A DNA stretch of 47,077 nucleotides from the NCBI GenBank assembly GCA_017516885.1, contig JAFXAR010000052.1:1-47077 (forward strand), written 5' to 3'. This document shows, piece by piece, positions 1 to 47,077 of the stretch. The notes under the pieces are model-generated. The model did no database searches. It was not told where the DNA came from and saw only the letters and a list, made by a program, of their open reading frames with translations. How positions within the stretch are numbered: position 1 is the stretch's first letter; each line of letters starts with the position of its first letter. The stretch comes from Bacteroidaceae bacterium. GTDB lineage: Bacteria > Bacteroidota > Bacteroidia > Bacteroidales > Bacteroidaceae. Made by a program: the position numbers and the translations under genes.

Positions 1-126
1 ATGTACATTGACAACATCAAAATAATCAAGTGTGCCGGTGGGAAGCAGAAGGGAGTAGCCGTCTTTTTGCATAGTCTTTGAATTTTATTGACAGCAAAAA
101 TAAACATTTATTTTTTACCCCTCAAC

Positions 127-141
127 TTTTTACGTTGAGCC
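127..141 (+). repeat. left copy of the 14-15 bp island-edge repeat
   Basis: TTTTTACGTTGAGCC occurs here. Its last 14 bases recur twice at 2786-2816 in the same orientation, on the far side of the Septu-like genes and IS remnant. CTCAAC at 121-126 pairs with GTTGAG at 134-139, so this copy can form a small hairpin. It is either an IS end or a target/attachment duplication. Confidence 0.55.
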
Positions 142-238
142 AGAAATTATAGAAATTCATACTCCAAAAGTAGAAATCAAACCTTCAAACTCATTAAAAA
201 CAAGAGTTGTTGAGAAGATTCAAGACTCTAAAAAATGA
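137..238 (+). pseudogene. 3' fragment of an unidentified gene
   Basis: From the end of a short repeat (127-141) an open frame runs 33 codons to TGA at 236-238. Its composition is coding-like, rich in Glu, Lys and Ile and ending in Lys-Lys. It has no start of its own; the frame extends back only to a stop near 102. I read it as the end of a gene cut by an insertion whose edge is the repeat. The protein family is not recognised. The first 81 bases of the window hold another 26-codon frame ending at 79-81, too short to call. Low confidence. Confidence 0.25.
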
Positions 239-293
239 TGAAAAGTTCAATAGTAACATATAACAGCAATACACCCAGACTTTAATGGTTGAT

Positions 294-1007
294 TTACTTT
301 GTTAATATATGGTATCTCTGACGCATATACTGCAACTTCATATTTATTAATTCTTGATATTCTGCAGCTCTTTCATAACTAGAAATATAGCTGTCTAATT
401 TATCTGCGGTCCATTGTGATATAACTGTTATAAATGACTGCAATATCTGATATCTATATAATTTCAAAGTTATGCAATTTAAATTTAACATTTTTATACA
501 TAGAAAGGCTTCATATAATGAACCTTCTAACTCTTTTTCATTATTCATATAATCTTCCCACGTCCCGTAAAATCCATTGGGGATAATTTCGCCTAATATA
601 TTGTATCGGAAATAATTAGAGCATTCTGGATCTTGTATTAAATGAGGTATTTTATTATTAGATTTTATCTCGCCGCAATATTGCAAACGTTTTTCACACC
701 CTCGTGAATCAATACAACATGCATATATATTTGAATATTCAACTTGTAAATCGTGACTCAATTGATCTCCTGGTATATTCTCAGGATACAAATGCTCATT
801 ATGAGAACCGCGCACCAAATCTCCCTGGAAATGATCCATCTTCCTTTGACAATAACAACAAATACAATGTTGTTCTTTTCTAAGATCATTATTTAAGCGT
901 TCTTTATATGGAAAGTCGTTATACAACAAATTACACCCTGCCTGCTTTTGTTTATTTTTCCACGCAAGTAGGTATTCAGGAGGATTATTTTTTTCTATGT
1001 ATCTCAT
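294..1007 (-). CDS. ptuB: PtuB-like HNH endonuclease of a Septu-like defence system
   Basis: 237 aa predicted HNH nuclease, the likely effector partner of the ATPase encoded just upstream. A Cys cluster (CICCYC, about residues 48-53), the HNEHLYP motif (69-75) and a later Cys-rich stretch around ACCIDSRGC fit the TIGR02646 type of HNH protein found in Septu and in retron-PtuAB systems. I chose the ATG at 1007: a TTG 18 nt upstream would overlap the ATPase gene, whereas the ATG follows its TAA by one base, so translation is probably coupled. The gene is much more AT-rich than the housekeeping genes to the right, which fits acquisition by transfer. No reverse transcriptase is adjacent, so this is better called Septu than a retron. 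Activity is inferred from family and gene pairing only. Confidence 0.8.
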   Translation of the reverse strand: MRYIEKNNPPEYLLAWKNKQKQAGCNLLYNDFPYKERLNNDLRKEQHCICCYCQRKMDHFQGDLVRGSHNEHLYPENIPGDQLSHDLQVEYSNIYACCIDSRGCEKRLQYCGEIKSNNKIPHLIQDPECSNYFRYNILGEIIPNGFYGTWEDYMNNEKELEGSLYEAFLCIKMLNLNCITLKLYRYQILQSFITVISQWTADKLDSYISSYERAAEYQELINMKLQYMRQRYHILTK

Positions 1008-1008
1008 A

Positions 1009-2265
1009 TTACTCAATCTTCTCAAAAAAAGATAACATAATATCCGCTCTCTTTAGGTCTGAATGCGCTTCACCAAGCCACTTATTTAATTTCTCACGCC
1101 TATTCAATGCATCCTCAGAAAGACCCAAACCTTGCTCAATCTGTAATATATATGTATCGAGTTCTTTCTGATATTCAGGATTCATTCTCTGAACACCCAT
1201 CACCTGTAAAATCGAATCAGCATTTAAACCATATTGTAAAGGAAAGTCGTAAACCACTCCTTGACTAATACTATATATCCGACAATCCTCCAATGCACTA
1301 ATAACAACTGGAGCATGTGTCGTTACAAAGAACTGAATATTAGGGAATGCTTTTTGTAGATCTTGTAAAATATGCATTTGCCATTCTGGATGTAAATGTA
1401 AATCAATCTCATCAATCAACACAATTCCTTTTGTGGCTTTTGCAGCATCAACACCCAAGTGTGGATTCAACAAGGCGCATCGGAAAGCAATCTCCATAAC
1501 CATAGATAGCACCGAACGAACACCATCGCTTAATAGATGCATTGGCGTGAGATCTCCATTTGCAGCCTTCATTATGATTTCAGCTTTCTTTATATCATAA
1601 TATACATCACTACATCCGACACAAGCCTTAACGGCAGAATTTACCGCATTAAGCATCATAGACGGAGTCTCTTTTTGTATAGCATCTAAGGTCTCTGTAT
1701 AATATAGATTCTGAAAGAATTTTATATTTGTAAGTGAATCAAGAGCATTGTAGTACCCACGCAAACGACTACCATCTGCAATCACGCCAAAATCTTTCTT
1801 TTCTTTTTTATACCTATCAGTTGAGTAATATGCTAATAATGGGATATTTCCTTTACCATTCCTGACTGCATCCTGCATATCCATAGATACTTTCTGCATT
1901 TCCTTGGCTTTATTTCTAGTTGTAGCACCACCCTTCTTCTCTAATGAACGAATCCATGATATATCAATAGGCTGTTCATTCCCTGTAAAATTTGTAATAC
2001 AACCACAGGCCTCAATCCAAACAGGATATTGAGGCTCAAGATTCTGTAATCGCACATCATCTTGAACAATTCCAGGACTTGATATTTTGTCCTTATATTT
2101 ATCCACATTCAAAAATAAAGAGCCAACAGCAATACGTATTGCCTCCAAAATAGAAGATTTACCAGTACCGTTAATACCAACAAAGACATTCATTCTGGGA
2201 TGAAATTGTATTTCCGTATTTACATAACATTTAAAGTTATTCAAACGAATCTTGTTAAGTTTCAT
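1009..2265 (-). CDS. ptuA: PtuA-like AAA/ABC ATPase of a Septu-like defence system
   Basis: 418 aa predicted ATPase of the RecF/OLD-like ABC class. It opens with the typical KLNKIRLNNFKCY start of these proteins, then a Walker A loop GINGTGKSS (about residues 30-38), an ABC-signature-like segment LLSDGVRSVLSM, a Walker B with IVLIDEIDLHLHP and a switch histidine in TTHAP. With the HNH gene one base downstream this is the PtuA-PtuB layout. Known Septu and retron-Septu ATPases assemble with PtuB and control its nuclease during phage infection; that role is inferred here. The start is the ATG at 2265; a TTG two codons upstream is possible. The gene is first in a two-gene unit transcribed leftward. 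Confidence 0.82.
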   Translation of the reverse strand: MKLNKIRLNNFKCYVNTEIQFHPRMNVFVGINGTGKSSILEAIRIAVGSLFLNVDKYKDKISSPGIVQDDVRLQNLEPQYPVWIEACGCITNFTGNEQPIDISWIRSLEKKGGATTRNKAKEMQKVSMDMQDAVRNGKGNIPLLAYYSTDRYKKEKKDFGVIADGSRLRGYYNALDSLTNIKFFQNLYYTETLDAIQKETPSMMLNAVNSAVKACVGCSDVYYDIKKAEIIMKAANGDLTPMHLLSDGVRSVLSMVMEIAFRCALLNPHLGVDAAKATKGIVLIDEIDLHLHPEWQMHILQDLQKAFPNIQFFVTTHAPVVISALEDCRIYSISQGVVYDFPLQYGLNADSILQVMGVQRMNPEYQKELDTYILQIEQGLGLSEDALNRREKLNKWLGEAHSDLKRADIMLSFFEKIE

Positions 2266-2581
2266 ATTCAATATCTATTATATTTCTAATCAAATGTAAT
2301 ACAAGCAATAACATATTCAATGCAAAGATAGCGAAAATCTCTCATAAAAATGTTTCATCGCAATAGTTTTTCTCTTTTTACAGCATTTAGTATTGCTATT
2401 TCATTAATACTTATAGTTTCATTCCTCTGCTCTTCTTTGGCTGTATAAGTTTACGGATTGATTGTCGGAGTTTGTCGTATTGCTCGCAGAACCATTGGCT
2501 GAGAGGTATCCTATTTGCGGTTAGAGTAAGCCGTTTGTCGCTATCTCGCAGAATCTGCAAAGGGGTATTATCCGTTGAAAC
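2266..2581. other. AT-rich intergenic stretch with no intact gene
   Basis: This stretch holds the putative promoter region of the Septu-like pair and, from about 2440, sequence that probably belonged to the transposase whose 3' end follows. Frames in it are broken and I could not join them to the remnant. No RNA gene or retron reverse transcriptase is visible. Confidence 0.4.
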
Positions 2582-2767
2582 CATCGATTATGCTCCGAAG
2601 AGAATAGCCTATTTTATGAGAAGATTCTCAACTTCTTCGACAAGCGTTCAACAAATGCCGCATCAGAGAGCTTCAACTCTAAAATCAAGGCTTTCAGAGC
2701 ACAATTCAGGGGGGGGGTGAAAGATAAAGATTTTTTCCTTTTCAGACTGGCAAAATTATATGCATGA
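2582..2767 (+). pseudogene. C-terminal remnant of an ISAon1/ISL3-like transposase
   Basis: About 61 codons remain open to TGA at 2765-2767. They include FFDKRSTNAASESFNSKIKA, then a short Gly/Val-Lys stretch and DFFLFRLAKLYA, which I recognise as the conserved C-terminal end of the ISAon1-type (ISL3-related) transposases common in Bacteroidota. A run of nine G at 2709-2717 stays in frame. The N-terminal and catalytic parts are missing or scrambled, so the gene is dead. Two tandem copies of a 17-bp sequence follow at 2783-2816 and may be the right end of the IS. The remnant suggests IS activity helped bring or trap the defence genes. Confidence 0.6.
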
Positions 2768-2782
2768 ATACAAAATCCCTCA

Positions 2783-2816
2783 GAATTTTACGTTGAGCCG
2801 AATTTTACGTTGAGCC
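2783..2816 (+). repeat. tandem 17-bp repeat, right copies of the island-edge repeat
   Basis: GAATTTTACGTTGAGCC occurs twice head to tail (2783-2799 and 2800-2816). Its 14-bp core TTTTACGTTGAGCC is also at 128-141. The pair lies 16 bp after the transposase remnant's stop, where an IS terminal repeat would be expected, and about 70 bp from the 3' end of tRNA-Glu. Confidence 0.6.
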
Positions 2817-2853
2817 CTTGATTTTGATTCCATTCCATCGTCAAAGTCTGGAC

Positions 2854-2880
2854 ATAAAAAAAGAACCTCAAAAGGTTCTT
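2854..2880 (-). terminator. terminator of the tRNA operon
   Basis: AAGAACCT (2861-2868) and AGGTTCTT (2873-2880) form an 8-bp stem with a 4-base loop. On the minus strand the stem is followed by a T-run. It lies just after the last tRNA gene of the leftward operon. Confidence 0.75.
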
Positions 2881-2886
2881 CATTTG

Positions 2887-2958
2887 TAGCGCCTACGGGA
2901 ATCGAACCCGTGTTCCATGCGTGAGAGGCATGTGTCCTAGCCACTAGACGAAAGCGCC
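2887..2958 (-). tRNA. tRNA-Glu (anticodon CTC), copy 2
   Basis: 72-nt cloverleaf on the minus strand. The anticodon stem-loop reads CATGC-CTCTCAC-GCATG, so the anticodon is CTC (codon GAG). The T-arm is ACGGG-TTCGATT-CCCGT. The acceptor stem has two G-U pairs and the discriminator base is A. CCA is not encoded. It is the last tRNA of a three-tRNA operon and has the same sequence as the copy at 3023-3094. Confidence 0.93.
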
Positions 2959-3022
2959 ATTTTAAATTATTTTATACGCTCATGGGAATCAAAATCGCAT
3001 TCATTTATTCCCACCTGCTTTG

Positions 3023-3094
3023 TAGCGCCTACGGGAATCGAACCCGTGTTCCATGCGTGAGAGGCATGTGTCCTAGCCACTAGACGAAAGCGCC
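3023..3094 (-). tRNA. tRNA-Glu (anticodon CTC), copy 1
   Basis: Identical to the tRNA-Glu(CTC) gene at 2887-2958 and separated from it by 64 bp, so a local duplication. It is the middle gene of the leftward tRNA operon. Confidence 0.93.
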
Positions 3095-3109
3095 ATTTGC
3101 AAAAATAAG

Positions 3110-3196
3110 CGGAAGCTGGGGGATTCGAACCCCCGGTACGGTAACCCGTACGGCAGTTTAGCAAACTGCTGGTTTCAGCCACTCACCCAAACTTCC
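3110..3196 (-). tRNA. tRNA-Ser (anticodon GCT)
   Basis: 87-nt class II tRNA with a long variable arm (GTACGGGTTACCGTAC). The anticodon loop TTGCTAA gives GCT, reading AGC/AGU. The T-arm GGGGG-TTCGAAT-CCCCC pairs fully and the discriminator is G. It is the first gene of the operon and lies about 30 bp from the promoter at 3227-3258. Confidence 0.94.
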
Positions 3197-3226
3197 AGGG
3201 AAGTGCTCCACTCTCATTTTGCGTTG

Positions 3227-3258
3227 CAAAGGTAGCGCGTTATATTCAAATAAGCAAA
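3227..3258 (-). promoter_or_regulatory. promoter of the tRNA-Ser/Glu/Glu operon
   Basis: On the minus strand TTTG (3255-3258), a 20-nt spacer and TACCTTTG (3227-3234) match the Bacteroidota primary-sigma promoter (-33 TTTG, -7 TAnnTTTG). It sits just upstream of tRNA-Ser. Confidence 0.75.
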
Positions 3259-3378
3259 TATTGAGTGGATTATTTTTCAAAAAAATAGAAAAATCATTAT
3301 TCACATGTATCTTTAAGTTGCTTTCCTTGGTTTGTCTGCACTATTTTGCCTATTTTTACAAGGAAAATCAAAAAACAG

Positions 3379-4332
3379 ATGCCAATAGAAGTCACAAGAT
3401 ACACCCCCGCGCAGAGGGATGAATGGAATGCCTTTGTAAAAAAGGCAAAGAATGCAACATTCCTTTTTGAGCGCGAATACATGGATTATCACTCCTGCCG
3501 TTTCGTTGACTTCTCGCTGATGTTCTACAAGGATGGAAGGCTCACTGCCCTGCTGCCGGCAAACATAAAGGAAAGCGAAGGCATTATTGAATCACACGGC
3601 GGGCTGACCTATGGCGGACTTGTAACAGACGCTGCAGCAAAGACAATAGATGTTCTTGACATTTTTGCAGCAGCAAAGGCGTTTTTGCAGGAAAAAACAG
3701 GGGCAAGCCGCATTATCATAAAGCCATTGCCGGCAATATACCACTCAATGCCATCGGACGAGATGCTTTATGCACTATTCAGGATGAATGCAAAAGTGAT
3801 TGCAAGAGGCATATCCACCACCATTGACAACAGCAGCAGACTAAAATTCAGCCAGCTAAGGCAGCGCGGCGTAAAAAAGGCCAAAAGTCTTGGCGTAGCG
3901 TGCAACGAAAGCAACGACTACGAAGGATTCTGGAAAATCCTCACGCAGAACCTTTCAGAAAGACACGGCTGCTTGCCTGTACACAGCATTGAAGAGATAA
4001 AAATGCTGCAGAACCGTTTCCCTGAAAACATAAAGCTCCACACAGCCGTATTTGGAAATGAAATAGCAGCAGGCATTGTTGTTTACCTTACGCAAACAGT
4101 TGCGCACTTTCAATACATAAGCGCATCGCCAAAAGGCAAAGAGAGCGGCGCGCTTGATGCATTGACTGCGCATCTAATTGATAATGTATACCACGAAAAG
4201 CAGTATATTGACTTTGGAATATCCACCGAACAGGGCGGGAGAACGCTCAACGAAGGCCTTATATCCCAAAAGGAGGGATTCGGAGGACGCGGCATAATAT
4301 ACGACACCTACGAAATGCCGCTGCAGCAGTAA
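3379..4332 (+). CDS. GNAT/FemAB-like acetyltransferase-fold protein
   Basis: 317 aa, no signal peptide, probably cytoplasmic. The overall pattern is that of FemAB-related GNAT proteins: an N-terminal half with a FLFEREYMDYH-type segment, a middle with QLRQRGVKKAKSLGV, and a C-terminal AHFQYISASPKGKESGALDAL segment followed by YIDFGISTEQGG. Relatives transfer acyl or aminoacyl groups, for example in envelope or polysaccharide assembly; the substrate here is unknown. I chose the ATG at 3379 because the 11 codons upstream lie in an AT-rich leader that looks non-coding. The gene stands alone, convergent with guaD 0 bases away (stops adjoin). Similar in general type to the product at 43102-44088. 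Confidence 0.6.
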   Translation: MPIEVTRYTPAQRDEWNAFVKKAKNATFLFEREYMDYHSCRFVDFSLMFYKDGRLTALLPANIKESEGIIESHGGLTYGGLVTDAAAKTIDVLDIFAAAKAFLQEKTGASRIIIKPLPAIYHSMPSDEMLYALFRMNAKVIARGISTTIDNSSRLKFSQLRQRGVKKAKSLGVACNESNDYEGFWKILTQNLSERHGCLPVHSIEEIKMLQNRFPENIKLHTAVFGNEIAAGIVVYLTQTVAHFQYISASPKGKESGALDALTAHLIDNVYHEKQYIDFGISTEQGGRTLNEGLISQKEGFGGRGIIYDTYEMPLQQ

Positions 4333-4800
4333 TCAATACTCTACCTTGTCGCATTTCCCACGCCACTCGTCAAATGGAGCAACAGCCTCATCGGGCAGAA
4401 TATTTTCCACAGGCTTATTTCGCTCCTGCGGTTTAAGTTCAAGTTCCTTGTAGATAAACGAATCGTCAAAGCCGGCCTTTGCCGCATCGTACTGGCTGGC
4501 ACCATAATATATCTTGTCAAGATGCGCCCAATAGATAGCTCCAAGGCACATTGGACACGGTTCGCACGACGTGTAGATTACACATCCGCTAAGATTAAAT
4601 GTCCCCAATTTAGTACATGCCGCGCGAATTGCGCTAACCTCGGCATGCGCCGTAGGGTCATTGTTCGCAGTAACCCTATTCACTCCGGCCGACACCACCT
4701 CGCCATCCTTCACAATCACAGCGCCGAACGGGCCGCCGCCGTTCCTGACATTCTCAACCGCCAGTTCTATTGCCTTACGCATAAAATCCTGATGTCTCAT
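4333..4800 (-). CDS. guaD: guanine deaminase
   Basis: 155 aa cytosolic zinc deaminase converting guanine to xanthine and ammonia in purine salvage. The zinc and proton-transfer site is HAEV (H52, E54) plus PCPMC (C82, C85). The stretch YDAAKAGFDDSFIYKEL and the C-terminal aromatic end resemble Bacillus subtilis GuaD closely, and length matches, which favours GuaD over tRNA adenosine deaminase TadA. The start ATG at 4800 is followed upstream by a dispersed inverted-repeat element (from 4813), so its promoter must lie in or beyond that element. It ends against the 3' end of the GNAT-like gene. Confidence 0.88.
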   Translation of the reverse strand: MRHQDFMRKAIELAVENVRNGGGPFGAVIVKDGEVVSAGVNRVTANNDPTAHAEVSAIRAACTKLGTFNLSGCVIYTSCEPCPMCLGAIYWAHLDKIYYGASQYDAAKAGFDDSFIYKELELKPQERNKPVENILPDEAVAPFDEWRGKCDKVEY

Positions 4801-4812
4801 ACAGCAAATCGT

Positions 4813-4925
4813 TTTAAGAAGCAGTTTAAATTTCTAAAAAATATTGTTCCCATTGAAACCATCTTGTTTGTTTCGCTATTTTTGCTCTATAAAAAAATTG
4901 GCGATATAAATTCAAACAGCTTCTA
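4813..4925 (+). repeat. dispersed inverted-repeat element, copy 1 (degenerate)
   Basis: The ends GCAGTTTAAATTTCTAAAAA and GATATAAATTCAAACAGC are roughly inverted. The core shares TTGTTTGTTTCGC and GGCGATATAAATTC with copies at 21017-21104 and 41855-41946. This copy carries extra bases in the middle. It lies directly 5' of guaD. Confidence 0.6.
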
Positions 4926-5053
4926 ATAATTAAACACCGCAAAACAGGATAGTGTTCCCAAGGGAACTGCCAACCAATAACAAAATTACATCATGTCCAG
5001 CAAACCAAAAAGCATTTAACCATTATTAACCGGCAACGCTGCGCGCAAAAAAA

Positions 5054-5075
5054 GGACCGCAAGATTTTGCAGTCC
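5054..5075 (-). terminator. possible terminator after the LytTR gene
   Basis: GGAC-N-GCAA / TTGC-N-GTCC form an imperfect hairpin 34 bp past the stop of the leftward response-regulator gene, followed on the minus strand by a T-rich run. Confidence 0.5.
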
Positions 5076-5109
5076 AAATTACAATGCCATGAACGATACG
5101 CCTATCCCC

Positions 5110-5868
5110 CTATCTTCCCTTACCGATGAAATATTTGTCAATATAGTCAAAAAATGCATCCTTGTACATTTCGCCAATAGGCACATACACATCGCCATCA
5201 TACACAATACGCATTTTGGCAACCTCCTTTATCTTTCCAAGGTTCACAATATACGACCTGTGAACGCGCATAAAGGAATCCTGCGGCAAGGCATCCTCAA
5301 CCTTCTTCATGCTCAAGAGCGATATGACAGGCTTAGCCTGCCCCTCCACATAAATACGGACATATTCGCTCATGCTCTCAACATAAACAATTGAAGATAT
5401 TGGAATACGCAGAATTCTGTAATCGGACTTGACAAACAGGGAATCATGCATCTCCTTTGTCTCGGCCGCAGCCGCATGCAAGGCCTCATGCCTAGCCATA
5501 GCCATCTCGCGCAAGTCAATCTGCTCCTTCACCTTGTTTGCAGCCTTGAGGAAGTCCTCAAAGCATATAGGCTTGAGCAGATAATCTACCGCATCTACCT
5601 TAAAACCCTCCAGCGCATATTCCGAATATGCCGTTGTAAACACCACCATGGGAGGGCGGGAGAGGGAACGCACCAGCTGCAGACCATTCACATCGGGCAT
5701 GTTTATATCCAGGAACATAACATCAACCTGCTCCTTGCCCAACAGTTCAATAGCCTCTGCTGCACTGCAGCACGTCCCTGCGCACTCCATAAATGGCGTG
5801 CGCTCAACATATTTCTCCATTTGCACCACGGCCAACGGCTCGTCGTCAATTATCAAGCACCTTATCAT
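5110..5868 (-). CDS. LytTR-family response regulator
   Basis: 252 aa. The N-terminal receiver domain (1-120) has the acidic pocket at IIDDE (8-10), phosphoacceptor D54 in FLDINMPD and the conserved Lys in YLLKP (K99). The C-terminal LytTR DNA-binding domain (about 145-245) contains VYVESMSEYVRIY and the FMRVHRSYIVN signature. It overlaps the sensor kinase gene by 23 nt, so the two form an operon with coupled translation. By family, phosphorylation by the kinase lets the LytTR domain bind direct repeats upstream of target genes; targets cannot be seen here. Confidence 0.93.
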   Translation of the reverse strand: MIRCLIIDDEPLAVVQMEKYVERTPFMECAGTCCSAAEAIELLGKEQVDVMFLDINMPDVNGLQLVRSLSRPPMVVFTTAYSEYALEGFKVDAVDYLLKPICFEDFLKAANKVKEQIDLREMAMARHEALHAAAAETKEMHDSLFVKSDYRILRIPISSIVYVESMSEYVRIYVEGQAKPVISLLSMKKVEDALPQDSFMRVHRSYIVNLGKIKEVAKMRIVYDGDVYVPIGEMYKDAFFDYIDKYFIGKGR

Positions 5869-7039
5869 AACTCATAGGAATTTTAAGAACCACATTATAT
5901 CTGCTGCCGTCATTGGTTATCTCCAAAGACGCCTTGCCGCCATAAATAAGCCCAAGCCTCTTTCTTGCATTCTCTATGCCAATCCCCTTGGATGCAGTAT
6001 CCAATGCGCCCGCACCATCTCCGCACAAACTGTTGCTGCACGCAAAAAGCACTGTTTCCGAAGCCTCATCCACTGACACAGAGACATCAATGTCCGACTC
6101 CTTATTATACGACACCCCATGCTTGAAGGCATTCTCCACAAAAACAATCAGGAGCAAGGAGGGCACATATACCCCCCGCGCATCTTCAGCATCAAAATTC
6201 ACCTTCACCGTCAGCCTTTCGGTATACCTCAAGCGCATGAGATCAATATAGCTTTTCAGGAACACAAGGTCCTTCTCAAGAGGAACAAGCGACGATGTTG
6301 AATCATAAAGCACATACCTCATCATTTTCGAGAGTTTCACAACAGCCTTCTGCGCCCTGCTCCCATCAATATCAATCAGTGAATGGATATTATTGAGAGT
6401 GTTCATGAAAAAGTGCGGGTTTATCTGATACTTGAGATACTCGAGTTCGGCCTTCAGTTTCTCCCGCTCAAGTTCCTGGTATCTCTCGTCGCGCCTCATT
6501 GCAAAGAAAGTCATGCGCACGCATATATTGAAGAAGAGCACAAACACCACAATAAAAACCTTCATGCTGCCCGGATTGGAGACAGTGAAAAGCAGTCTCT
6601 TGCCGGGTTCTTTCTTATGATGATGGCGGTGCGGCATCGGATGCCTGAAGCCATCATGCGGCCTCATGCCATCGCGAGAGAAGTCCTTTGGCGGAACGCC
6701 CTCATGCATAACCCTGTCGGGCAATGGCGGCGGTTTCTTCTCAAAATCTGTTGAAAAGATATAAATCATGCACGATGCCACAACAACGCACAGCGAATAA
6801 ATAATATAGTACCCGCCTCTCTTTTTATAAAGAAAGAAGGGTACTAATATCCAATTGTTCAAAACGAACATCACAGCCGCCGGAAGAAGAAACTCCCAAA
6901 AGTTGAGAAGTTCATCAAAAGTAAGATTGCTCCCAGAGACACCGATAAAGTCGCCCCACACCGGGGAGAGCATCAATATGCCCCAGAAAAAGAGGTATAT
7001 AAAATATTCACTGTATCTTTTGCCTATGCTTAATGCCAT
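5846..7039 (-). CDS. LytS-type sensor histidine kinase with a His/Pro-rich loop
   Basis: 397 aa inner-membrane sensor. Predicted helices are at about 12-25, 50-70, 77-96 and 161-180. Between helices 3 and 4 is a ~64-residue loop, periplasmic if the N-terminus is inside, with KKPPPLP and HPMPHRHHHKK. A short linker leads to the His_kinase domain with phosphoacceptor H209 in YQINPHFFMNTLNN. The ATPase part has the N box ENAFKHGV and a GIGIENARKRL G box. The open frame extends 47 codons upstream, but ATG 7039 (MALSIGKRY) begins just before the first helix and is preferred. The His-rich loop could bind metal ions or sense pH; that is inference. Confidence 0.88.
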   Translation of the reverse strand: MALSIGKRYSEYFIYLFFWGILMLSPVWGDFIGVSGSNLTFDELLNFWEFLLPAAVMFVLNNWILVPFFLYKKRGGYYIIYSLCVVVASCMIYIFSTDFEKKPPPLPDRVMHEGVPPKDFSRDGMRPHDGFRHPMPHRHHHKKEPGKRLLFTVSNPGSMKVFIVVFVLFFNICVRMTFFAMRRDERYQELEREKLKAELEYLKYQINPHFFMNTLNNIHSLIDIDGSRAQKAVVKLSKMMRYVLYDSTSSLVPLEKDLVFLKSYIDLMRLRYTERLTVKVNFDAEDARGVYVPSLLLIVFVENAFKHGVSYNKESDIDVSVSVDEASETVLFACSNSLCGDGAGALDTASKGIGIENARKRLGLIYGGKASLEITNDGSRYNVVLKIPMSYDKVLDN

Positions 7040-7209
7040 TTCAAAAACTGATTGTTGCACAAGTGCAGAACCAAACTGAATGCAAGATAATACTTTAATC
7101 CATGACAAATAAGCGAAATCAGCAGAAAGCAGAGTTTTCTCAACCAATCGCCCATTGCGCTGCCTGCGCCGGCAGCCCAAGTGGACAGCAGGAGAAATCA
7201 GGCAGTTTC

Positions 7210-8067
7210 TTACTTAACAGCCTTGAAACTCATATCAAGTCCTTTAACCGAGTGAGTAAGCGCACCTACAGATATAAAGTCAACACCGCAAAGAGCATAA
7301 TCGCGCAAAGTGTCGAATGTTATTCCGCCCGATGACTCAGTCTCGTATCGGCCGGCAACCATTTCCACCGCCTTGCGTGTCTTTTCAGTATCGAAATTAT
7401 CGAACATTATACGCTGAATGCCGCCCATGTCAATAACCTTCTGCAAGTCTTCAAGCGTGCGTACCTCAACCTCAATCTTCAGTTCCTTGCCGCAAGCCTT
7501 GCAATACTCCTTGGCGCGGGATACAGCCTGCTCAATGCCACCGGCAAAGTCAACGTGGTTGTCCTTAATAAGAATCATATCAAAGAGGCCAATTCTGTGA
7601 TTCACACCGCCGCCGATGCGAACCGCCTCCTTTTCCATGATACGCATGCCCGGGGTAGTCTTGCGAGTATCAAGCACGCGGGTGTTCGTGCCCTCAAGCT
7701 CCTTCACATAGCGGCGGGTCATTGTAGCAATGCCGCTCATGCGCTGCATAACATTCAGCATCAGACGCTCAGTCTGCAACAGCGAACGCACGCTGCCTGT
7801 AACATACATGGCAATATCGCCCTTCTTTACCTCAGCGCCATCCTCAATGAGCACTTCAACCTGCAATTTCTCGTCAAAGCGTGCAAAAATGCGCTTTGCC
7901 ATTTCAACGCCTGCAAGCACGCCGTCCTCCTTTATGAGCAGCATATTCTTTCCCATCGCCCCGGAAGGGATTGTAGAAAGCGTAGTATGGTCACCGTCAC
8001 CAATATCCTCGGCAAACGCAAGGTCAATAAGCCTGTCAATAAGTTCGTCTTTTACATCCATAGTCAT
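7210..8067 (-). CDS. nadC: nicotinate-nucleotide pyrophosphorylase (quinolinate phosphoribosyltransferase)
   Basis: 285 aa cytosolic enzyme of de novo NAD synthesis, making nicotinate mononucleotide from quinolinate and PRPP. Diagnostic segments are AEDIGDGDHTT near the N-terminus, the substrate-binding RKTTPGMR region (residues ~135-145), KDNH and the EVEVRTLEDL strand of the barrel. Full length for the family. A second in-frame Met lies two codons in. Divergent from rlmH; its own promoter fits TTTG at 8108-8111, a 20-nt spacer and TATCTTCG at 8080-8087. nadA and nadB are not nearby. Confidence 0.95.
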   Translation of the reverse strand: MTMDVKDELIDRLIDLAFAEDIGDGDHTTLSTIPSGAMGKNMLLIKEDGVLAGVEMAKRIFARFDEKLQVEVLIEDGAEVKKGDIAMYVTGSVRSLLQTERLMLNVMQRMSGIATMTRRYVKELEGTNTRVLDTRKTTPGMRIMEKEAVRIGGGVNHRIGLFDMILIKDNHVDFAGGIEQAVSRAKEYCKACGKELKIEVEVRTLEDLQKVIDMGGIQRIMFDNFDTEKTRKAVEMVAGRYETESSGGITFDTLRDYALCGVDFISVGALTHSVKGLDMSFKAVK

Positions 8068-8079
8068 ATATATTTTTTG

Positions 8080-8111
8080 CGAAGATATACAATTCCCCCA
8101 ATTAGTGCAAA
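8080..8111 (-). promoter_or_regulatory. nadC promoter
   Basis: Minus-strand TTTG (8108-8111), 20-nt spacer and TATCTTCG (8080-8087) match the Bacteroidota promoter pattern. It leaves a very short 5' leader before the nadC ATG at 8067. Confidence 0.6.
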
Positions 8112-8168
8112 AACAAACGCTTTTTTGTTTATCTTCGCGGCGAAACTTTGAAACAGATACTAAAAAAA

Positions 8169-8642
8169 ATGAGAATAACGCTATTGGTTGTGGGGCGCAC
8201 CGTTGACACGAACATAATTGCCGGCATAAACGATTACGTTAAACGCTTGAGCCATTTTGCCCAATTTGACATGGAAATAGTCCCAGAGCTCAAGAATGCA
8301 AAGAAACTGAGCGAGGCGCAACAGAAAGAGATGGAGGGCGAACTTATACTTAAATCCCTTCAGGCGGGCGACCGCATAGTGCTTCTTGACGAGGGAGGCA
8401 AAGAATTCCGTTCAACCGAATTCGCCTCATGGGTTGAGCACAAGCAGAACATCTCAACCAAGCGGCTGGTGTTTATTGTAGGCGGTCCTTACGGATTTGC
8501 CCCTAAGGTATATGACGCCGCACATGAAAAGCTGTCACTTTCAAAAATGACCTTCTCGCACCAAATGATTCGCCTGCTCTTTGTGGAACAGCTCTACAGG
8601 GCATACACTATAATAAACCACCTGCCCTATCATCATGAATAA
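8169..8642 (+). CDS. rlmH: 23S rRNA (pseudouridine-1915-N3)-methyltransferase RlmH
   Basis: 157 aa SPOUT-class methyltransferase that methylates pseudouridine 1915 in helix 69 of 23S rRNA. Family marks are IVLLDEGGKEFRSTEFA, the SAM-binding FIVGGPYGF loop and the C-terminal knot with LSKMTFSHQMIRLLFVEQLY. The ATG at 8169 gives the standard RlmH N-terminus MRITLLVVG and normal length; an ATG 21 nt upstream is in frame but adds atypical residues. TATCTTCG at 8130-8137 is a likely -7 element. Followed by a bidirectional terminator at 8650-8679. Confidence 0.95.
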   Translation: MRITLLVVGRTVDTNIIAGINDYVKRLSHFAQFDMEIVPELKNAKKLSEAQQKEMEGELILKSLQAGDRIVLLDEGGKEFRSTEFASWVEHKQNISTKRLVFIVGGPYGFAPKVYDAAHEKLSLSKMTFSHQMIRLLFVEQLYRAYTIINHLPYHHE

Positions 8643-8649
8643 GACTAAA

Positions 8650-8679
8650 AACGGAGAAGCAAGATAACACTTCTCCGTT
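8650..8679 (+). terminator. rlmH terminator
   Basis: A perfect 10-bp stem AACGGAGAAG / CTTCTCCGTT with a 10-base loop lies 8 bp after the rlmH stop and is followed by T-rich sequence. Confidence 0.7.
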
Positions 8680-8711
8680 TTCAGCTTTCACCTTTCCGTT
8701 TTCAGTTTTCC

Positions 8712-8799
8712 GTTTTGACAACGCTGTCCATTCGCAACCCGCACGGCATAAACTCCGTCTATGCTTCGTGCGACTAATTGCTGCCAGTGTTGTCAAAAC
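8712..8799. repeat. 88-bp imperfect palindrome flanked by 15-bp direct repeats
   Basis: Outer arms GTTTTGACAAC (8712-8722) and GTTGTCAAAAC (8789-8799) are perfect 11-bp inverted repeats. Inside, GCACG/CGTGC and GCATA/TATGC give a second stem. TTCAGTTTTCCGTTT lies on both sides (8701-8715 and 8813-8827). The right direct repeat overlaps the last codons and stop of the next gene. Confidence 0.6.
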
Positions 8800-8813
8800 T
8801 TCAAGCAAAGCTT

Positions 8814-10271
8814 TCAGTTTTCCGTTTCCTCCTTAGACTGCTCAACAAACTGATAGCAGCCGGCATCCACAGCTCCGGCAGTACGCGGATTGCCGTCAAG
8901 GTCATAAGGCAATGATGTTATATAAGCATCCGAGGCACGGCCGCGGGCTGCAGATTCAGCAGCCAAATGAAAATCATAATCAAAGACCTCGTGGTCAATA
9001 AGCCTGAAATGCTCTTTTGCAAAAGGAACGCTGTCCTTTACATCAAAGACTACATTCACAAAGCAAGTATCACCTTCGGCAACAGTGTTTATAAGCGAAT
9101 TCTCAAAACGGTAGTTAATGCAATCAGGGACAGTATCGCCGAGATTGCTCAAGTAGCCCATAACCTCGTCATCCTTAGAGCCGGTAATAACGCAATTGGC
9201 AAACAGTGCCCCGCGAAGCGGTGCCGGCTCTTCGCCCATGCTGTTATGCAGGGCTACGGCAACGTCACGCACCTCCCACACATAGAAGTTCGCAATCGTG
9301 CAATGCACAAACGAAACATCGCCTCCCACCACCTTCACGCAATTGCCTTCGGCATTAGCTATCAGAGAATTGTTCACCGATGCGCGTGACATATTCAGTT
9401 CCAGGGCATTACCCTTAAAGTTGCAAAGTTTGGACGACTCTATTGATATGCGATGAGCAAGCGTATCGCCTCTCTCAACCCTTATGCCATAATTGGCGCT
9501 GTGTATATCACAGTGCAAAAGCGAATTATCATTGCTTTCGGCCGTAAATACCACTCCGCCCCACTGTCCCGGCACACGGTCGTATGGCAGATAGGAGAAC
9601 ATGCGGTCAGTCCTGTCGCCGCGCATAACAATGGGATTCTCAGCAGAGCCTTCCGCCACCAGACGGCCGGCAACCTTCATGAACGCCTTGTCATGGAAGT
9701 AAAGCGTAGTGCCCTCCTTCAGCGACAGCGTTGCACCCGGCGCTACAAAAAGACTGTCATAAACCACATAATGCCCGCCGCCAAGCACAGTATCGGCAGT
9801 TATATTCTCCCCACGGAGGAAAGTGACATCCCTACCATAGGCAAGCAGCATCACATGCTGCTGCACACCGCTTTCAAGTGTAAAAAGCAAAGAATCCTTT
9901 ACCATTAGCGGAACATCAGCACCGTTGCGTTCAAGTTCCACCGAGGCATACACGAATATACTGTCCTTTGCCCTAATCTCAAGGTCGTTCATTGACGTGC
10001 CGTACTGTCCGTCAACAAGCACACTGAAACCCGACGCATCGCCACCGGCAAGACGGACATTGCTTATGCGCAAGGCATCGCTGTTTCTGTTGCGCACCAC
10101 AACTCCCGACGTTGGCGAACCCACAGCAGTAAACAGAGTGTCGAAAGATATAGTATCACTTGAAAACTCAAGCCTCAGCGAAGGGCTTGAAGAAAAGCCG
10201 GCATCCTCGTCACAAGCGACGAGGAGTACCGGAATCATGAATATGGACAGTATTTTTATTATTGCATTCAT
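8814..10271 (-). CDS. right-handed beta-helix lipoprotein
   Basis: 485 aa predicted lipoprotein with a lipobox ending at C20 (PVLLVAC). After a beta-rich N-terminal part (to ~150) there are repeated strands typical of a parallel beta-helix, with ALELNMSRASVNNSLIANAEGN and CTIANFYVW-like turns (given in parts). The C-terminus has a YDLDGNPRTAGAVDAGCYQF motif, as in choice-of-anchor Q-type proteins, where DxxGxPR...VDxGxxE/Q is recurrent. It is probably exposed on the cell surface or in the periplasm; a glycan-binding or lyase-like role is possible but no catalytic site is evident. The last six codons lie in a repeated GGAAAACTGAAA-type sequence. Confidence 0.72.
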   Translation of the reverse strand: MNAIIKILSIFMIPVLLVACDEDAGFSSSPSLRLEFSSDTISFDTLFTAVGSPTSGVVVRNRNSDALRISNVRLAGGDASGFSVLVDGQYGTSMNDLEIRAKDSIFVYASVELERNGADVPLMVKDSLLFTLESGVQQHVMLLAYGRDVTFLRGENITADTVLGGGHYVVYDSLFVAPGATLSLKEGTTLYFHDKAFMKVAGRLVAEGSAENPIVMRGDRTDRMFSYLPYDRVPGQWGGVVFTAESNDNSLLHCDIHSANYGIRVERGDTLAHRISIESSKLCNFKGNALELNMSRASVNNSLIANAEGNCVKVVGGDVSFVHCTIANFYVWEVRDVAVALHNSMGEEPAPLRGALFANCVITGSKDDEVMGYLSNLGDTVPDCINYRFENSLINTVAEGDTCFVNVVFDVKDSVPFAKEHFRLIDHEVFDYDFHLAAESAARGRASDAYITSLPYDLDGNPRTAGAVDAGCYQFVEQSKEETEN

Positions 10272-10323
10272 CGCAGATATTTTCTAAAATAACGATGAAA
10301 CTGCCATTTTATTACACAAACAG

Positions 10324-11781
10324 TCATTTTGCGGGAGCCTGTTCAAGCAGAGCCTGAAGATGACGCCACCAGCGTGCTGTAGACTCAATATGCAGGCGCT
10401 CATCGGGCGAATGTACGCCACGCATTGTTGGGCCAAATGAAATCATGTCAAGATGAGGAGCTTTCTCAAGGAACAGACCGCACTCAAGGCCAGCATGTAT
10501 AGCCTTTATCTTGGCATCCTCGCCAAAAAGACTCTTATATGTATCGCACGCAACCTTCAGAATTTCCGATTTCATATTAGGCTTCCAGCCCGGATACTTG
10601 CCCTTTGTTACAACAGATGCACCGCCAAGTTCAAATGCCGCACGCACAGAATCGGATACATTGTCCCTTGCCGATTCAATTGAACTTCTCTGGCTTGTCG
10701 TTACCAGAATAGTGTTGTCGCCGGTACGCTTTACCGATGCAAGATTGCTTGAGGTCTCAACCAGTCCCGGAACATCCTGGCTCATGGCAAAAACCCCATT
10801 GAACACTGCACAAAGCGACTTAAGGAGATTATTTGCAACCGCCGGCTCAATTGCGCGCGCAGCTGCGTCAGTGCTCTGCAAAGTAAACCGCATATTTGGT
10901 TCTGTAGCGCTATACTCATTCTCCACCTCTGCCGCAAATATATTAAAGTCAACCCTTACAGACTCCTTGTCGGCATTGGGAACAGCAAAAACTGCCGAAG
11001 CGTCACGCGGTATCGCATTATGCAGGCTGCCGCCGCTAATCTCGCACAAGCTGAATTCATACTTTTCTGCCACGCGGCTGAGGAAACGGCAAAGCAGTTT
11101 ATTGGCATTGGCACGACCCTTGTTTATATCGTCGCCCGAATGTCCTCCTGTAAGGCTGTTAATATCAACCTTCATGCAGAACATATCATTTGCAAGAGGA
11201 GTCCACAGATGCTTAAATTCGGCATAGTTGCATACACCGCCTGCACAGCCGATGAACATTTCGCCCTCGTCCTCAGAATCGAGATTCACTAAAATATCGC
11301 CCTGAAGAAGTTCTGGTGCAAGAGCTTCAGCGCCAGTCAGTCCGGTCTCCTCATCAATGGTAAACAGACAGTTGACCGGGCCATGCTTCATCTCCTTGTC
11401 GGCAAGTACAGCCATTGCCGCAGCAACACCAATGCCGTTGTCAGCGCCCAAAGTAGTTCCCTGAGCCTTGAGCCACTCTCCATCGACCCACGGCTTTATG
11501 GCATCCTTAGTAAAATCGTGCTCCACATCGGGACGCTTGTCGCACACCATATCCATGTGAGCCTGAAGTATAATAGTTTTTCTGTTCTCGTAACCCGGAG
11601 CTGCCGGTTTCTTTATAAGTACATTACCAACACTGTCGGACACTGTCTCAAGGCCAAGTTTTTTGCCAAAATTGCAAAGGAATTCCGAAATTTGAGCCTC
11701 GTTCTTTGAACCATGAGGAATTTCGCACACCTGTAAAAAATAGTCGAATACCGCTTTGGGCTGCAATTGAAGATTTTCCAT
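10324..11781 (-). CDS. pepD: cytosol nonspecific dipeptidase (aminoacyl-histidine dipeptidase)
   Basis: 485 aa M20-family metallopeptidase that cleaves dipeptides including Xaa-His in the cytoplasm. Metal-site segments are QAHMDMVCDK (His), TLGADNGIGVA (bridging Asp), FTIDEETGLTGA (catalytic and ligand Glu) and NLDSEDEGE. The dimerisation domain lies between, with TGGHSGDDINKGRANAN. Length is normal for PepD. It stands alone between the beta-helix lipoprotein and the divergent small membrane protein gene. Confidence 0.95.
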   Translation of the reverse strand: MENLQLQPKAVFDYFLQVCEIPHGSKNEAQISEFLCNFGKKLGLETVSDSVGNVLIKKPAAPGYENRKTIILQAHMDMVCDKRPDVEHDFTKDAIKPWVDGEWLKAQGTTLGADNGIGVAAAMAVLADKEMKHGPVNCLFTIDEETGLTGAEALAPELLQGDILVNLDSEDEGEMFIGCAGGVCNYAEFKHLWTPLANDMFCMKVDINSLTGGHSGDDINKGRANANKLLCRFLSRVAEKYEFSLCEISGGSLHNAIPRDASAVFAVPNADKESVRVDFNIFAAEVENEYSATEPNMRFTLQSTDAAARAIEPAVANNLLKSLCAVFNGVFAMSQDVPGLVETSSNLASVKRTGDNTILVTTSQRSSIESARDNVSDSVRAAFELGGASVVTKGKYPGWKPNMKSEILKVACDTYKSLFGEDAKIKAIHAGLECGLFLEKAPHLDMISFGPTMRGVHSPDERLHIESTARWWRHLQALLEQAPAK

Positions 11782-11975
11782 TTTTTATATTTTAAATTAC
11801 CTGATTCCTATCTAAAAATATCTTAATTTTGAAACCGCGGCCCTCTTTTTTGCTTTTTTTACATAAACAGGAAAGGCACATGCAAACAAAAAGTTTATCT
11901 TTGCACAAGATTCATGTAAATAAATCAGCGACGAGCGCAGTATCAGTTCGCGATTTATCGCAAAAATAGAAAAAA

Positions 11976-12188
11976 ATGGCAAAAACATTACTATTTGCAT
12001 TGTTAATAATTGCAATAAGCTTTGCATTGCTGGCAATTACTATAATAATAAAGAAAAACGGACGCTTCCCCAACATTCATGTAGGCGGCAACAGAGCCAT
12101 GCGCAAAAGGGGAATAAAATGCGTGCAATCCCAGGACAAGGATGCACGCAAGGACAACCCGATGAGGGTGAGCGAGAAATCGTCTTAA
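11976..12188 (+). CDS. small single-span membrane protein
   Basis: 70 aa. Residues 3-25 (TLLFALLIIAISFALLAITI) form one hydrophobic helix, followed by a basic region with GRFPNIHVGGNRAMRKRGI and CVQSQDKDARKDN. I recognise this as a kind of small protein conserved in Bacteroidales, often next to an OmpH-like gene, but have no function for it. TATCTTTG at 11896-11903 is a plausible -7 element. The OmpH-like lipoprotein gene follows after 32 bp, probably in the same transcript. Confidence 0.65.
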   Translation: MAKTLLFALLIIAISFALLAITIIIKKNGRFPNIHVGGNRAMRKRGIKCVQSQDKDARKDNPMRVSEKSS

Positions 12189-12220
12189 CAAGAATACTCA
12201 AGCTAACAACCACAAATACT

Positions 12221-12790
12221 ATGAAAAACATAAAAAAAATATTATTCATTCCTGCCGCGCTGTTTATGCTGCTGGCATTCACCCAATGCAGGGAAGAGGT
12301 GCGCCCCACTGCCCCGACAACAAGCATTGATTCTATAAAAGGACTCAGGATTGTATATGTCAATATCGACTCCCTTGTGTTAAGATACAATTTTGCCATT
12401 GACATAAACACCGATTTAATCCGCAAAGAACAGAATATAACAACAAGGCTCGAAAAGGAAAAACGCCAAATTGAAAGCCTTAAGGCATCATTGGTAACAA
12501 CTATTTCTCCTCAGGAGTTCCTTCGCCGGCAAATTTCCATTCAGGAAAAAGAAACAGAACTTGCCAAACTCAGAAACAGGCTCTACGCCGACCTGAAGAA
12601 AAACGATGATATGAAAAACCGCGAGCTCCGCGATTCCATAAACAACTTCATAAAGGAGTACAACAAAAAAAAGGGGTACGACTACATACTTACAAAAATT
12701 GACGACAACATGCTCTTTGCCAACAAGAGCCTTGACATAACAGAAGAGGTTATCAACGAGCTAAACAACAGGTATAAGCCCCAAAAATAG
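12221..12790 (+). CDS. OmpH/Skp-like lipoprotein
   Basis: 189 aa. The signal sequence ends at a lipobox-like LLAFTQC (C23). The rest starts with a GLRIVYVNIDSLVLRYN strand (in two parts GLRIVYVNIDS and LVLRYN), followed by a long charged coiled coil (~65-145) and a C-terminal YDYILTKIDDN segment, the plan of Skp/OmpH periplasmic chaperones. As a lipoprotein it is probably membrane-anchored. The start ATG at 12221 is preferred over upstream in-frame codons that overlap the preceding small gene. A strong hairpin terminator lies at 12838-12876. Confidence 0.8.
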   Translation: MKNIKKILFIPAALFMLLAFTQCREEVRPTAPTTSIDSIKGLRIVYVNIDSLVLRYNFAIDINTDLIRKEQNITTRLEKEKRQIESLKASLVTTISPQEFLRRQISIQEKETELAKLRNRLYADLKKNDDMKNRELRDSINNFIKEYNKKKGYDYILTKIDDNMLFANKSLDITEEVINELNNRYKPQK

Positions 12791-12837
12791 CAGGCAAATA
12801 ATATAAGGGACGACCTTTTTGTCATATTTGCAAAATG

Positions 12838-12876
12838 AGAGGGTGTGTCGAAATGCAAAACTTCGGCACACCCTCT
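12838..12876 (+). terminator. terminator after the OmpH-like gene
   Basis: AGAGGGTGTG (12838-12847) pairs with CACACCCTCT (12867-12876), and an inner CGAA/TTCG adds to the stem. A T-run follows. Confidence 0.8.
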
Positions 12877-12880
12877 TTAG

Positions 12881-13030
12881 CTGGGTAAGAATGTGTAAAA
12901 TGCAAGGCGCTGAAATTAAGGATGAAGGGAGTGTACGGAAGTACATGACCAAATCCGAAATTGATGAGCAACGTAGCAGTTTGCACATTATGACACAGCG
13001 TCCTGTTCAACAAGAGGATTTTGCACCGGC
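12881..13030 (+). repeat. candidate dispersed intergenic repeat
   Basis: A ~150-bp block between convergent genes, starting right after the terminator and ending near GACACAGCG. It resembles intergenic blocks I associate with Bacteroidales genomes that follow GGGTGTGTC-type hairpins. Only one copy is in the window, so this is from recognition, not demonstrated. It has a short open frame but no start context or domain. Confidence 0.3.
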
Positions 13031-13041
13031 ATCATAAAATA

Positions 13042-15114
13042 TTAGAAGAGGTTAGGCAGATTGTCTTCTCCGAATTCGCTTTTTATATCGCGACGACCGC
13101 CTGGCGGCGGAGGAGGAAGCATATTCCCGCCAAAAGGAAAGCGCCCGGCACTGTCGGGGAACTTGAAATCATCTTTATTTGCATGGCGAGGCGGCGGAGG
13201 CGGCATACCGTTCATCGGCCTTATATTGGCAACATCAACAACGCGGCCATCATTCCGCACAACGGTAACAATATCCTTAGCACAGAAAGCCACTTTCTGC
13301 ACAACGCCCACAGGCACGCTTCCGCATGAAAGCCCATGCTTTAAATAGCTGCCTCCTGCTATAGAATCGGATACCACAAACGAATAACTGCCATTTTTAT
13401 TTATCAGTGAAGAAGCGAACACAGAGCCGGCGTCAGGCATGGAGCGCTGCAGCTTGTACGAGAGCTGCGCACTGCCGTCTTTGCCCACAAGGCTCAAAAA
13501 CTTTCCTTTTTCAAGCCTGATGCCCGACAGTGCCGCTGTGCAGACAGTGCTCCTCTTGCTCATTGGAATGCAAGGTGCAGGCCCCATTGTACCTCCGACA
13601 GAAACAACCGTTCCACCCGTGACGGAATAGGCCGAATTATCATCAGTGTCAACACCCTGTTCCGGAGAGAACGAGCCATCGGCAATCAAAGTTCCGCCCC
13701 GCACATCTATAAGTCCATTGCTGTCAACCGCATCGTTCGCCACAGAATAGGCATACACAGTTCCGCCATAAACATTTAAGTTGCCAGCATTTATAGCATC
13801 GTCATACGCAAACGCATAAACCGCAGCATAATTGGCAAAATACATATCCCCCTTTGCCTCAATACCCTCGTTACGCTCTCCCTTTCCAAAAACAAGGGCC
13901 TCTACATCGCCGCCTGTAATATAAAGAGCGCCGTCACTCTTTATGCCCTTTGCCGATGCATGAGCATTTATATCAATCTCATGACAAACTTCTGCACCCT
14001 TTGTGAGGGCCATAACCACACCGCCGCTTATTACTATAGCAGAATCGCTGCTTATTCCCTTAGCTCCATCTCCATTGCTCCGAAGCAGATTCTTGCCGCC
14101 CGATATTGAAATGATATTGCCGCTCTTCAGGCACGAGGCCGAGCTATAGTCACTTTTTTTGTTATTAAACAGAGCGTCGCCATCAGTTGTAATGTCAAGC
14201 AATCCTCCGCTGACGGCAAGCACATTGTCACACTTGACACCATCCGCAGCAGCGCCCGACACATATACATTGACCTTGCCGCCTTTTTGATAGTAATTCA
14301 TTGCCTGCACTCCATCGGCCTTAGGCGTATGCGAAGCAATTGTCAATTTTCCGCCAAGCACAGCAACGCTGCCCTTCTTGCACTTAATCACATCCTTCTG
14401 CGAATATGCAGTCAAGTGTCCATTGTTTGCAACTATTGCACCGTTTGCCAGCACCGCATTATTGGGCGCTTTTGATATTTTCACATCAGCACCATCAACA
14501 AACAGAGTATCAGTGCAGAAAATGCCGCTTCTGCGCTCCGCCTCCACTATCAGTTTTCCGTTGCCAAGCAGCAATGCCTTGCCCATGAACTTTAAAGCTG
14601 CCGACTGATTGTCGGCTTTCTTTGCCACCGCTGCATCCGCCACTCTGCTCTGACGCAAAGTACGCATATAAATAATGCCCTTTGATGATATTTGCACAGC
14701 ATTCTTGCCACTTGACACAAGCGAAACACTGTCGAGCGTTACAAGAGGAGAGAACTCGCTTATAACAGTAAGTGCACCATTATCGGTTTTCCCGCTTATA
14801 ATATATTCCACACCGCGCACATTGGAACGAAGCAGCACATCAGCACCATTGACATCCGCACTAACGCCATAAGGAAGCTCCGACAGCTGCGCCCTGTTTC
14901 CGGAAAAATCCACTTTAACCTTTGCCGCAAATTCCGAACTGTTGAACTGCGGAACAGAGAACTGCGGAACAGCAACCACCGGCAGAGGAACTTCTGCAAC
15001 GCCTGCGTCTTTTTCATTAGCTGCTGCAGACACATCGGCCGCACTGCTGCCACTGCCGGAACAACTTATAAACAATGCACACAGAAGAAATATGCATATT
15101 CTATAAATTCCCAT
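13042..15114 (-). CDS. carbohydrate-binding lipoprotein (Cthe_2159-like)
   Basis: 690 aa lipoprotein with lipobox FISC (C18). Residues ~150-540 are beta-helix-like repeats with the pattern (I/V)SGG, KGIKSDGALYITGG, DAINAGNLNVYGG and GVDTDDNSAYSVTGG, matching the Cthe_2159 calcium-dependent polygalacturonate-binding family (PF14262). The C-terminal tail is rich in Pro and Gly (MPPPPPRH, MLPPPPPGG). Many Asp/Asn in turns suggest Ca2+ sites. I chose ATG 15114 because it starts directly at a lipoprotein signal; 31 upstream codons are AT-rich leader. No polysaccharide utilisation partners (SusC/D) are adjacent. Confidence 0.8.
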   Translation of the reverse strand: MGIYRICIFLLCALFISCSGSGSSAADVSAAANEKDAGVAEVPLPVVAVPQFSVPQFNSSEFAAKVKVDFSGNRAQLSELPYGVSADVNGADVLLRSNVRGVEYIISGKTDNGALTVISEFSPLVTLDSVSLVSSGKNAVQISSKGIIYMRTLRQSRVADAAVAKKADNQSAALKFMGKALLLGNGKLIVEAERRSGIFCTDTLFVDGADVKISKAPNNAVLANGAIVANNGHLTAYSQKDVIKCKKGSVAVLGGKLTIASHTPKADGVQAMNYYQKGGKVNVYVSGAAADGVKCDNVLAVSGGLLDITTDGDALFNNKKSDYSSASCLKSGNIISISGGKNLLRSNGDGAKGISSDSAIVISGGVVMALTKGAEVCHEIDINAHASAKGIKSDGALYITGGDVEALVFGKGERNEGIEAKGDMYFANYAAVYAFAYDDAINAGNLNVYGGTVYAYSVANDAVDSNGLIDVRGGTLIADGSFSPEQGVDTDDNSAYSVTGGTVVSVGGTMGPAPCIPMSKRSTVCTAALSGIRLEKGKFLSLVGKDGSAQLSYKLQRSMPDAGSVFASSLINKNGSYSFVVSDSIAGGSYLKHGLSCGSVPVGVVQKVAFCAKDIVTVVRNDGRVVDVANIRPMNGMPPPPPRHANKDDFKFPDSAGRFPFGGNMLPPPPPGGRRDIKSEFGEDNLPNLF

Positions 15115-15233
15115 AATAAATACTTTTCTGCCAATACCGTTTCTAATATTTTCCGCAAAAATATACATTTTTGTTGTTTGTAAGGAAAAAACATTACAAA
15201 TCTTCACAAAATATTCAACGAACAGAGAAAATT

Positions 15234-15272
15234 ATTAGGGTGCGCAGGAAATTTCACCTTGCGCACCCTAAT
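15234..15272 (-). terminator. aspA terminator
   Basis: ATTAGGGTGCGCA (15234-15246) and TGCGCACCCTAAT (15260-15272) form a perfect 13-bp stem with a 13-base loop, 24 bp after the aspA stop. Confidence 0.8.
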
Positions 15273-15295
15273 AAGACGCTGTATAAATTGCTGAA

Positions 15296-16711
15296 TCAAT
15301 TCTTTCTTGTGGGGAACTTATGCGGAGCAATCATATTTTCGGGACGCAAAAGTTCATCAAGTTCATCCTTTGAAAGAAGATTCTCCTCAAGCACAAGGTC
15401 GTACACGCTGCGGTTCTCCTTGAGTGCACGCTTTGCAATCCTTGCACTATTCTCGTATCCAAGCACAGGATTAAGGGCGGTAACAATGCCAATGCTTCCC
15501 ATAACAAGTTCCTTGCAGTGGCCCTCGTTTGCAGTAATGCCGTCAACACAAAGAACACGCAGACGTGTCATGCCGCGCAGCAGCATGCGGATTGACGAGA
15601 TTATAGCGTGAACAATAACCGGCTCCATCACATTAAGCTGAAGCTGTCCGGCCTCGGCAGCAAATGTAACAGTGAGGTCATTGCCTATTACGCGGAAGCA
15701 TATCTGATTCACAACCTCGGGAATAACAGGATTTACCTTTCCTGGCATAATGCTTGAACCGGGCTGCATAGGCGGCAGGTTAATTTCGTTAAGGCCGCAT
15801 CGCGGGCCGCTTGAAAGCAGACGCAAGTCGTTGCAAATCTTAGAAAGCTTTACAGCAAGACGCTTAAGGGCCGATGAGTACATTACAGATGAACCGGCAT
15901 CGGGAGTTGCCTCCACAAGGTTGCCGGCAAGCACAAACTCCTTGCCCGAAATAACCCTAAGCGCATCAACGCAAGCCTGAGCGTATCCGGGTTCAGTGTT
16001 TATGCCGGTACCAATGGCTGTTGCACCCATGTTCACCTCAAGGAACAGGCGCGCCATCTCATTAAGCCTGCTTACTTCCTCTTCAAGAGTAACGGCAAAG
16101 GCCTCGAACTCCTGACCGAGTGTCATAGGCACAGCATCCTGCAACTGGGTACGTCCCATCTTTATTACCTTGTCAAACTCCCTGCCCTTTGCACGGAACG
16201 ACTTAATAAGGCTCTTCAGTTCGCGCACCAAATCCTCATTGTGAAGAATAAAGCAGAGTTTGAACGAAGTTGGATAGGCATCGTTTGTCGACTGTGAGAG
16301 GTTAACATGGTCATTCGGGTGGCAATACTGATATTCGCCCTTATTATGACCCATAATCTCAAGCGCACGGTTTGCCACCACCTCATTTATGTTCATGTTT
16401 GTAGATGTTCCCGCACCGCCCTGGATGAGATCTACCGGGAACTGGTCAACTAAAGCTCCTTCCATAATCTCCTCACAGGCCTTCTTTATGGCAGAGCCAA
16501 TCTCCTCATCAAGCGTACCCAAAGATACATTAGCATGAGCAGCAGCCCACTTAACCATAGCAAGAGCCTTTACATAATAAGGATGGTCACTGATTGTAAT
16601 ACCGCTAATATCCTTAAAGTTAACCATTGCGCGCAGAGTCTGCACACCGTAATAAGCATCGGCAGGGACCTGAATCTCGCCTAATGAATCATGTTCAAGA
16701 CGTGTTTTCAT
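15296..16711 (-). CDS. aspA: aspartate ammonia-lyase
   Basis: 471 aa, converts L-aspartate to fumarate and ammonia in the cytoplasm; it links amino-acid use to fumarate respiration common in gut Bacteroidales. The superfamily signature GSSIMPGKVNP is intact, as are GGAGTSTNMNINEV near residue 100 and HPNDHVNLSQSTND. N-terminal RLEHDSLGEIQVPADAYYG is typical of AspA rather than class II fumarase (FumC). Full length. Stands alone, with a strong terminator. Confidence 0.93.
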   Translation of the reverse strand: MKTRLEHDSLGEIQVPADAYYGVQTLRAMVNFKDISGITISDHPYYVKALAMVKWAAAHANVSLGTLDEEIGSAIKKACEEIMEGALVDQFPVDLIQGGAGTSTNMNINEVVANRALEIMGHNKGEYQYCHPNDHVNLSQSTNDAYPTSFKLCFILHNEDLVRELKSLIKSFRAKGREFDKVIKMGRTQLQDAVPMTLGQEFEAFAVTLEEEVSRLNEMARLFLEVNMGATAIGTGINTEPGYAQACVDALRVISGKEFVLAGNLVEATPDAGSSVMYSSALKRLAVKLSKICNDLRLLSSGPRCGLNEINLPPMQPGSSIMPGKVNPVIPEVVNQICFRVIGNDLTVTFAAEAGQLQLNVMEPVIVHAIISSIRMLLRGMTRLRVLCVDGITANEGHCKELVMGSIGIVTALNPVLGYENSARIAKRALKENRSVYDLVLEENLLSKDELDELLRPENMIAPHKFPTRKN

Positions 16712-16897
16712 GACAATTATATTATTATAAGCAAATCAATTCTCTCAAGAAACATACTATTCTATAATGCTTTCAACGGCAAAAAAGTTCGCCACTGGCA
16801 ACATTCACATGCGAAGATATAAATTAAAAGTGGGAACAAAGAAAGAAAAGGGTTTATTTTTCAAAAAAAAAGAGAAGAACGAATGTTCTTCTCTGAG

Positions 16898-16969
16898 TAG
16901 CGGGGGAAGGGATCGAACCTCCGGCCTTTGGGTTATGAGCCCAACGAGCTACCACTGCTCCACCCCGCG
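16898..16969 (-). tRNA. initiator tRNA-Met (anticodon CAT)
   Basis: 72-nt cloverleaf on the minus strand. Anticodon arm TTGGG-CTCATAA-CCCAA has the three G-C pairs next to the loop that mark initiator tRNA, and position 1 is C facing U72, a non-Watson-Crick end as expected for an initiator. CCA is not encoded. Confidence 0.9.
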
Positions 16970-16990
16970 ATGCTGTTTTCAAAACTGATG

Positions 16991-17022
16991 CAAAGGTACA
17001 GCCTTTATCCCGAACATCCAAA
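16991..17022 (-). promoter_or_regulatory. promoter of initiator tRNA-Met
   Basis: Minus-strand TTTG (17019-17022), 20-nt spacer, TACCTTTG (16991-16998). It has the same architecture as the tRNA-Ser operon promoter. Confidence 0.75.
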
Positions 17023-17130
17023 TTTTTCAGCCACTTTTTTCAAAAAAACTTCTTTTTTATTGTTTTTTTGGCGGCAAACTCATTGCACAAATGTGCAGAA
17101 ATGTGTAATTTTGCCGAAAAATAACACTGA

Positions 17131-17745
17131 ATGGCCACAATAGACACAAGGGAGCTTATAATAAAGGCAGCACGAAAGCTTTTCGCCCAACAAGGTATTG
17201 GCAACATAACCATGGCAGACGTTGCAACGGCAGCAAACAAAAGCCGACGCACCGTCTACACCTATTTCAAAAGCAAAGAAGAGCTGCTTGAGGCATCAAT
17301 TGAGATGGAGGTAAAGAAAATATCTGCCGCAATAACAAAGGTTGCCATGTCAGGCCTGCCTCCTGAAAAGAAAATCATAAGGCTTATATTTGTGCGTTTG
17401 CAAGCAACGCGCAGCATAGTTCGCCGCAACAGCTGCCTGCATGCCGACTACATTCTTATTGTGGAGCATATAAGAAAGAGTTTCGACGCAAAGGAGATTG
17501 CGCTTTTCCGTCACATAATTACAGAAGGCAAGCAAATGGGAGTGTTCAGAACTGAAAGCGCCGACCTTGCAGCACGCTTTCTCCACTTCTGCCTTAAAGG
17601 CATTGAAATGCCGTTCATCAATGGCATAATAAGCAAGAATAACGATGAGAAATTTGTGCAGTACTTTACCGAGAAAGTTATTTTAAGCGCTCTTGAATAC
17701 ACTGGCAAAAAAATTACCGACAATGAACGTACTGTACGAGGATAA
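17131..17745 (+). CDS. TetR-family transcriptional regulator
   Basis: 204 aa. The N-terminal helix-turn-helix (about residues 8-55) reads KAARKLFAQQGIGNITMADV then NKSRRTVYTYFKSKEELL, the classic TetR/AcrR pattern. The C-terminal ligand/dimer domain is all helical with two Cys (RRNSCLHAD) but no recognisable ligand class. Its 3' end overlaps the pseudouridine synthase start by 23 nt, so the two are co-transcribed. Targets are not evident; autoregulation is usual for the family. Confidence 0.88.
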   Translation: MATIDTRELIIKAARKLFAQQGIGNITMADVATAANKSRRTVYTYFKSKEELLEASIEMEVKKISAAITKVAMSGLPPEKKIIRLIFVRLQATRSIVRRNSCLHADYILIVEHIRKSFDAKEIALFRHIITEGKQMGVFRTESADLAARFLHFCLKGIEMPFINGIISKNNDEKFVQYFTEKVILSALEYTGKKITDNERTVRG

Positions 17746-18388
17746 CCATATTATTATAGTCAACAAGGCCGCCGGAGAGATTGTCCAGGGCGACAAAACC
17801 GGCGACAAGTCGCTATGCGACACAATGAAGCAGTACATCAAGGAGAAGTACGCAAAGCCAGGCAACGTATTCATCGGACTGCCCCACCGTCTCGACCGTC
17901 CTGTAAGCGGAGTAGTTGTTTTTGCAAGAACAAGCAAGGCGCTTGAACGGCTCAACAACATGTTCCGCGACGGCAACGTAAAGAAAATCTATTGGGCAAT
18001 AACAAAGGAAAGGCCGGCAAATCCCGAAGGCGAAATAGATACATGGATTCTGCGCAACGAGAAGATGAACAAGAGTTTCTCTTACCCTAAAGAGGTCAAG
18101 GGGAGCAAACACGCGCTGCTTTACTATCGCCACATAGCATCATCGCAAAACTACAGCCTTATTGAAGTTGAGCTCAAGACCGGGCGGCATCACCAGATAC
18201 GCTGCCAGCTTGCATCAATCGGCTGCCCCATCAAAGGCGACCTCAAATACGGAGCAAAGCGTTCAAACCCCGACGGAAGCATCTCGCTCCACGCACGCAG
18301 CATAGAGTTCATGCACCCAGTATCAAAAGAACCCATAAAGGTTACCGCGCCACTGCCAGCCGACAAGCTGTGGAAAAGTTTCGAATAA
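17723..18388 (+). CDS. RluA-family rRNA/tRNA pseudouridine synthase
   Basis: 221 aa. The catalytic motif is PHRLDRPVSGVVVFA (catalytic Asp in RLD), preceded by the VLYEDNHIIIVNKAAG strand and followed by LKTGRHHQIRCQLA. No S4 domain, so it is a short RluA-type enzyme; which uridine it modifies cannot be told. The start ATG at 17723 overlaps the TetR gene and gives a normal N-terminus; an upstream in-frame start would add ten atypical residues. Confidence 0.88.
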   Translation: MNVLYEDNHIIIVNKAAGEIVQGDKTGDKSLCDTMKQYIKEKYAKPGNVFIGLPHRLDRPVSGVVVFARTSKALERLNNMFRDGNVKKIYWAITKERPANPEGEIDTWILRNEKMNKSFSYPKEVKGSKHALLYYRHIASSQNYSLIEVELKTGRHHQIRCQLASIGCPIKGDLKYGAKRSNPDGSISLHARSIEFMHPVSKEPIKVTAPLPADKLWKSFE

Positions 18389-18475
18389 ACCATTGCAACA
18401 GTTTCCAAGTCCCGGAACAGGCCAACACCGGCAGCATCCACAGTGCACAGCCCCGGACGCACAGCATCATGCAAC

Positions 18476-18502
18476 CGACGGTTTTTAGAAAAAACTATCG
18501 GC
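18476..18502 (+). terminator. possible bidirectional terminator
   Basis: CCGA...GTTTTT and AAAAAAC...TCGG form an imperfect hairpin between the convergent RluA-type and hydG genes. Confidence 0.4.
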
Positions 18503-18512
18503 AGCCAGCCTC

Positions 18513-19931
18513 TTAGAACCTGAAATCGCGCTCTCCCTGCTCTATCTTCTCAAGATACTCCGACGCCTTGCTCCGCGCCCTATCGTTGGGAATATCCTCA
18601 AGCAGACGCTTTATCATAGCATCTCCCTTGGCACGCACCGGTGGCGAAGCATAGTCCTTTAAATACTCCTTGAGTGTAAAAAGCGCATTCGGAAGACAGC
18701 AATTTGAAATCTGCCCATTCTTAAGCAAGGTCATAAAACGGTCGCCGGTACGTCCCTCGCGGTAACAGGCCGTGCAGAAGCTTGGAATGTGATTAAGGTC
18801 GAGCAGCCATTCCACAACCTCATCAAGCGAGCGGTGGTCGGCAATGTCAAACTGCGCCGAGTTCTCTTCGGGCGCTTCCTCGTTCACATACCCGCCCACA
18901 CTTGTACGCGAACCGCCGCTTATTTGCGTAATGCCAAGTTCAAGCAGCCTTTCCCTGCTTTTAGCGCTCTCGCGTGTCGATATAATCATGCCTGTGTAAG
19001 GAACTGCAATGCGTATTACCGCCACAATTTTGCAGAACACGTCATCGGGCACAGCATTCTTGAAGTCGGCAGTATCCACATCATCGGCCTGGCACAGACG
19101 CGGCACGCTTATCGTATGCGGACCTACCCCATACGTTGCCTCAAGATGTTCGGCGTGCATGAGCAGACCGACAAAGTCGTACCGGTATGTATCAAGCCCG
19201 AACAGCACCCCAATGCCCACATCGTCAATGCCGCCCTGCATTGCGCGGTCCATGGCCTCAGTGTGATAGGCATAGTCGCTCTTTGGCCCTGTGGGATGCA
19301 GCGCCTCATAGTTAGCCTTGTTATATGTTTCCTGAAAAAGAATATATGTGCCTATTCCGGCATCGCGCAAGCGGCGATAGTTTTCAACCGTAGTTGCGGC
19401 AATATTCACATTAACGCGGCGGATTGCTCCGTTTTTGTGCTTAATGCTGTATATCGTTTTTATGCTCTCAAGAATATACTCTATCGGGTTCTTCAGCGGA
19501 TGCTCTCCCGCCTCAAGGGCAAGGCGCTTGTGCCCCATGTCCTGCAGCGCTATCACCTCGGCACGAATCTCCTCTTGTGTAAGTTTCTTGCGGCGGATAG
19601 TCCTGTTCTTGGCATGATAAGGGCAATATACACAGCCGTTCACGCAGTAGTTGGAGAGATAAAGCGGAGCAAACATCACTATGCGGTTGCCATAGAAACG
19701 GTGCTTAATCTCATTGGCGAGCGAATATATGCGCTCAACCGTTTCGGGGTCGCTGCATTCAAGCAGAAGCGCGGCCTCGCGGTGGCTAAGCCCCTTGAAA
19801 TTGCGTGCCTTTTCAATAACGCCATCAACGAGAGCGCGGTTATTGCAGTTCTCGCGGGCATATTCAATTGTGGAGCGAATTTCGCTGTCACTTATAAATT
19901 CAGTTGCTGATGTTGATTTTGGATTATACAT
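18513..19931 (-). CDS. hydG: [FeFe]-hydrogenase H-cluster maturase HydG (radical SAM)
   Basis: 472 aa radical SAM enzyme that cleaves tyrosine to supply the CO and CN ligands of the hydrogenase H-cluster. The radical SAM cluster motif is CVNGCVYC (CxxxCxxC). A second cluster site near the C-terminus is shown by CTACYREGRTGDRFM and the following NCCLPNALF, which separates HydG from thiamine synthase ThiH. It lies 13 bp after hydE, so both form a leftward operon divergent from the hydrogenase gene. Confidence 0.95.
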   Translation of the reverse strand: MYNPKSTSATEFISDSEIRSTIEYARENCNNRALVDGVIEKARNFKGLSHREAALLLECSDPETVERIYSLANEIKHRFYGNRIVMFAPLYLSNYCVNGCVYCPYHAKNRTIRRKKLTQEEIRAEVIALQDMGHKRLALEAGEHPLKNPIEYILESIKTIYSIKHKNGAIRRVNVNIAATTVENYRRLRDAGIGTYILFQETYNKANYEALHPTGPKSDYAYHTEAMDRAMQGGIDDVGIGVLFGLDTYRYDFVGLLMHAEHLEATYGVGPHTISVPRLCQADDVDTADFKNAVPDDVFCKIVAVIRIAVPYTGMIISTRESAKSRERLLELGITQISGGSRTSVGGYVNEEAPEENSAQFDIADHRSLDEVVEWLLDLNHIPSFCTACYREGRTGDRFMTLLKNGQISNCCLPNALFTLKEYLKDYASPPVRAKGDAMIKRLLEDIPNDRARSKASEYLEKIEQGERDFRF

Positions 19932-19944
19932 ATTCCAATGTTTG

Positions 19945-21012
19945 TCAATTTTTCATATAGTCGCCACGGCCATAATCTATTTTATAGCCAATCTTATTGA
20001 GCTTGCTCTCAAGCAGCGCCAGTTCTTCGGCCGACTCGCTGCCGTTGCACTTCTTGTTGTCATATATTGTATATTTGCCGCGCACTCCGGGCAAGGTGAA
20101 ATTTGGCATAACCACATTTGCGCCCGCCAGAATTCCGCATTCAGTGCCATTGCCGGCCAGGGTGGCAAGCGCTGTTGTTGCCGGAATAAGCGACTTCGGG
20201 AACCGCAAGCGCAACAGCGACAGAAGCAGAAGCGTTGTCTCAACACTGCCTGGAGTTTCACCCGCAAACGGTGTTCCTGCAGCAGGAATAAAAGGGCCTA
20301 TGCCAATCATCTGCGGCTGCAGTTCATCAAGCAGCATCAGGTCCTCAACAAGATGTGCTACTGTCTGGCCGGGAGAGCCAATCATCATGCCCGCACCTAC
20401 CTGATAGCCCAGTTCCTTTAATATAAAGAGCGATTGCCGGCGGTTGCGGGCACTCATGCTTTTGGGGTGCAGAAAGCCGTAATGCTCCTCATTTGCAGTT
20501 TCATGCCGGAGCAGATACCTGTCAGCGCCTGCGCTGCGCAACATTGCGTAACCATCGGCCGAACGCTCGCCCACGGAAAGCGTGACAGCCTTTTCGGGAT
20601 AGCGTCTCTTTATCTCCGACACAACATCGGCAAGCCATTCATTGCCCTGCAGCGGGTCTTCGCCCCCCTGCAGCACAAATGTATTGAAACCGGAAAGAGC
20701 CGCGCGCTCACAGCAGGCAAGAATCTCCTCCTTGCTCAAGCGGTAGCGCACAGCAAGCCTGTTTCCGCTGCGCAGTCCGCAGTAACGGCAGCCATTGCGG
20801 CAAAAGGAGCTTATTTCGATGAGAGCGCGCACATACACCCCATTGCCAAAATGCAATGCCGACACACTGCGCGCCTTTTCGGCAAACAGTTCGCCAGCCA
20901 CAGCACCCAATGAAAGCACTCCGCTCCACTCTGCCGATGAAAGCCTTTCACTCTTTCCAAGCAGGGCAAACGCCTCTTCAGCCGCATCTCTTATAGCATA
21001 TTTACTCATCAT
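19945..21012 (-). CDS. hydE: [FeFe]-hydrogenase H-cluster maturase HydE (radical SAM)
   Basis: 355 aa radical SAM protein of H-cluster assembly (dithiomethylamine bridge pathway). The cluster motif is CRNGCRYC; other family marks are VLQGGEDP, RHETANEEHY and GMMIGSPGQT. The start is ATG 21012 or 21009; the 19 codons upstream lie in the inverted-repeat element at 21017-21104 and are unlikely to be translated. First gene of the hydE-hydG unit. hydF, the third maturase, is not in the window. Confidence 0.93.
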   Translation of the reverse strand: MMSKYAIRDAAEEAFALLGKSERLSSAEWSGVLSLGAVAGELFAEKARSVSALHFGNGVYVRALIEISSFCRNGCRYCGLRSGNRLAVRYRLSKEEILACCERAALSGFNTFVLQGGEDPLQGNEWLADVVSEIKRRYPEKAVTLSVGERSADGYAMLRSAGADRYLLRHETANEEHYGFLHPKSMSARNRRQSLFILKELGYQVGAGMMIGSPGQTVAHLVEDLMLLDELQPQMIGIGPFIPAAGTPFAGETPGSVETTLLLLSLLRLRFPKSLIPATTALATLAGNGTECGILAGANVVMPNFTLPGVRGKYTIYDNKKCNGSESAEELALLESKLNKIGYKIDYGRGDYMKN

Positions 21013-21016
21013 AAAG

Positions 21017-21104
21017 AAGAAACTGTTTAAATTTATATCGCCATGACGAAATAAACAATACAGCCTCAATAAGAAAATATTTTTTAGAAATTTAAACAGC
21101 TTAT
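21017..21104 (-). repeat. dispersed inverted-repeat element, copy 2
   Basis: Read on the minus strand it matches copy 3 (41855-41946) almost base for base: TTTAAATTTCTAAAAAATAT, then CTTATTGAGGCTGTATTGTTT, then GGCGATATAAATTTAAAC (longest piece split here). Ends AAGCTGTTTAAATTT and AAATTTAAACAGTTTC are inverted repeats. A second end-like half AAATTTAAACAGCTTAT follows at 21117-21133. It lies directly 5' of hydE, between the divergent hyd genes. Confidence 0.75.
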
Positions 21105-21238
21105 AAACATTGATGCAAATTTAAACAGCTTATTACAAGATTTCAATCTTTTTTGCTTATTTTTACGGCAGAAATTGCATCAAACCGTAAAAACGGTTCA
21201 ATTGACGCTATTACGGCAGTAAACAAACTCCAACAGAT

Positions 21239-22663
21239 ATGTTTATACGTTACAGACTTTTGAAGAAACTGGTTGCCATGTGGAAAAACGGCGACATGCT
21301 TGAAAAGATTGACGGCATGCCCTATAAAATGTATCCCCGCAACCAAAAGCCCAAGGGCAGATGCTGCATACACAAGGAACGTGCAGTTGTGAAGTACAAG
21401 GCAATGGCAATGCTCGGCTTTACCATGCAGGACGAAAAGAGCGAAATGGACCCGCTAAGCAGCTATGCAAGGCGCATGATGCAGCGTAATGGCATTGACA
21501 TGCAGAACGGCGCAGTCCTTCATGTAATGGACGAAGCATGCTCATCGTGCGTAAAAATCAACTACGAAGTGTCAAACCTCTGCCGCGGCTGCGTTGCCCG
21601 CCCATGCTACACAAACTGTCCGAAGGATGCTATCTATTACGACAAGGATGGCAAGGCGCACATCGACCACGACAAGTGCATAAGCTGCGGCAAATGCCAC
21701 CAGGTTTGCCCCTACCATGCAATCATATACATGCCCGTGCCGTGCGAAGAGGCATGCCCGGTCAAGGCAATCTCAAAGGACGAATACGGTGTTGAGCACA
21801 TTGACCCCGACAAATGCATATACTGTGGCAAATGCCTCAACGCATGCCCGTTTGGAGCAATCTTTGACAAGTGCGAAGTTTTTGACGTACTCAAGGAGAT
21901 ACGCCAGGAAAAGAAGGTCATTGCAATGGTAGCTCCCGCTGTACTGGCGCAGTTCGGCAAGCCAATAGAGCACGTTTACGGCGCACTCAAGGCTATCGGA
22001 TTCTCCGATATTGTGGAGGTTGCCTATGGTGCAGAAGAGACAACACGCCGCGAAGCAGAGGAACTAAAAGAGAAGATTGAAGAGGGACAGCCATTCATGA
22101 CAACAAGCTGCTGCCCGGCCTACGTTAACCTTGCCAAGAAGCATATTCCGGAAATCACTAAATATGTGTCATCCACAGGCTCGCCCATGCATTACACAGC
22201 AATCTATGCAAAAGAAAAGTTTGGAGAGGATTGCGTAACCGTATTCATGGCCCCCTGCGCATCAAAGAAGGCCGAAGGATTCAGCGACAAGAATGTTGAC
22301 TATGTATGGACCTTCCGCGAACTTGATGCAGTAATTCAAGGATTAGGCATTGACATTGAGAGCACAATGCCATACACCCCCGAAGAGACAGCATGCAAGG
22401 ATGCCCACAATTTTGCAAAGACAACCGGCGTGTTCACTGCAGTAAAGAACTGCATAGGCGACGAAAGCCTTGAGGGAGTAGTAATTGCCGACCTCAACAA
22501 AAAGAACATAGCAATGCTCAAGGGATACGCCAAGACCGGCAAATGCCCCGGCAAGATTGTAGAGGTAATGTCCTGCCCCGGCGGATGCATCTCAGGACCA
22601 TGTTCCTGCAGCAGCGGCGGCGAAGCTTCACGAAGGTTCGAGGCCGAAGTCAAGAAGAAATAA
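21239..22663 (+). CDS. hydA: [FeFe]-hydrogenase, group-B-like
   Basis: 474 aa cytosolic hydrogenase that joins protons and electrons (probably from ferredoxin) to make H2. Ferredoxin-type clusters are bound by CRGCVARPCYTNC, CISCGKCHQVC (147-157) and CIYCGKCLNAC (193-203). H-cluster loops are TSCCPAY (289-295) and MAPCASKKAE (337-346); loop 3 near 450 reads VMSCPGGCISGPC. TSCCPAY and the altered loop 3 differ from group A (TSCCPxW, then MACxGGCxxGGG), pointing to group B, which I recall as widespread in gut Bacteroides. Divergent from hydE-hydG. It ends at a perfect bidirectional hairpin. Confidence 0.9.
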   Translation: MFIRYRLLKKLVAMWKNGDMLEKIDGMPYKMYPRNQKPKGRCCIHKERAVVKYKAMAMLGFTMQDEKSEMDPLSSYARRMMQRNGIDMQNGAVLHVMDEACSSCVKINYEVSNLCRGCVARPCYTNCPKDAIYYDKDGKAHIDHDKCISCGKCHQVCPYHAIIYMPVPCEEACPVKAISKDEYGVEHIDPDKCIYCGKCLNACPFGAIFDKCEVFDVLKEIRQEKKVIAMVAPAVLAQFGKPIEHVYGALKAIGFSDIVEVAYGAEETTRREAEELKEKIEEGQPFMTTSCCPAYVNLAKKHIPEITKYVSSTGSPMHYTAIYAKEKFGEDCVTVFMAPCASKKAEGFSDKNVDYVWTFRELDAVIQGLGIDIESTMPYTPEETACKDAHNFAKTTGVFTAVKNCIGDESLEGVVIADLNKKNIAMLKGYAKTGKCPGKIVEVMSCPGGCISGPCSCSSGGEASRRFEAEVKKK

Positions 22664-22703
22664 TCCAAAGGGAGGTGCACCGCGGTGCACCTCCCTTTGG
22701 ATT
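22662..22703. terminator. bidirectional terminator, perfect 42-bp palindrome
   Basis: Arms 22662-22682 and 22683-22703 are perfect inverted repeats with no loop (centre ACCGCGGT). It lies between the convergent hydrogenase and vWA genes and overlaps the vWA stop codon. Confidence 0.85.
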
Positions 22704-24030
22704 ACTTCTTCTTTTTACCGTCATCGTCGCGGAAAAAGTTCTCATTTGCATCATCAGCCGAAAAACTGTCATCGGCAATGGAAGAGTAAACCATGCAACG
22801 CGCATGACTTACTTTATGCGACATCATTTCAGTGCCTCGCACATCGGCATTAAACCTCATTGAACTGCTTATTGACATTGACGCAGCAACGGCTTCAACA
22901 TCCTGGTTTGCGCCAATATAGGCAAAGACCCAACCTTTCTCCCTCATTTCCTGAACAAGTTCCTTAATTGCCGGACCACGATACTCCCTTGACGCATTCT
23001 CATAGCCGTCAGTCACAATGGTAACAACAACCTTGCCACCCTCGCTCACCTGCCGGCGAAGCCTGTTTATGGATATACCCATTGCATCATATAGAGCAGT
23101 AAGCCCAGACGGAATGTATCTCCTGTCATCAAGTTCTTTCACATTGTCAATGCGCTCACAGTCATAAATAGTCTTAACCTTGCCATTAAATGAAACAAGA
23201 GTAACAAAATGCTCCTGTTCGCTATGCATCAGCTGCGCCGATTTTATTGTTTGCAGAGTTTCGTTCACACTATCAATGGCCGGTTTCTTGATTGAGCCCA
23301 TTGAACCGCTCTCGTCAATAATGACAAGATTGTAAATCCTAACATTCCCGCTGCCATCCTTGCACACCGGTTCGCTGCGCTCAAAATATCTGCTTTCACT
23401 TACAACAGCCTCTGCCTGCTTGCGCATCTCAGCCACCTCTGCCGAATTCTTTGTCAGCCTAAATGGAACAACAACCTTTCCGTTCCTGTCAATAAAGCCA
23501 TAAACAGTTACCTCCTTGTCATCAGTCATGCCAAATCCGTCACTGTCCATGAAATAATATCCATCGGGATTAAGCTGCCACGAAACTTCGGCAACGCCGT
23601 TTTTAAACATCTTCACAAACGAAGGGTAACGTAACAAAAAATTTCTCGCAATAGAAATAGCCTTCTCAGGCAAAGCCGACAAAGAGTCCCAGTCAACATC
23701 TTTCTCTTCAACCGTCTTCAACCGGTAGTTCACATCCATAAACTCTACAGCACGCTTAGCTCTATTGTCTACCAGAAATCTCGGTTTCCAGTAACCGGAG
23801 ATAACCTCATCAACAATAGCCATGCCATCGCCCAATTCCTTCACGCTGAAAGGATACTGTCTGTACTCATCTTTTTCAAGCATTGCATACATCATCGATG
23901 CACTGTCCGCAGAACCGGCCTTTGCATCATTCTCCCCTCTGCCACCAAGAATAACCACCTCTTCATGAGGTTCACGAAATTCATTTTCCTGCGACCCAAA
24001 TCGCCCGACAAATTTTCTAAAAAAACCCAT
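22702..24030 (-). CDS. vWA-domain protein
   Basis: 442 aa with no signal peptide or clear membrane helix. The C-terminal half is a von Willebrand A domain: strand LVIIDESGSMGSI carries the MIDAS DxSxS, with a later Thr in SGLTALYDAMG and Asp in TIVTDGYENAS. The N-terminal ~240 residues are not recognised. Similar soluble vWA proteins act in tellurite/stress or phage-related complexes, but no such partners are adjacent. The ATG at 24030 (MGFFRKF) is chosen over one three codons upstream by similarity of its start to many Bacteroidota proteins; either is possible. Confidence 0.75.
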   Translation of the reverse strand: MGFFRKFVGRFGSQENEFREPHEEVVILGGRGENDAKAGSADSASMMYAMLEKDEYRQYPFSVKELGDGMAIVDEVISGYWKPRFLVDNRAKRAVEFMDVNYRLKTVEEKDVDWDSLSALPEKAISIARNFLLRYPSFVKMFKNGVAEVSWQLNPDGYYFMDSDGFGMTDDKEVTVYGFIDRNGKVVVPFRLTKNSAEVAEMRKQAEAVVSESRYFERSEPVCKDGSGNVRIYNLVIIDESGSMGSIKKPAIDSVNETLQTIKSAQLMHSEQEHFVTLVSFNGKVKTIYDCERIDNVKELDDRRYIPSGLTALYDAMGISINRLRRQVSEGGKVVVTIVTDGYENASREYRGPAIKELVQEMREKGWVFAYIGANQDVEAVAASMSISSSMRFNADVRGTEMMSHKVSHARCMVYSSIADDSFSADDANENFFRDDDGKKKK

Positions 24031-24255
24031 AAGAACCAATCATTAAAAGTAATACAATTTGCAGCTGCTGAACAAAATTACAATTTTGGCATCCCTTGTA
24101 AAAACTTACAACTGCTTATTGTACGAAATAGGCGGTTTTTTGTATGAAATTGCTGATTTTAGTGAAATGTTGAAAAGCCGCCTCATAACTGCCGGTAAAA
24201 AAAGGAACTGTTTTTCCTGTCAAATGCCACTTAGTTACACCACGTTGTTAAACAA

Positions 24256-24280
24256 CGAAGGCGGCAAATTGCCGCCTTCG
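24256..24280 (-). terminator. glmM terminator
   Basis: CGAAGGCGGCAA (24256-24267) and TTGCCGCCTTCG (24269-24280) form a 12-bp stem with a 1-base loop, 23 bp after the glmM stop. Confidence 0.75.
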
Positions 24281-24303
24281 TAAATCAACATCCTTGTTTT
24301 GGA

Positions 24304-25692
24304 TTACATCAAGCTGTTTGCAAGTGCAAGTATCTCCTCGCCTATTGCATCAGCGGCCTCCTGTGTCGGGCCTTCGGAGTAGATGCGGATAATTGGCTCA
24401 GTGTTGCTCTTGCGCAAGTGCACCCATGTTTCGGGGAAATCGAGCTTTACACCGTCAACAGTGTTTATCTCGGCCTTGCCTGCGTATGTAGCCTTGATTT
24501 TCTCAAGGATTGCATCAACATCGCAGCCGGGCTTGAGGTCAATGCGGTTCTTGCCCATGAAATATGCAGGATATGTAGCGCGGAGTTCGCTTACAGTCTT
24601 CTTCTCATGAGCGAGATGGCTCAGGAACAGGCAGATACCTACAAGGGCATCGCGGCCAGCGTGGCAGGCAGGATAGATAACGCCGCCATTACCCTCGCCA
24701 CCAATAACAGCGTTTGTCTCACGCATCTTGGTAACAACATTCACCTCGCCTACAGCCGATGCAGTGTATGTGCAGCCATGCGCATTTGTAACATCGCGCA
24801 ACGCGCGTGTTGAGCTGAGGTTTGATACTGTGTTGCCCGGGGTGTGCTTCAGTACATAGTCGGCAACTGTTACAAGAGTGTACTCCTCGCCGTACATTTC
24901 TCCGTTTTCGCAGATGATTGCCAGGCGGTCAACATCGGGGTCAACAACGAATGCAACATCATTGCCGCCCTTTGCCATAAGCCCCATAATATCGCCGAGG
25001 TTCTTTGCAAGAGGCTCGGGATTGTGCTGGAAGTCGCCTGTAGGCTCGCAATAGAGCTTGTCAACCTTTGTGATGCCGAGTTTATCAAACAGCTTTGGAA
25101 GTATTACACCGCCCACAGAGTTAACGCAGTCAATGGCAACCTTGAAACCGGCAGCCTTGATAGCCTCCACATCAACAAGCTGCAAAGCAAGTACAGCCTC
25201 AATATGCTTGTCGTCGTAAGTCTCGTCAAGACGATACTTGCCAAGTGTCTCAACATCAGCATAATCAAACTCCTCGGCAGCAGCAATGCGCAGTACCTCC
25301 TGGCCCTCTGCCGCATTCAGGAATTCGCCCTTCTCGTTAAGGAGCTTAAGAGCATTCCACTGGCGCGGATTGTGACTTGCAGTAAGTATAATGCCGCCGC
25401 ATGCGCCTTCCATGGTAACAGCAACCTCTGTTGTGGGGGTTGAAGCAAGACCAATGTCAACAACATCGAATCCCATGCCCATTAGAGTACCGCAAACAAT
25501 CTTGTTCACCATTTCACCCGACAGGCGGGCATCGCGGCCTACAACAATCTTGTTGCTTGTCTTTGTTGTTGTCTTACGTATCAGCGCTGCATAGGCCGAA
25601 GTTAGCTTCACAACATCCAGAGGTGTCAGACCCTCATCGGCTCTGCCGCCGATAGTGCCTCTGATTCCTGAAATAGATTTGATTAGTGTCAT
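24304..25692 (-). CDS. glmM: phosphoglucosamine mutase
   Basis: 462 aa alpha-D-phosphohexomutase. The phosphoserine loop TASHNPRQWNALK (active Ser ~102) has the Asn-Ala residues usual for this Bacteroidota group, the metal loop is DPDVDRLA, the sugar loop is GGEGNGGV, and the phosphate-binding RKSNTEPIIRIY closes the C-terminus. It most likely converts glucosamine-6-P to glucosamine-1-P for UDP-GlcNAc synthesis; phosphomannomutase activity cannot be excluded by sequence. It is followed upstream by the DUF4827 lipoprotein gene (23 bp), so the four or five leftward genes from rpe may form a long transcript. Confidence 0.88.
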   Translation of the reverse strand: MTLIKSISGIRGTIGGRADEGLTPLDVVKLTSAYAALIRKTTTKTSNKIVVGRDARLSGEMVNKIVCGTLMGMGFDVVDIGLASTPTTEVAVTMEGACGGIILTASHNPRQWNALKLLNEKGEFLNAAEGQEVLRIAAAEEFDYADVETLGKYRLDETYDDKHIEAVLALQLVDVEAIKAAGFKVAIDCVNSVGGVILPKLFDKLGITKVDKLYCEPTGDFQHNPEPLAKNLGDIMGLMAKGGNDVAFVVDPDVDRLAIICENGEMYGEEYTLVTVADYVLKHTPGNTVSNLSSTRALRDVTNAHGCTYTASAVGEVNVVTKMRETNAVIGGEGNGGVIYPACHAGRDALVGICLFLSHLAHEKKTVSELRATYPAYFMGKNRIDLKPGCDVDAILEKIKATYAGKAEINTVDGVKLDFPETWVHLRKSNTEPIIRIYSEGPTQEAADAIGEEILALANSLM

Positions 25693-25715
25693 ATAAGTTT
25701 TGTTGGTTTAAGTTG

Positions 25716-26390
25716 TTATTCAACGTCTGCGTTATCTGCACCCTCCTCTGCATCCTCAAAATCATAGAGATTCTCGGGCTGGAAAGTGATTGAATAAAGG
25801 CATGGATACACATATGTTGTTGCAGTAACAGTGCCCTTTGTATGCGGAACAATCAGGTTCACTGCCGCAAGATTGCCCTGCTTCCGTGTAAAATAGAGAT
25901 AAGTGAACGGCGTCAGCCAGCCGGTAGGCACTGCACTTCCGTACACGCTTGCCATTATGCCTGATGTAAATGTTGCCGAAAATGTTCCGCTGGCGTTTGA
26001 CACGCGCATTTCATCGGGCTCGCTCACAAACTTGTTTCCCGAAATTGTATCGCCCTCCTGAATATTGTATTCAGTGTAGCGCACAAGCATGTTGCGTGTA
26101 TCGCCGTCATTTATTCTCCGTGCATCGTCAGCATCCTTTGGATTGTTCACAATCTGCATATACACGCCGTCAATCTCCACGAATTCGTTCTTGCTTACAT
26201 CTGTTACAGTGTCATTTGCAATAAACTCCTCGTACGATATTACCTTAATGCCTTTCTCCTTTACAAACTTCTTTACCGCATCGCGTTCCTTATCCTTCAT
26301 CTCGGAGTATGTCACCGCATCGTCGCACGATACGAAAGAGAGCGCAAACAAGGGCAGGAACAAAATATACTTCAGTGTGTTTAACTTCAT
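25716..26390 (-). CDS. DUF4827 lipoprotein
   Basis: 224 aa predicted lipoprotein; lipobox ALSFVSC at C22. The body resembles DUF4827, a Bacteroidota family with an FKBP-like fold: KERDAVKKFVKEKGIKVISY at the N-terminus, VRYTEYNIQEGDTI in the middle, and AVPTGWLTPFTYLYF late. No isomerase activity can be claimed. It lies 23 bp before glmM. The C-terminal tail is acidic (DFEDAEEGADNADVE). A TATCTTCG -7 element lies upstream at about 26438-26445. Confidence 0.8.
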   Translation of the reverse strand: MKLNTLKYILFLPLFALSFVSCDDAVTYSEMKDKERDAVKKFVKEKGIKVISYEEFIANDTVTDVSKNEFVEIDGVYMQIVNNPKDADDARRINDGDTRNMLVRYTEYNIQEGDTISGNKFVSEPDEMRVSNASGTFSATFTSGIMASVYGSAVPTGWLTPFTYLYFTRKQGNLAAVNLIVPHTKGTVTATTYVYPCLYSITFQPENLYDFEDAEEGADNADVE

Positions 26391-26592
26391 CTTTTTTTAT
26401 AAATGTCAGCGTTTAATTTCTCAAAATTACAACTTTTTGCGAAGATACAAAAAGAAATGCCAAAAAAGCGTTTTACAAATGAGAAATAATCATAAGAAAC
26501 TGTAAAAACCGGCGCGGCATAATTTATAGCACCTCCCTTTTTGAAACCGTTTCTAAAAAAACACTTCTTCGTGCACAACCGCTACGCGCCCT

Positions 26593-27624
26593 TTATTCAG
26601 TAAGTTCCTTCTTAAAATCCTGCAAGGCCGCCATGAATTTGTTTACCGCCATGCTCATAGTGCACTGAAGTTCGCCGCCAGAGGCATTCTTGTGCCCGCC
26701 TCCATTGAAATACTTCTCGGCAACTGCATTGCATGGAAAATCGTCGACACTGCGAAGCGACACATTTATCTTGCCAGGATGCTCCTCTCTAAGGAAACAC
26801 GAAAAGCGCACCCCCTTCATCTGCAATGCCTGGTTCACAAGTCCTTCTGTATCCCCCTTCTGCGCATAGAAGCGCTGCAGTTCATCGTGCGACAGGGTTA
26901 TCAGCGCTGCATTGTACTTGCTGTAGAGTTTCAGTTTCTCGTAGAGCACATAGCCCGACAGGCGCATACGCGAGAGCGAATAATTATAGAAAACCTTTCT
27001 GTAAATCAAATCCTTGTCAATGCCCTTAGATAGCAGTTCGGCGATTATCAGATAAATATCCTTGCGCGTTGAGGCGTAGGCAAATGCTCCGGTATCGGTC
27101 ATCATGCCTGTATATATGCACTGCGCCATCTCATTAGAAAGAGCGTCGCTGCCCGATATTCCGGCAATTATCCTGAATACGAGCTCCGATGTGGAACAGG
27201 CCTCTGGAAAGGAGACTACTGTATCAAACTCATCGGACGGTGAGAGATGGTGGTCAACAAGCACCCTCGTTGCCGGCGAGGCCGCAACAGCGCTGCATGC
27301 ATCGCCCAAGCGGGAGAGAGAATTGAAGTCGAGACAGAAAAACGCATCGGCATTCTCAATGGCATCGGCCGCGCTGCTTCCGGGCGCATCATAGAAAAGC
27401 GTCTCGCCTGCCAGCGGCAGCCACGAGAGGAACTCGGGAAAACGGTTAGGAAGCACCACCCTTGCATTTTTGCCAAGACTTCTGAGATAAAGACAGAGCG
27501 CCAAAGACGAGCCCACTGCATCGCCGTCGGGATTCTTGTGGGCGAGAACCACAAAGTTACGGCACTTCTCAATTACATTTCTCACAGCATCAAACTGCTC
27601 GCGGTATATAATATTTTCAAGCAT
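26593..27624 (-). CDS. nrnA: DHH-family phosphoesterase, NrnA-like (oligoribonuclease/pAp phosphatase)
   Basis: 343 aa. DHH motifs: NPDGDAVGSS (motif I), FFCLDFNSL (II), VDHHLSP (III) and the C-terminal DHHA1 signature GGGHKNASGG. NrnA-type enzymes degrade 2-5 nt RNA and dephosphorylate pAp in the cytoplasm. The start at 27624 (MLENIIYREQF) fits the family; seven extra upstream residues are unlikely. Downstream of comEC by 69 bp. Confidence 0.88.
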   Translation of the reverse strand: MLENIIYREQFDAVRNVIEKCRNFVVLAHKNPDGDAVGSSLALCLYLRSLGKNARVVLPNRFPEFLSWLPLAGETLFYDAPGSSAADAIENADAFFCLDFNSLSRLGDACSAVAASPATRVLVDHHLSPSDEFDTVVSFPEACSTSELVFRIIAGISGSDALSNEMAQCIYTGMMTDTGAFAYASTRKDIYLIIAELLSKGIDKDLIYRKVFYNYSLSRMRLSGYVLYEKLKLYSKYNAALITLSHDELQRFYAQKGDTEGLVNQALQMKGVRFSCFLREEHPGKINVSLRSVDDFPCNAVAEKYFNGGGHKNASGGELQCTMSMAVNKFMAALQDFKKELTE

Positions 27625-27693
27625 AACAAGTGTCAGTTTCAAATTTCAACGAAGATACAAAAGATAAAGCAAAACCACCGCATAAAAGAGCAA

Positions 27694-29808
27694 TTATTTG
27701 CCCCTCATAGGCAACAGTTTGAAGCCGGTGGCGGTAGGCACAACCTTCATTGCCCCTTGCGAATATATATCAACAGCCTCTATTCCCTGCGTGGCACACT
27801 CCTTCGCCACCCTTTCGCGTGTATACTTAAACAGTGAAGCGTCAAGCACTATGCAGCCGGTAGGATAAACCTCAAGCAATTCAACCACACTGCCTTTGAA
27901 ACCGCGGCACAATATTACAATATCAGTTGGTTCAGAGTACATTTTATCTCTCCATGTGCCGCTGTCAAGCAGCCGCACATTAAGCCCGGCAAAAAGCAGC
28001 CGCCCATCCTCAAAATCCATTTCAGCATTGTGAAAAAGAGAATCGGCCCATAAAGGTTCGGAGAGTTTCCCGCGCTTGACATAAGGCATTGACGCATACT
28101 CATAATTAGCATGGCATTCAGGCACTGTTGAGAGAAGATAGTTGCCGCCGCCCTCCTTCACAGCATGCAGAAGCGGATTCTTTCGGTTATTGTATATAAC
28201 AATATGGTCGCCCTTTTCCATTTCATCCCCGCCTGCATATATGCCGGCAACAAGAAGAAGCGCTGCAAAGAGTGACAACGCCGTCATCCACCATTTACGC
28301 CCTATCATGCTATACGACAACATAGCCAGCAGCAGCGCTACACAGCATGCGCCCGCAACGCCCACCGGCGGCAGTTCAAGTGACGCACCCGGCATGCCTG
28401 CGACAAATGCCACCCCGCCGTTCATTGCACTCGCAACAACACCAAGCATTTGGGCAATCGCAGCTTGCAACACCGGCAACAGAGCAGTGGCCCAAACAGC
28501 AACAGAGAGCGCCACAAGCAAGAAAGCAAGAGGTATCACAAAAAGATTTGTAAGCAAAAAGTAGAGCGGGAACACTCCAAAATAGTGCCAGATGAACGGC
28601 AAAGTGCCTATTTGCGCTGCAATGGAGAGAATAATCATATTCACAAAATAGCTGTACACGCGCCCATGACTCTCCACATTGAAAAGCCTCTGCATAGGGG
28701 CAGCAAGCAGCACAATTGCAAGCACCGCAGCAAAGGAGAGCTGGAAGCTTATATCAAATAGCAGATGCGGCGAGAACAGCAGCATCACTATGGCTGCAAA
28801 AGAGAGCGAGCTCAACGAAGAAGACTCCTGCCCTATGCAGCGCCCCACAGACATCAAAGTAAAAAGAATTGCCGCTCGCACCACCGACGGCGACAGCCCC
28901 GCCACAAAAGCAAATCCCCAAAGAAGCAGCGCCACAGCGCACTCACGAAGCACCAGAAGCATACGGTTTCTGCCCCAAATTGGCATCAGCGCCACTATCA
29001 GCATATAGAATATGCCCAGATGAAGGCCCGAAAGAGCCAGCACATGACTTGCACCGGCAGCAGAATACTCCTCACGCAGTTCTTTTGGAAAATCGCCCTT
29101 TTCGCCTACGGTAAGCGCCGAAAGCAGGGCAAGGTCATCCCCCCTAAACGACTGTCCGCGGTACTGCTCCACCGCCCATTTGCGCACATTCAAGGCGCGC
29201 ATCTGCAAGGAGAGCTCCCCTTCGCCGTTTTTTATCCAGTTATCCTCGCCAATATATGCCGAGCCGTTTATTCCCTTAATATAATAGAACGACTCAATAT
29301 CAAATTCAGCAGGATTGCCGGCATTGCGAAAAGGAGCAAGCACAGCCTCAAAATCAACAATGTCGCCAATTTTCAGCAGTTCCGATTCCGGAGAGCGCTT
29401 GAAATAGAGAAACGCCCTGCCATCTCTACGCAGAGTATCGGAAAGCGGCTTGTCGGAAAGAGAGACATCGGCAAGCACCTTCACTGTTGAGTCCCTGAGC
29501 AGCGGCTCTTCAACAAGCCTGGCCGAATAGAGCTGGCGCTGTCCGCTCCACTGCGACGCCATTGCCTCCTCCTGCTTTTCTTCGGCAAACATGCCCGACG
29601 CGAGCATGAAAAGCGAAGCAGAGAGGCCAAAAAGCCATTGCGGAACTTTGTCCGAAATGCCTGCTGCCATACCGGCTAAGGAGAAGAGCATCAGCAAAAG
29701 CGCATGCTCCACGGCAACGCCGCAGTGCCAGCCAATGACTATGCCGGCCATAAGCGGCAGAGCCAAGCGAAAAAGTGGATTTTTCCTTAAAAACGAAGCT
29801 ATGGGCAC
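27694..29808 (-). CDS. comEC: ComEC/Rec2-family DNA uptake channel protein
   Basis: 704 aa inner-membrane protein. After two or three N-terminal helices comes an OB-like DUF4131 region (~90-200), then the competence domain with SALTVGEKGDF, LALSGLHLGIFY and LSPSVVRAAILF and about seven helices. The C-terminal ~170 residues after the last helix lack the HxHxDH metallo-beta-lactamase motif, as in many Bacteroidota ComEC proteins. In competent bacteria ComEC passes single-stranded DNA across the inner membrane. It starts 11 bp after rpe, so they form one operon. Confidence 0.85.
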   Translation of the reverse strand: MPIASFLRKNPLFRLALPLMAGIVIGWHCGVAVEHALLLMLFSLAGMAAGISDKVPQWLFGLSASLFMLASGMFAEEKQEEAMASQWSGQRQLYSARLVEEPLLRDSTVKVLADVSLSDKPLSDTLRRDGRAFLYFKRSPESELLKIGDIVDFEAVLAPFRNAGNPAEFDIESFYYIKGINGSAYIGEDNWIKNGEGELSLQMRALNVRKWAVEQYRGQSFRGDDLALLSALTVGEKGDFPKELREEYSAAGASHVLALSGLHLGIFYMLIVALMPIWGRNRMLLVLRECAVALLLWGFAFVAGLSPSVVRAAILFTLMSVGRCIGQESSSLSSLSFAAIVMLLFSPHLLFDISFQLSFAAVLAIVLLAAPMQRLFNVESHGRVYSYFVNMIILSIAAQIGTLPFIWHYFGVFPLYFLLTNLFVIPLAFLLVALSVAVWATALLPVLQAAIAQMLGVVASAMNGGVAFVAGMPGASLELPPVGVAGACCVALLLAMLSYSMIGRKWWMTALSLFAALLLVAGIYAGGDEMEKGDHIVIYNNRKNPLLHAVKEGGGNYLLSTVPECHANYEYASMPYVKRGKLSEPLWADSLFHNAEMDFEDGRLLFAGLNVRLLDSGTWRDKMYSEPTDIVILCRGFKGSVVELLEVYPTGCIVLDASLFKYTRERVAKECATQGIEAVDIYSQGAMKVVPTATGFKLLPMRGK

Positions 29809-29819
29809 AACCTCTGCTA

Positions 29820-30470
29820 TTACAAGGCACGCAAGGCTGAAATTACAGCATGAGGATTCGCATCCTTGAACACGGCATTGCCGGCAACAAGAGCATCAGA
29901 ACCAGCCTCGGCAAGCAGTTTTCCGGTTTCGGTATTCACGCCGCCGTCAACCTCAATAAGCGCCTTTGAATCTGTTGAATCAATAAGCTCGCGCAATTCG
30001 CGCACCTTGTTCACTGTATGAGGGATAAATTTCTGACCGCCAAAACCGGGGTTGACACTCATAAGCAGCACAAGGTCGAGCTCGCCTATAATATCCTTGA
30101 GCAAATGCACGGGAGTAGACGGATTGAGCGTCACGCCAGCCATCATTCCGGCATCCTTAATCTGCGTCACGGCACGGTGAAGATGCGTACAAGCCTCATA
30201 GTGTATATTCATTATGCGCGCGTTCAAGTCCTTCACTGCCTGAAGATAATTCATTGGATTCACCACCATGAGATGCACATCAAGCGGCTTTTCGCAAAGT
30301 TCCGCTACATACTTTAGCACAGGAGGCCCGAAAGAGAGATTGGGGACAAACACGCCGTCCATAATATCTATGTGAAGCCAATCGGCCGCACTGCTGTTTA
30401 TCATTTTCAAGTCTTCCTGAAGATTGCCGAAGTTAGCCGACAGCAACGATGGTGAAATTATCTGTGCCAT
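29820..30470 (-). CDS. rpe: ribulose-phosphate 3-epimerase
   Basis: 216 aa TIM-barrel enzyme of the pentose phosphate pathway, interconverting ribulose-5-P and xylulose-5-P. Metal and catalytic segments are LHIDIMDGVFVPN, DVHLMVVNP, SVNPGFGGQKF and EVDGGVN. Full length. A TATCTTCG -7 element (30518-30525) lies 48 bp upstream of the ATG. First gene of a leftward run rpe-comEC-nrnA. Confidence 0.96.
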   Translation of the reverse strand: MAQIISPSLLSANFGNLQEDLKMINSSAADWLHIDIMDGVFVPNLSFGPPVLKYVAELCEKPLDVHLMVVNPMNYLQAVKDLNARIMNIHYEACTHLHRAVTQIKDAGMMAGVTLNPSTPVHLLKDIIGELDLVLLMSVNPGFGGQKFIPHTVNKVRELRELIDSTDSKALIEVDGGVNTETGKLLAEAGSDALVAGNAVFKDANPHAVISALRAL

Positions 30471-30590
30471 AATATATCATTGATTGACGGACAGCAACGC
30501 GCTGCCCTAACTCTACGCGAAGATAACACAAAGCAAGTGGAAAAGCAATACCAGAGCCGCAAAAAGTGCCGTATTGCATATACGTTTCAA

Positions 30591-32144
30591 TCAGCAGTCC
30601 AGTAAATTGCCGCGAGTATCATAATAATGACACGTTACAGAGCCATCATCACTCCACACTTCGCACACAAATATCCCCAAGTCATCAATATACAGAATAT
30701 CATCATACCTGGGTTTTACAACAACATTGCCGAAGGTGTCATAAATGCCGGTCATGAAGTTCCTCTTTTCAACACGGATGAAACCGCCGCGCAAGGGAGC
30801 AATCTCACTATAGGCGCATCTGAATATCATTTTGCCATTTTTATCATAAAGCCCGCATTTATAGGACTTGCGTGAATATTTATAAACAATAAACATTCCG
30901 TCACCACGCGTTTCTATATAATCATACCTGCACGGAACAACAGTATTGCCGGCTACGTCAACAATGCCATACTTTTCCCTTGCCATTCCTTCCTTGCAAA
31001 CCTCCATCATACCGCAGCCGTGGCGATAAATCACATCATCATACTTGCACGGCACAACCTCTCTGCCGCTCCTGTCAATGCATCCCGACTTGCCATCAAC
31101 GCACACAACAGCAAGCCCGTCGACAAAGCCAGTCACATAATCATACACAAAAGGAATGGCCTTGTTGTTATTATTGTCTATGAACCCCCATTTATTATCC
31201 ACGCACACGGCCGCAAGCCCCTCTGAATACCCCTCAGCATCATCATAGAGAAATGGGACAGCCTCACTGCCGTCTCTATTCAAAAAGCCCCACTTGCCGC
31301 CCGATTTCAACATCAGCAGACTATCTGAAACAGCTCTGCAGTCATCATATATACAAGGAACAACTTCCTTACCCGATTTGTCAATAAGGCCACATTTGCC
31401 ATTTATCTTAACTTCTGTAAAGCCATACAATAAATATCCTATCCAATCATACTTGCCACACGGCACAACTTCATTGCCCTGCCTGTCAATCACACCATAC
31501 CGCTGTTCCTCCCCACAGCCAAAAGCCACTTGAGCAAGACCATACACGAATGGAAAGGCGTAATCATATTTAAAAGGAATCACCTCCTTGCCTTGCATAT
31601 CAATATAACCATATTTGCCTGAAATGTCCGCTAAAGCCAAACCATCCGAAAAAATAAGTTCTGTATTATACACACAGGCAATAATCTCCTTGCCTTCGCC
31701 ATTGACTGCGCCCCATTTTCCATTGAGACACACCGTTGCAAGGCCATCATTGAATCTTAGTAAATAATCATATTTGCAGGGCACAACGACTTTTGCATCC
31801 TCATCAATCAATCCACATTTGCCATAAAGCATAACCGAAGCATAACCCTCATGAAAATCAGTAATGTAATCATATATGCAAGGCAACACCTCAACACCAC
31901 CGGCATCAATCAATCCCCATTTCTCGGTTTCAGCATCAATAACTCCTATATAAGGGTTACTCTCATAATAATCGAATTTGACATATTTTTTGGCAAGTTC
32001 CAACCGCCTCTCCAAAGGCAAATTCAATAATGGACACTTGGCATTGGGATTATAAATTCGGGTATAGTTCGCAGCGCAGCCGCAAACAGAATAGAACAGG
32101 CAGAAAACTGCAAGCAGAAACAAATTGCGTCCATTCACTTTCAT
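30591..32144 (-). CDS. WG-repeat lipoprotein
   Basis: 517 aa. Signal sequence with lipobox-like SVCGC. From residue ~60 to the end there are about twelve WG repeats, each near 37 residues, with cores such as KWGLID, KYGYID, RYGVID, KWGFID and KCGLYD followed by a (V/I)(P/L)C-Y-Y/D turn and an aromatic-glycine segment. WG-repeat proteins are secreted or surface-bound, of unknown binding partner. The ATG at 32144 opens directly on the signal; the longer open frame upstream overlaps the divergent sialidase leader. A TATCTTCG promoter element is at 32170-32177. The sialidase gene is divergent, 166 bp away. Confidence 0.8.
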   Translation of the reverse strand: MKVNGRNLFLLAVFCLFYSVCGCAANYTRIYNPNAKCPLLNLPLERRLELAKKYVKFDYYESNPYIGVIDAETEKWGLIDAGGVEVLPCIYDYITDFHEGYASVMLYGKCGLIDEDAKVVVPCKYDYLLRFNDGLATVCLNGKWGAVNGEGKEIIACVYNTELIFSDGLALADISGKYGYIDMQGKEVIPFKYDYAFPFVYGLAQVAFGCGEEQRYGVIDRQGNEVVPCGKYDWIGYLLYGFTEVKINGKCGLIDKSGKEVVPCIYDDCRAVSDSLLMLKSGGKWGFLNRDGSEAVPFLYDDAEGYSEGLAAVCVDNKWGFIDNNNNKAIPFVYDYVTGFVDGLAVVCVDGKSGCIDRSGREVVPCKYDDVIYRHGCGMMEVCKEGMAREKYGIVDVAGNTVVPCRYDYIETRGDGMFIVYKYSRKSYKCGLYDKNGKMIFRCAYSEIAPLRGGFIRVEKRNFMTGIYDTFGNVVVKPRYDDILYIDDLGIFVCEVWSDDGSVTCHYYDTRGNLLDC

Positions 32145-32310
32145 AGAAATATAGAAATTTTGCTTAAGGCGAAGATAACGCAAAGAACCGGCAAATACAA
32201 GACAAAAGGCCAATAACTTGAAATAATGCTTTTTTTTGCTTTTCTTTGTAAAGGAAAGTTCAAGAAGAACCACCCTAAAAACATACACATTGAAAACAAA
32301 ACAAAACAAT

Positions 32311-34344
32311 ATGAAAAACCTACGGTATCTTTTCCTTATTCTGCTTGCCACAGTTGGAGCAACAGCGAGCCTCGCCCAAGAGGGCATCTTTTCGGAATCG
32401 TTCAAAAAAGGCATTCCTGTACACTTAACCAATAACCGCGACAAGGCATACGCCATAAAGGCAGGCACAGCCGGCAATGCTGTAAAAAGCGCGAAGTCGG
32501 CCTACACTGCCGATGAAATATGGTATCTTGTAGGCAATGCCGACAGCTTTATAATGCAGAGCCGCACCATAGGCAAAAAGCATGCAGTGAAATTAGAGAG
32601 CAGCGAAAGCGGTGCAGCCGCAACTATAGTTCCTGTAAAAGAGGCCACGCCGCTCGCACTGACAAAACAGCAGGACGGCAGCTGCATAATATCTCCGGCA
32701 GCAGACAAGGGAAAGAGCTTTAACATGTTCGGAGGCGCAGGCCGAGACATTAAGCTCTATTCAAGCAGCGACGACGGCGGCCGCTGGAACATCACCCCAA
32801 TAGACCTGAGCCGCACGCTTGAGATAAAATACAGCATCAGCACCGATGGCGCTCTTGAAACAAACCACAAGATTGGCGAAATAGCCATAGCCATTAACGG
32901 CCGTGAAGGCGCAATAGAGCTTGACAGGAACAACATACCCGAAACTACAGTCTGCTATCTCCCCAAGGATGCCAAAGTGGCAATATCCTGCAAAAAGGCC
33001 TGCCATGGATGGAAAATGCTGGTAAACGGCAAAGAGGAGATTGCCGAACAGACACTCCCGGAGAAAGGCCTTGCCGTTAAGGCAGAAATCACTGCCGACA
33101 AGGATAACAGATACCAGTACCTCTTTTATTCTCCCGACGAAAAAGGCATCCCCTACCGCATCCCCGCCATTGTAACCACTGCCAACGGATATGTATTCGC
33201 AATCAACGACTACCGCCCTTGCGGCAATGACATCGGCTTCGGCGAGGTTGACCTCGTCATGCGCCACAGCACCAGAAGCGGCAGCGACTGGGACGGCCAT
33301 TCATGGAGCGAGCCAATAAAAATTGCCGACGGTTTAGGAAAAGAAGCTGCAGAAACCTGGCTCACAGGATTCGGCGACCCCGCAGTAGTTGCCGACCGCG
33401 AGCACAATGAGATTCTTGTAATGAGCGTATGCGGCAACCGCGTATGCTGGCACGGCAACTACGGTGCAGGAACAGCGGAGAACCCCGAAAACCCCAACCG
33501 CATGGCACGCCTGCGCATAAAATATGACGAGGCAAAAGGAGAATGGATTGCCGGCGAGCCCGAAGAGGTAACATACGACATCTACCCTCTTTTCAAGGAC
33601 AAGAGCGGAAAGGCGCACGTTGGCTCAATGTTCATTGGCGCGGGCCGCATTGCGCAGAGCAGCATGATTAAGGTGGGCGAATATTACCGCATATATTGCG
33701 CAGTGTGGGCAGTTGAAGCCGGAAGCTACCGCCACCACAACTACGCCCTCTACTCCGACGACTTTGGCGAAACATGGCATCTGCTTGGAGAACTCGGCAA
33801 CGACTTTAACGACAGCCCCGCGCCCTACGGCAACGAGCCTAAATGCGAGGAACTGCCCGACGGAAGCGTACTCTTGAGCAGCCGCAAAGGCTACGGACGC
33901 TACTTCAACGTGTTCCATTATACAAACTTTGAAAAGGCCGAAGGTTACTGGGACGGCGCAGTTTCAACCGACCAGGCAGGCGACCTCAAGTTCGGCAGGA
34001 ACGACACTAACGGCGAGCCTCTCCGCATAGGCAATCTGCTATTCCAGTCAGTACCCACCGGCGAAAGCCGCAGCGACGTTGCAATCTTCTACAGACTGCT
34101 GAGCGATGACCCGGCCACATACACCCCTGCTGAACTATCAAAGGGGTGGAAGAAAATCAAGGTTTCCGACCGCGGTTCGGCCTATTCGTCAATGTGCATT
34201 CTGCCCGACGGCAACATTGGCATATATTACGAGGAAGAGCCAGGCGGCTATTCAATGGTATACGTTCCAATAATTATCAAAGAGGCCGTTGACGAAGAGA
34301 CATACAGGCAGTTCAAGAGCAGCTGCCACCCATGCCAGGAATAA
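32311..34344 (+). CDS. GH33 exo-alpha-sialidase, secreted
   Basis: 677 aa. Signal peptide (hydrophobic 5-20) cut after SLAQ. Residues ~25-270 are a beta-rich N-terminal region with two lectin-like parts. The catalytic beta-propeller starts with YRIPAIV (arginine of the triad), then DYRPCGNDIGFGEVDLVMR with the acidic residues, an Asp-box SDDFGETWHL, and later SSRKGYGRYFNV and DRGSAYSSMCILPDGNIG. Bacteroidales sialidases release sialic acid from mucin and host glycans, acting in the periplasm or at the surface. No sialic-acid uptake genes are adjacent. Strong terminator at 34362-34409. Confidence 0.85.
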   Translation: MKNLRYLFLILLATVGATASLAQEGIFSESFKKGIPVHLTNNRDKAYAIKAGTAGNAVKSAKSAYTADEIWYLVGNADSFIMQSRTIGKKHAVKLESSESGAAATIVPVKEATPLALTKQQDGSCIISPAADKGKSFNMFGGAGRDIKLYSSSDDGGRWNITPIDLSRTLEIKYSISTDGALETNHKIGEIAIAINGREGAIELDRNNIPETTVCYLPKDAKVAISCKKACHGWKMLVNGKEEIAEQTLPEKGLAVKAEITADKDNRYQYLFYSPDEKGIPYRIPAIVTTANGYVFAINDYRPCGNDIGFGEVDLVMRHSTRSGSDWDGHSWSEPIKIADGLGKEAAETWLTGFGDPAVVADREHNEILVMSVCGNRVCWHGNYGAGTAENPENPNRMARLRIKYDEAKGEWIAGEPEEVTYDIYPLFKDKSGKAHVGSMFIGAGRIAQSSMIKVGEYYRIYCAVWAVEAGSYRHHNYALYSDDFGETWHLLGELGNDFNDSPAPYGNEPKCEELPDGSVLLSSRKGYGRYFNVFHYTNFEKAEGYWDGAVSTDQAGDLKFGRNDTNGEPLRIGNLLFQSVPTGESRSDVAIFYRLLSDDPATYTPAELSKGWKKIKVSDRGSAYSSMCILPDGNIGIYYEEEPGGYSMVYVPIIIKEAVDEETYRQFKSSCHPCQE

Positions 34345-34361
34345 GAATCCGCTACAGCTTC

Positions 34362-34409
34362 TTATCCAAATAGAGCAGACTAACGCGTTAGTCTGCTCTA
34401 TTTGGATAA
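34362..34409. terminator. bidirectional terminator, perfect 48-bp palindrome
   Basis: Arms 34362-34385 and 34386-34409 are perfect 24-bp inverted repeats with no loop (centre AACGCGTT). It lies between the convergent sialidase and small lipoprotein genes. Confidence 0.85.
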
Positions 34410-34422
34410 TTATAAACGTCAC

Positions 34423-34800
34423 TTACTTATCCCTTATCCTCTCTTCATATATCTTTTCAAACTGCTTGCGAATTTTCTCAATCTCCGCCTTCTCTTGAGG
34501 AGTCAACTCAAATTCACTCTCATCAATCTTGTCCTTGCCTGTGATTTTCTTAAGTTCCTCAACCAGCTTATCATTATACTTCTCAAGTTCCTTTTTGTCG
34601 GCAATTTCAGGCATTTCCTTTACGGCATCGTTGTACAGAGCCTTAACTTTGCTGAAAACTGCAGACATATTCTTTTTAACATCCTCCCTTGCGGGCATAT
34701 CCGAATCACTGCTGTCACGCACAGCCCTCAATGATTTCATTGCACCATCACACCCAACAAGCGCACACGCTAAAACAACAAGCAATATAGTTCTTTTCAT
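34423..34800 (-). CDS. small coiled-coil lipoprotein
   Basis: 125 aa. Lipobox LACALVGC at C17. The mature part is highly charged and helical with a predicted coiled coil over ~45-120 (many Lys/Glu, PQEKAEIEKIRKQFEKIYEE at the end). Not recognised. Downstream neighbour sialidase is convergent. Its promoter side opens on the repeat-rich region at 34907-35470. Confidence 0.65.
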   Translation of the reverse strand: MKRTILLVVLACALVGCDGAMKSLRAVRDSSDSDMPAREDVKKNMSAVFSKVKALYNDAVKEMPEIADKKELEKYNDKLVEELKKITGKDKIDESEFELTPQEKAEIEKIRKQFEKIYEERIRDK

Positions 34801-34906
34801 ATTTTTTTAATTGATATATAATTAGCGCGAAAATATAAACAAAAAGCAACAATTGCAAACAAAATAAAGAATGTGTTAAGAAACTGTTTAAAAAATATGA
34901 AAAAAA

Positions 34907-35200
34907 ACAGCAAAACGTGTCACTGAAACATCAAATTTCAGTCCTCCTCTGCCCGTACCTTAGATTTGCGCAAGAGAGGTGGATTCAAAACAAAGTTTTG
35001 AAGACGGAGGAGTTTGGGCATTAAACACATGAATATAATCATCTACTCCTCAGTCTTGCAACTATGTTGCAAGCCAGCTCCTCTTATCATGAGGAGCACT
35101 TGGAATGTTTTTCCGCGCAGAATGTCCATCCCGCGGCGAAGCGAGGGATCTCAAACCGCGTAATAAGAGATACCACCCTTTGGTTCGGAATGACAGAGAC
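34907..35200 (+). repeat. multi-hairpin repeat, unit A
   Basis: About 290 bp with several short hairpins: TTCAAAAC/GTTTTGAA, CTTGCAAC/GTTGCAAG and GCTCCTC/GAGGAGC, then CCGCGGCGAAGCGAGG and TCAAACCGCG. It is ~85-90% alike to unit B. In this copy the first CCTCCTCT hairpin is interrupted. The stretch 34801-34906 before it holds only the upstream region of the small lipoprotein gene. Confidence 0.7.
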
Positions 35201-35204
35201 TATG

Positions 35205-35470
35205 AATAACAACAGTAAAACGTGTCACTTGAACATCAAATCTCAGTCCTCCTCTGTTCATAGAGGAGGTGGATTCAAAACGAAGTTTTGAAGACGGAGG
35301 AGTTGGGGCATTAAGCATATGCATATTATTCATCTACTCCTCAGTCTTGCAACTTGTTGCAAGCCAGCTCCTCTTCGCATGAGGAGCACTTGGAATGTTT
35401 TTCCGCGCACCGTGTCATTCCGCGGCGAAGCGAGGGGTCTCAAACCGCGAAATAAGAGATGCCACACATG
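35205..35470 (+). repeat. multi-hairpin repeat, unit B
   Basis: Tandem, same-strand copy of unit A. The order of hairpins is CCTCCTCT/AGAGGAGG, TTCAAAAC/GTTTTGAA, CTTGCAAC/GTTGCAAG, GCTCCTC/GAGGAGC. It ends near AATAAGAGAT. The gap to the kinase stop (35471-35567) has no other feature. Confidence 0.7.
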
Positions 35471-35567
35471 TTGTTAGTTCACTGCGCTCATCAAGAACCT
35501 CTTTTATTTATTTTATTAAGGTATGGCCGGAATGAACAAAGAATAAAAATAGCTATTGGCAACTTCA

Positions 35568-37844
35568 TTATTTAGTAACAGGGCGCACGCTTCGGCCGTT
35601 GTAACGGGTGTACCAATTCGTGCTATGGTTACCACTGCTGAAGTACAGGTAGCACGCGTTGTCGGAATAACTCTCACGAGGCGTAGAACTCCAGTAGTAA
35701 CCGAAAGCCCCCTGGTTGTTAAGCGACGAACCATTACGCCAACCGGCAGCAGGAAAGAAGATGCTGTTGCCGTTCTTCTTGCTGGTTACCTTGCAGCCTT
35801 TTATACCGTTCTGTGTTGTCCATGTCCAGGTGCAGTTGCTGAGCAGTTCCTCAAACTCGGCCTTGGTGGGCAGGCGCCAGGTGCTGCCCCACTGCTTGCG
35901 GGCGACGTCATCTGAGAGTTCAAGCTTCCTTTTGTTGTCTACACGGCCATAGGAGCTGTTACTGCAATATTTTGTTATTTTGTCATATGAACCGTTACAC
36001 CATTTGTAGGTTGACCAGCTGTAATCCTCCTTGGTGCTGGTTTCGCCCCAGGCGTAGTGGTTGCCGTACTCTTCGGGCTTGCTTGCGCCTACATTGCAGG
36101 TGGCCCACTTGAGCCCGCTGGGCAAGCCTAAGTCAACATATTCGTGGCCGTTGATGGTGTTTTTATTTTGCGGCTGGGGCTTTGGCTTGGCTGTAAGGGT
36201 TAGGTTTATTGTCGCTGCCTGGCTGGTGAAGGTGTAGGTGTGCTCAAAGGTTTCGTAGCCTGTCTTTTTTACCATTATTTTATGAGTGCCTTGTTCAACC
36301 TTATAGCCGCTGATATATGATGTTCCAATATAACTGCCGTCTACATAAACTGATGCGCCGGTAGGATTAGTGCTTAAATTGAGCAATACGGTACTCTTTT
36401 TAATGTTTACGTCTATTGCAGCTGATTGACTATTGAAGATGTGGGTTTTCTCGTAGGTTTCATAACCTTCCTTCACTACCTTTATGGCGTGCTCGCCAAT
36501 GGAAATGGTTGCGTCTTTTAATGGTGTTTTGTCAAAGTATTTGCCGTCTACATATACATATGCGCCATTGGGCGCGCCTTTGATTTTAAGCTGGGTGGTT
36601 TGCTCTGCGGCGGGTTCTTCGGAAACTGTTTGCTGCAGTGGGGCTATTGTGTCTTTTTTATCGGTTTGTATGGTTGGAGTGTCTGCTTTTTGTGCAATTT
36701 GCTGTGCGGTGTCTTTAACACTGTCTCTTTTCACATCACCACCGCTGCCAAAGAGCATAAAGCCGCCCACCGTACCGCATATAATGGCAAGCAGGATTAT
36801 TATCCAAAGCCATTTGCTTTTCTTTTGGTTCTCTTCGGGCTGAGGTCTTGGTGCAGGCTCTGGGGCAACAGAGGGTGTTTCAACAACTTCAACTTCTATT
36901 TCATTTTCCTCAACTGCAGCGTTGCCGTTTGCTGTATTTTGGCCTGTTCCTGTTTTATCAATCGCAACTTCTGTCTCTTCGCTGCCTACTATTACATCTT
37001 GATTTTCCAACAACGCAATAAATTCTTTAACGCTCTGCGGGCGGCTGGATATTGCGGGCTGCATGGCGCTTTTTACCGCATTCCACGTTGATGCTGATAC
37101 ATTTGCCGGGCATGCGGGGAACGGCGCTGATACGAGGTCCATTGCATCGGCGGGGCGATTGTCTGTCAGCAGCCTGTAGAGGGTTGCGCCAAGCGAGTAG
37201 ATGTCGGTGGCGGGAGAAAAACTGCTTACGCCGCCGGCCTTGTACTGCTCCAGCGGGGCGTAGCCGTGGCTGATGCCCACAGGGGTGGTGCTGGTCTGGT
37301 GGCCGGCCTCGTCGTACTGCTTTGCAAGGCCAAAGTCTATGACTATGGCGTTGTCCTCACTGTCAAGAAGTATGTTGCCGGGCTTGATGTCGAGGTGCAT
37401 CATGTGTCGGCCGTGGATGAAGCCTATTGCCGATGCTATCTGTCGTATGTAGCGCAGAGCCTTTTCTTCGCTGAGTGCGGTGCAGGACGACAGGCTGCCG
37501 CCGCCAAAATACTTCATCACATAATAGGCTGTGCCGTTCTCCTCAAACACGTCAATTATAGGAACTATGTGTTTATGCTCAAGGGAGGCGATGCTGCGGG
37601 CCTCTTTCAGGAACTTCTGACGAAAGCGCTCAACAAGTTCCTTGCTGCCTACAGAGGGCACGGAAACATGCGAGCCGTCATCATCGCGGTTGCAGAGGTC
37701 TTTCATAAAGAACTCCTTGATTGCAACCTTGCGGCCAAGGGATGTCTGCTCGGCAAGGTATGTTATGCCAAATCCGCCCTGGCCAAGAATGCCAAGTATG
37801 CGGTATTTCCCATTCTGAAGTTCCTTTCCTGTATTTAGTTCCAT
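35568..37844 (-). CDS. receptor-like Ser/Thr kinase with two PEGA domains and a DGR-diversified FISUMP domain
   Basis: 758 aa. Kinase domain 14-280: glycine loop GQGGFG (21-26), Lys43, catalytic HLDIKPGN (Asp152), DFG 170-172. An acidic/Pro linker leads to one membrane helix (~345-366). Outside follow two PEGA domains (~419-480 and 487-550) and a FISUMP domain (565-758), a C-type-lectin-like fold. The kinase should be cytoplasmic and the rest periplasmic. The final 175 bp (35579-35753) are a DGR-type variable region; variable residues lie between 704 and 751. It follows its paralogue by 68 bp on the same strand, probably co-transcribed. The ligand and phosphorylation targets are unknown. No phosphatase is adjacent. 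Confidence 0.88.
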   Translation of the reverse strand: MELNTGKELQNGKYRILGILGQGGFGITYLAEQTSLGRKVAIKEFFMKDLCNRDDDGSHVSVPSVGSKELVERFRQKFLKEARSIASLEHKHIVPIIDVFEENGTAYYVMKYFGGGSLSSCTALSEEKALRYIRQIASAIGFIHGRHMMHLDIKPGNILLDSEDNAIVIDFGLAKQYDEAGHQTSTTPVGISHGYAPLEQYKAGGVSSFSPATDIYSLGATLYRLLTDNRPADAMDLVSAPFPACPANVSASTWNAVKSAMQPAISSRPQSVKEFIALLENQDVIVGSEETEVAIDKTGTGQNTANGNAAVEENEIEVEVVETPSVAPEPAPRPQPEENQKKSKWLWIIILLAIICGTVGGFMLFGSGGDVKRDSVKDTAQQIAQKADTPTIQTDKKDTIAPLQQTVSEEPAAEQTTQLKIKGAPNGAYVYVDGKYFDKTPLKDATISIGEHAIKVVKEGYETYEKTHIFNSQSAAIDVNIKKSTVLLNLSTNPTGASVYVDGSYIGTSYISGYKVEQGTHKIMVKKTGYETFEHTYTFTSQAATINLTLTAKPKPQPQNKNTINGHEYVDLGLPSGLKWATCNVGASKPEEYGNHYAWGETSTKEDYSWSTYKWCNGSYDKITKYCSNSSYGRVDNKRKLELSDDVARKQWGSTWRLPTKAEFEELLSNCTWTWTTQNGIKGCKVTSKKNGNSIFFPAAGWRNGSSLNNQGAFGYYWSSTPRESYSDNACYLYFSSGNHSTNWYTRYNGRSVRPVTK
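35579..35753 (-). other. DGR-like variable region VR1
   Basis: Compared base by base with 37930-38104, all differences fall in 17 codons (35593-35734). 24 of 25 are in codon positions 1 or 2; on the sense strand adenine is present in one of the two copies in 22 of 25. Third positions and all other codons are identical apart from one AAC/GAA pair. The 3' end AGCGTGCGCCCTGT is identical, GC-rich and marks the end of similarity, as expected for an initiation-of-mutagenic-homing-like site. No template repeat is present here. Confidence 0.88.
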
Positions 37845-37912
37845 AGTGCTATTGTTGTAAAGTTTCTAAGAAGCTGCCCCAAAAGACAGAGAAAGCATGT
37901 CATTTCAACAAA

Positions 37913-39961
37913 TCATTCGTTATCAATTACAGGGCGCACGCTTTGGCCGTCGTTACGGTCGCTCCAATTCGTGAAATGGCTATCACTGTCGAAGTACAGG
38001 TAGCACGCTTCGCTGGAAAGACTCTCACGAGGCGTAGAACTCCAGTAGTAACCGTCAGTCCCCTGGTAGTTAAGCGACGTACCACTACGCCAACCGGCAG
38101 CAGGGAGGAAGATGCTGTTGCCGTTCTTCTTGCTGGTTACTTTGTAACCTTCTACTCCGTTCTGAGTTGTCCAGGTCCAGGTGCAGTTATTTTCATTGCA
38201 CAGTTCGTCAAACTCGGCTTTGGTGGGCAAGCGCCAGCTGCTGCCCCACTCATTGCAGGCAACGTCGTAGGTGGGGTAGCCGCCTATGTCGCTGAAGTTC
38301 TTGCCGTAGGTTACGCTGTTACCTGAACTGTAATTGCTCTTGGTAGAGATTTCGCCCCAGGCGTAGTGGTTGCCGTAACCTTGGGGCTTGCTTGCGCCTA
38401 CATTGCAGGTGGCCCATTTTACGCTTAGGCCTAAGTCTACATATTCGTGGCCGTTGATTTTGCCTTTGGAGGATATTGTTTCTTGTGGCTGTGGTTTTGC
38501 TTTGGCTGCAAGGTTCACAGTTATTGCTGCTGCATGGCTGTTGAATGTGTGTTTTTTCTCGTAGGTTTCATAACCGTCTTTTGCTACCTTTATGGTGTGC
38601 TCGCCAATGGAAATGGTTGCGCCTTTTAATGGTGTTTCATCAAAGTATTTGCCGTCTACATATACGTTTGCGCCGTCAGGTGCTCCATTTATTTTAAGTT
38701 GGGCAGTTTGCTCAACTTCGGGTTCTGCAGGGACTATTTGCTTCAGCGGGGTTATTGTATCTTTTTTATCGGTTTGTATGGTTGGAGTGTCTGCTTTTTG
38801 TGCAATTTGCCCTGCGGTCTCTTTGGCGCTGTCTTTCTTTATATCGCTGCCGCCGCCAAAGAGCATAAAGCCGACTGCTGCACCGCATATTATAAGCAAC
38901 AGCAAAATTACTATCCAAAGACCTTTTCCGCTCTTTTTCTCTTTTGGGCGGTTAGAGTTTTCTGCCTGTTTTGGAGTAACAGAGGGAGTTTCTGCAACTT
39001 CTGTAGCAATTTCTTCCTCTGCAACAGCATTATTACTGCCGCTTGCAATCTTTTGGCCTGTTCCCATTGAAAGGCTGGTTGCATCGCTCTCAAATTTTGT
39101 CTCTTTACTTTCCACTAACCTCAAGAATTCCCCAACGCTCTGCGGACGTCTGCCTATTGCAGGCTGCATGGCAGCTTCAACAGCTGAACGGACTGAAGCT
39201 GAAATGCCTTCAGGGAGTTCGGGAAGCCCGAAGTTCATAACTTCGCTTGCCTTTGGCGGGCGTGTGCCGGTCAAAAGGAAAAAGAGCGTTGCACCGAGGG
39301 CGTAGATGTCGGTTACCGGGGTAAAGGTTTTCAGCGCTCCTGCCTCATATTGCTCAAGCGGGGCATAGCCCTCGCTGATGCCTATTCCGGCGCTGCTGGT
39401 CTGAGAACCGCTCTCGTCGTAATGCTTGGAGATTCCGAAGTCTATAAGTACGGCATTTCCGTTTTTACCCAACATTATGTTTGCCGGCTTTACATCAAGA
39501 TGAAGAAGATTGGAGGCATGAACTTCCTTTAGCGCCTTGCCGACTTGGCATATATATTTTACGGCCAATGCTTCGGGAAGTGCGCCGTTCTCGTCAACAA
39601 GCGCCTTTAGGCTTTTGCCTTCAAGGTACTCCATAACGTAGTATGCTGTGCCGTTCTCCTCAAATACGTCGTGAATCTTTATTATGTGGGAATTTCCAAA
39701 AGAGGCTATCAGGCGGGCCTCTTTCAGGAACTTCTGCTTGAAGCGCTCAACCAAGTCCTTGCTGCCTACCGAAGGGACTGAGACAAATGAACTGGTTTCA
39801 TCGCGGTTGCAGAGGTCTTTCATGAAGAACTCCTTGATTGCCACCTTGCGGCAAAGGGCCGTTTGCTCGGCAAGGTAAGTTATACCAAAGCCGCCCTGGC
39901 CAAGAATGCCAAGTATGCGGTATTTCCCATTCTGAAGTTCTTTTCCTGTATTTAGTTCCAT
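37913..39961 (-). CDS. receptor-like Ser/Thr kinase with one PEGA domain and a DGR-diversified FISUMP domain
   Basis: 682 aa paralogue of the product of 35568-37844. The first ~50 residues are almost identical; the kinase has Lys43, catalytic HLDVKPAN, DFG as IDFGIS. Then a linker, one membrane helix (~347-368), one PEGA domain (~421-485, against two in the paralogue) and the FISUMP domain. The last 175 bp of similarity (37930-38104) form the second variable region, with variable residues 626-673. The kinase and linker have diverged by ordinary substitutions, while the variable region differs only in the adenine-type pattern. It is the first gene of the pair; TATATTCG near 39988 may be its -7 element. 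Confidence 0.88.
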   Translation of the reverse strand: MELNTGKELQNGKYRILGILGQGGFGITYLAEQTALCRKVAIKEFFMKDLCNRDETSSFVSVPSVGSKDLVERFKQKFLKEARLIASFGNSHIIKIHDVFEENGTAYYVMEYLEGKSLKALVDENGALPEALAVKYICQVGKALKEVHASNLLHLDVKPANIMLGKNGNAVLIDFGISKHYDESGSQTSSAGIGISEGYAPLEQYEAGALKTFTPVTDIYALGATLFFLLTGTRPPKASEVMNFGLPELPEGISASVRSAVEAAMQPAIGRRPQSVGEFLRLVESKETKFESDATSLSMGTGQKIASGSNNAVAEEEIATEVAETPSVTPKQAENSNRPKEKKSGKGLWIVILLLLIICGAAVGFMLFGGGSDIKKDSAKETAGQIAQKADTPTIQTDKKDTITPLKQIVPAEPEVEQTAQLKINGAPDGANVYVDGKYFDETPLKGATISIGEHTIKVAKDGYETYEKKHTFNSHAAAITVNLAAKAKPQPQETISSKGKINGHEYVDLGLSVKWATCNVGASKPQGYGNHYAWGEISTKSNYSSGNSVTYGKNFSDIGGYPTYDVACNEWGSSWRLPTKAEFDELCNENNCTWTWTTQNGVEGYKVTSKKNGNSIFLPAAGWRSGTSLNYQGTDGYYWSSTPRESLSSEACYLYFDSDSHFTNWSDRNDGQSVRPVIDNE
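37930..38104 (-). other. DGR-like variable region VR2
   Basis: Partner of the variable region at 35579-35753. Similarity on the 5' side turns ordinary just beyond CCTGCTGCCGG (TTT versus CTC, then synonymous changes) and on the 3' side ends after CCCTGT, so the edited block has sharp limits. Variable codons include AGC, GAC, TTC, AAC and TAC, all reachable from AAC by changing adenine only. Confidence 0.88.
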
Positions 39962-40206
39962 AGTGATATTGTTTAGTGACTTCGTAATATGCGCGAATAT
40001 ATTAAAAATTGTTTAAATATCATAAGAAACAGCGTATATTTCTATAAAACAATTACCGAAAGGGGATTTTCAAGGCACATGCTAAGCACAGACGAGGTTT
40101 GTGCCGCGTGGGTTACGGCAAGGCCACATTATCAATAAGTCTCAAACCACGAAACAAGAGATGCCTCGTCGCTGCGCTCTGCCGGCAAGACAAAGACTAT
40201 AAATAA
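39962..40206. other. intergenic stretch with partial repeat
   Basis: From 39962 to about 40137 nothing is recognised beyond the likely kinase promoter. From 40138 to 40206 TCTCAAACCACGAAACAAGAG to AATAACAAC matches the tail of the multi-hairpin repeat family (partial unit). Confidence 0.4.
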
Positions 40207-40470
40207 CAACAGCAAAACGTGTCACTGAAACATCATATCACAGTCCTCCTCTGCCCGTAGAGGAGGTGGATTCAAAACAAAGTTTTGAAGACGGAGGAGT
40301 TGCGTAAACCACACAGTTCATCCCGAACCCTGCGTGAGGGATCTCAAACCGCATAAATAAGAGATACTTCGTCGCTGCGCTCTGCCGGCATGACAAAAAA
40401 ACGCGAAAGCCTACTCCTCAGCCTTGCAACAAGTTGCAAGCCAGCTCCTCTTCGCATGAAGAGCACTTAG
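40207..40470 (+). repeat. multi-hairpin repeat, unit C (modules reordered)
   Basis: Starts like units A and B with ACAGCAAAACGTGTCAC and the complete CCTCCTCT/AGAGGAGG and TTCAAAAC/GTTTTGAA hairpins. The TCAAACCGC-AAGAGAT module comes next, before the CTTGCAAC/GTTGCAAG and GCTCCTC hairpins, whereas A and B have it last. The two kinase genes are thus bracketed by this family. Confidence 0.65.
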
Positions 40471-40518
40471 CCCGAACAAAAGCCACAGGGCGGTGTGCAA
40501 TGATTAACAAACAAGCCA

Positions 40519-40554
40519 AAGCGGGCTGTGTCAAAATTTTGACACAGCCCGCTT
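40519..40554. terminator. ribosomal-protein operon terminator
   Basis: Perfect 18-bp arms (40519-40536 and 40537-40554), no loop, centre AAAATTTT; 29 bp past the DUF4295 stop on the minus strand. Confidence 0.85.
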
Positions 40555-40583
40555 GTGTATATTTGAACCTTTAGGTTTCTTTA

Positions 40584-40736
40584 TTACTTCTTCAAAGCCT
40601 CATCAGCCTTGCTCTGTACCAACATCTCCTCAGCGAACATGTAAGCACCGGTCTTAGGTGACTTAACCAACTTTACAACCTTTACGAATTTCTCCTTGTC
40701 ACCTGTCTGGAGGGTTGCGACTGCTTTCTTAGCCAT
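40584..40736 (-). CDS. DUF4295 small protein
   Basis: 50 aa, starting MAKKAVATLQTGDKEKFVKV and ending DEALKK. I recognise it as DUF4295, a small Bacteroidota protein regularly found after rpmG. It is basic; a ribosome-linked role is suggested by its place in the L28-L33 operon but not shown. The ATG at 40736 lies 7 bp after the rpmG stop. Confidence 0.85.
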   Translation of the reverse strand: MAKKAVATLQTGDKEKFVKVVKLVKSPKTGAYMFAEEMLVQSKADEALKK

Positions 40737-40743
40737 ATCTTAA

Positions 40744-40932
40744 TTACTTAATTTCTTTGTGAACGGTTACTCTCTTCAAATATGGGTTGTATTTCTTCAA
40801 CTCCAAACGCTCTGTTGTGTTCTTGCGGTTCTTTGTTGTGATGTAACGTGACATACCGGGAACACCACTGTTCTTCTGCTCGGTGCACTCAAGTATCACC
40901 TGAACACGGTTACCTTTTACCTTCTTAGCCAT
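40744..40932 (-). CDS. rpmG: 50S ribosomal protein L33
   Basis: 62 aa ribosomal protein with the L33 core [20 protein letters not shown] and [15 protein letters not shown]. It has one Cys instead of the zinc-binding pairs, so it is the C-minus type. It lies 17 bp after rpmB, followed closely by the DUF4295 gene. Confidence 0.96.
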
Positions 40933-40949
40933 ACTGCTTCCTCCTTTAA

Positions 40950-41210
40950 TTAACCGATTACCTTAATTTCTTCCCAAGCGACATGGCCCTTCTTTACAGC
41001 ATCCTTCAATGCTGCATCGAGACCTACTCGATTGATAGTTTTCAACCCCGCTGCACTCACGCGCAACTGAATCCAACAATCTTCTTCTACATAGAAGAAC
41101 TTCTTAGTAAACAAGTTCACATTGAAAAGACGCTTTGTTCTTCTCTTTGAGTGTGATACGTTGTTACCCACCATTGCTTTTTTACCGGTGATTTGACAAA
41201 TCTTAGACAT
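40950..41210 (-). CDS. rpmB: 50S ribosomal protein L28
   Basis: 86 aa with the L28 start [33 protein letters not shown], and [17 protein letters not shown]-minus type. First gene of the leftward operon rpmB-rpmG-DUF4295, read from the promoter at 41261-41292. Confidence 0.96.
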
Positions 41211-41260
41211 CTCTATATATTTTTTTGTTTATTCTTTTGATACCTACTCAAAACAGAGTG

Positions 41261-41292
41261 CAAAGATATAGGTTTTTGAATAATCTTGCAAA
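41261..41292 (-). promoter_or_regulatory. rpmB operon promoter
   Basis: Minus-strand TTTG (41289-41292), 20-nt spacer, TATCTTTG (41261-41268). About 50 bp upstream of the rpmB ATG. Confidence 0.7.
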
Positions 41293-41356
41293 TAAATCTC
41301 CAAATATTTTCGGAAAGGGTTTAATTTTTATTAAGATTATAAAGAAACCTCAAAGG

Positions 41357-41851
41357 TTATCTTTCCATTTCATCTATCGCCATTTCAAGAACGGCCTTTA
41401 CTGTGTTTCTAATATTTTCAGCACGCCCTTTATCCTGAAGCCTCAGAAGCCTTGATGTAACTTTGCCACGGAGAAACACAGCAGTCCACACTGTGCCCAC
41501 TGGTTTTTCCGCACTTCCTCCGCCCGGGCCTGCAATGCCCGACGTTGCCACCGCGCAGCCGGCATTCATGAGCGCGGCCACTCCGGCTGCCATCTGCACA
41601 ACCGTCTCCTCGCTTACAGCGCCGGCCGTATCAAGCGTCTCCTTCCTTACACCCAAGACACCGCTCTTAATATCATTGTGGTAGGCTACCACCCCGCCGC
41701 GCATAACCGACGAACAGCCGGGCACAGAGGTTACAGCCGCCGATATTGCGCCGCCGGTGCAGCTTTCAGCAGTTGCAAAAGCAATGTCATTCTTCTGCAA
41801 AAGCGCTACCAATTCGGCAGCAAGAGCATCTATGTCCTTATTGCAACACAT
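41357..41851 (-). CDS. pncC: nicotinamide-nucleotide amidase (CinA C-terminal domain protein)
   Basis: 164 aa stand-alone CinA C-terminal domain. Motifs ATAESCTGG (~29-37), YHNDIKSGVLGV and ATSGIAGPGGGSAEKPVGTVW fit the deamidase that recycles NMN to NaMN in the pyridine nucleotide cycle. The N-terminal CinA domain is absent, the usual form of PncC. The ATG at 41851 is separated by only a few bases from the inverted-repeat element at 41855. Convergent with nothing; tsaD lies upstream on the same strand. Confidence 0.85.
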   Translation of the reverse strand: MCCNKDIDALAAELVALLQKNDIAFATAESCTGGAISAAVTSVPGCSSVMRGGVVAYHNDIKSGVLGVRKETLDTAGAVSEETVVQMAAGVAALMNAGCAVATSGIAGPGGGSAEKPVGTVWTAVFLRGKVTSRLLRLQDKGRAENIRNTVKAVLEMAIDEMER

Positions 41852-41854
41852 TAT

Positions 41855-41946
41855 AAGAAGGTGTTTAAATTTCTAAAAAATATTTTTCTTATTGAGGCTG
41901 TATTGTTTGTTTCGCCATGGCGATATAAATTCAAACAGCTTCTAAG
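41855..41946 (+). repeat. dispersed inverted-repeat element, copy 3
   Basis: Ends GGTGTTTAAATTTCTAAAAA and ATATAAATTCAAACAGCTTC are inverted repeats. The core matches copy 2 (21017-21104, opposite strand) almost base for base and copy 1 partly. It fills the gap between pncC and the tsaD stop (41953). Confidence 0.75.
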
Positions 41947-41952
41947 AAGCAC

Positions 41953-42981
41953 CTAAATTACAGTCCTCGAAAAAGCCGGCTGGTCCATAGCGCAGAACTC
42001 CCCGGCAAGATATTTGTAATACCCTACAATGCCAATCATGGCAGCATTGTCGGTAGTAAATCCAAATTTAGGGATAAATATCTCCCATCCGTAACGCTTT
42101 GCATAGCTGTGATATGCCTCGCGGAGCGCCGTATTTGCCGACACGCCTCCCGAAAGGGCAATCCTCTTTATGCCAAGCGCCTTTGAAGCCTTGTACAGTT
42201 TGTCCATGAGAATAGCCACAACAGTTGCCTCAAACGAAGCGGCAAGGTCCTCCAAATGCTTCTCAACATAATTCTCATCCTCGGCAACAAGCTTGCGCAA
42301 CGTATAAAGGAAAGAGGTCTTCAGGCCGCTGAAGCTGTAGTCGTACCCGGGAATGTGAGGCTTGCTGAAGGAGTAGGCCTTAGGATTGCCCTGACGCGCA
42401 AGACGGTCAATAATAGGGCCGCCCGGATAGCCAAGTCCCATAATCTTGGCGCATTTGTCCATTGCCTCTCCGGCAGCATCGTCAATTGTCTGCCCAACAA
42501 TCTCCATATCATTGTAGGCGTTTACCTTGACAATCTGCGAGTTGCCGCCCGAAACCATGAGACAGAGGAACGGATATTCAGGAGAGAGATTGTCAGCGCC
42601 CTCCTCTTTAATAAAGTGCGCAAGAATATGCCCCTGAAGATGGTTAACCTCCACCATTGGAATTCCAAGCGACGCTGCAAGCCCCTTTGCAAATGATACA
42701 CCCACGAGAAGCGACCCCATAAGGCCCGGCCCCCGCGTAAAGGCAATGGCATTCAACTGTTCCTTGCTCACACCCGCCCTTTTGAGCGCAGCATCAACCA
42801 CCGGCACAATATTCTGTTCGTGGGCTCGTGACGCAAGCTCAGGCACAACACCGCCGTACTGCTCATGCACCGCCTGGCCGGCAGTGACGTTTGAAAGCAC
42901 AAAGTCGTTGCGCATCACCGCCGCCGAAGTGTCGTCACACGACGACTCAATTGCCAAAATATAAATATCCTTGTCGTTCAT
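41953..42981 (-). CDS. tsaD: tRNA N6-threonylcarbamoyladenosine transferase TsaD
   Basis: 342 aa ASKHA-fold enzyme that transfers the threonylcarbamoyl group to A37 of ANN-reading tRNAs, with TsaB and TsaE. N-terminal AIESSCDDTSAAV, metal site NHLQGHILAH (HxxxH), SGGNSQIV, the ATP loop AAGEAMDKCAKIMGLGYPGG and SGGVSANTALRE are all present. Full length. TATCTTCG at 43036-43043 is a likely -7 element. Confidence 0.97.
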   Translation of the reverse strand: MNDKDIYILAIESSCDDTSAAVMRNDFVLSNVTAGQAVHEQYGGVVPELASRAHEQNIVPVVDAALKRAGVSKEQLNAIAFTRGPGLMGSLLVGVSFAKGLAASLGIPMVEVNHLQGHILAHFIKEEGADNLSPEYPFLCLMVSGGNSQIVKVNAYNDMEIVGQTIDDAAGEAMDKCAKIMGLGYPGGPIIDRLARQGNPKAYSFSKPHIPGYDYSFSGLKTSFLYTLRKLVAEDENYVEKHLEDLAASFEATVVAILMDKLYKASKALGIKRIALSGGVSANTALREAYHSYAKRYGWEIFIPKFGFTTDNAAMIGIVGYYKYLAGEFCAMDQPAFSRTVI

Positions 42982-43101
42982 CGAAAATCAAAAGTTTCTT
43001 ACCCCGCAGGGTTTTCTTATAAATTATTTATTATGCGAAGATACAACATTATTTCTTTTTGCTTACCTTTACAAAGCAAAAAGTTTTCCAAACAACCGGC
43101 A

Positions 43102-44088
43102 ATGCGCATTGAGATATTCACAAAAAGCAGCGAACTGCCCGAGCTAATAAGCGGCCCGGTACTCCACTCCGCATTCATGTTCCGCACAATAGAGTGCAGC
43201 AGAATGGGCAAGCCCTACATGCTTGTGGCATACGGCAGCGACGGAAAGGAGACAGGACATCTGCTGGTTGTTAGGCAGCGCAGCATACGCCTTATGCCGC
43301 CGGTGCTAAGCTTTTGGTTCTCAATACAGGGCGAGGGGGCATACCGCGACGGCTTCAAGGAGCGCGAGGCAGTTTTCGCAATGTTCCTTGAAAAGGTTTT
43401 CGACATTTTCGACTTTCACCACACCTACATAGAGGTGCAGAATCTTGAAGACTCGCGCTTTTCGTACAGCACCCTGCGCAGCCACCTCTTCGTGCCCATT
43501 AAAGACAGGCGCATATACATATCCCTGCACAGCAAAGACCCGCGCGAGCGGCTTTCCCGCGCCTACAAAGCGCACATACGCAAGGCCGAGGGTTCAGGAG
43601 TCACCTTCCGCAGGGCATCAAGCGACAAGGAGATAAACGAAGCACTGCTGCTGATGAGAAACTTCTACAGGACAAAGACAAGGAAAAGACTGCCCTGCCA
43701 GAAAACGCTATTCAACATGCTGCAGAACAGCGACGGCACACTCTCCGACGAAGCAAAGCTCTTTGTGGTGCTCTACAAGGGGAAAATCATAGGAAGTTCC
43801 ATTTGCCTTTACGAAAAGGAGCGCGCCCTGCTTGCCTACAGCTGCGGCCTGCGCAAGAGCTACCCATTCCAATACCCTGGCATAATGGCAATTTGGGCGG
43901 CAATAAGCGACGCATACGAGCAAGGATACGCCCATTTTGAATTTCTTGAAGTAAGAGGGGTTTCCAAGCTACGCAAGAGCTTCCTGAACGCAATAGGGAA
44001 TTTCGGCGGCAAGGAGACAAGCCCCCTGCGCTGGTATCATTTCAAATGGAACTGGCTGAACAAATTTTTACGCTGGATATACGTTTAG
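43102..44088 (+). CDS. GNAT-family acetyltransferase (FemAB/BioF2-like)
   Basis: 328 aa, no signal peptide. The C-terminal half (~150-310) has the BioF2-like acetyltransferase pattern: SRAYKAHIRKAEGSGVTF, LLLMRNFYRTKTRKR, KLFVVLYKGKIIGSSI, then AYSCGLRKSYPFQYPG and HFEFLEVRGVSKLRKSFL. Such proteins add acyl or aminoacyl groups to cell-surface glycans or peptides; the substrate is unknown. Start chosen at ATG 43102 (MRIEIF); the open frame upstream overlaps the tsaD promoter. TonB receptor gene follows 48 bp later, perhaps in the same transcript. Only distantly like the product of 3379-4332. Confidence 0.65.
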   Translation: MRIEIFTKSSELPELISGPVLHSAFMFRTIECSRMGKPYMLVAYGSDGKETGHLLVVRQRSIRLMPPVLSFWFSIQGEGAYRDGFKEREAVFAMFLEKVFDIFDFHHTYIEVQNLEDSRFSYSTLRSHLFVPIKDRRIYISLHSKDPRERLSRAYKAHIRKAEGSGVTFRRASSDKEINEALLLMRNFYRTKTRKRLPCQKTLFNMLQNSDGTLSDEAKLFVVLYKGKIIGSSICLYEKERALLAYSCGLRKSYPFQYPGIMAIWAAISDAYEQGYAHFEFLEVRGVSKLRKSFLNAIGNFGGKETSPLRWYHFKWNWLNKFLRWIYV

Positions 44089-44136
44089 CAGGAAAAACGC
44101 GTTATATATACCGGCACCTACTGTGTTAATGGCAAA

Positions 44137-46527
44137 ATGAAAATAAAGTTATACATATTTATATTATTAACAATCCTTCTGTCGCAAAGCGCGCATGCAC
44201 AGAAAGTAACCTTCAAGGGGCGCGTCACCAACGAGATTGGGCAGCCTGTTGAAATTGCGAACGTAAAGGTTGTGGGCAAGCCTATTGGCACTGTATGCGA
44301 CCTTCAGGGCTACTACAAACTCACATGCGAAACGGCCGACACCATTGTGCTCTCATTCTCCATGCTTGGCTACCAGACCCGCAAGCGCACCTTTGAACAC
44401 CCCACCGACACGGTGCTGCTCAACGTAATGCTGCCGTCGGCCGACTACAAGCTTTCAGAACTTGAGGTAACCCACAAGGAGCGGCAGATGAACGCCACCC
44501 AGCAGATTGAAATGCCCGACAAGCTGCGCCTCAATCCATCGGCGAGCGGCAACGGCATTGAGGACATAATAAAATCGCAGGCCGGAGTGAGCGCCCACAA
44601 TGAGCTCAGCTCGCAGTACAACGTACGAGGCGGCAACTTTGACGAAAACAGCGTCTATGTAAACGGCATTGAGATATACCGTCCGCTGCTCATAAGGGCC
44701 GGACAGCAAGAGGGCCTCAGCTTCCTCAACCCCGACATGGTGGGCGCAATAGCATTCTCCACCGGCGGTTTCGAGGCAAAATATGGCGACAAAATGTCAT
44801 CGGTGCTCGATATTACATACCGCAAGCCCCGCGAATTCGAGAGCAACATATCATTGAGCATGCTCGGAGGCAGCATATATGCCGGGTGGGGAAACAGAAA
44901 GGTAAGCTTCTCCAATTCATTGCGCTACAAGAGCAACAGATACCTTTTGGGAACGCTTGACACTAAGGGAGAATACAACCCAACATTCATTGACTATCAG
45001 GCATTCTTTGACTGGAGAATAAGCGACAAGTTCAGCTTCAGCGCAATAGGCAACATATCGCGCAACGAGTACGAATTCACCCCAAGCGACCGCAAGACGA
45101 GCTTTGGAACACTTGAGGATGTAAAGGAGTTCAAGGTATACTTCGGCGGCTGGGAAAAAGACCTCTTCAGAACCCTCTTTGGAGCAGCGTCACTCTCCTT
45201 CAAGCCCAACGACAACAACCTTATTATATTACAGGCATCGGCCTTCAACACCAACGAGGAGGAGACCTACGACATTTTGGGCGAGTACTGGCTAAACGAC
45301 ATAAACACCGATGAGACCATGAGCGTAGGCGGTTATCAGGAGCACGCAAGAAACTACCTTGAAGCAAACGTGCAGACAGTATCCCTGCGGGGAACGCACT
45401 ACGCCGGACAGCACGACATACGCTGGGGCACAGAGTGGAAAATGCAGGATTTCAGCGACAGGCAGCGCGAATGGGAGCTGCGCGATTCGGCCGGATACAA
45501 TGTGCCGCAGCACCCCGGCGGATTGCGGCCCGTCTACAGCCTGAAGTCAAACACGGCAATCAGCAGCAACAACCTGACGGCATATTTGCAGGACACCTAC
45601 AAGTTCAACTGCAGCCTTGGTGTAATTTCGGTAAACGCCGGCATCAGGGTATCGTACTGGGACTGGAACAGCGAGGTAACAGTGTCGCCGCGCGCATCGG
45701 TGGGGCTTATACCAAAATTCAACGACGACATGACATTCCGCCTTGCTGCAGGCGTGTATTACCAGACACCGTTCTACAAGGAGATGCGCGACACGGTTAC
45801 AGTAGATGGAATATCATCGGTAACGCTGAACAAGAATATAAAGTCGCAGAGGTCAATACATTTTGTCCTTGGATACGACTACCACTTCAAGATGATGAAC
45901 CGTCCGTTCAAGTTCACCGCCGAGGCATATTACAAGAAGCTCGACAATCTTATACCCTACAACGTGGACAACGTGCGCATTGTATACTACGGCGAGAACT
46001 GCGCCCACGGATACGCAACGGGCCTTGACATGAAACTGTTCGGAGAGTTTGTCCCGGGCACAGACTCATGGCTCACATTCTCCATAATGGACACAAAGGA
46101 GAAGATTAACGGAGGCGACTGGATTCCACGCCCCACAAACAGCCGCTTCAACGCATCGCTCTACTTCACCGACTACTTTCCCGGCACTGACCGCTGGAAA
46201 ATGAGCCTTCAGGGAGTGTATGCCGACGGCCTGCCGTTCGGCCCGCCGCACACAGGCCGCGAAAAGCAGCGCTTCAATGCACCTGCATACAAGCGCGTGG
46301 ACATCGGAATGTCGTACCGCCTGCTTAACAACGAGGAGCAAACCTACCGCACCGGCGTGCGCAAGTACATAAAGAACATTTGGTTAGGGCTTGACGCATT
46401 CAATCTGCTCGACATCAACAACGTAAACTCATATTACTGGGTAAGCGACGTAAGCAACAACAACTACGCCGTTCCCAACTACCTCACCGGCCGGCAGATA
46501 AACTTCAGGGTGCTGGTGGAATTGTAA
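44137..46527 (+). CDS. TonB-dependent outer-membrane receptor
   Basis: 796 aa. Signal peptide (cut after SAHA). A CarboxypepD-like N-terminal domain (~25-110: FKGRVTNEIGQPVEIANVKV, then SMLGYQTRKRTF) precedes the plug (~125-235, with IEDIIKSQAGVSAHNELSSQ, YNVRGGNFDENSVYVNGIEI) and a 22-strand barrel to the C-terminus ending LVEL. It imports an unknown ligand with TonB energy. No SusD partner follows, so it is not a classical SusC pair; siderophore, cobalamin or peptide ligands are all possible. A terminator lies just after. Confidence 0.9.
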   Translation: MKIKLYIFILLTILLSQSAHAQKVTFKGRVTNEIGQPVEIANVKVVGKPIGTVCDLQGYYKLTCETADTIVLSFSMLGYQTRKRTFEHPTDTVLLNVMLPSADYKLSELEVTHKERQMNATQQIEMPDKLRLNPSASGNGIEDIIKSQAGVSAHNELSSQYNVRGGNFDENSVYVNGIEIYRPLLIRAGQQEGLSFLNPDMVGAIAFSTGGFEAKYGDKMSSVLDITYRKPREFESNISLSMLGGSIYAGWGNRKVSFSNSLRYKSNRYLLGTLDTKGEYNPTFIDYQAFFDWRISDKFSFSAIGNISRNEYEFTPSDRKTSFGTLEDVKEFKVYFGGWEKDLFRTLFGAASLSFKPNDNNLIILQASAFNTNEEETYDILGEYWLNDINTDETMSVGGYQEHARNYLEANVQTVSLRGTHYAGQHDIRWGTEWKMQDFSDRQREWELRDSAGYNVPQHPGGLRPVYSLKSNTAISSNNLTAYLQDTYKFNCSLGVISVNAGIRVSYWDWNSEVTVSPRASVGLIPKFNDDMTFRLAAGVYYQTPFYKEMRDTVTVDGISSVTLNKNIKSQRSIHFVLGYDYHFKMMNRPFKFTAEAYYKKLDNLIPYNVDNVRIVYYGENCAHGYATGLDMKLFGEFVPGTDSWLTFSIMDTKEKINGGDWIPRPTNSRFNASLYFTDYFPGTDRWKMSLQGVYADGLPFGPPHTGREKQRFNAPAYKRVDIGMSYRLLNNEEQTYRTGVRKYIKNIWLGLDAFNLLDINNVNSYYWVSDVSNNNYAVPNYLTGRQINFRVLVEL

Positions 46528-46536
46528 CGAAAATAA

Positions 46537-46555
46537 AGCGGTTCCCGCAACCGCT
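46537..46555 (+). terminator. TonB receptor terminator
   Basis: AGCGGTT (46537-46543) and AACCGCT (46549-46555) with a 5-base loop, followed by CTTTT, 10 bp after the stop. Confidence 0.8.
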
Positions 46556-46563
46556 CTTTTCAG

Positions 46564-46600
46564 CAAGATATTCCGGCGAAGACTTCGCCGGAATATCTTG
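46564..46600. repeat. near-perfect 37-bp palindrome
   Basis: 18-bp arms 46564-46581 and 46583-46600 with a single-base loop. It immediately follows the TonB receptor terminator, so it may be a second terminator or an insertion. The rest of the gap to 46795 shows nothing recognised. Confidence 0.6.
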
Positions 46601-46795
46601 TACTATTTGGAACAATTCGTAAAACAACCCGCCATATACAATTGAACCCGCAAAGCAACCCTGTCATTTTGCCACTACAGCCGGCAAACAGCCAACATTT
46701 TCTGACATTTTGCTTTCAAAACAGGCTTTTCACTGACAATTTTACCCCCCCCGAATTTATTTTTTACATTTTGTTACAAAATTACACTAAAAGAA

Positions 46796-46827
46796 CTTGC
46801 ACAATATAATAAAAAGAGATAATTTTG
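46796..46827 (+). promoter_or_regulatory. promoter of the last gene
   Basis: CTTG (46796-46799, near TTTG), 20-nt spacer, TAATTTTG (46820-46827), which matches TAnnTTTG. About 70 bp upstream of the ATG at 46900. Confidence 0.65.
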
Positions 46828-46899
46828 CAACTCCTTTTAAATCAAGGCTGTTTTTTATAAAAAAGGAATTATTTCCCCACAAGAACCACTATTTATATT

Positions 46900-47077
46900 A
46901 TGAAAAAGCTATACTCGCTGCTATTGACGGCATCCCTTTGTCTATTATCACAAGTGGCGGTTGCACAGGTCACAGTCTCAACCACCAATGCAAACAACAC
47001 TACAGAGAAGAACAACGCCACATGGTATGTCATAAGAAACGTGGAAACCGGCAAGTTCCTCAAATACGTAGGCAGCA
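46900..47077 (+). CDS. secreted protein, 5' part only (runs off the window)
   Basis: 59 codons visible. Signal peptide with hydrophobic core LYSLLLTASLCLLSQ, cut after AVAQ. Then Thr/Asn-rich sequence and ATWYVIRNVETGKFLKYVG, a WY(V/I)IRN-type segment like the start of ricin-type or sialidase-associated beta-trefoil domains in Bacteroidales. The same general kind of segment (AYAIKAG) occurs in the sialidase at 32311-34344. Function of the full protein cannot be told. Confidence 0.7.
   Translation, partial: MKKLYSLLLTASLCLLSQVAVAQVTVSTTNANNTTEKNNATWYVIRNVETGKFLKYVGS

Follow-up and report, generated by a model that had tools for sequence, protein, structure and literature searches.

Two neighbouring genes on a 47,077-nucleotide contig of a Bacteroidaceae bacterium (JAFXAR010000052.1; this whole stretch of DNA is the window referred to below) raise the question of how the 3' ends of two receptor-like Ser/Thr kinase genes, A and B, come to differ almost exclusively at first and second codon positions, and what a variable end would do on a kinase. 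The earlier note, made from the letters of the window, took both ends for outputs of a diversity-generating retroelement (DGR). The DGR of phage BPP-1 combines a reverse transcriptase (RT), Avd, a template repeat (TR), changes at template adenines and a C-type lectin target, as here; unlike here, it serves a single target, a phage tail fibre.

The kinases of the window and their variable ends

Kinases A and B are neighbours on the minus strand (Table 1). Pfam places Pkinase (1.8e-35), PEGA (4.5e-26) and, at 34.7 bits against a cut-off of 34.9, Lcl_C (2.5e-8) on A, which also matches the NCBIfam FISUMP model TIGR02145 below its cut-off; the matches of B are Pkinase (3e-34), PEGA (2.5e-12) and Lcl_C (2.6e-6, below cut-off). 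Both proteins combine the catalytic motifs with a single hydrophobic helix, called from hydropathy only, between the kinase domain and the remainder, i.e., the features of transmembrane (TM) Hanks-type Ser/Thr kinases. This helix supports the earlier description of the proteins as receptor-like; with such a topology, the variable domain would lie in the periplasm rather than on the outside of the cell. A structure model of the variable domain, made for B, resembles C-type lectins, and both variable regions (VRs) of the window lie at the 3' end of a gene for a protein of this predicted fold; a profile of the domain gave 0 matches against the sequences of solved structures. Genes for CinA, TsaD and ribulose-phosphate epimerase are close by, and positions 30591-32477 of the window encode a 628-aa protein with ten WG-repeat stretches (PF14903).

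Table 1. Features of the two kinase genes, in window coordinates
Feature	Position	Strand	Remarks
Receptor-like Ser/Thr kinase A, 758 aa	35568..37844	-	kinase, TM helix, PEGA, FISUMP/Lcl_C C-type-lectin-like domain
Kinase domain of A	37146..37805	-	HxDxKxxN and DFG motifs present
Predicted TM helix of A, residues 346-364	36753..36809	-	hydropathy 2.53, KKSK just before
FISUMP/Lcl_C (DUF1566) domain of A	35571..36155	-	Pfam and NCBIfam matches
VR1 copy of A, DGR-type variable region	35579..35753	-	3' end of gene
Receptor-like Ser/Thr kinase B, 682 aa	37913..39961	-	architecture as in A
Kinase domain of B	39248..39922	-	HxDxKxxN and DFG motifs present
Predicted TM helix of B, residues 350-368	38858..38914	-	hydropathy 3.06
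FISUMP/Lcl_C domain of B	37916..38458	-	domain used for structure model
VR1 copy of B, DGR-type variable region	37930..38104	-	3' end of gene

The two variable regions lie exactly where the earlier note had placed them, and a recount of the pair returns the same figures: 25 differences in 175 bp, confined to 17 codons, 24 of them at codon positions 1 or 2. The similarity was said to end abruptly, which holds on the 3' side, after a GC-rich block; on the 5' side it continues into the rest of the paralogous domain.

Adenine columns among the copies in the genome

The window's own genome (2.31 Mb in 75 contigs, 86.8% complete) yields 17 blastn matches to the variable region, 13 of them close; these 13 are termed VR1, and the four distant or short matches (C54, C71a, C71b, C21) are left out of every VR1 count. 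The reading frame is open to its stop in 13/13 copies. Nine VR1 genes encode intact kinases with catalytic motifs, and a tenth kinase, C7, is truncated at the edge of its contig; a TM helix is predicted between kinase and VR in nine of these ten (eight of the nine intact ones, plus C7), the kinase without one being C49. C16 is a VR1 protein without a kinase, its N-terminus signal-like by eye. The C1b gene is cut at a contig end, and what is visible of its protein is similar to C16; the C58b gene is cut close to its VR. Contig ends carry several of the genome's VR copies.

The signal first noticed in the window pair, adenine in one of the two copies, discriminates weakly: adenine is present in either copy at 70% of pairwise VR1 differences vs 64% in the upstream 110 bp used as control. 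Codon positions are more telling. Pairwise differences fall at positions 1, 2 and 3 in the ratio 772/668/158 within VR1 and 138/151/401 in the upstream 110 bp, and third-position divergence is 5.0% vs 24.1% (C48 and C56 are left out of this comparison, except in its 13-copy version, and C7 is left out of the upstream control).

The columns themselves can be sorted by a real template, the TR of a congener, G019. When a column is called variable if at least two of 11 copies (C48 and C56 left out) carry a minority base, 43/57 template-adenine columns vary vs 3/116 others (odds ratio 116, p 9e-25); pairwise, the same 11 copies differ at 44% in adenine columns and 3.1% in other columns. A template predicted from the VRs alone, before the G019 TR had been seen, had 52 adenines in the 173 bases compared, and 51/52 are adenine in the real template, which has 57. 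Ten of the 13 copies, both window copies included, depart from the consensus 0-2 times in 112-113 non-adenine columns and are non-A at 22-31 of 55-57 adenine columns. Non-adenine departures are more numerous in C7 (7), C56 (5) and C48 (15), so that some targets look old.

Within the window pair, 22 of the 25 difference sites are adenine in the G019 template, among them the T/G, T/C and G/T sites, all three of which the earlier note had read as mutated from A in both copies. The other sites lie at offsets 45 (G/A), 95 (C/A) and 121 (G/A). The template of this species could have A at offset 45, a codon position 1; the changes at offset 95, the sole third-position change, and at offset 121 look like ordinary ones. 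Against the TR of the congener, the window VRs mismatch at template adenines, and the alignments show that the window copies vary at the same adenine columns as the relatives' template.

A further variable region follows VR1 in five proteins (C1b, C1c, C16, C58a, C58b), which end in an FGE-sulfatase domain with a variable end, VR2. The sixth VR2 copy of the genome, in C8, accompanies FISUMP domains that are not close VR1 copies. With a column called variable if it differs in at least one of the six copies, 29/31 adenine columns of a template from G474 vary vs 16/77 others (p 1e-12), and 27/28 vs 18/77 (p 4e-12) for a template from G470; both genomes are described below. At least two of the five proteins with both regions are kinases (C1c, L010; C58a, L015), and C8 (L113), its gene cut at the start, is a kinase with VR2. 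VR1 and VR2 differ in sequence, which implies two templates. Further, weaker VR2 matches among 44 genomes of the genus occur only in G036.

Two local features accompany some VR1 copies. A perfect hairpin (stem 11-14, loop 3) starts 4-7 bases past VR1 in C74, C49, C7, C56 and C48, and its pattern was seen nowhere else in the 15 sources from this genome that were scanned. In this it is reminiscent of BPP-1, whose VR has a hairpin downstream. As a required target signal it was rejected: it is present in 5/13 close copies and, being absent after both VRs of the window, is not general. In C7 (L017), part of the VR start (PAAGWRDSKKNDKIIFQPAAGWRNG) is duplicated ahead of the VR, which may be a by-product of homing or recombination.

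Templates, reverse transcriptases and kinase targets in relatives

The earlier note proposed a search of the genome for an RT with a matching template. Neither was found in the 86.8%-complete assembly; both were found in congeners G019 and G037. For the RT, an RVT_1 profile search and tblastn with the G019 RT plus TR reading frame were used, the latter matching VR-type regions only. The sole RVT_1 match of the genome, C41, was rejected as a DGR RT, its motifs IKQGCAVS and YVRYSDD being unlike those of the DGR RTs found in relatives. No template repeat outside target genes was recognised among the 17 own-genome matches, and Avd gave no match in a search whose control gave no match either.

An RVT_1 search of the 44 genus genomes finds a match in 18. 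Among 24 RT loci scanned with a custom motif pattern, which may miss other DGR RTs, two, in G019 and G037, combine LPIGNLSSQ or LPIGNLTSQ with YVDD; G004 and G005 encode relatives of the G019 RT at 32-33% identity. Gene order in G019 and G037 is accessory ORF, Avd-like ORF, TR, RT. The G019 cassette lies on a 3.4-kb contig, and its TR shows 93 mismatches to its four VRs, 92 of them at template A; none of the four targets is a kinase within the parts seen. The G019 Avd matches NF033474 (1.4e-12) and bAvd (4e-7), both below cut-off, and Avd in G037 and in G382, a genome of another genus of the family, is assigned from place and likeness only. The TR of G019 (L063:1000-2478), G037 (L072) and G382 (L248) lies in frame within the 5' end of a 492-498-aa RT frame; if the first start is used, an Asn-rich peptide would be translated fused to the RT. 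Asn-rich template-like stretches of a different FISUMP-like type lie near RTs in G038 and G004 (L067, L074, L135).

Across the family, 47/399 genomes match the G019-type RT at E 1e-10 or better, and a kinase search in ten genomes with such an RT gives a match at E 1e-20 or better in four. A kinase VR matches a template of its own genome in three genomes, G382, G470 and G474, and in G382 and G470 the RT, the TR and the matching kinase lie in one cassette. The G382 cassette has the order kinase, accessory, Avd-like ORF, TR, RT, and its TR and kinase VR show 20 mismatches in 183 bp, 20/20 at template A; another contig encodes a second kinase, which has 20 template-A differences plus 4 non-A ones and a 3-base insertion. 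The cassette of G470 (Bacteroidaceae MAG RGIG6483, sheep rectum) comprises a TM kinase with an FGE-sulfatase domain, an HRDC protein, the RT and the TR, and 13/13 kinase mismatches fall at template A over 105 bp. Beside the G382 cassette are ORFs that we take to be infC-like and L20-like; the HRDC-domain protein of the FGE-type cassette (L258:2884-3471; 5.8e-13) is encoded between kinase and RT.

In G474 (Muribaculaceae MAG RGIG3578, goat rumen), a kinase-FGE protein without a predicted TM helix is encoded on a contig apart from the RT. Its mismatches fall 12/12 at template A over the 3' 96 bp, a boundary chosen after seeing the alignment; over the full 111 bp there are 18 differences, 4 of them not at template A. 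A secreted-type FGE protein adjoining the RT gives 16/16 at template A over the same 3' 96 bp.

Four further genomes were considered. G060, G181 and G246 combine an RT of this family with kinases of this kind; the compared stretches of RT locus and kinase do not match, these kinases were rejected as targets, and the G246 RT has no visible TR-VR repeat. SIG154 (G468) has four kinase VRs that are adenine-patterned by eye; its RT was rejected as their writer, blastn of the 9 kb taken showing no kinase template.

Taken as alignments of sequence, the pairs from relatives show that target genes received copies of a template repeat altered at its adenines, and that Ser/Thr kinases are among these targets. 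The reading of the window regions as DGR outputs gains its support from this template-A-specific variation in genomes with real templates and from the kinase targets in three of them.

Origin of the variable ends and their likely use

Judged from sequence, the window regions are very probably variable repeats, i.e., remote targets, of a cell-encoded DGR. A DGR RT, probably with Avd, would be encoded in the part of the genome that is missing from the assembly, together with the TR, and would make adenine-mutated cDNA that overwrites the 3' ends of at least 13 genes. With every rewrite, a C-type-lectin-like domain would have its binding face randomised anew; a second domain, in six genes of which five also have VR1, would be rewritten from another template, of FGE-sulfatase type. 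The lectin-like domain of most of the kinases would be held in the periplasm by a single TM helix, positively charged on its N-terminal flank, and binding there would set the activity of the cytoplasmic kinase.

Could the same pattern arise with no RT, by gene conversion between the paralogous FISUMP domains in combination with diversifying selection? The copies do form a paralogous family with a shared domain, and conversion can keep third positions alike while selection acts on codon positions 1-2; selection, however, has no reason to track template adenines, as the 43/57 vs 3/116 columns do, and the TR-VR pairs of relatives, with 20/20, 13/13, 12/12 and 92/93 mismatches at A, make this origin highly improbable. 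It is unlikely, if somewhat less so, that the regions are relics which only decay after the strain has lost the DGR that wrote them. Such a loss would fit the RT and TR not being found in the assembly and the additional non-A changes of C48, C7 and C56, but ten of the 13 copies, both window copies included, have 0-2 changes in 112-113 non-A columns, so that writing was recent; moreover, the assembly is 86.8% complete and in 75 contigs, several VR copies are at contig ends, and the G019 cassette sits on a 3.4-kb contig, a kind that binning may lose. A phage origin was considered and rejected: the G019 RT has no close relative in viral contigs, a 29-base template string is found in 0 of them, the 96 phage records that match the RT stay below 60% identity (37.9% at best among the matches listed), and the surroundings of the window kinases include CinA, TsaD and ribulose-phosphate epimerase genes.

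The use of a DGR-written domain is a separate matter. The domain may choose substrates or partners, or act as a decoy, and sense no ligand; choice of substrate is an alternative proposed for cyanobacterial DGR kinases in the part of the source at hand (PMC7517822), and for two kinases, C49 and that of G474, no TM helix is predicted. Against this use, which we regard as a minority possibility, a single TM helix lies between kinase and VR in nine of the ten VR1 kinases (C7 counted) and would keep the VR apart from cytoplasmic substrates. Ligand sensing by the variable domain is preferred because of this topology and is held to be somewhat probable. About ten receptor kinases might then form a rewritable sensor array, in which two DGR templates rewrite FISUMP and FGE modules and at least two kinases with both modules act as combinatorial two-site receptors feeding kinase signalling; the chances of this fuller picture seem to us evenly balanced.

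To our knowledge, what cellular DGR targets recognise, and with what consequences, is mostly unknown. Recognition by hypervariable proteins of putative defence systems is similarly little known, as far as the accessible text of one report goes (PMC8008677). A kinase output makes recognition by a DGR target accessible to a phosphorylation assay, and the bacterium is probably rewriting its own receptors. As far as we know, discussion of anticipatory receptor diversification has so far centred on phage tail fibres, adhesins and multicellular bacteria, and Bacteroidales are not multicellular; the present loci suggest such diversification wired into the transmembrane signalling of animal-gut Bacteroidales.

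DGR-diversified kinases as such are already known from cyanobacteria; what looks new is their occurrence as transmembrane proteins in gut Bacteroidales, in some cases with VRs of two kinds. A search of the open-licence PMC literature returned no paper joining DGR, kinase, transmembrane and Bacteroidales, weak evidence given its restriction to open licences. The available part of the cyanobacterial work describes Ser/Thr kinase variable proteins, mostly predicted to be cytosolic and some TM or secreted, that resemble the present ones in a C-terminal C-type-lectin VR on a Hanks-type Ser/Thr kinase and in having many remote targets (PMC7517822). By contrast, nine of the ten VR1 kinases here have a predicted TM helix, the lectin-like domain is FISUMP/Lcl_C or FGE and the host belongs to Bacteroidales. 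A global DGR survey reports a TM domain or signal peptide in most cellular target clusters, and the word kinase occurs 0 times in its main text, the part available (PMC8144416).

Diversified putative sensors are also described for Thiohalocapsa PB-PSB1, with Pkinase in the domain list of a figure legend; in the excerpts at hand, some targets have multiple VRs and some VRs are predicted to be periplasmic, as here (PMC10907252). Those DGRs are tied to ternary or STAND conflict systems, whereas the present targets are single-gene kinases, and in the window housekeeping genes lie close to them; where one protein carries two VRs, these represent distinct sequence families, which implies two templates. 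DUF1566, Fib_succ_major and FGE-sulfatase are DGR target domains in human microbiomes (PMC4159848), variable domain families identical to those found here; the main text of that paper, the portion consulted, has kinase 0 times, while here kinases end in these domains, and a single protein can have both. Stenotrophomonas sp. SKA14 shares two templates and many targets per genome: its DGR has two TRs and six VRs, five of the latter in DUF1566 proteins, but these VRs lie in separate ORFs, and kinase appears 0 times in the main text, the extent of the source used (PMC6642488). A kinase fold joined to a DGR-type lectin is also found in phages, where, according to the accessible text, a CotH-family kinase is fused to a hypervariable lectin (PMC8008677); that fusion is phage-borne, whereas the kinases of the present genome are of the PF00069 family and lie in chromosomal surroundings.
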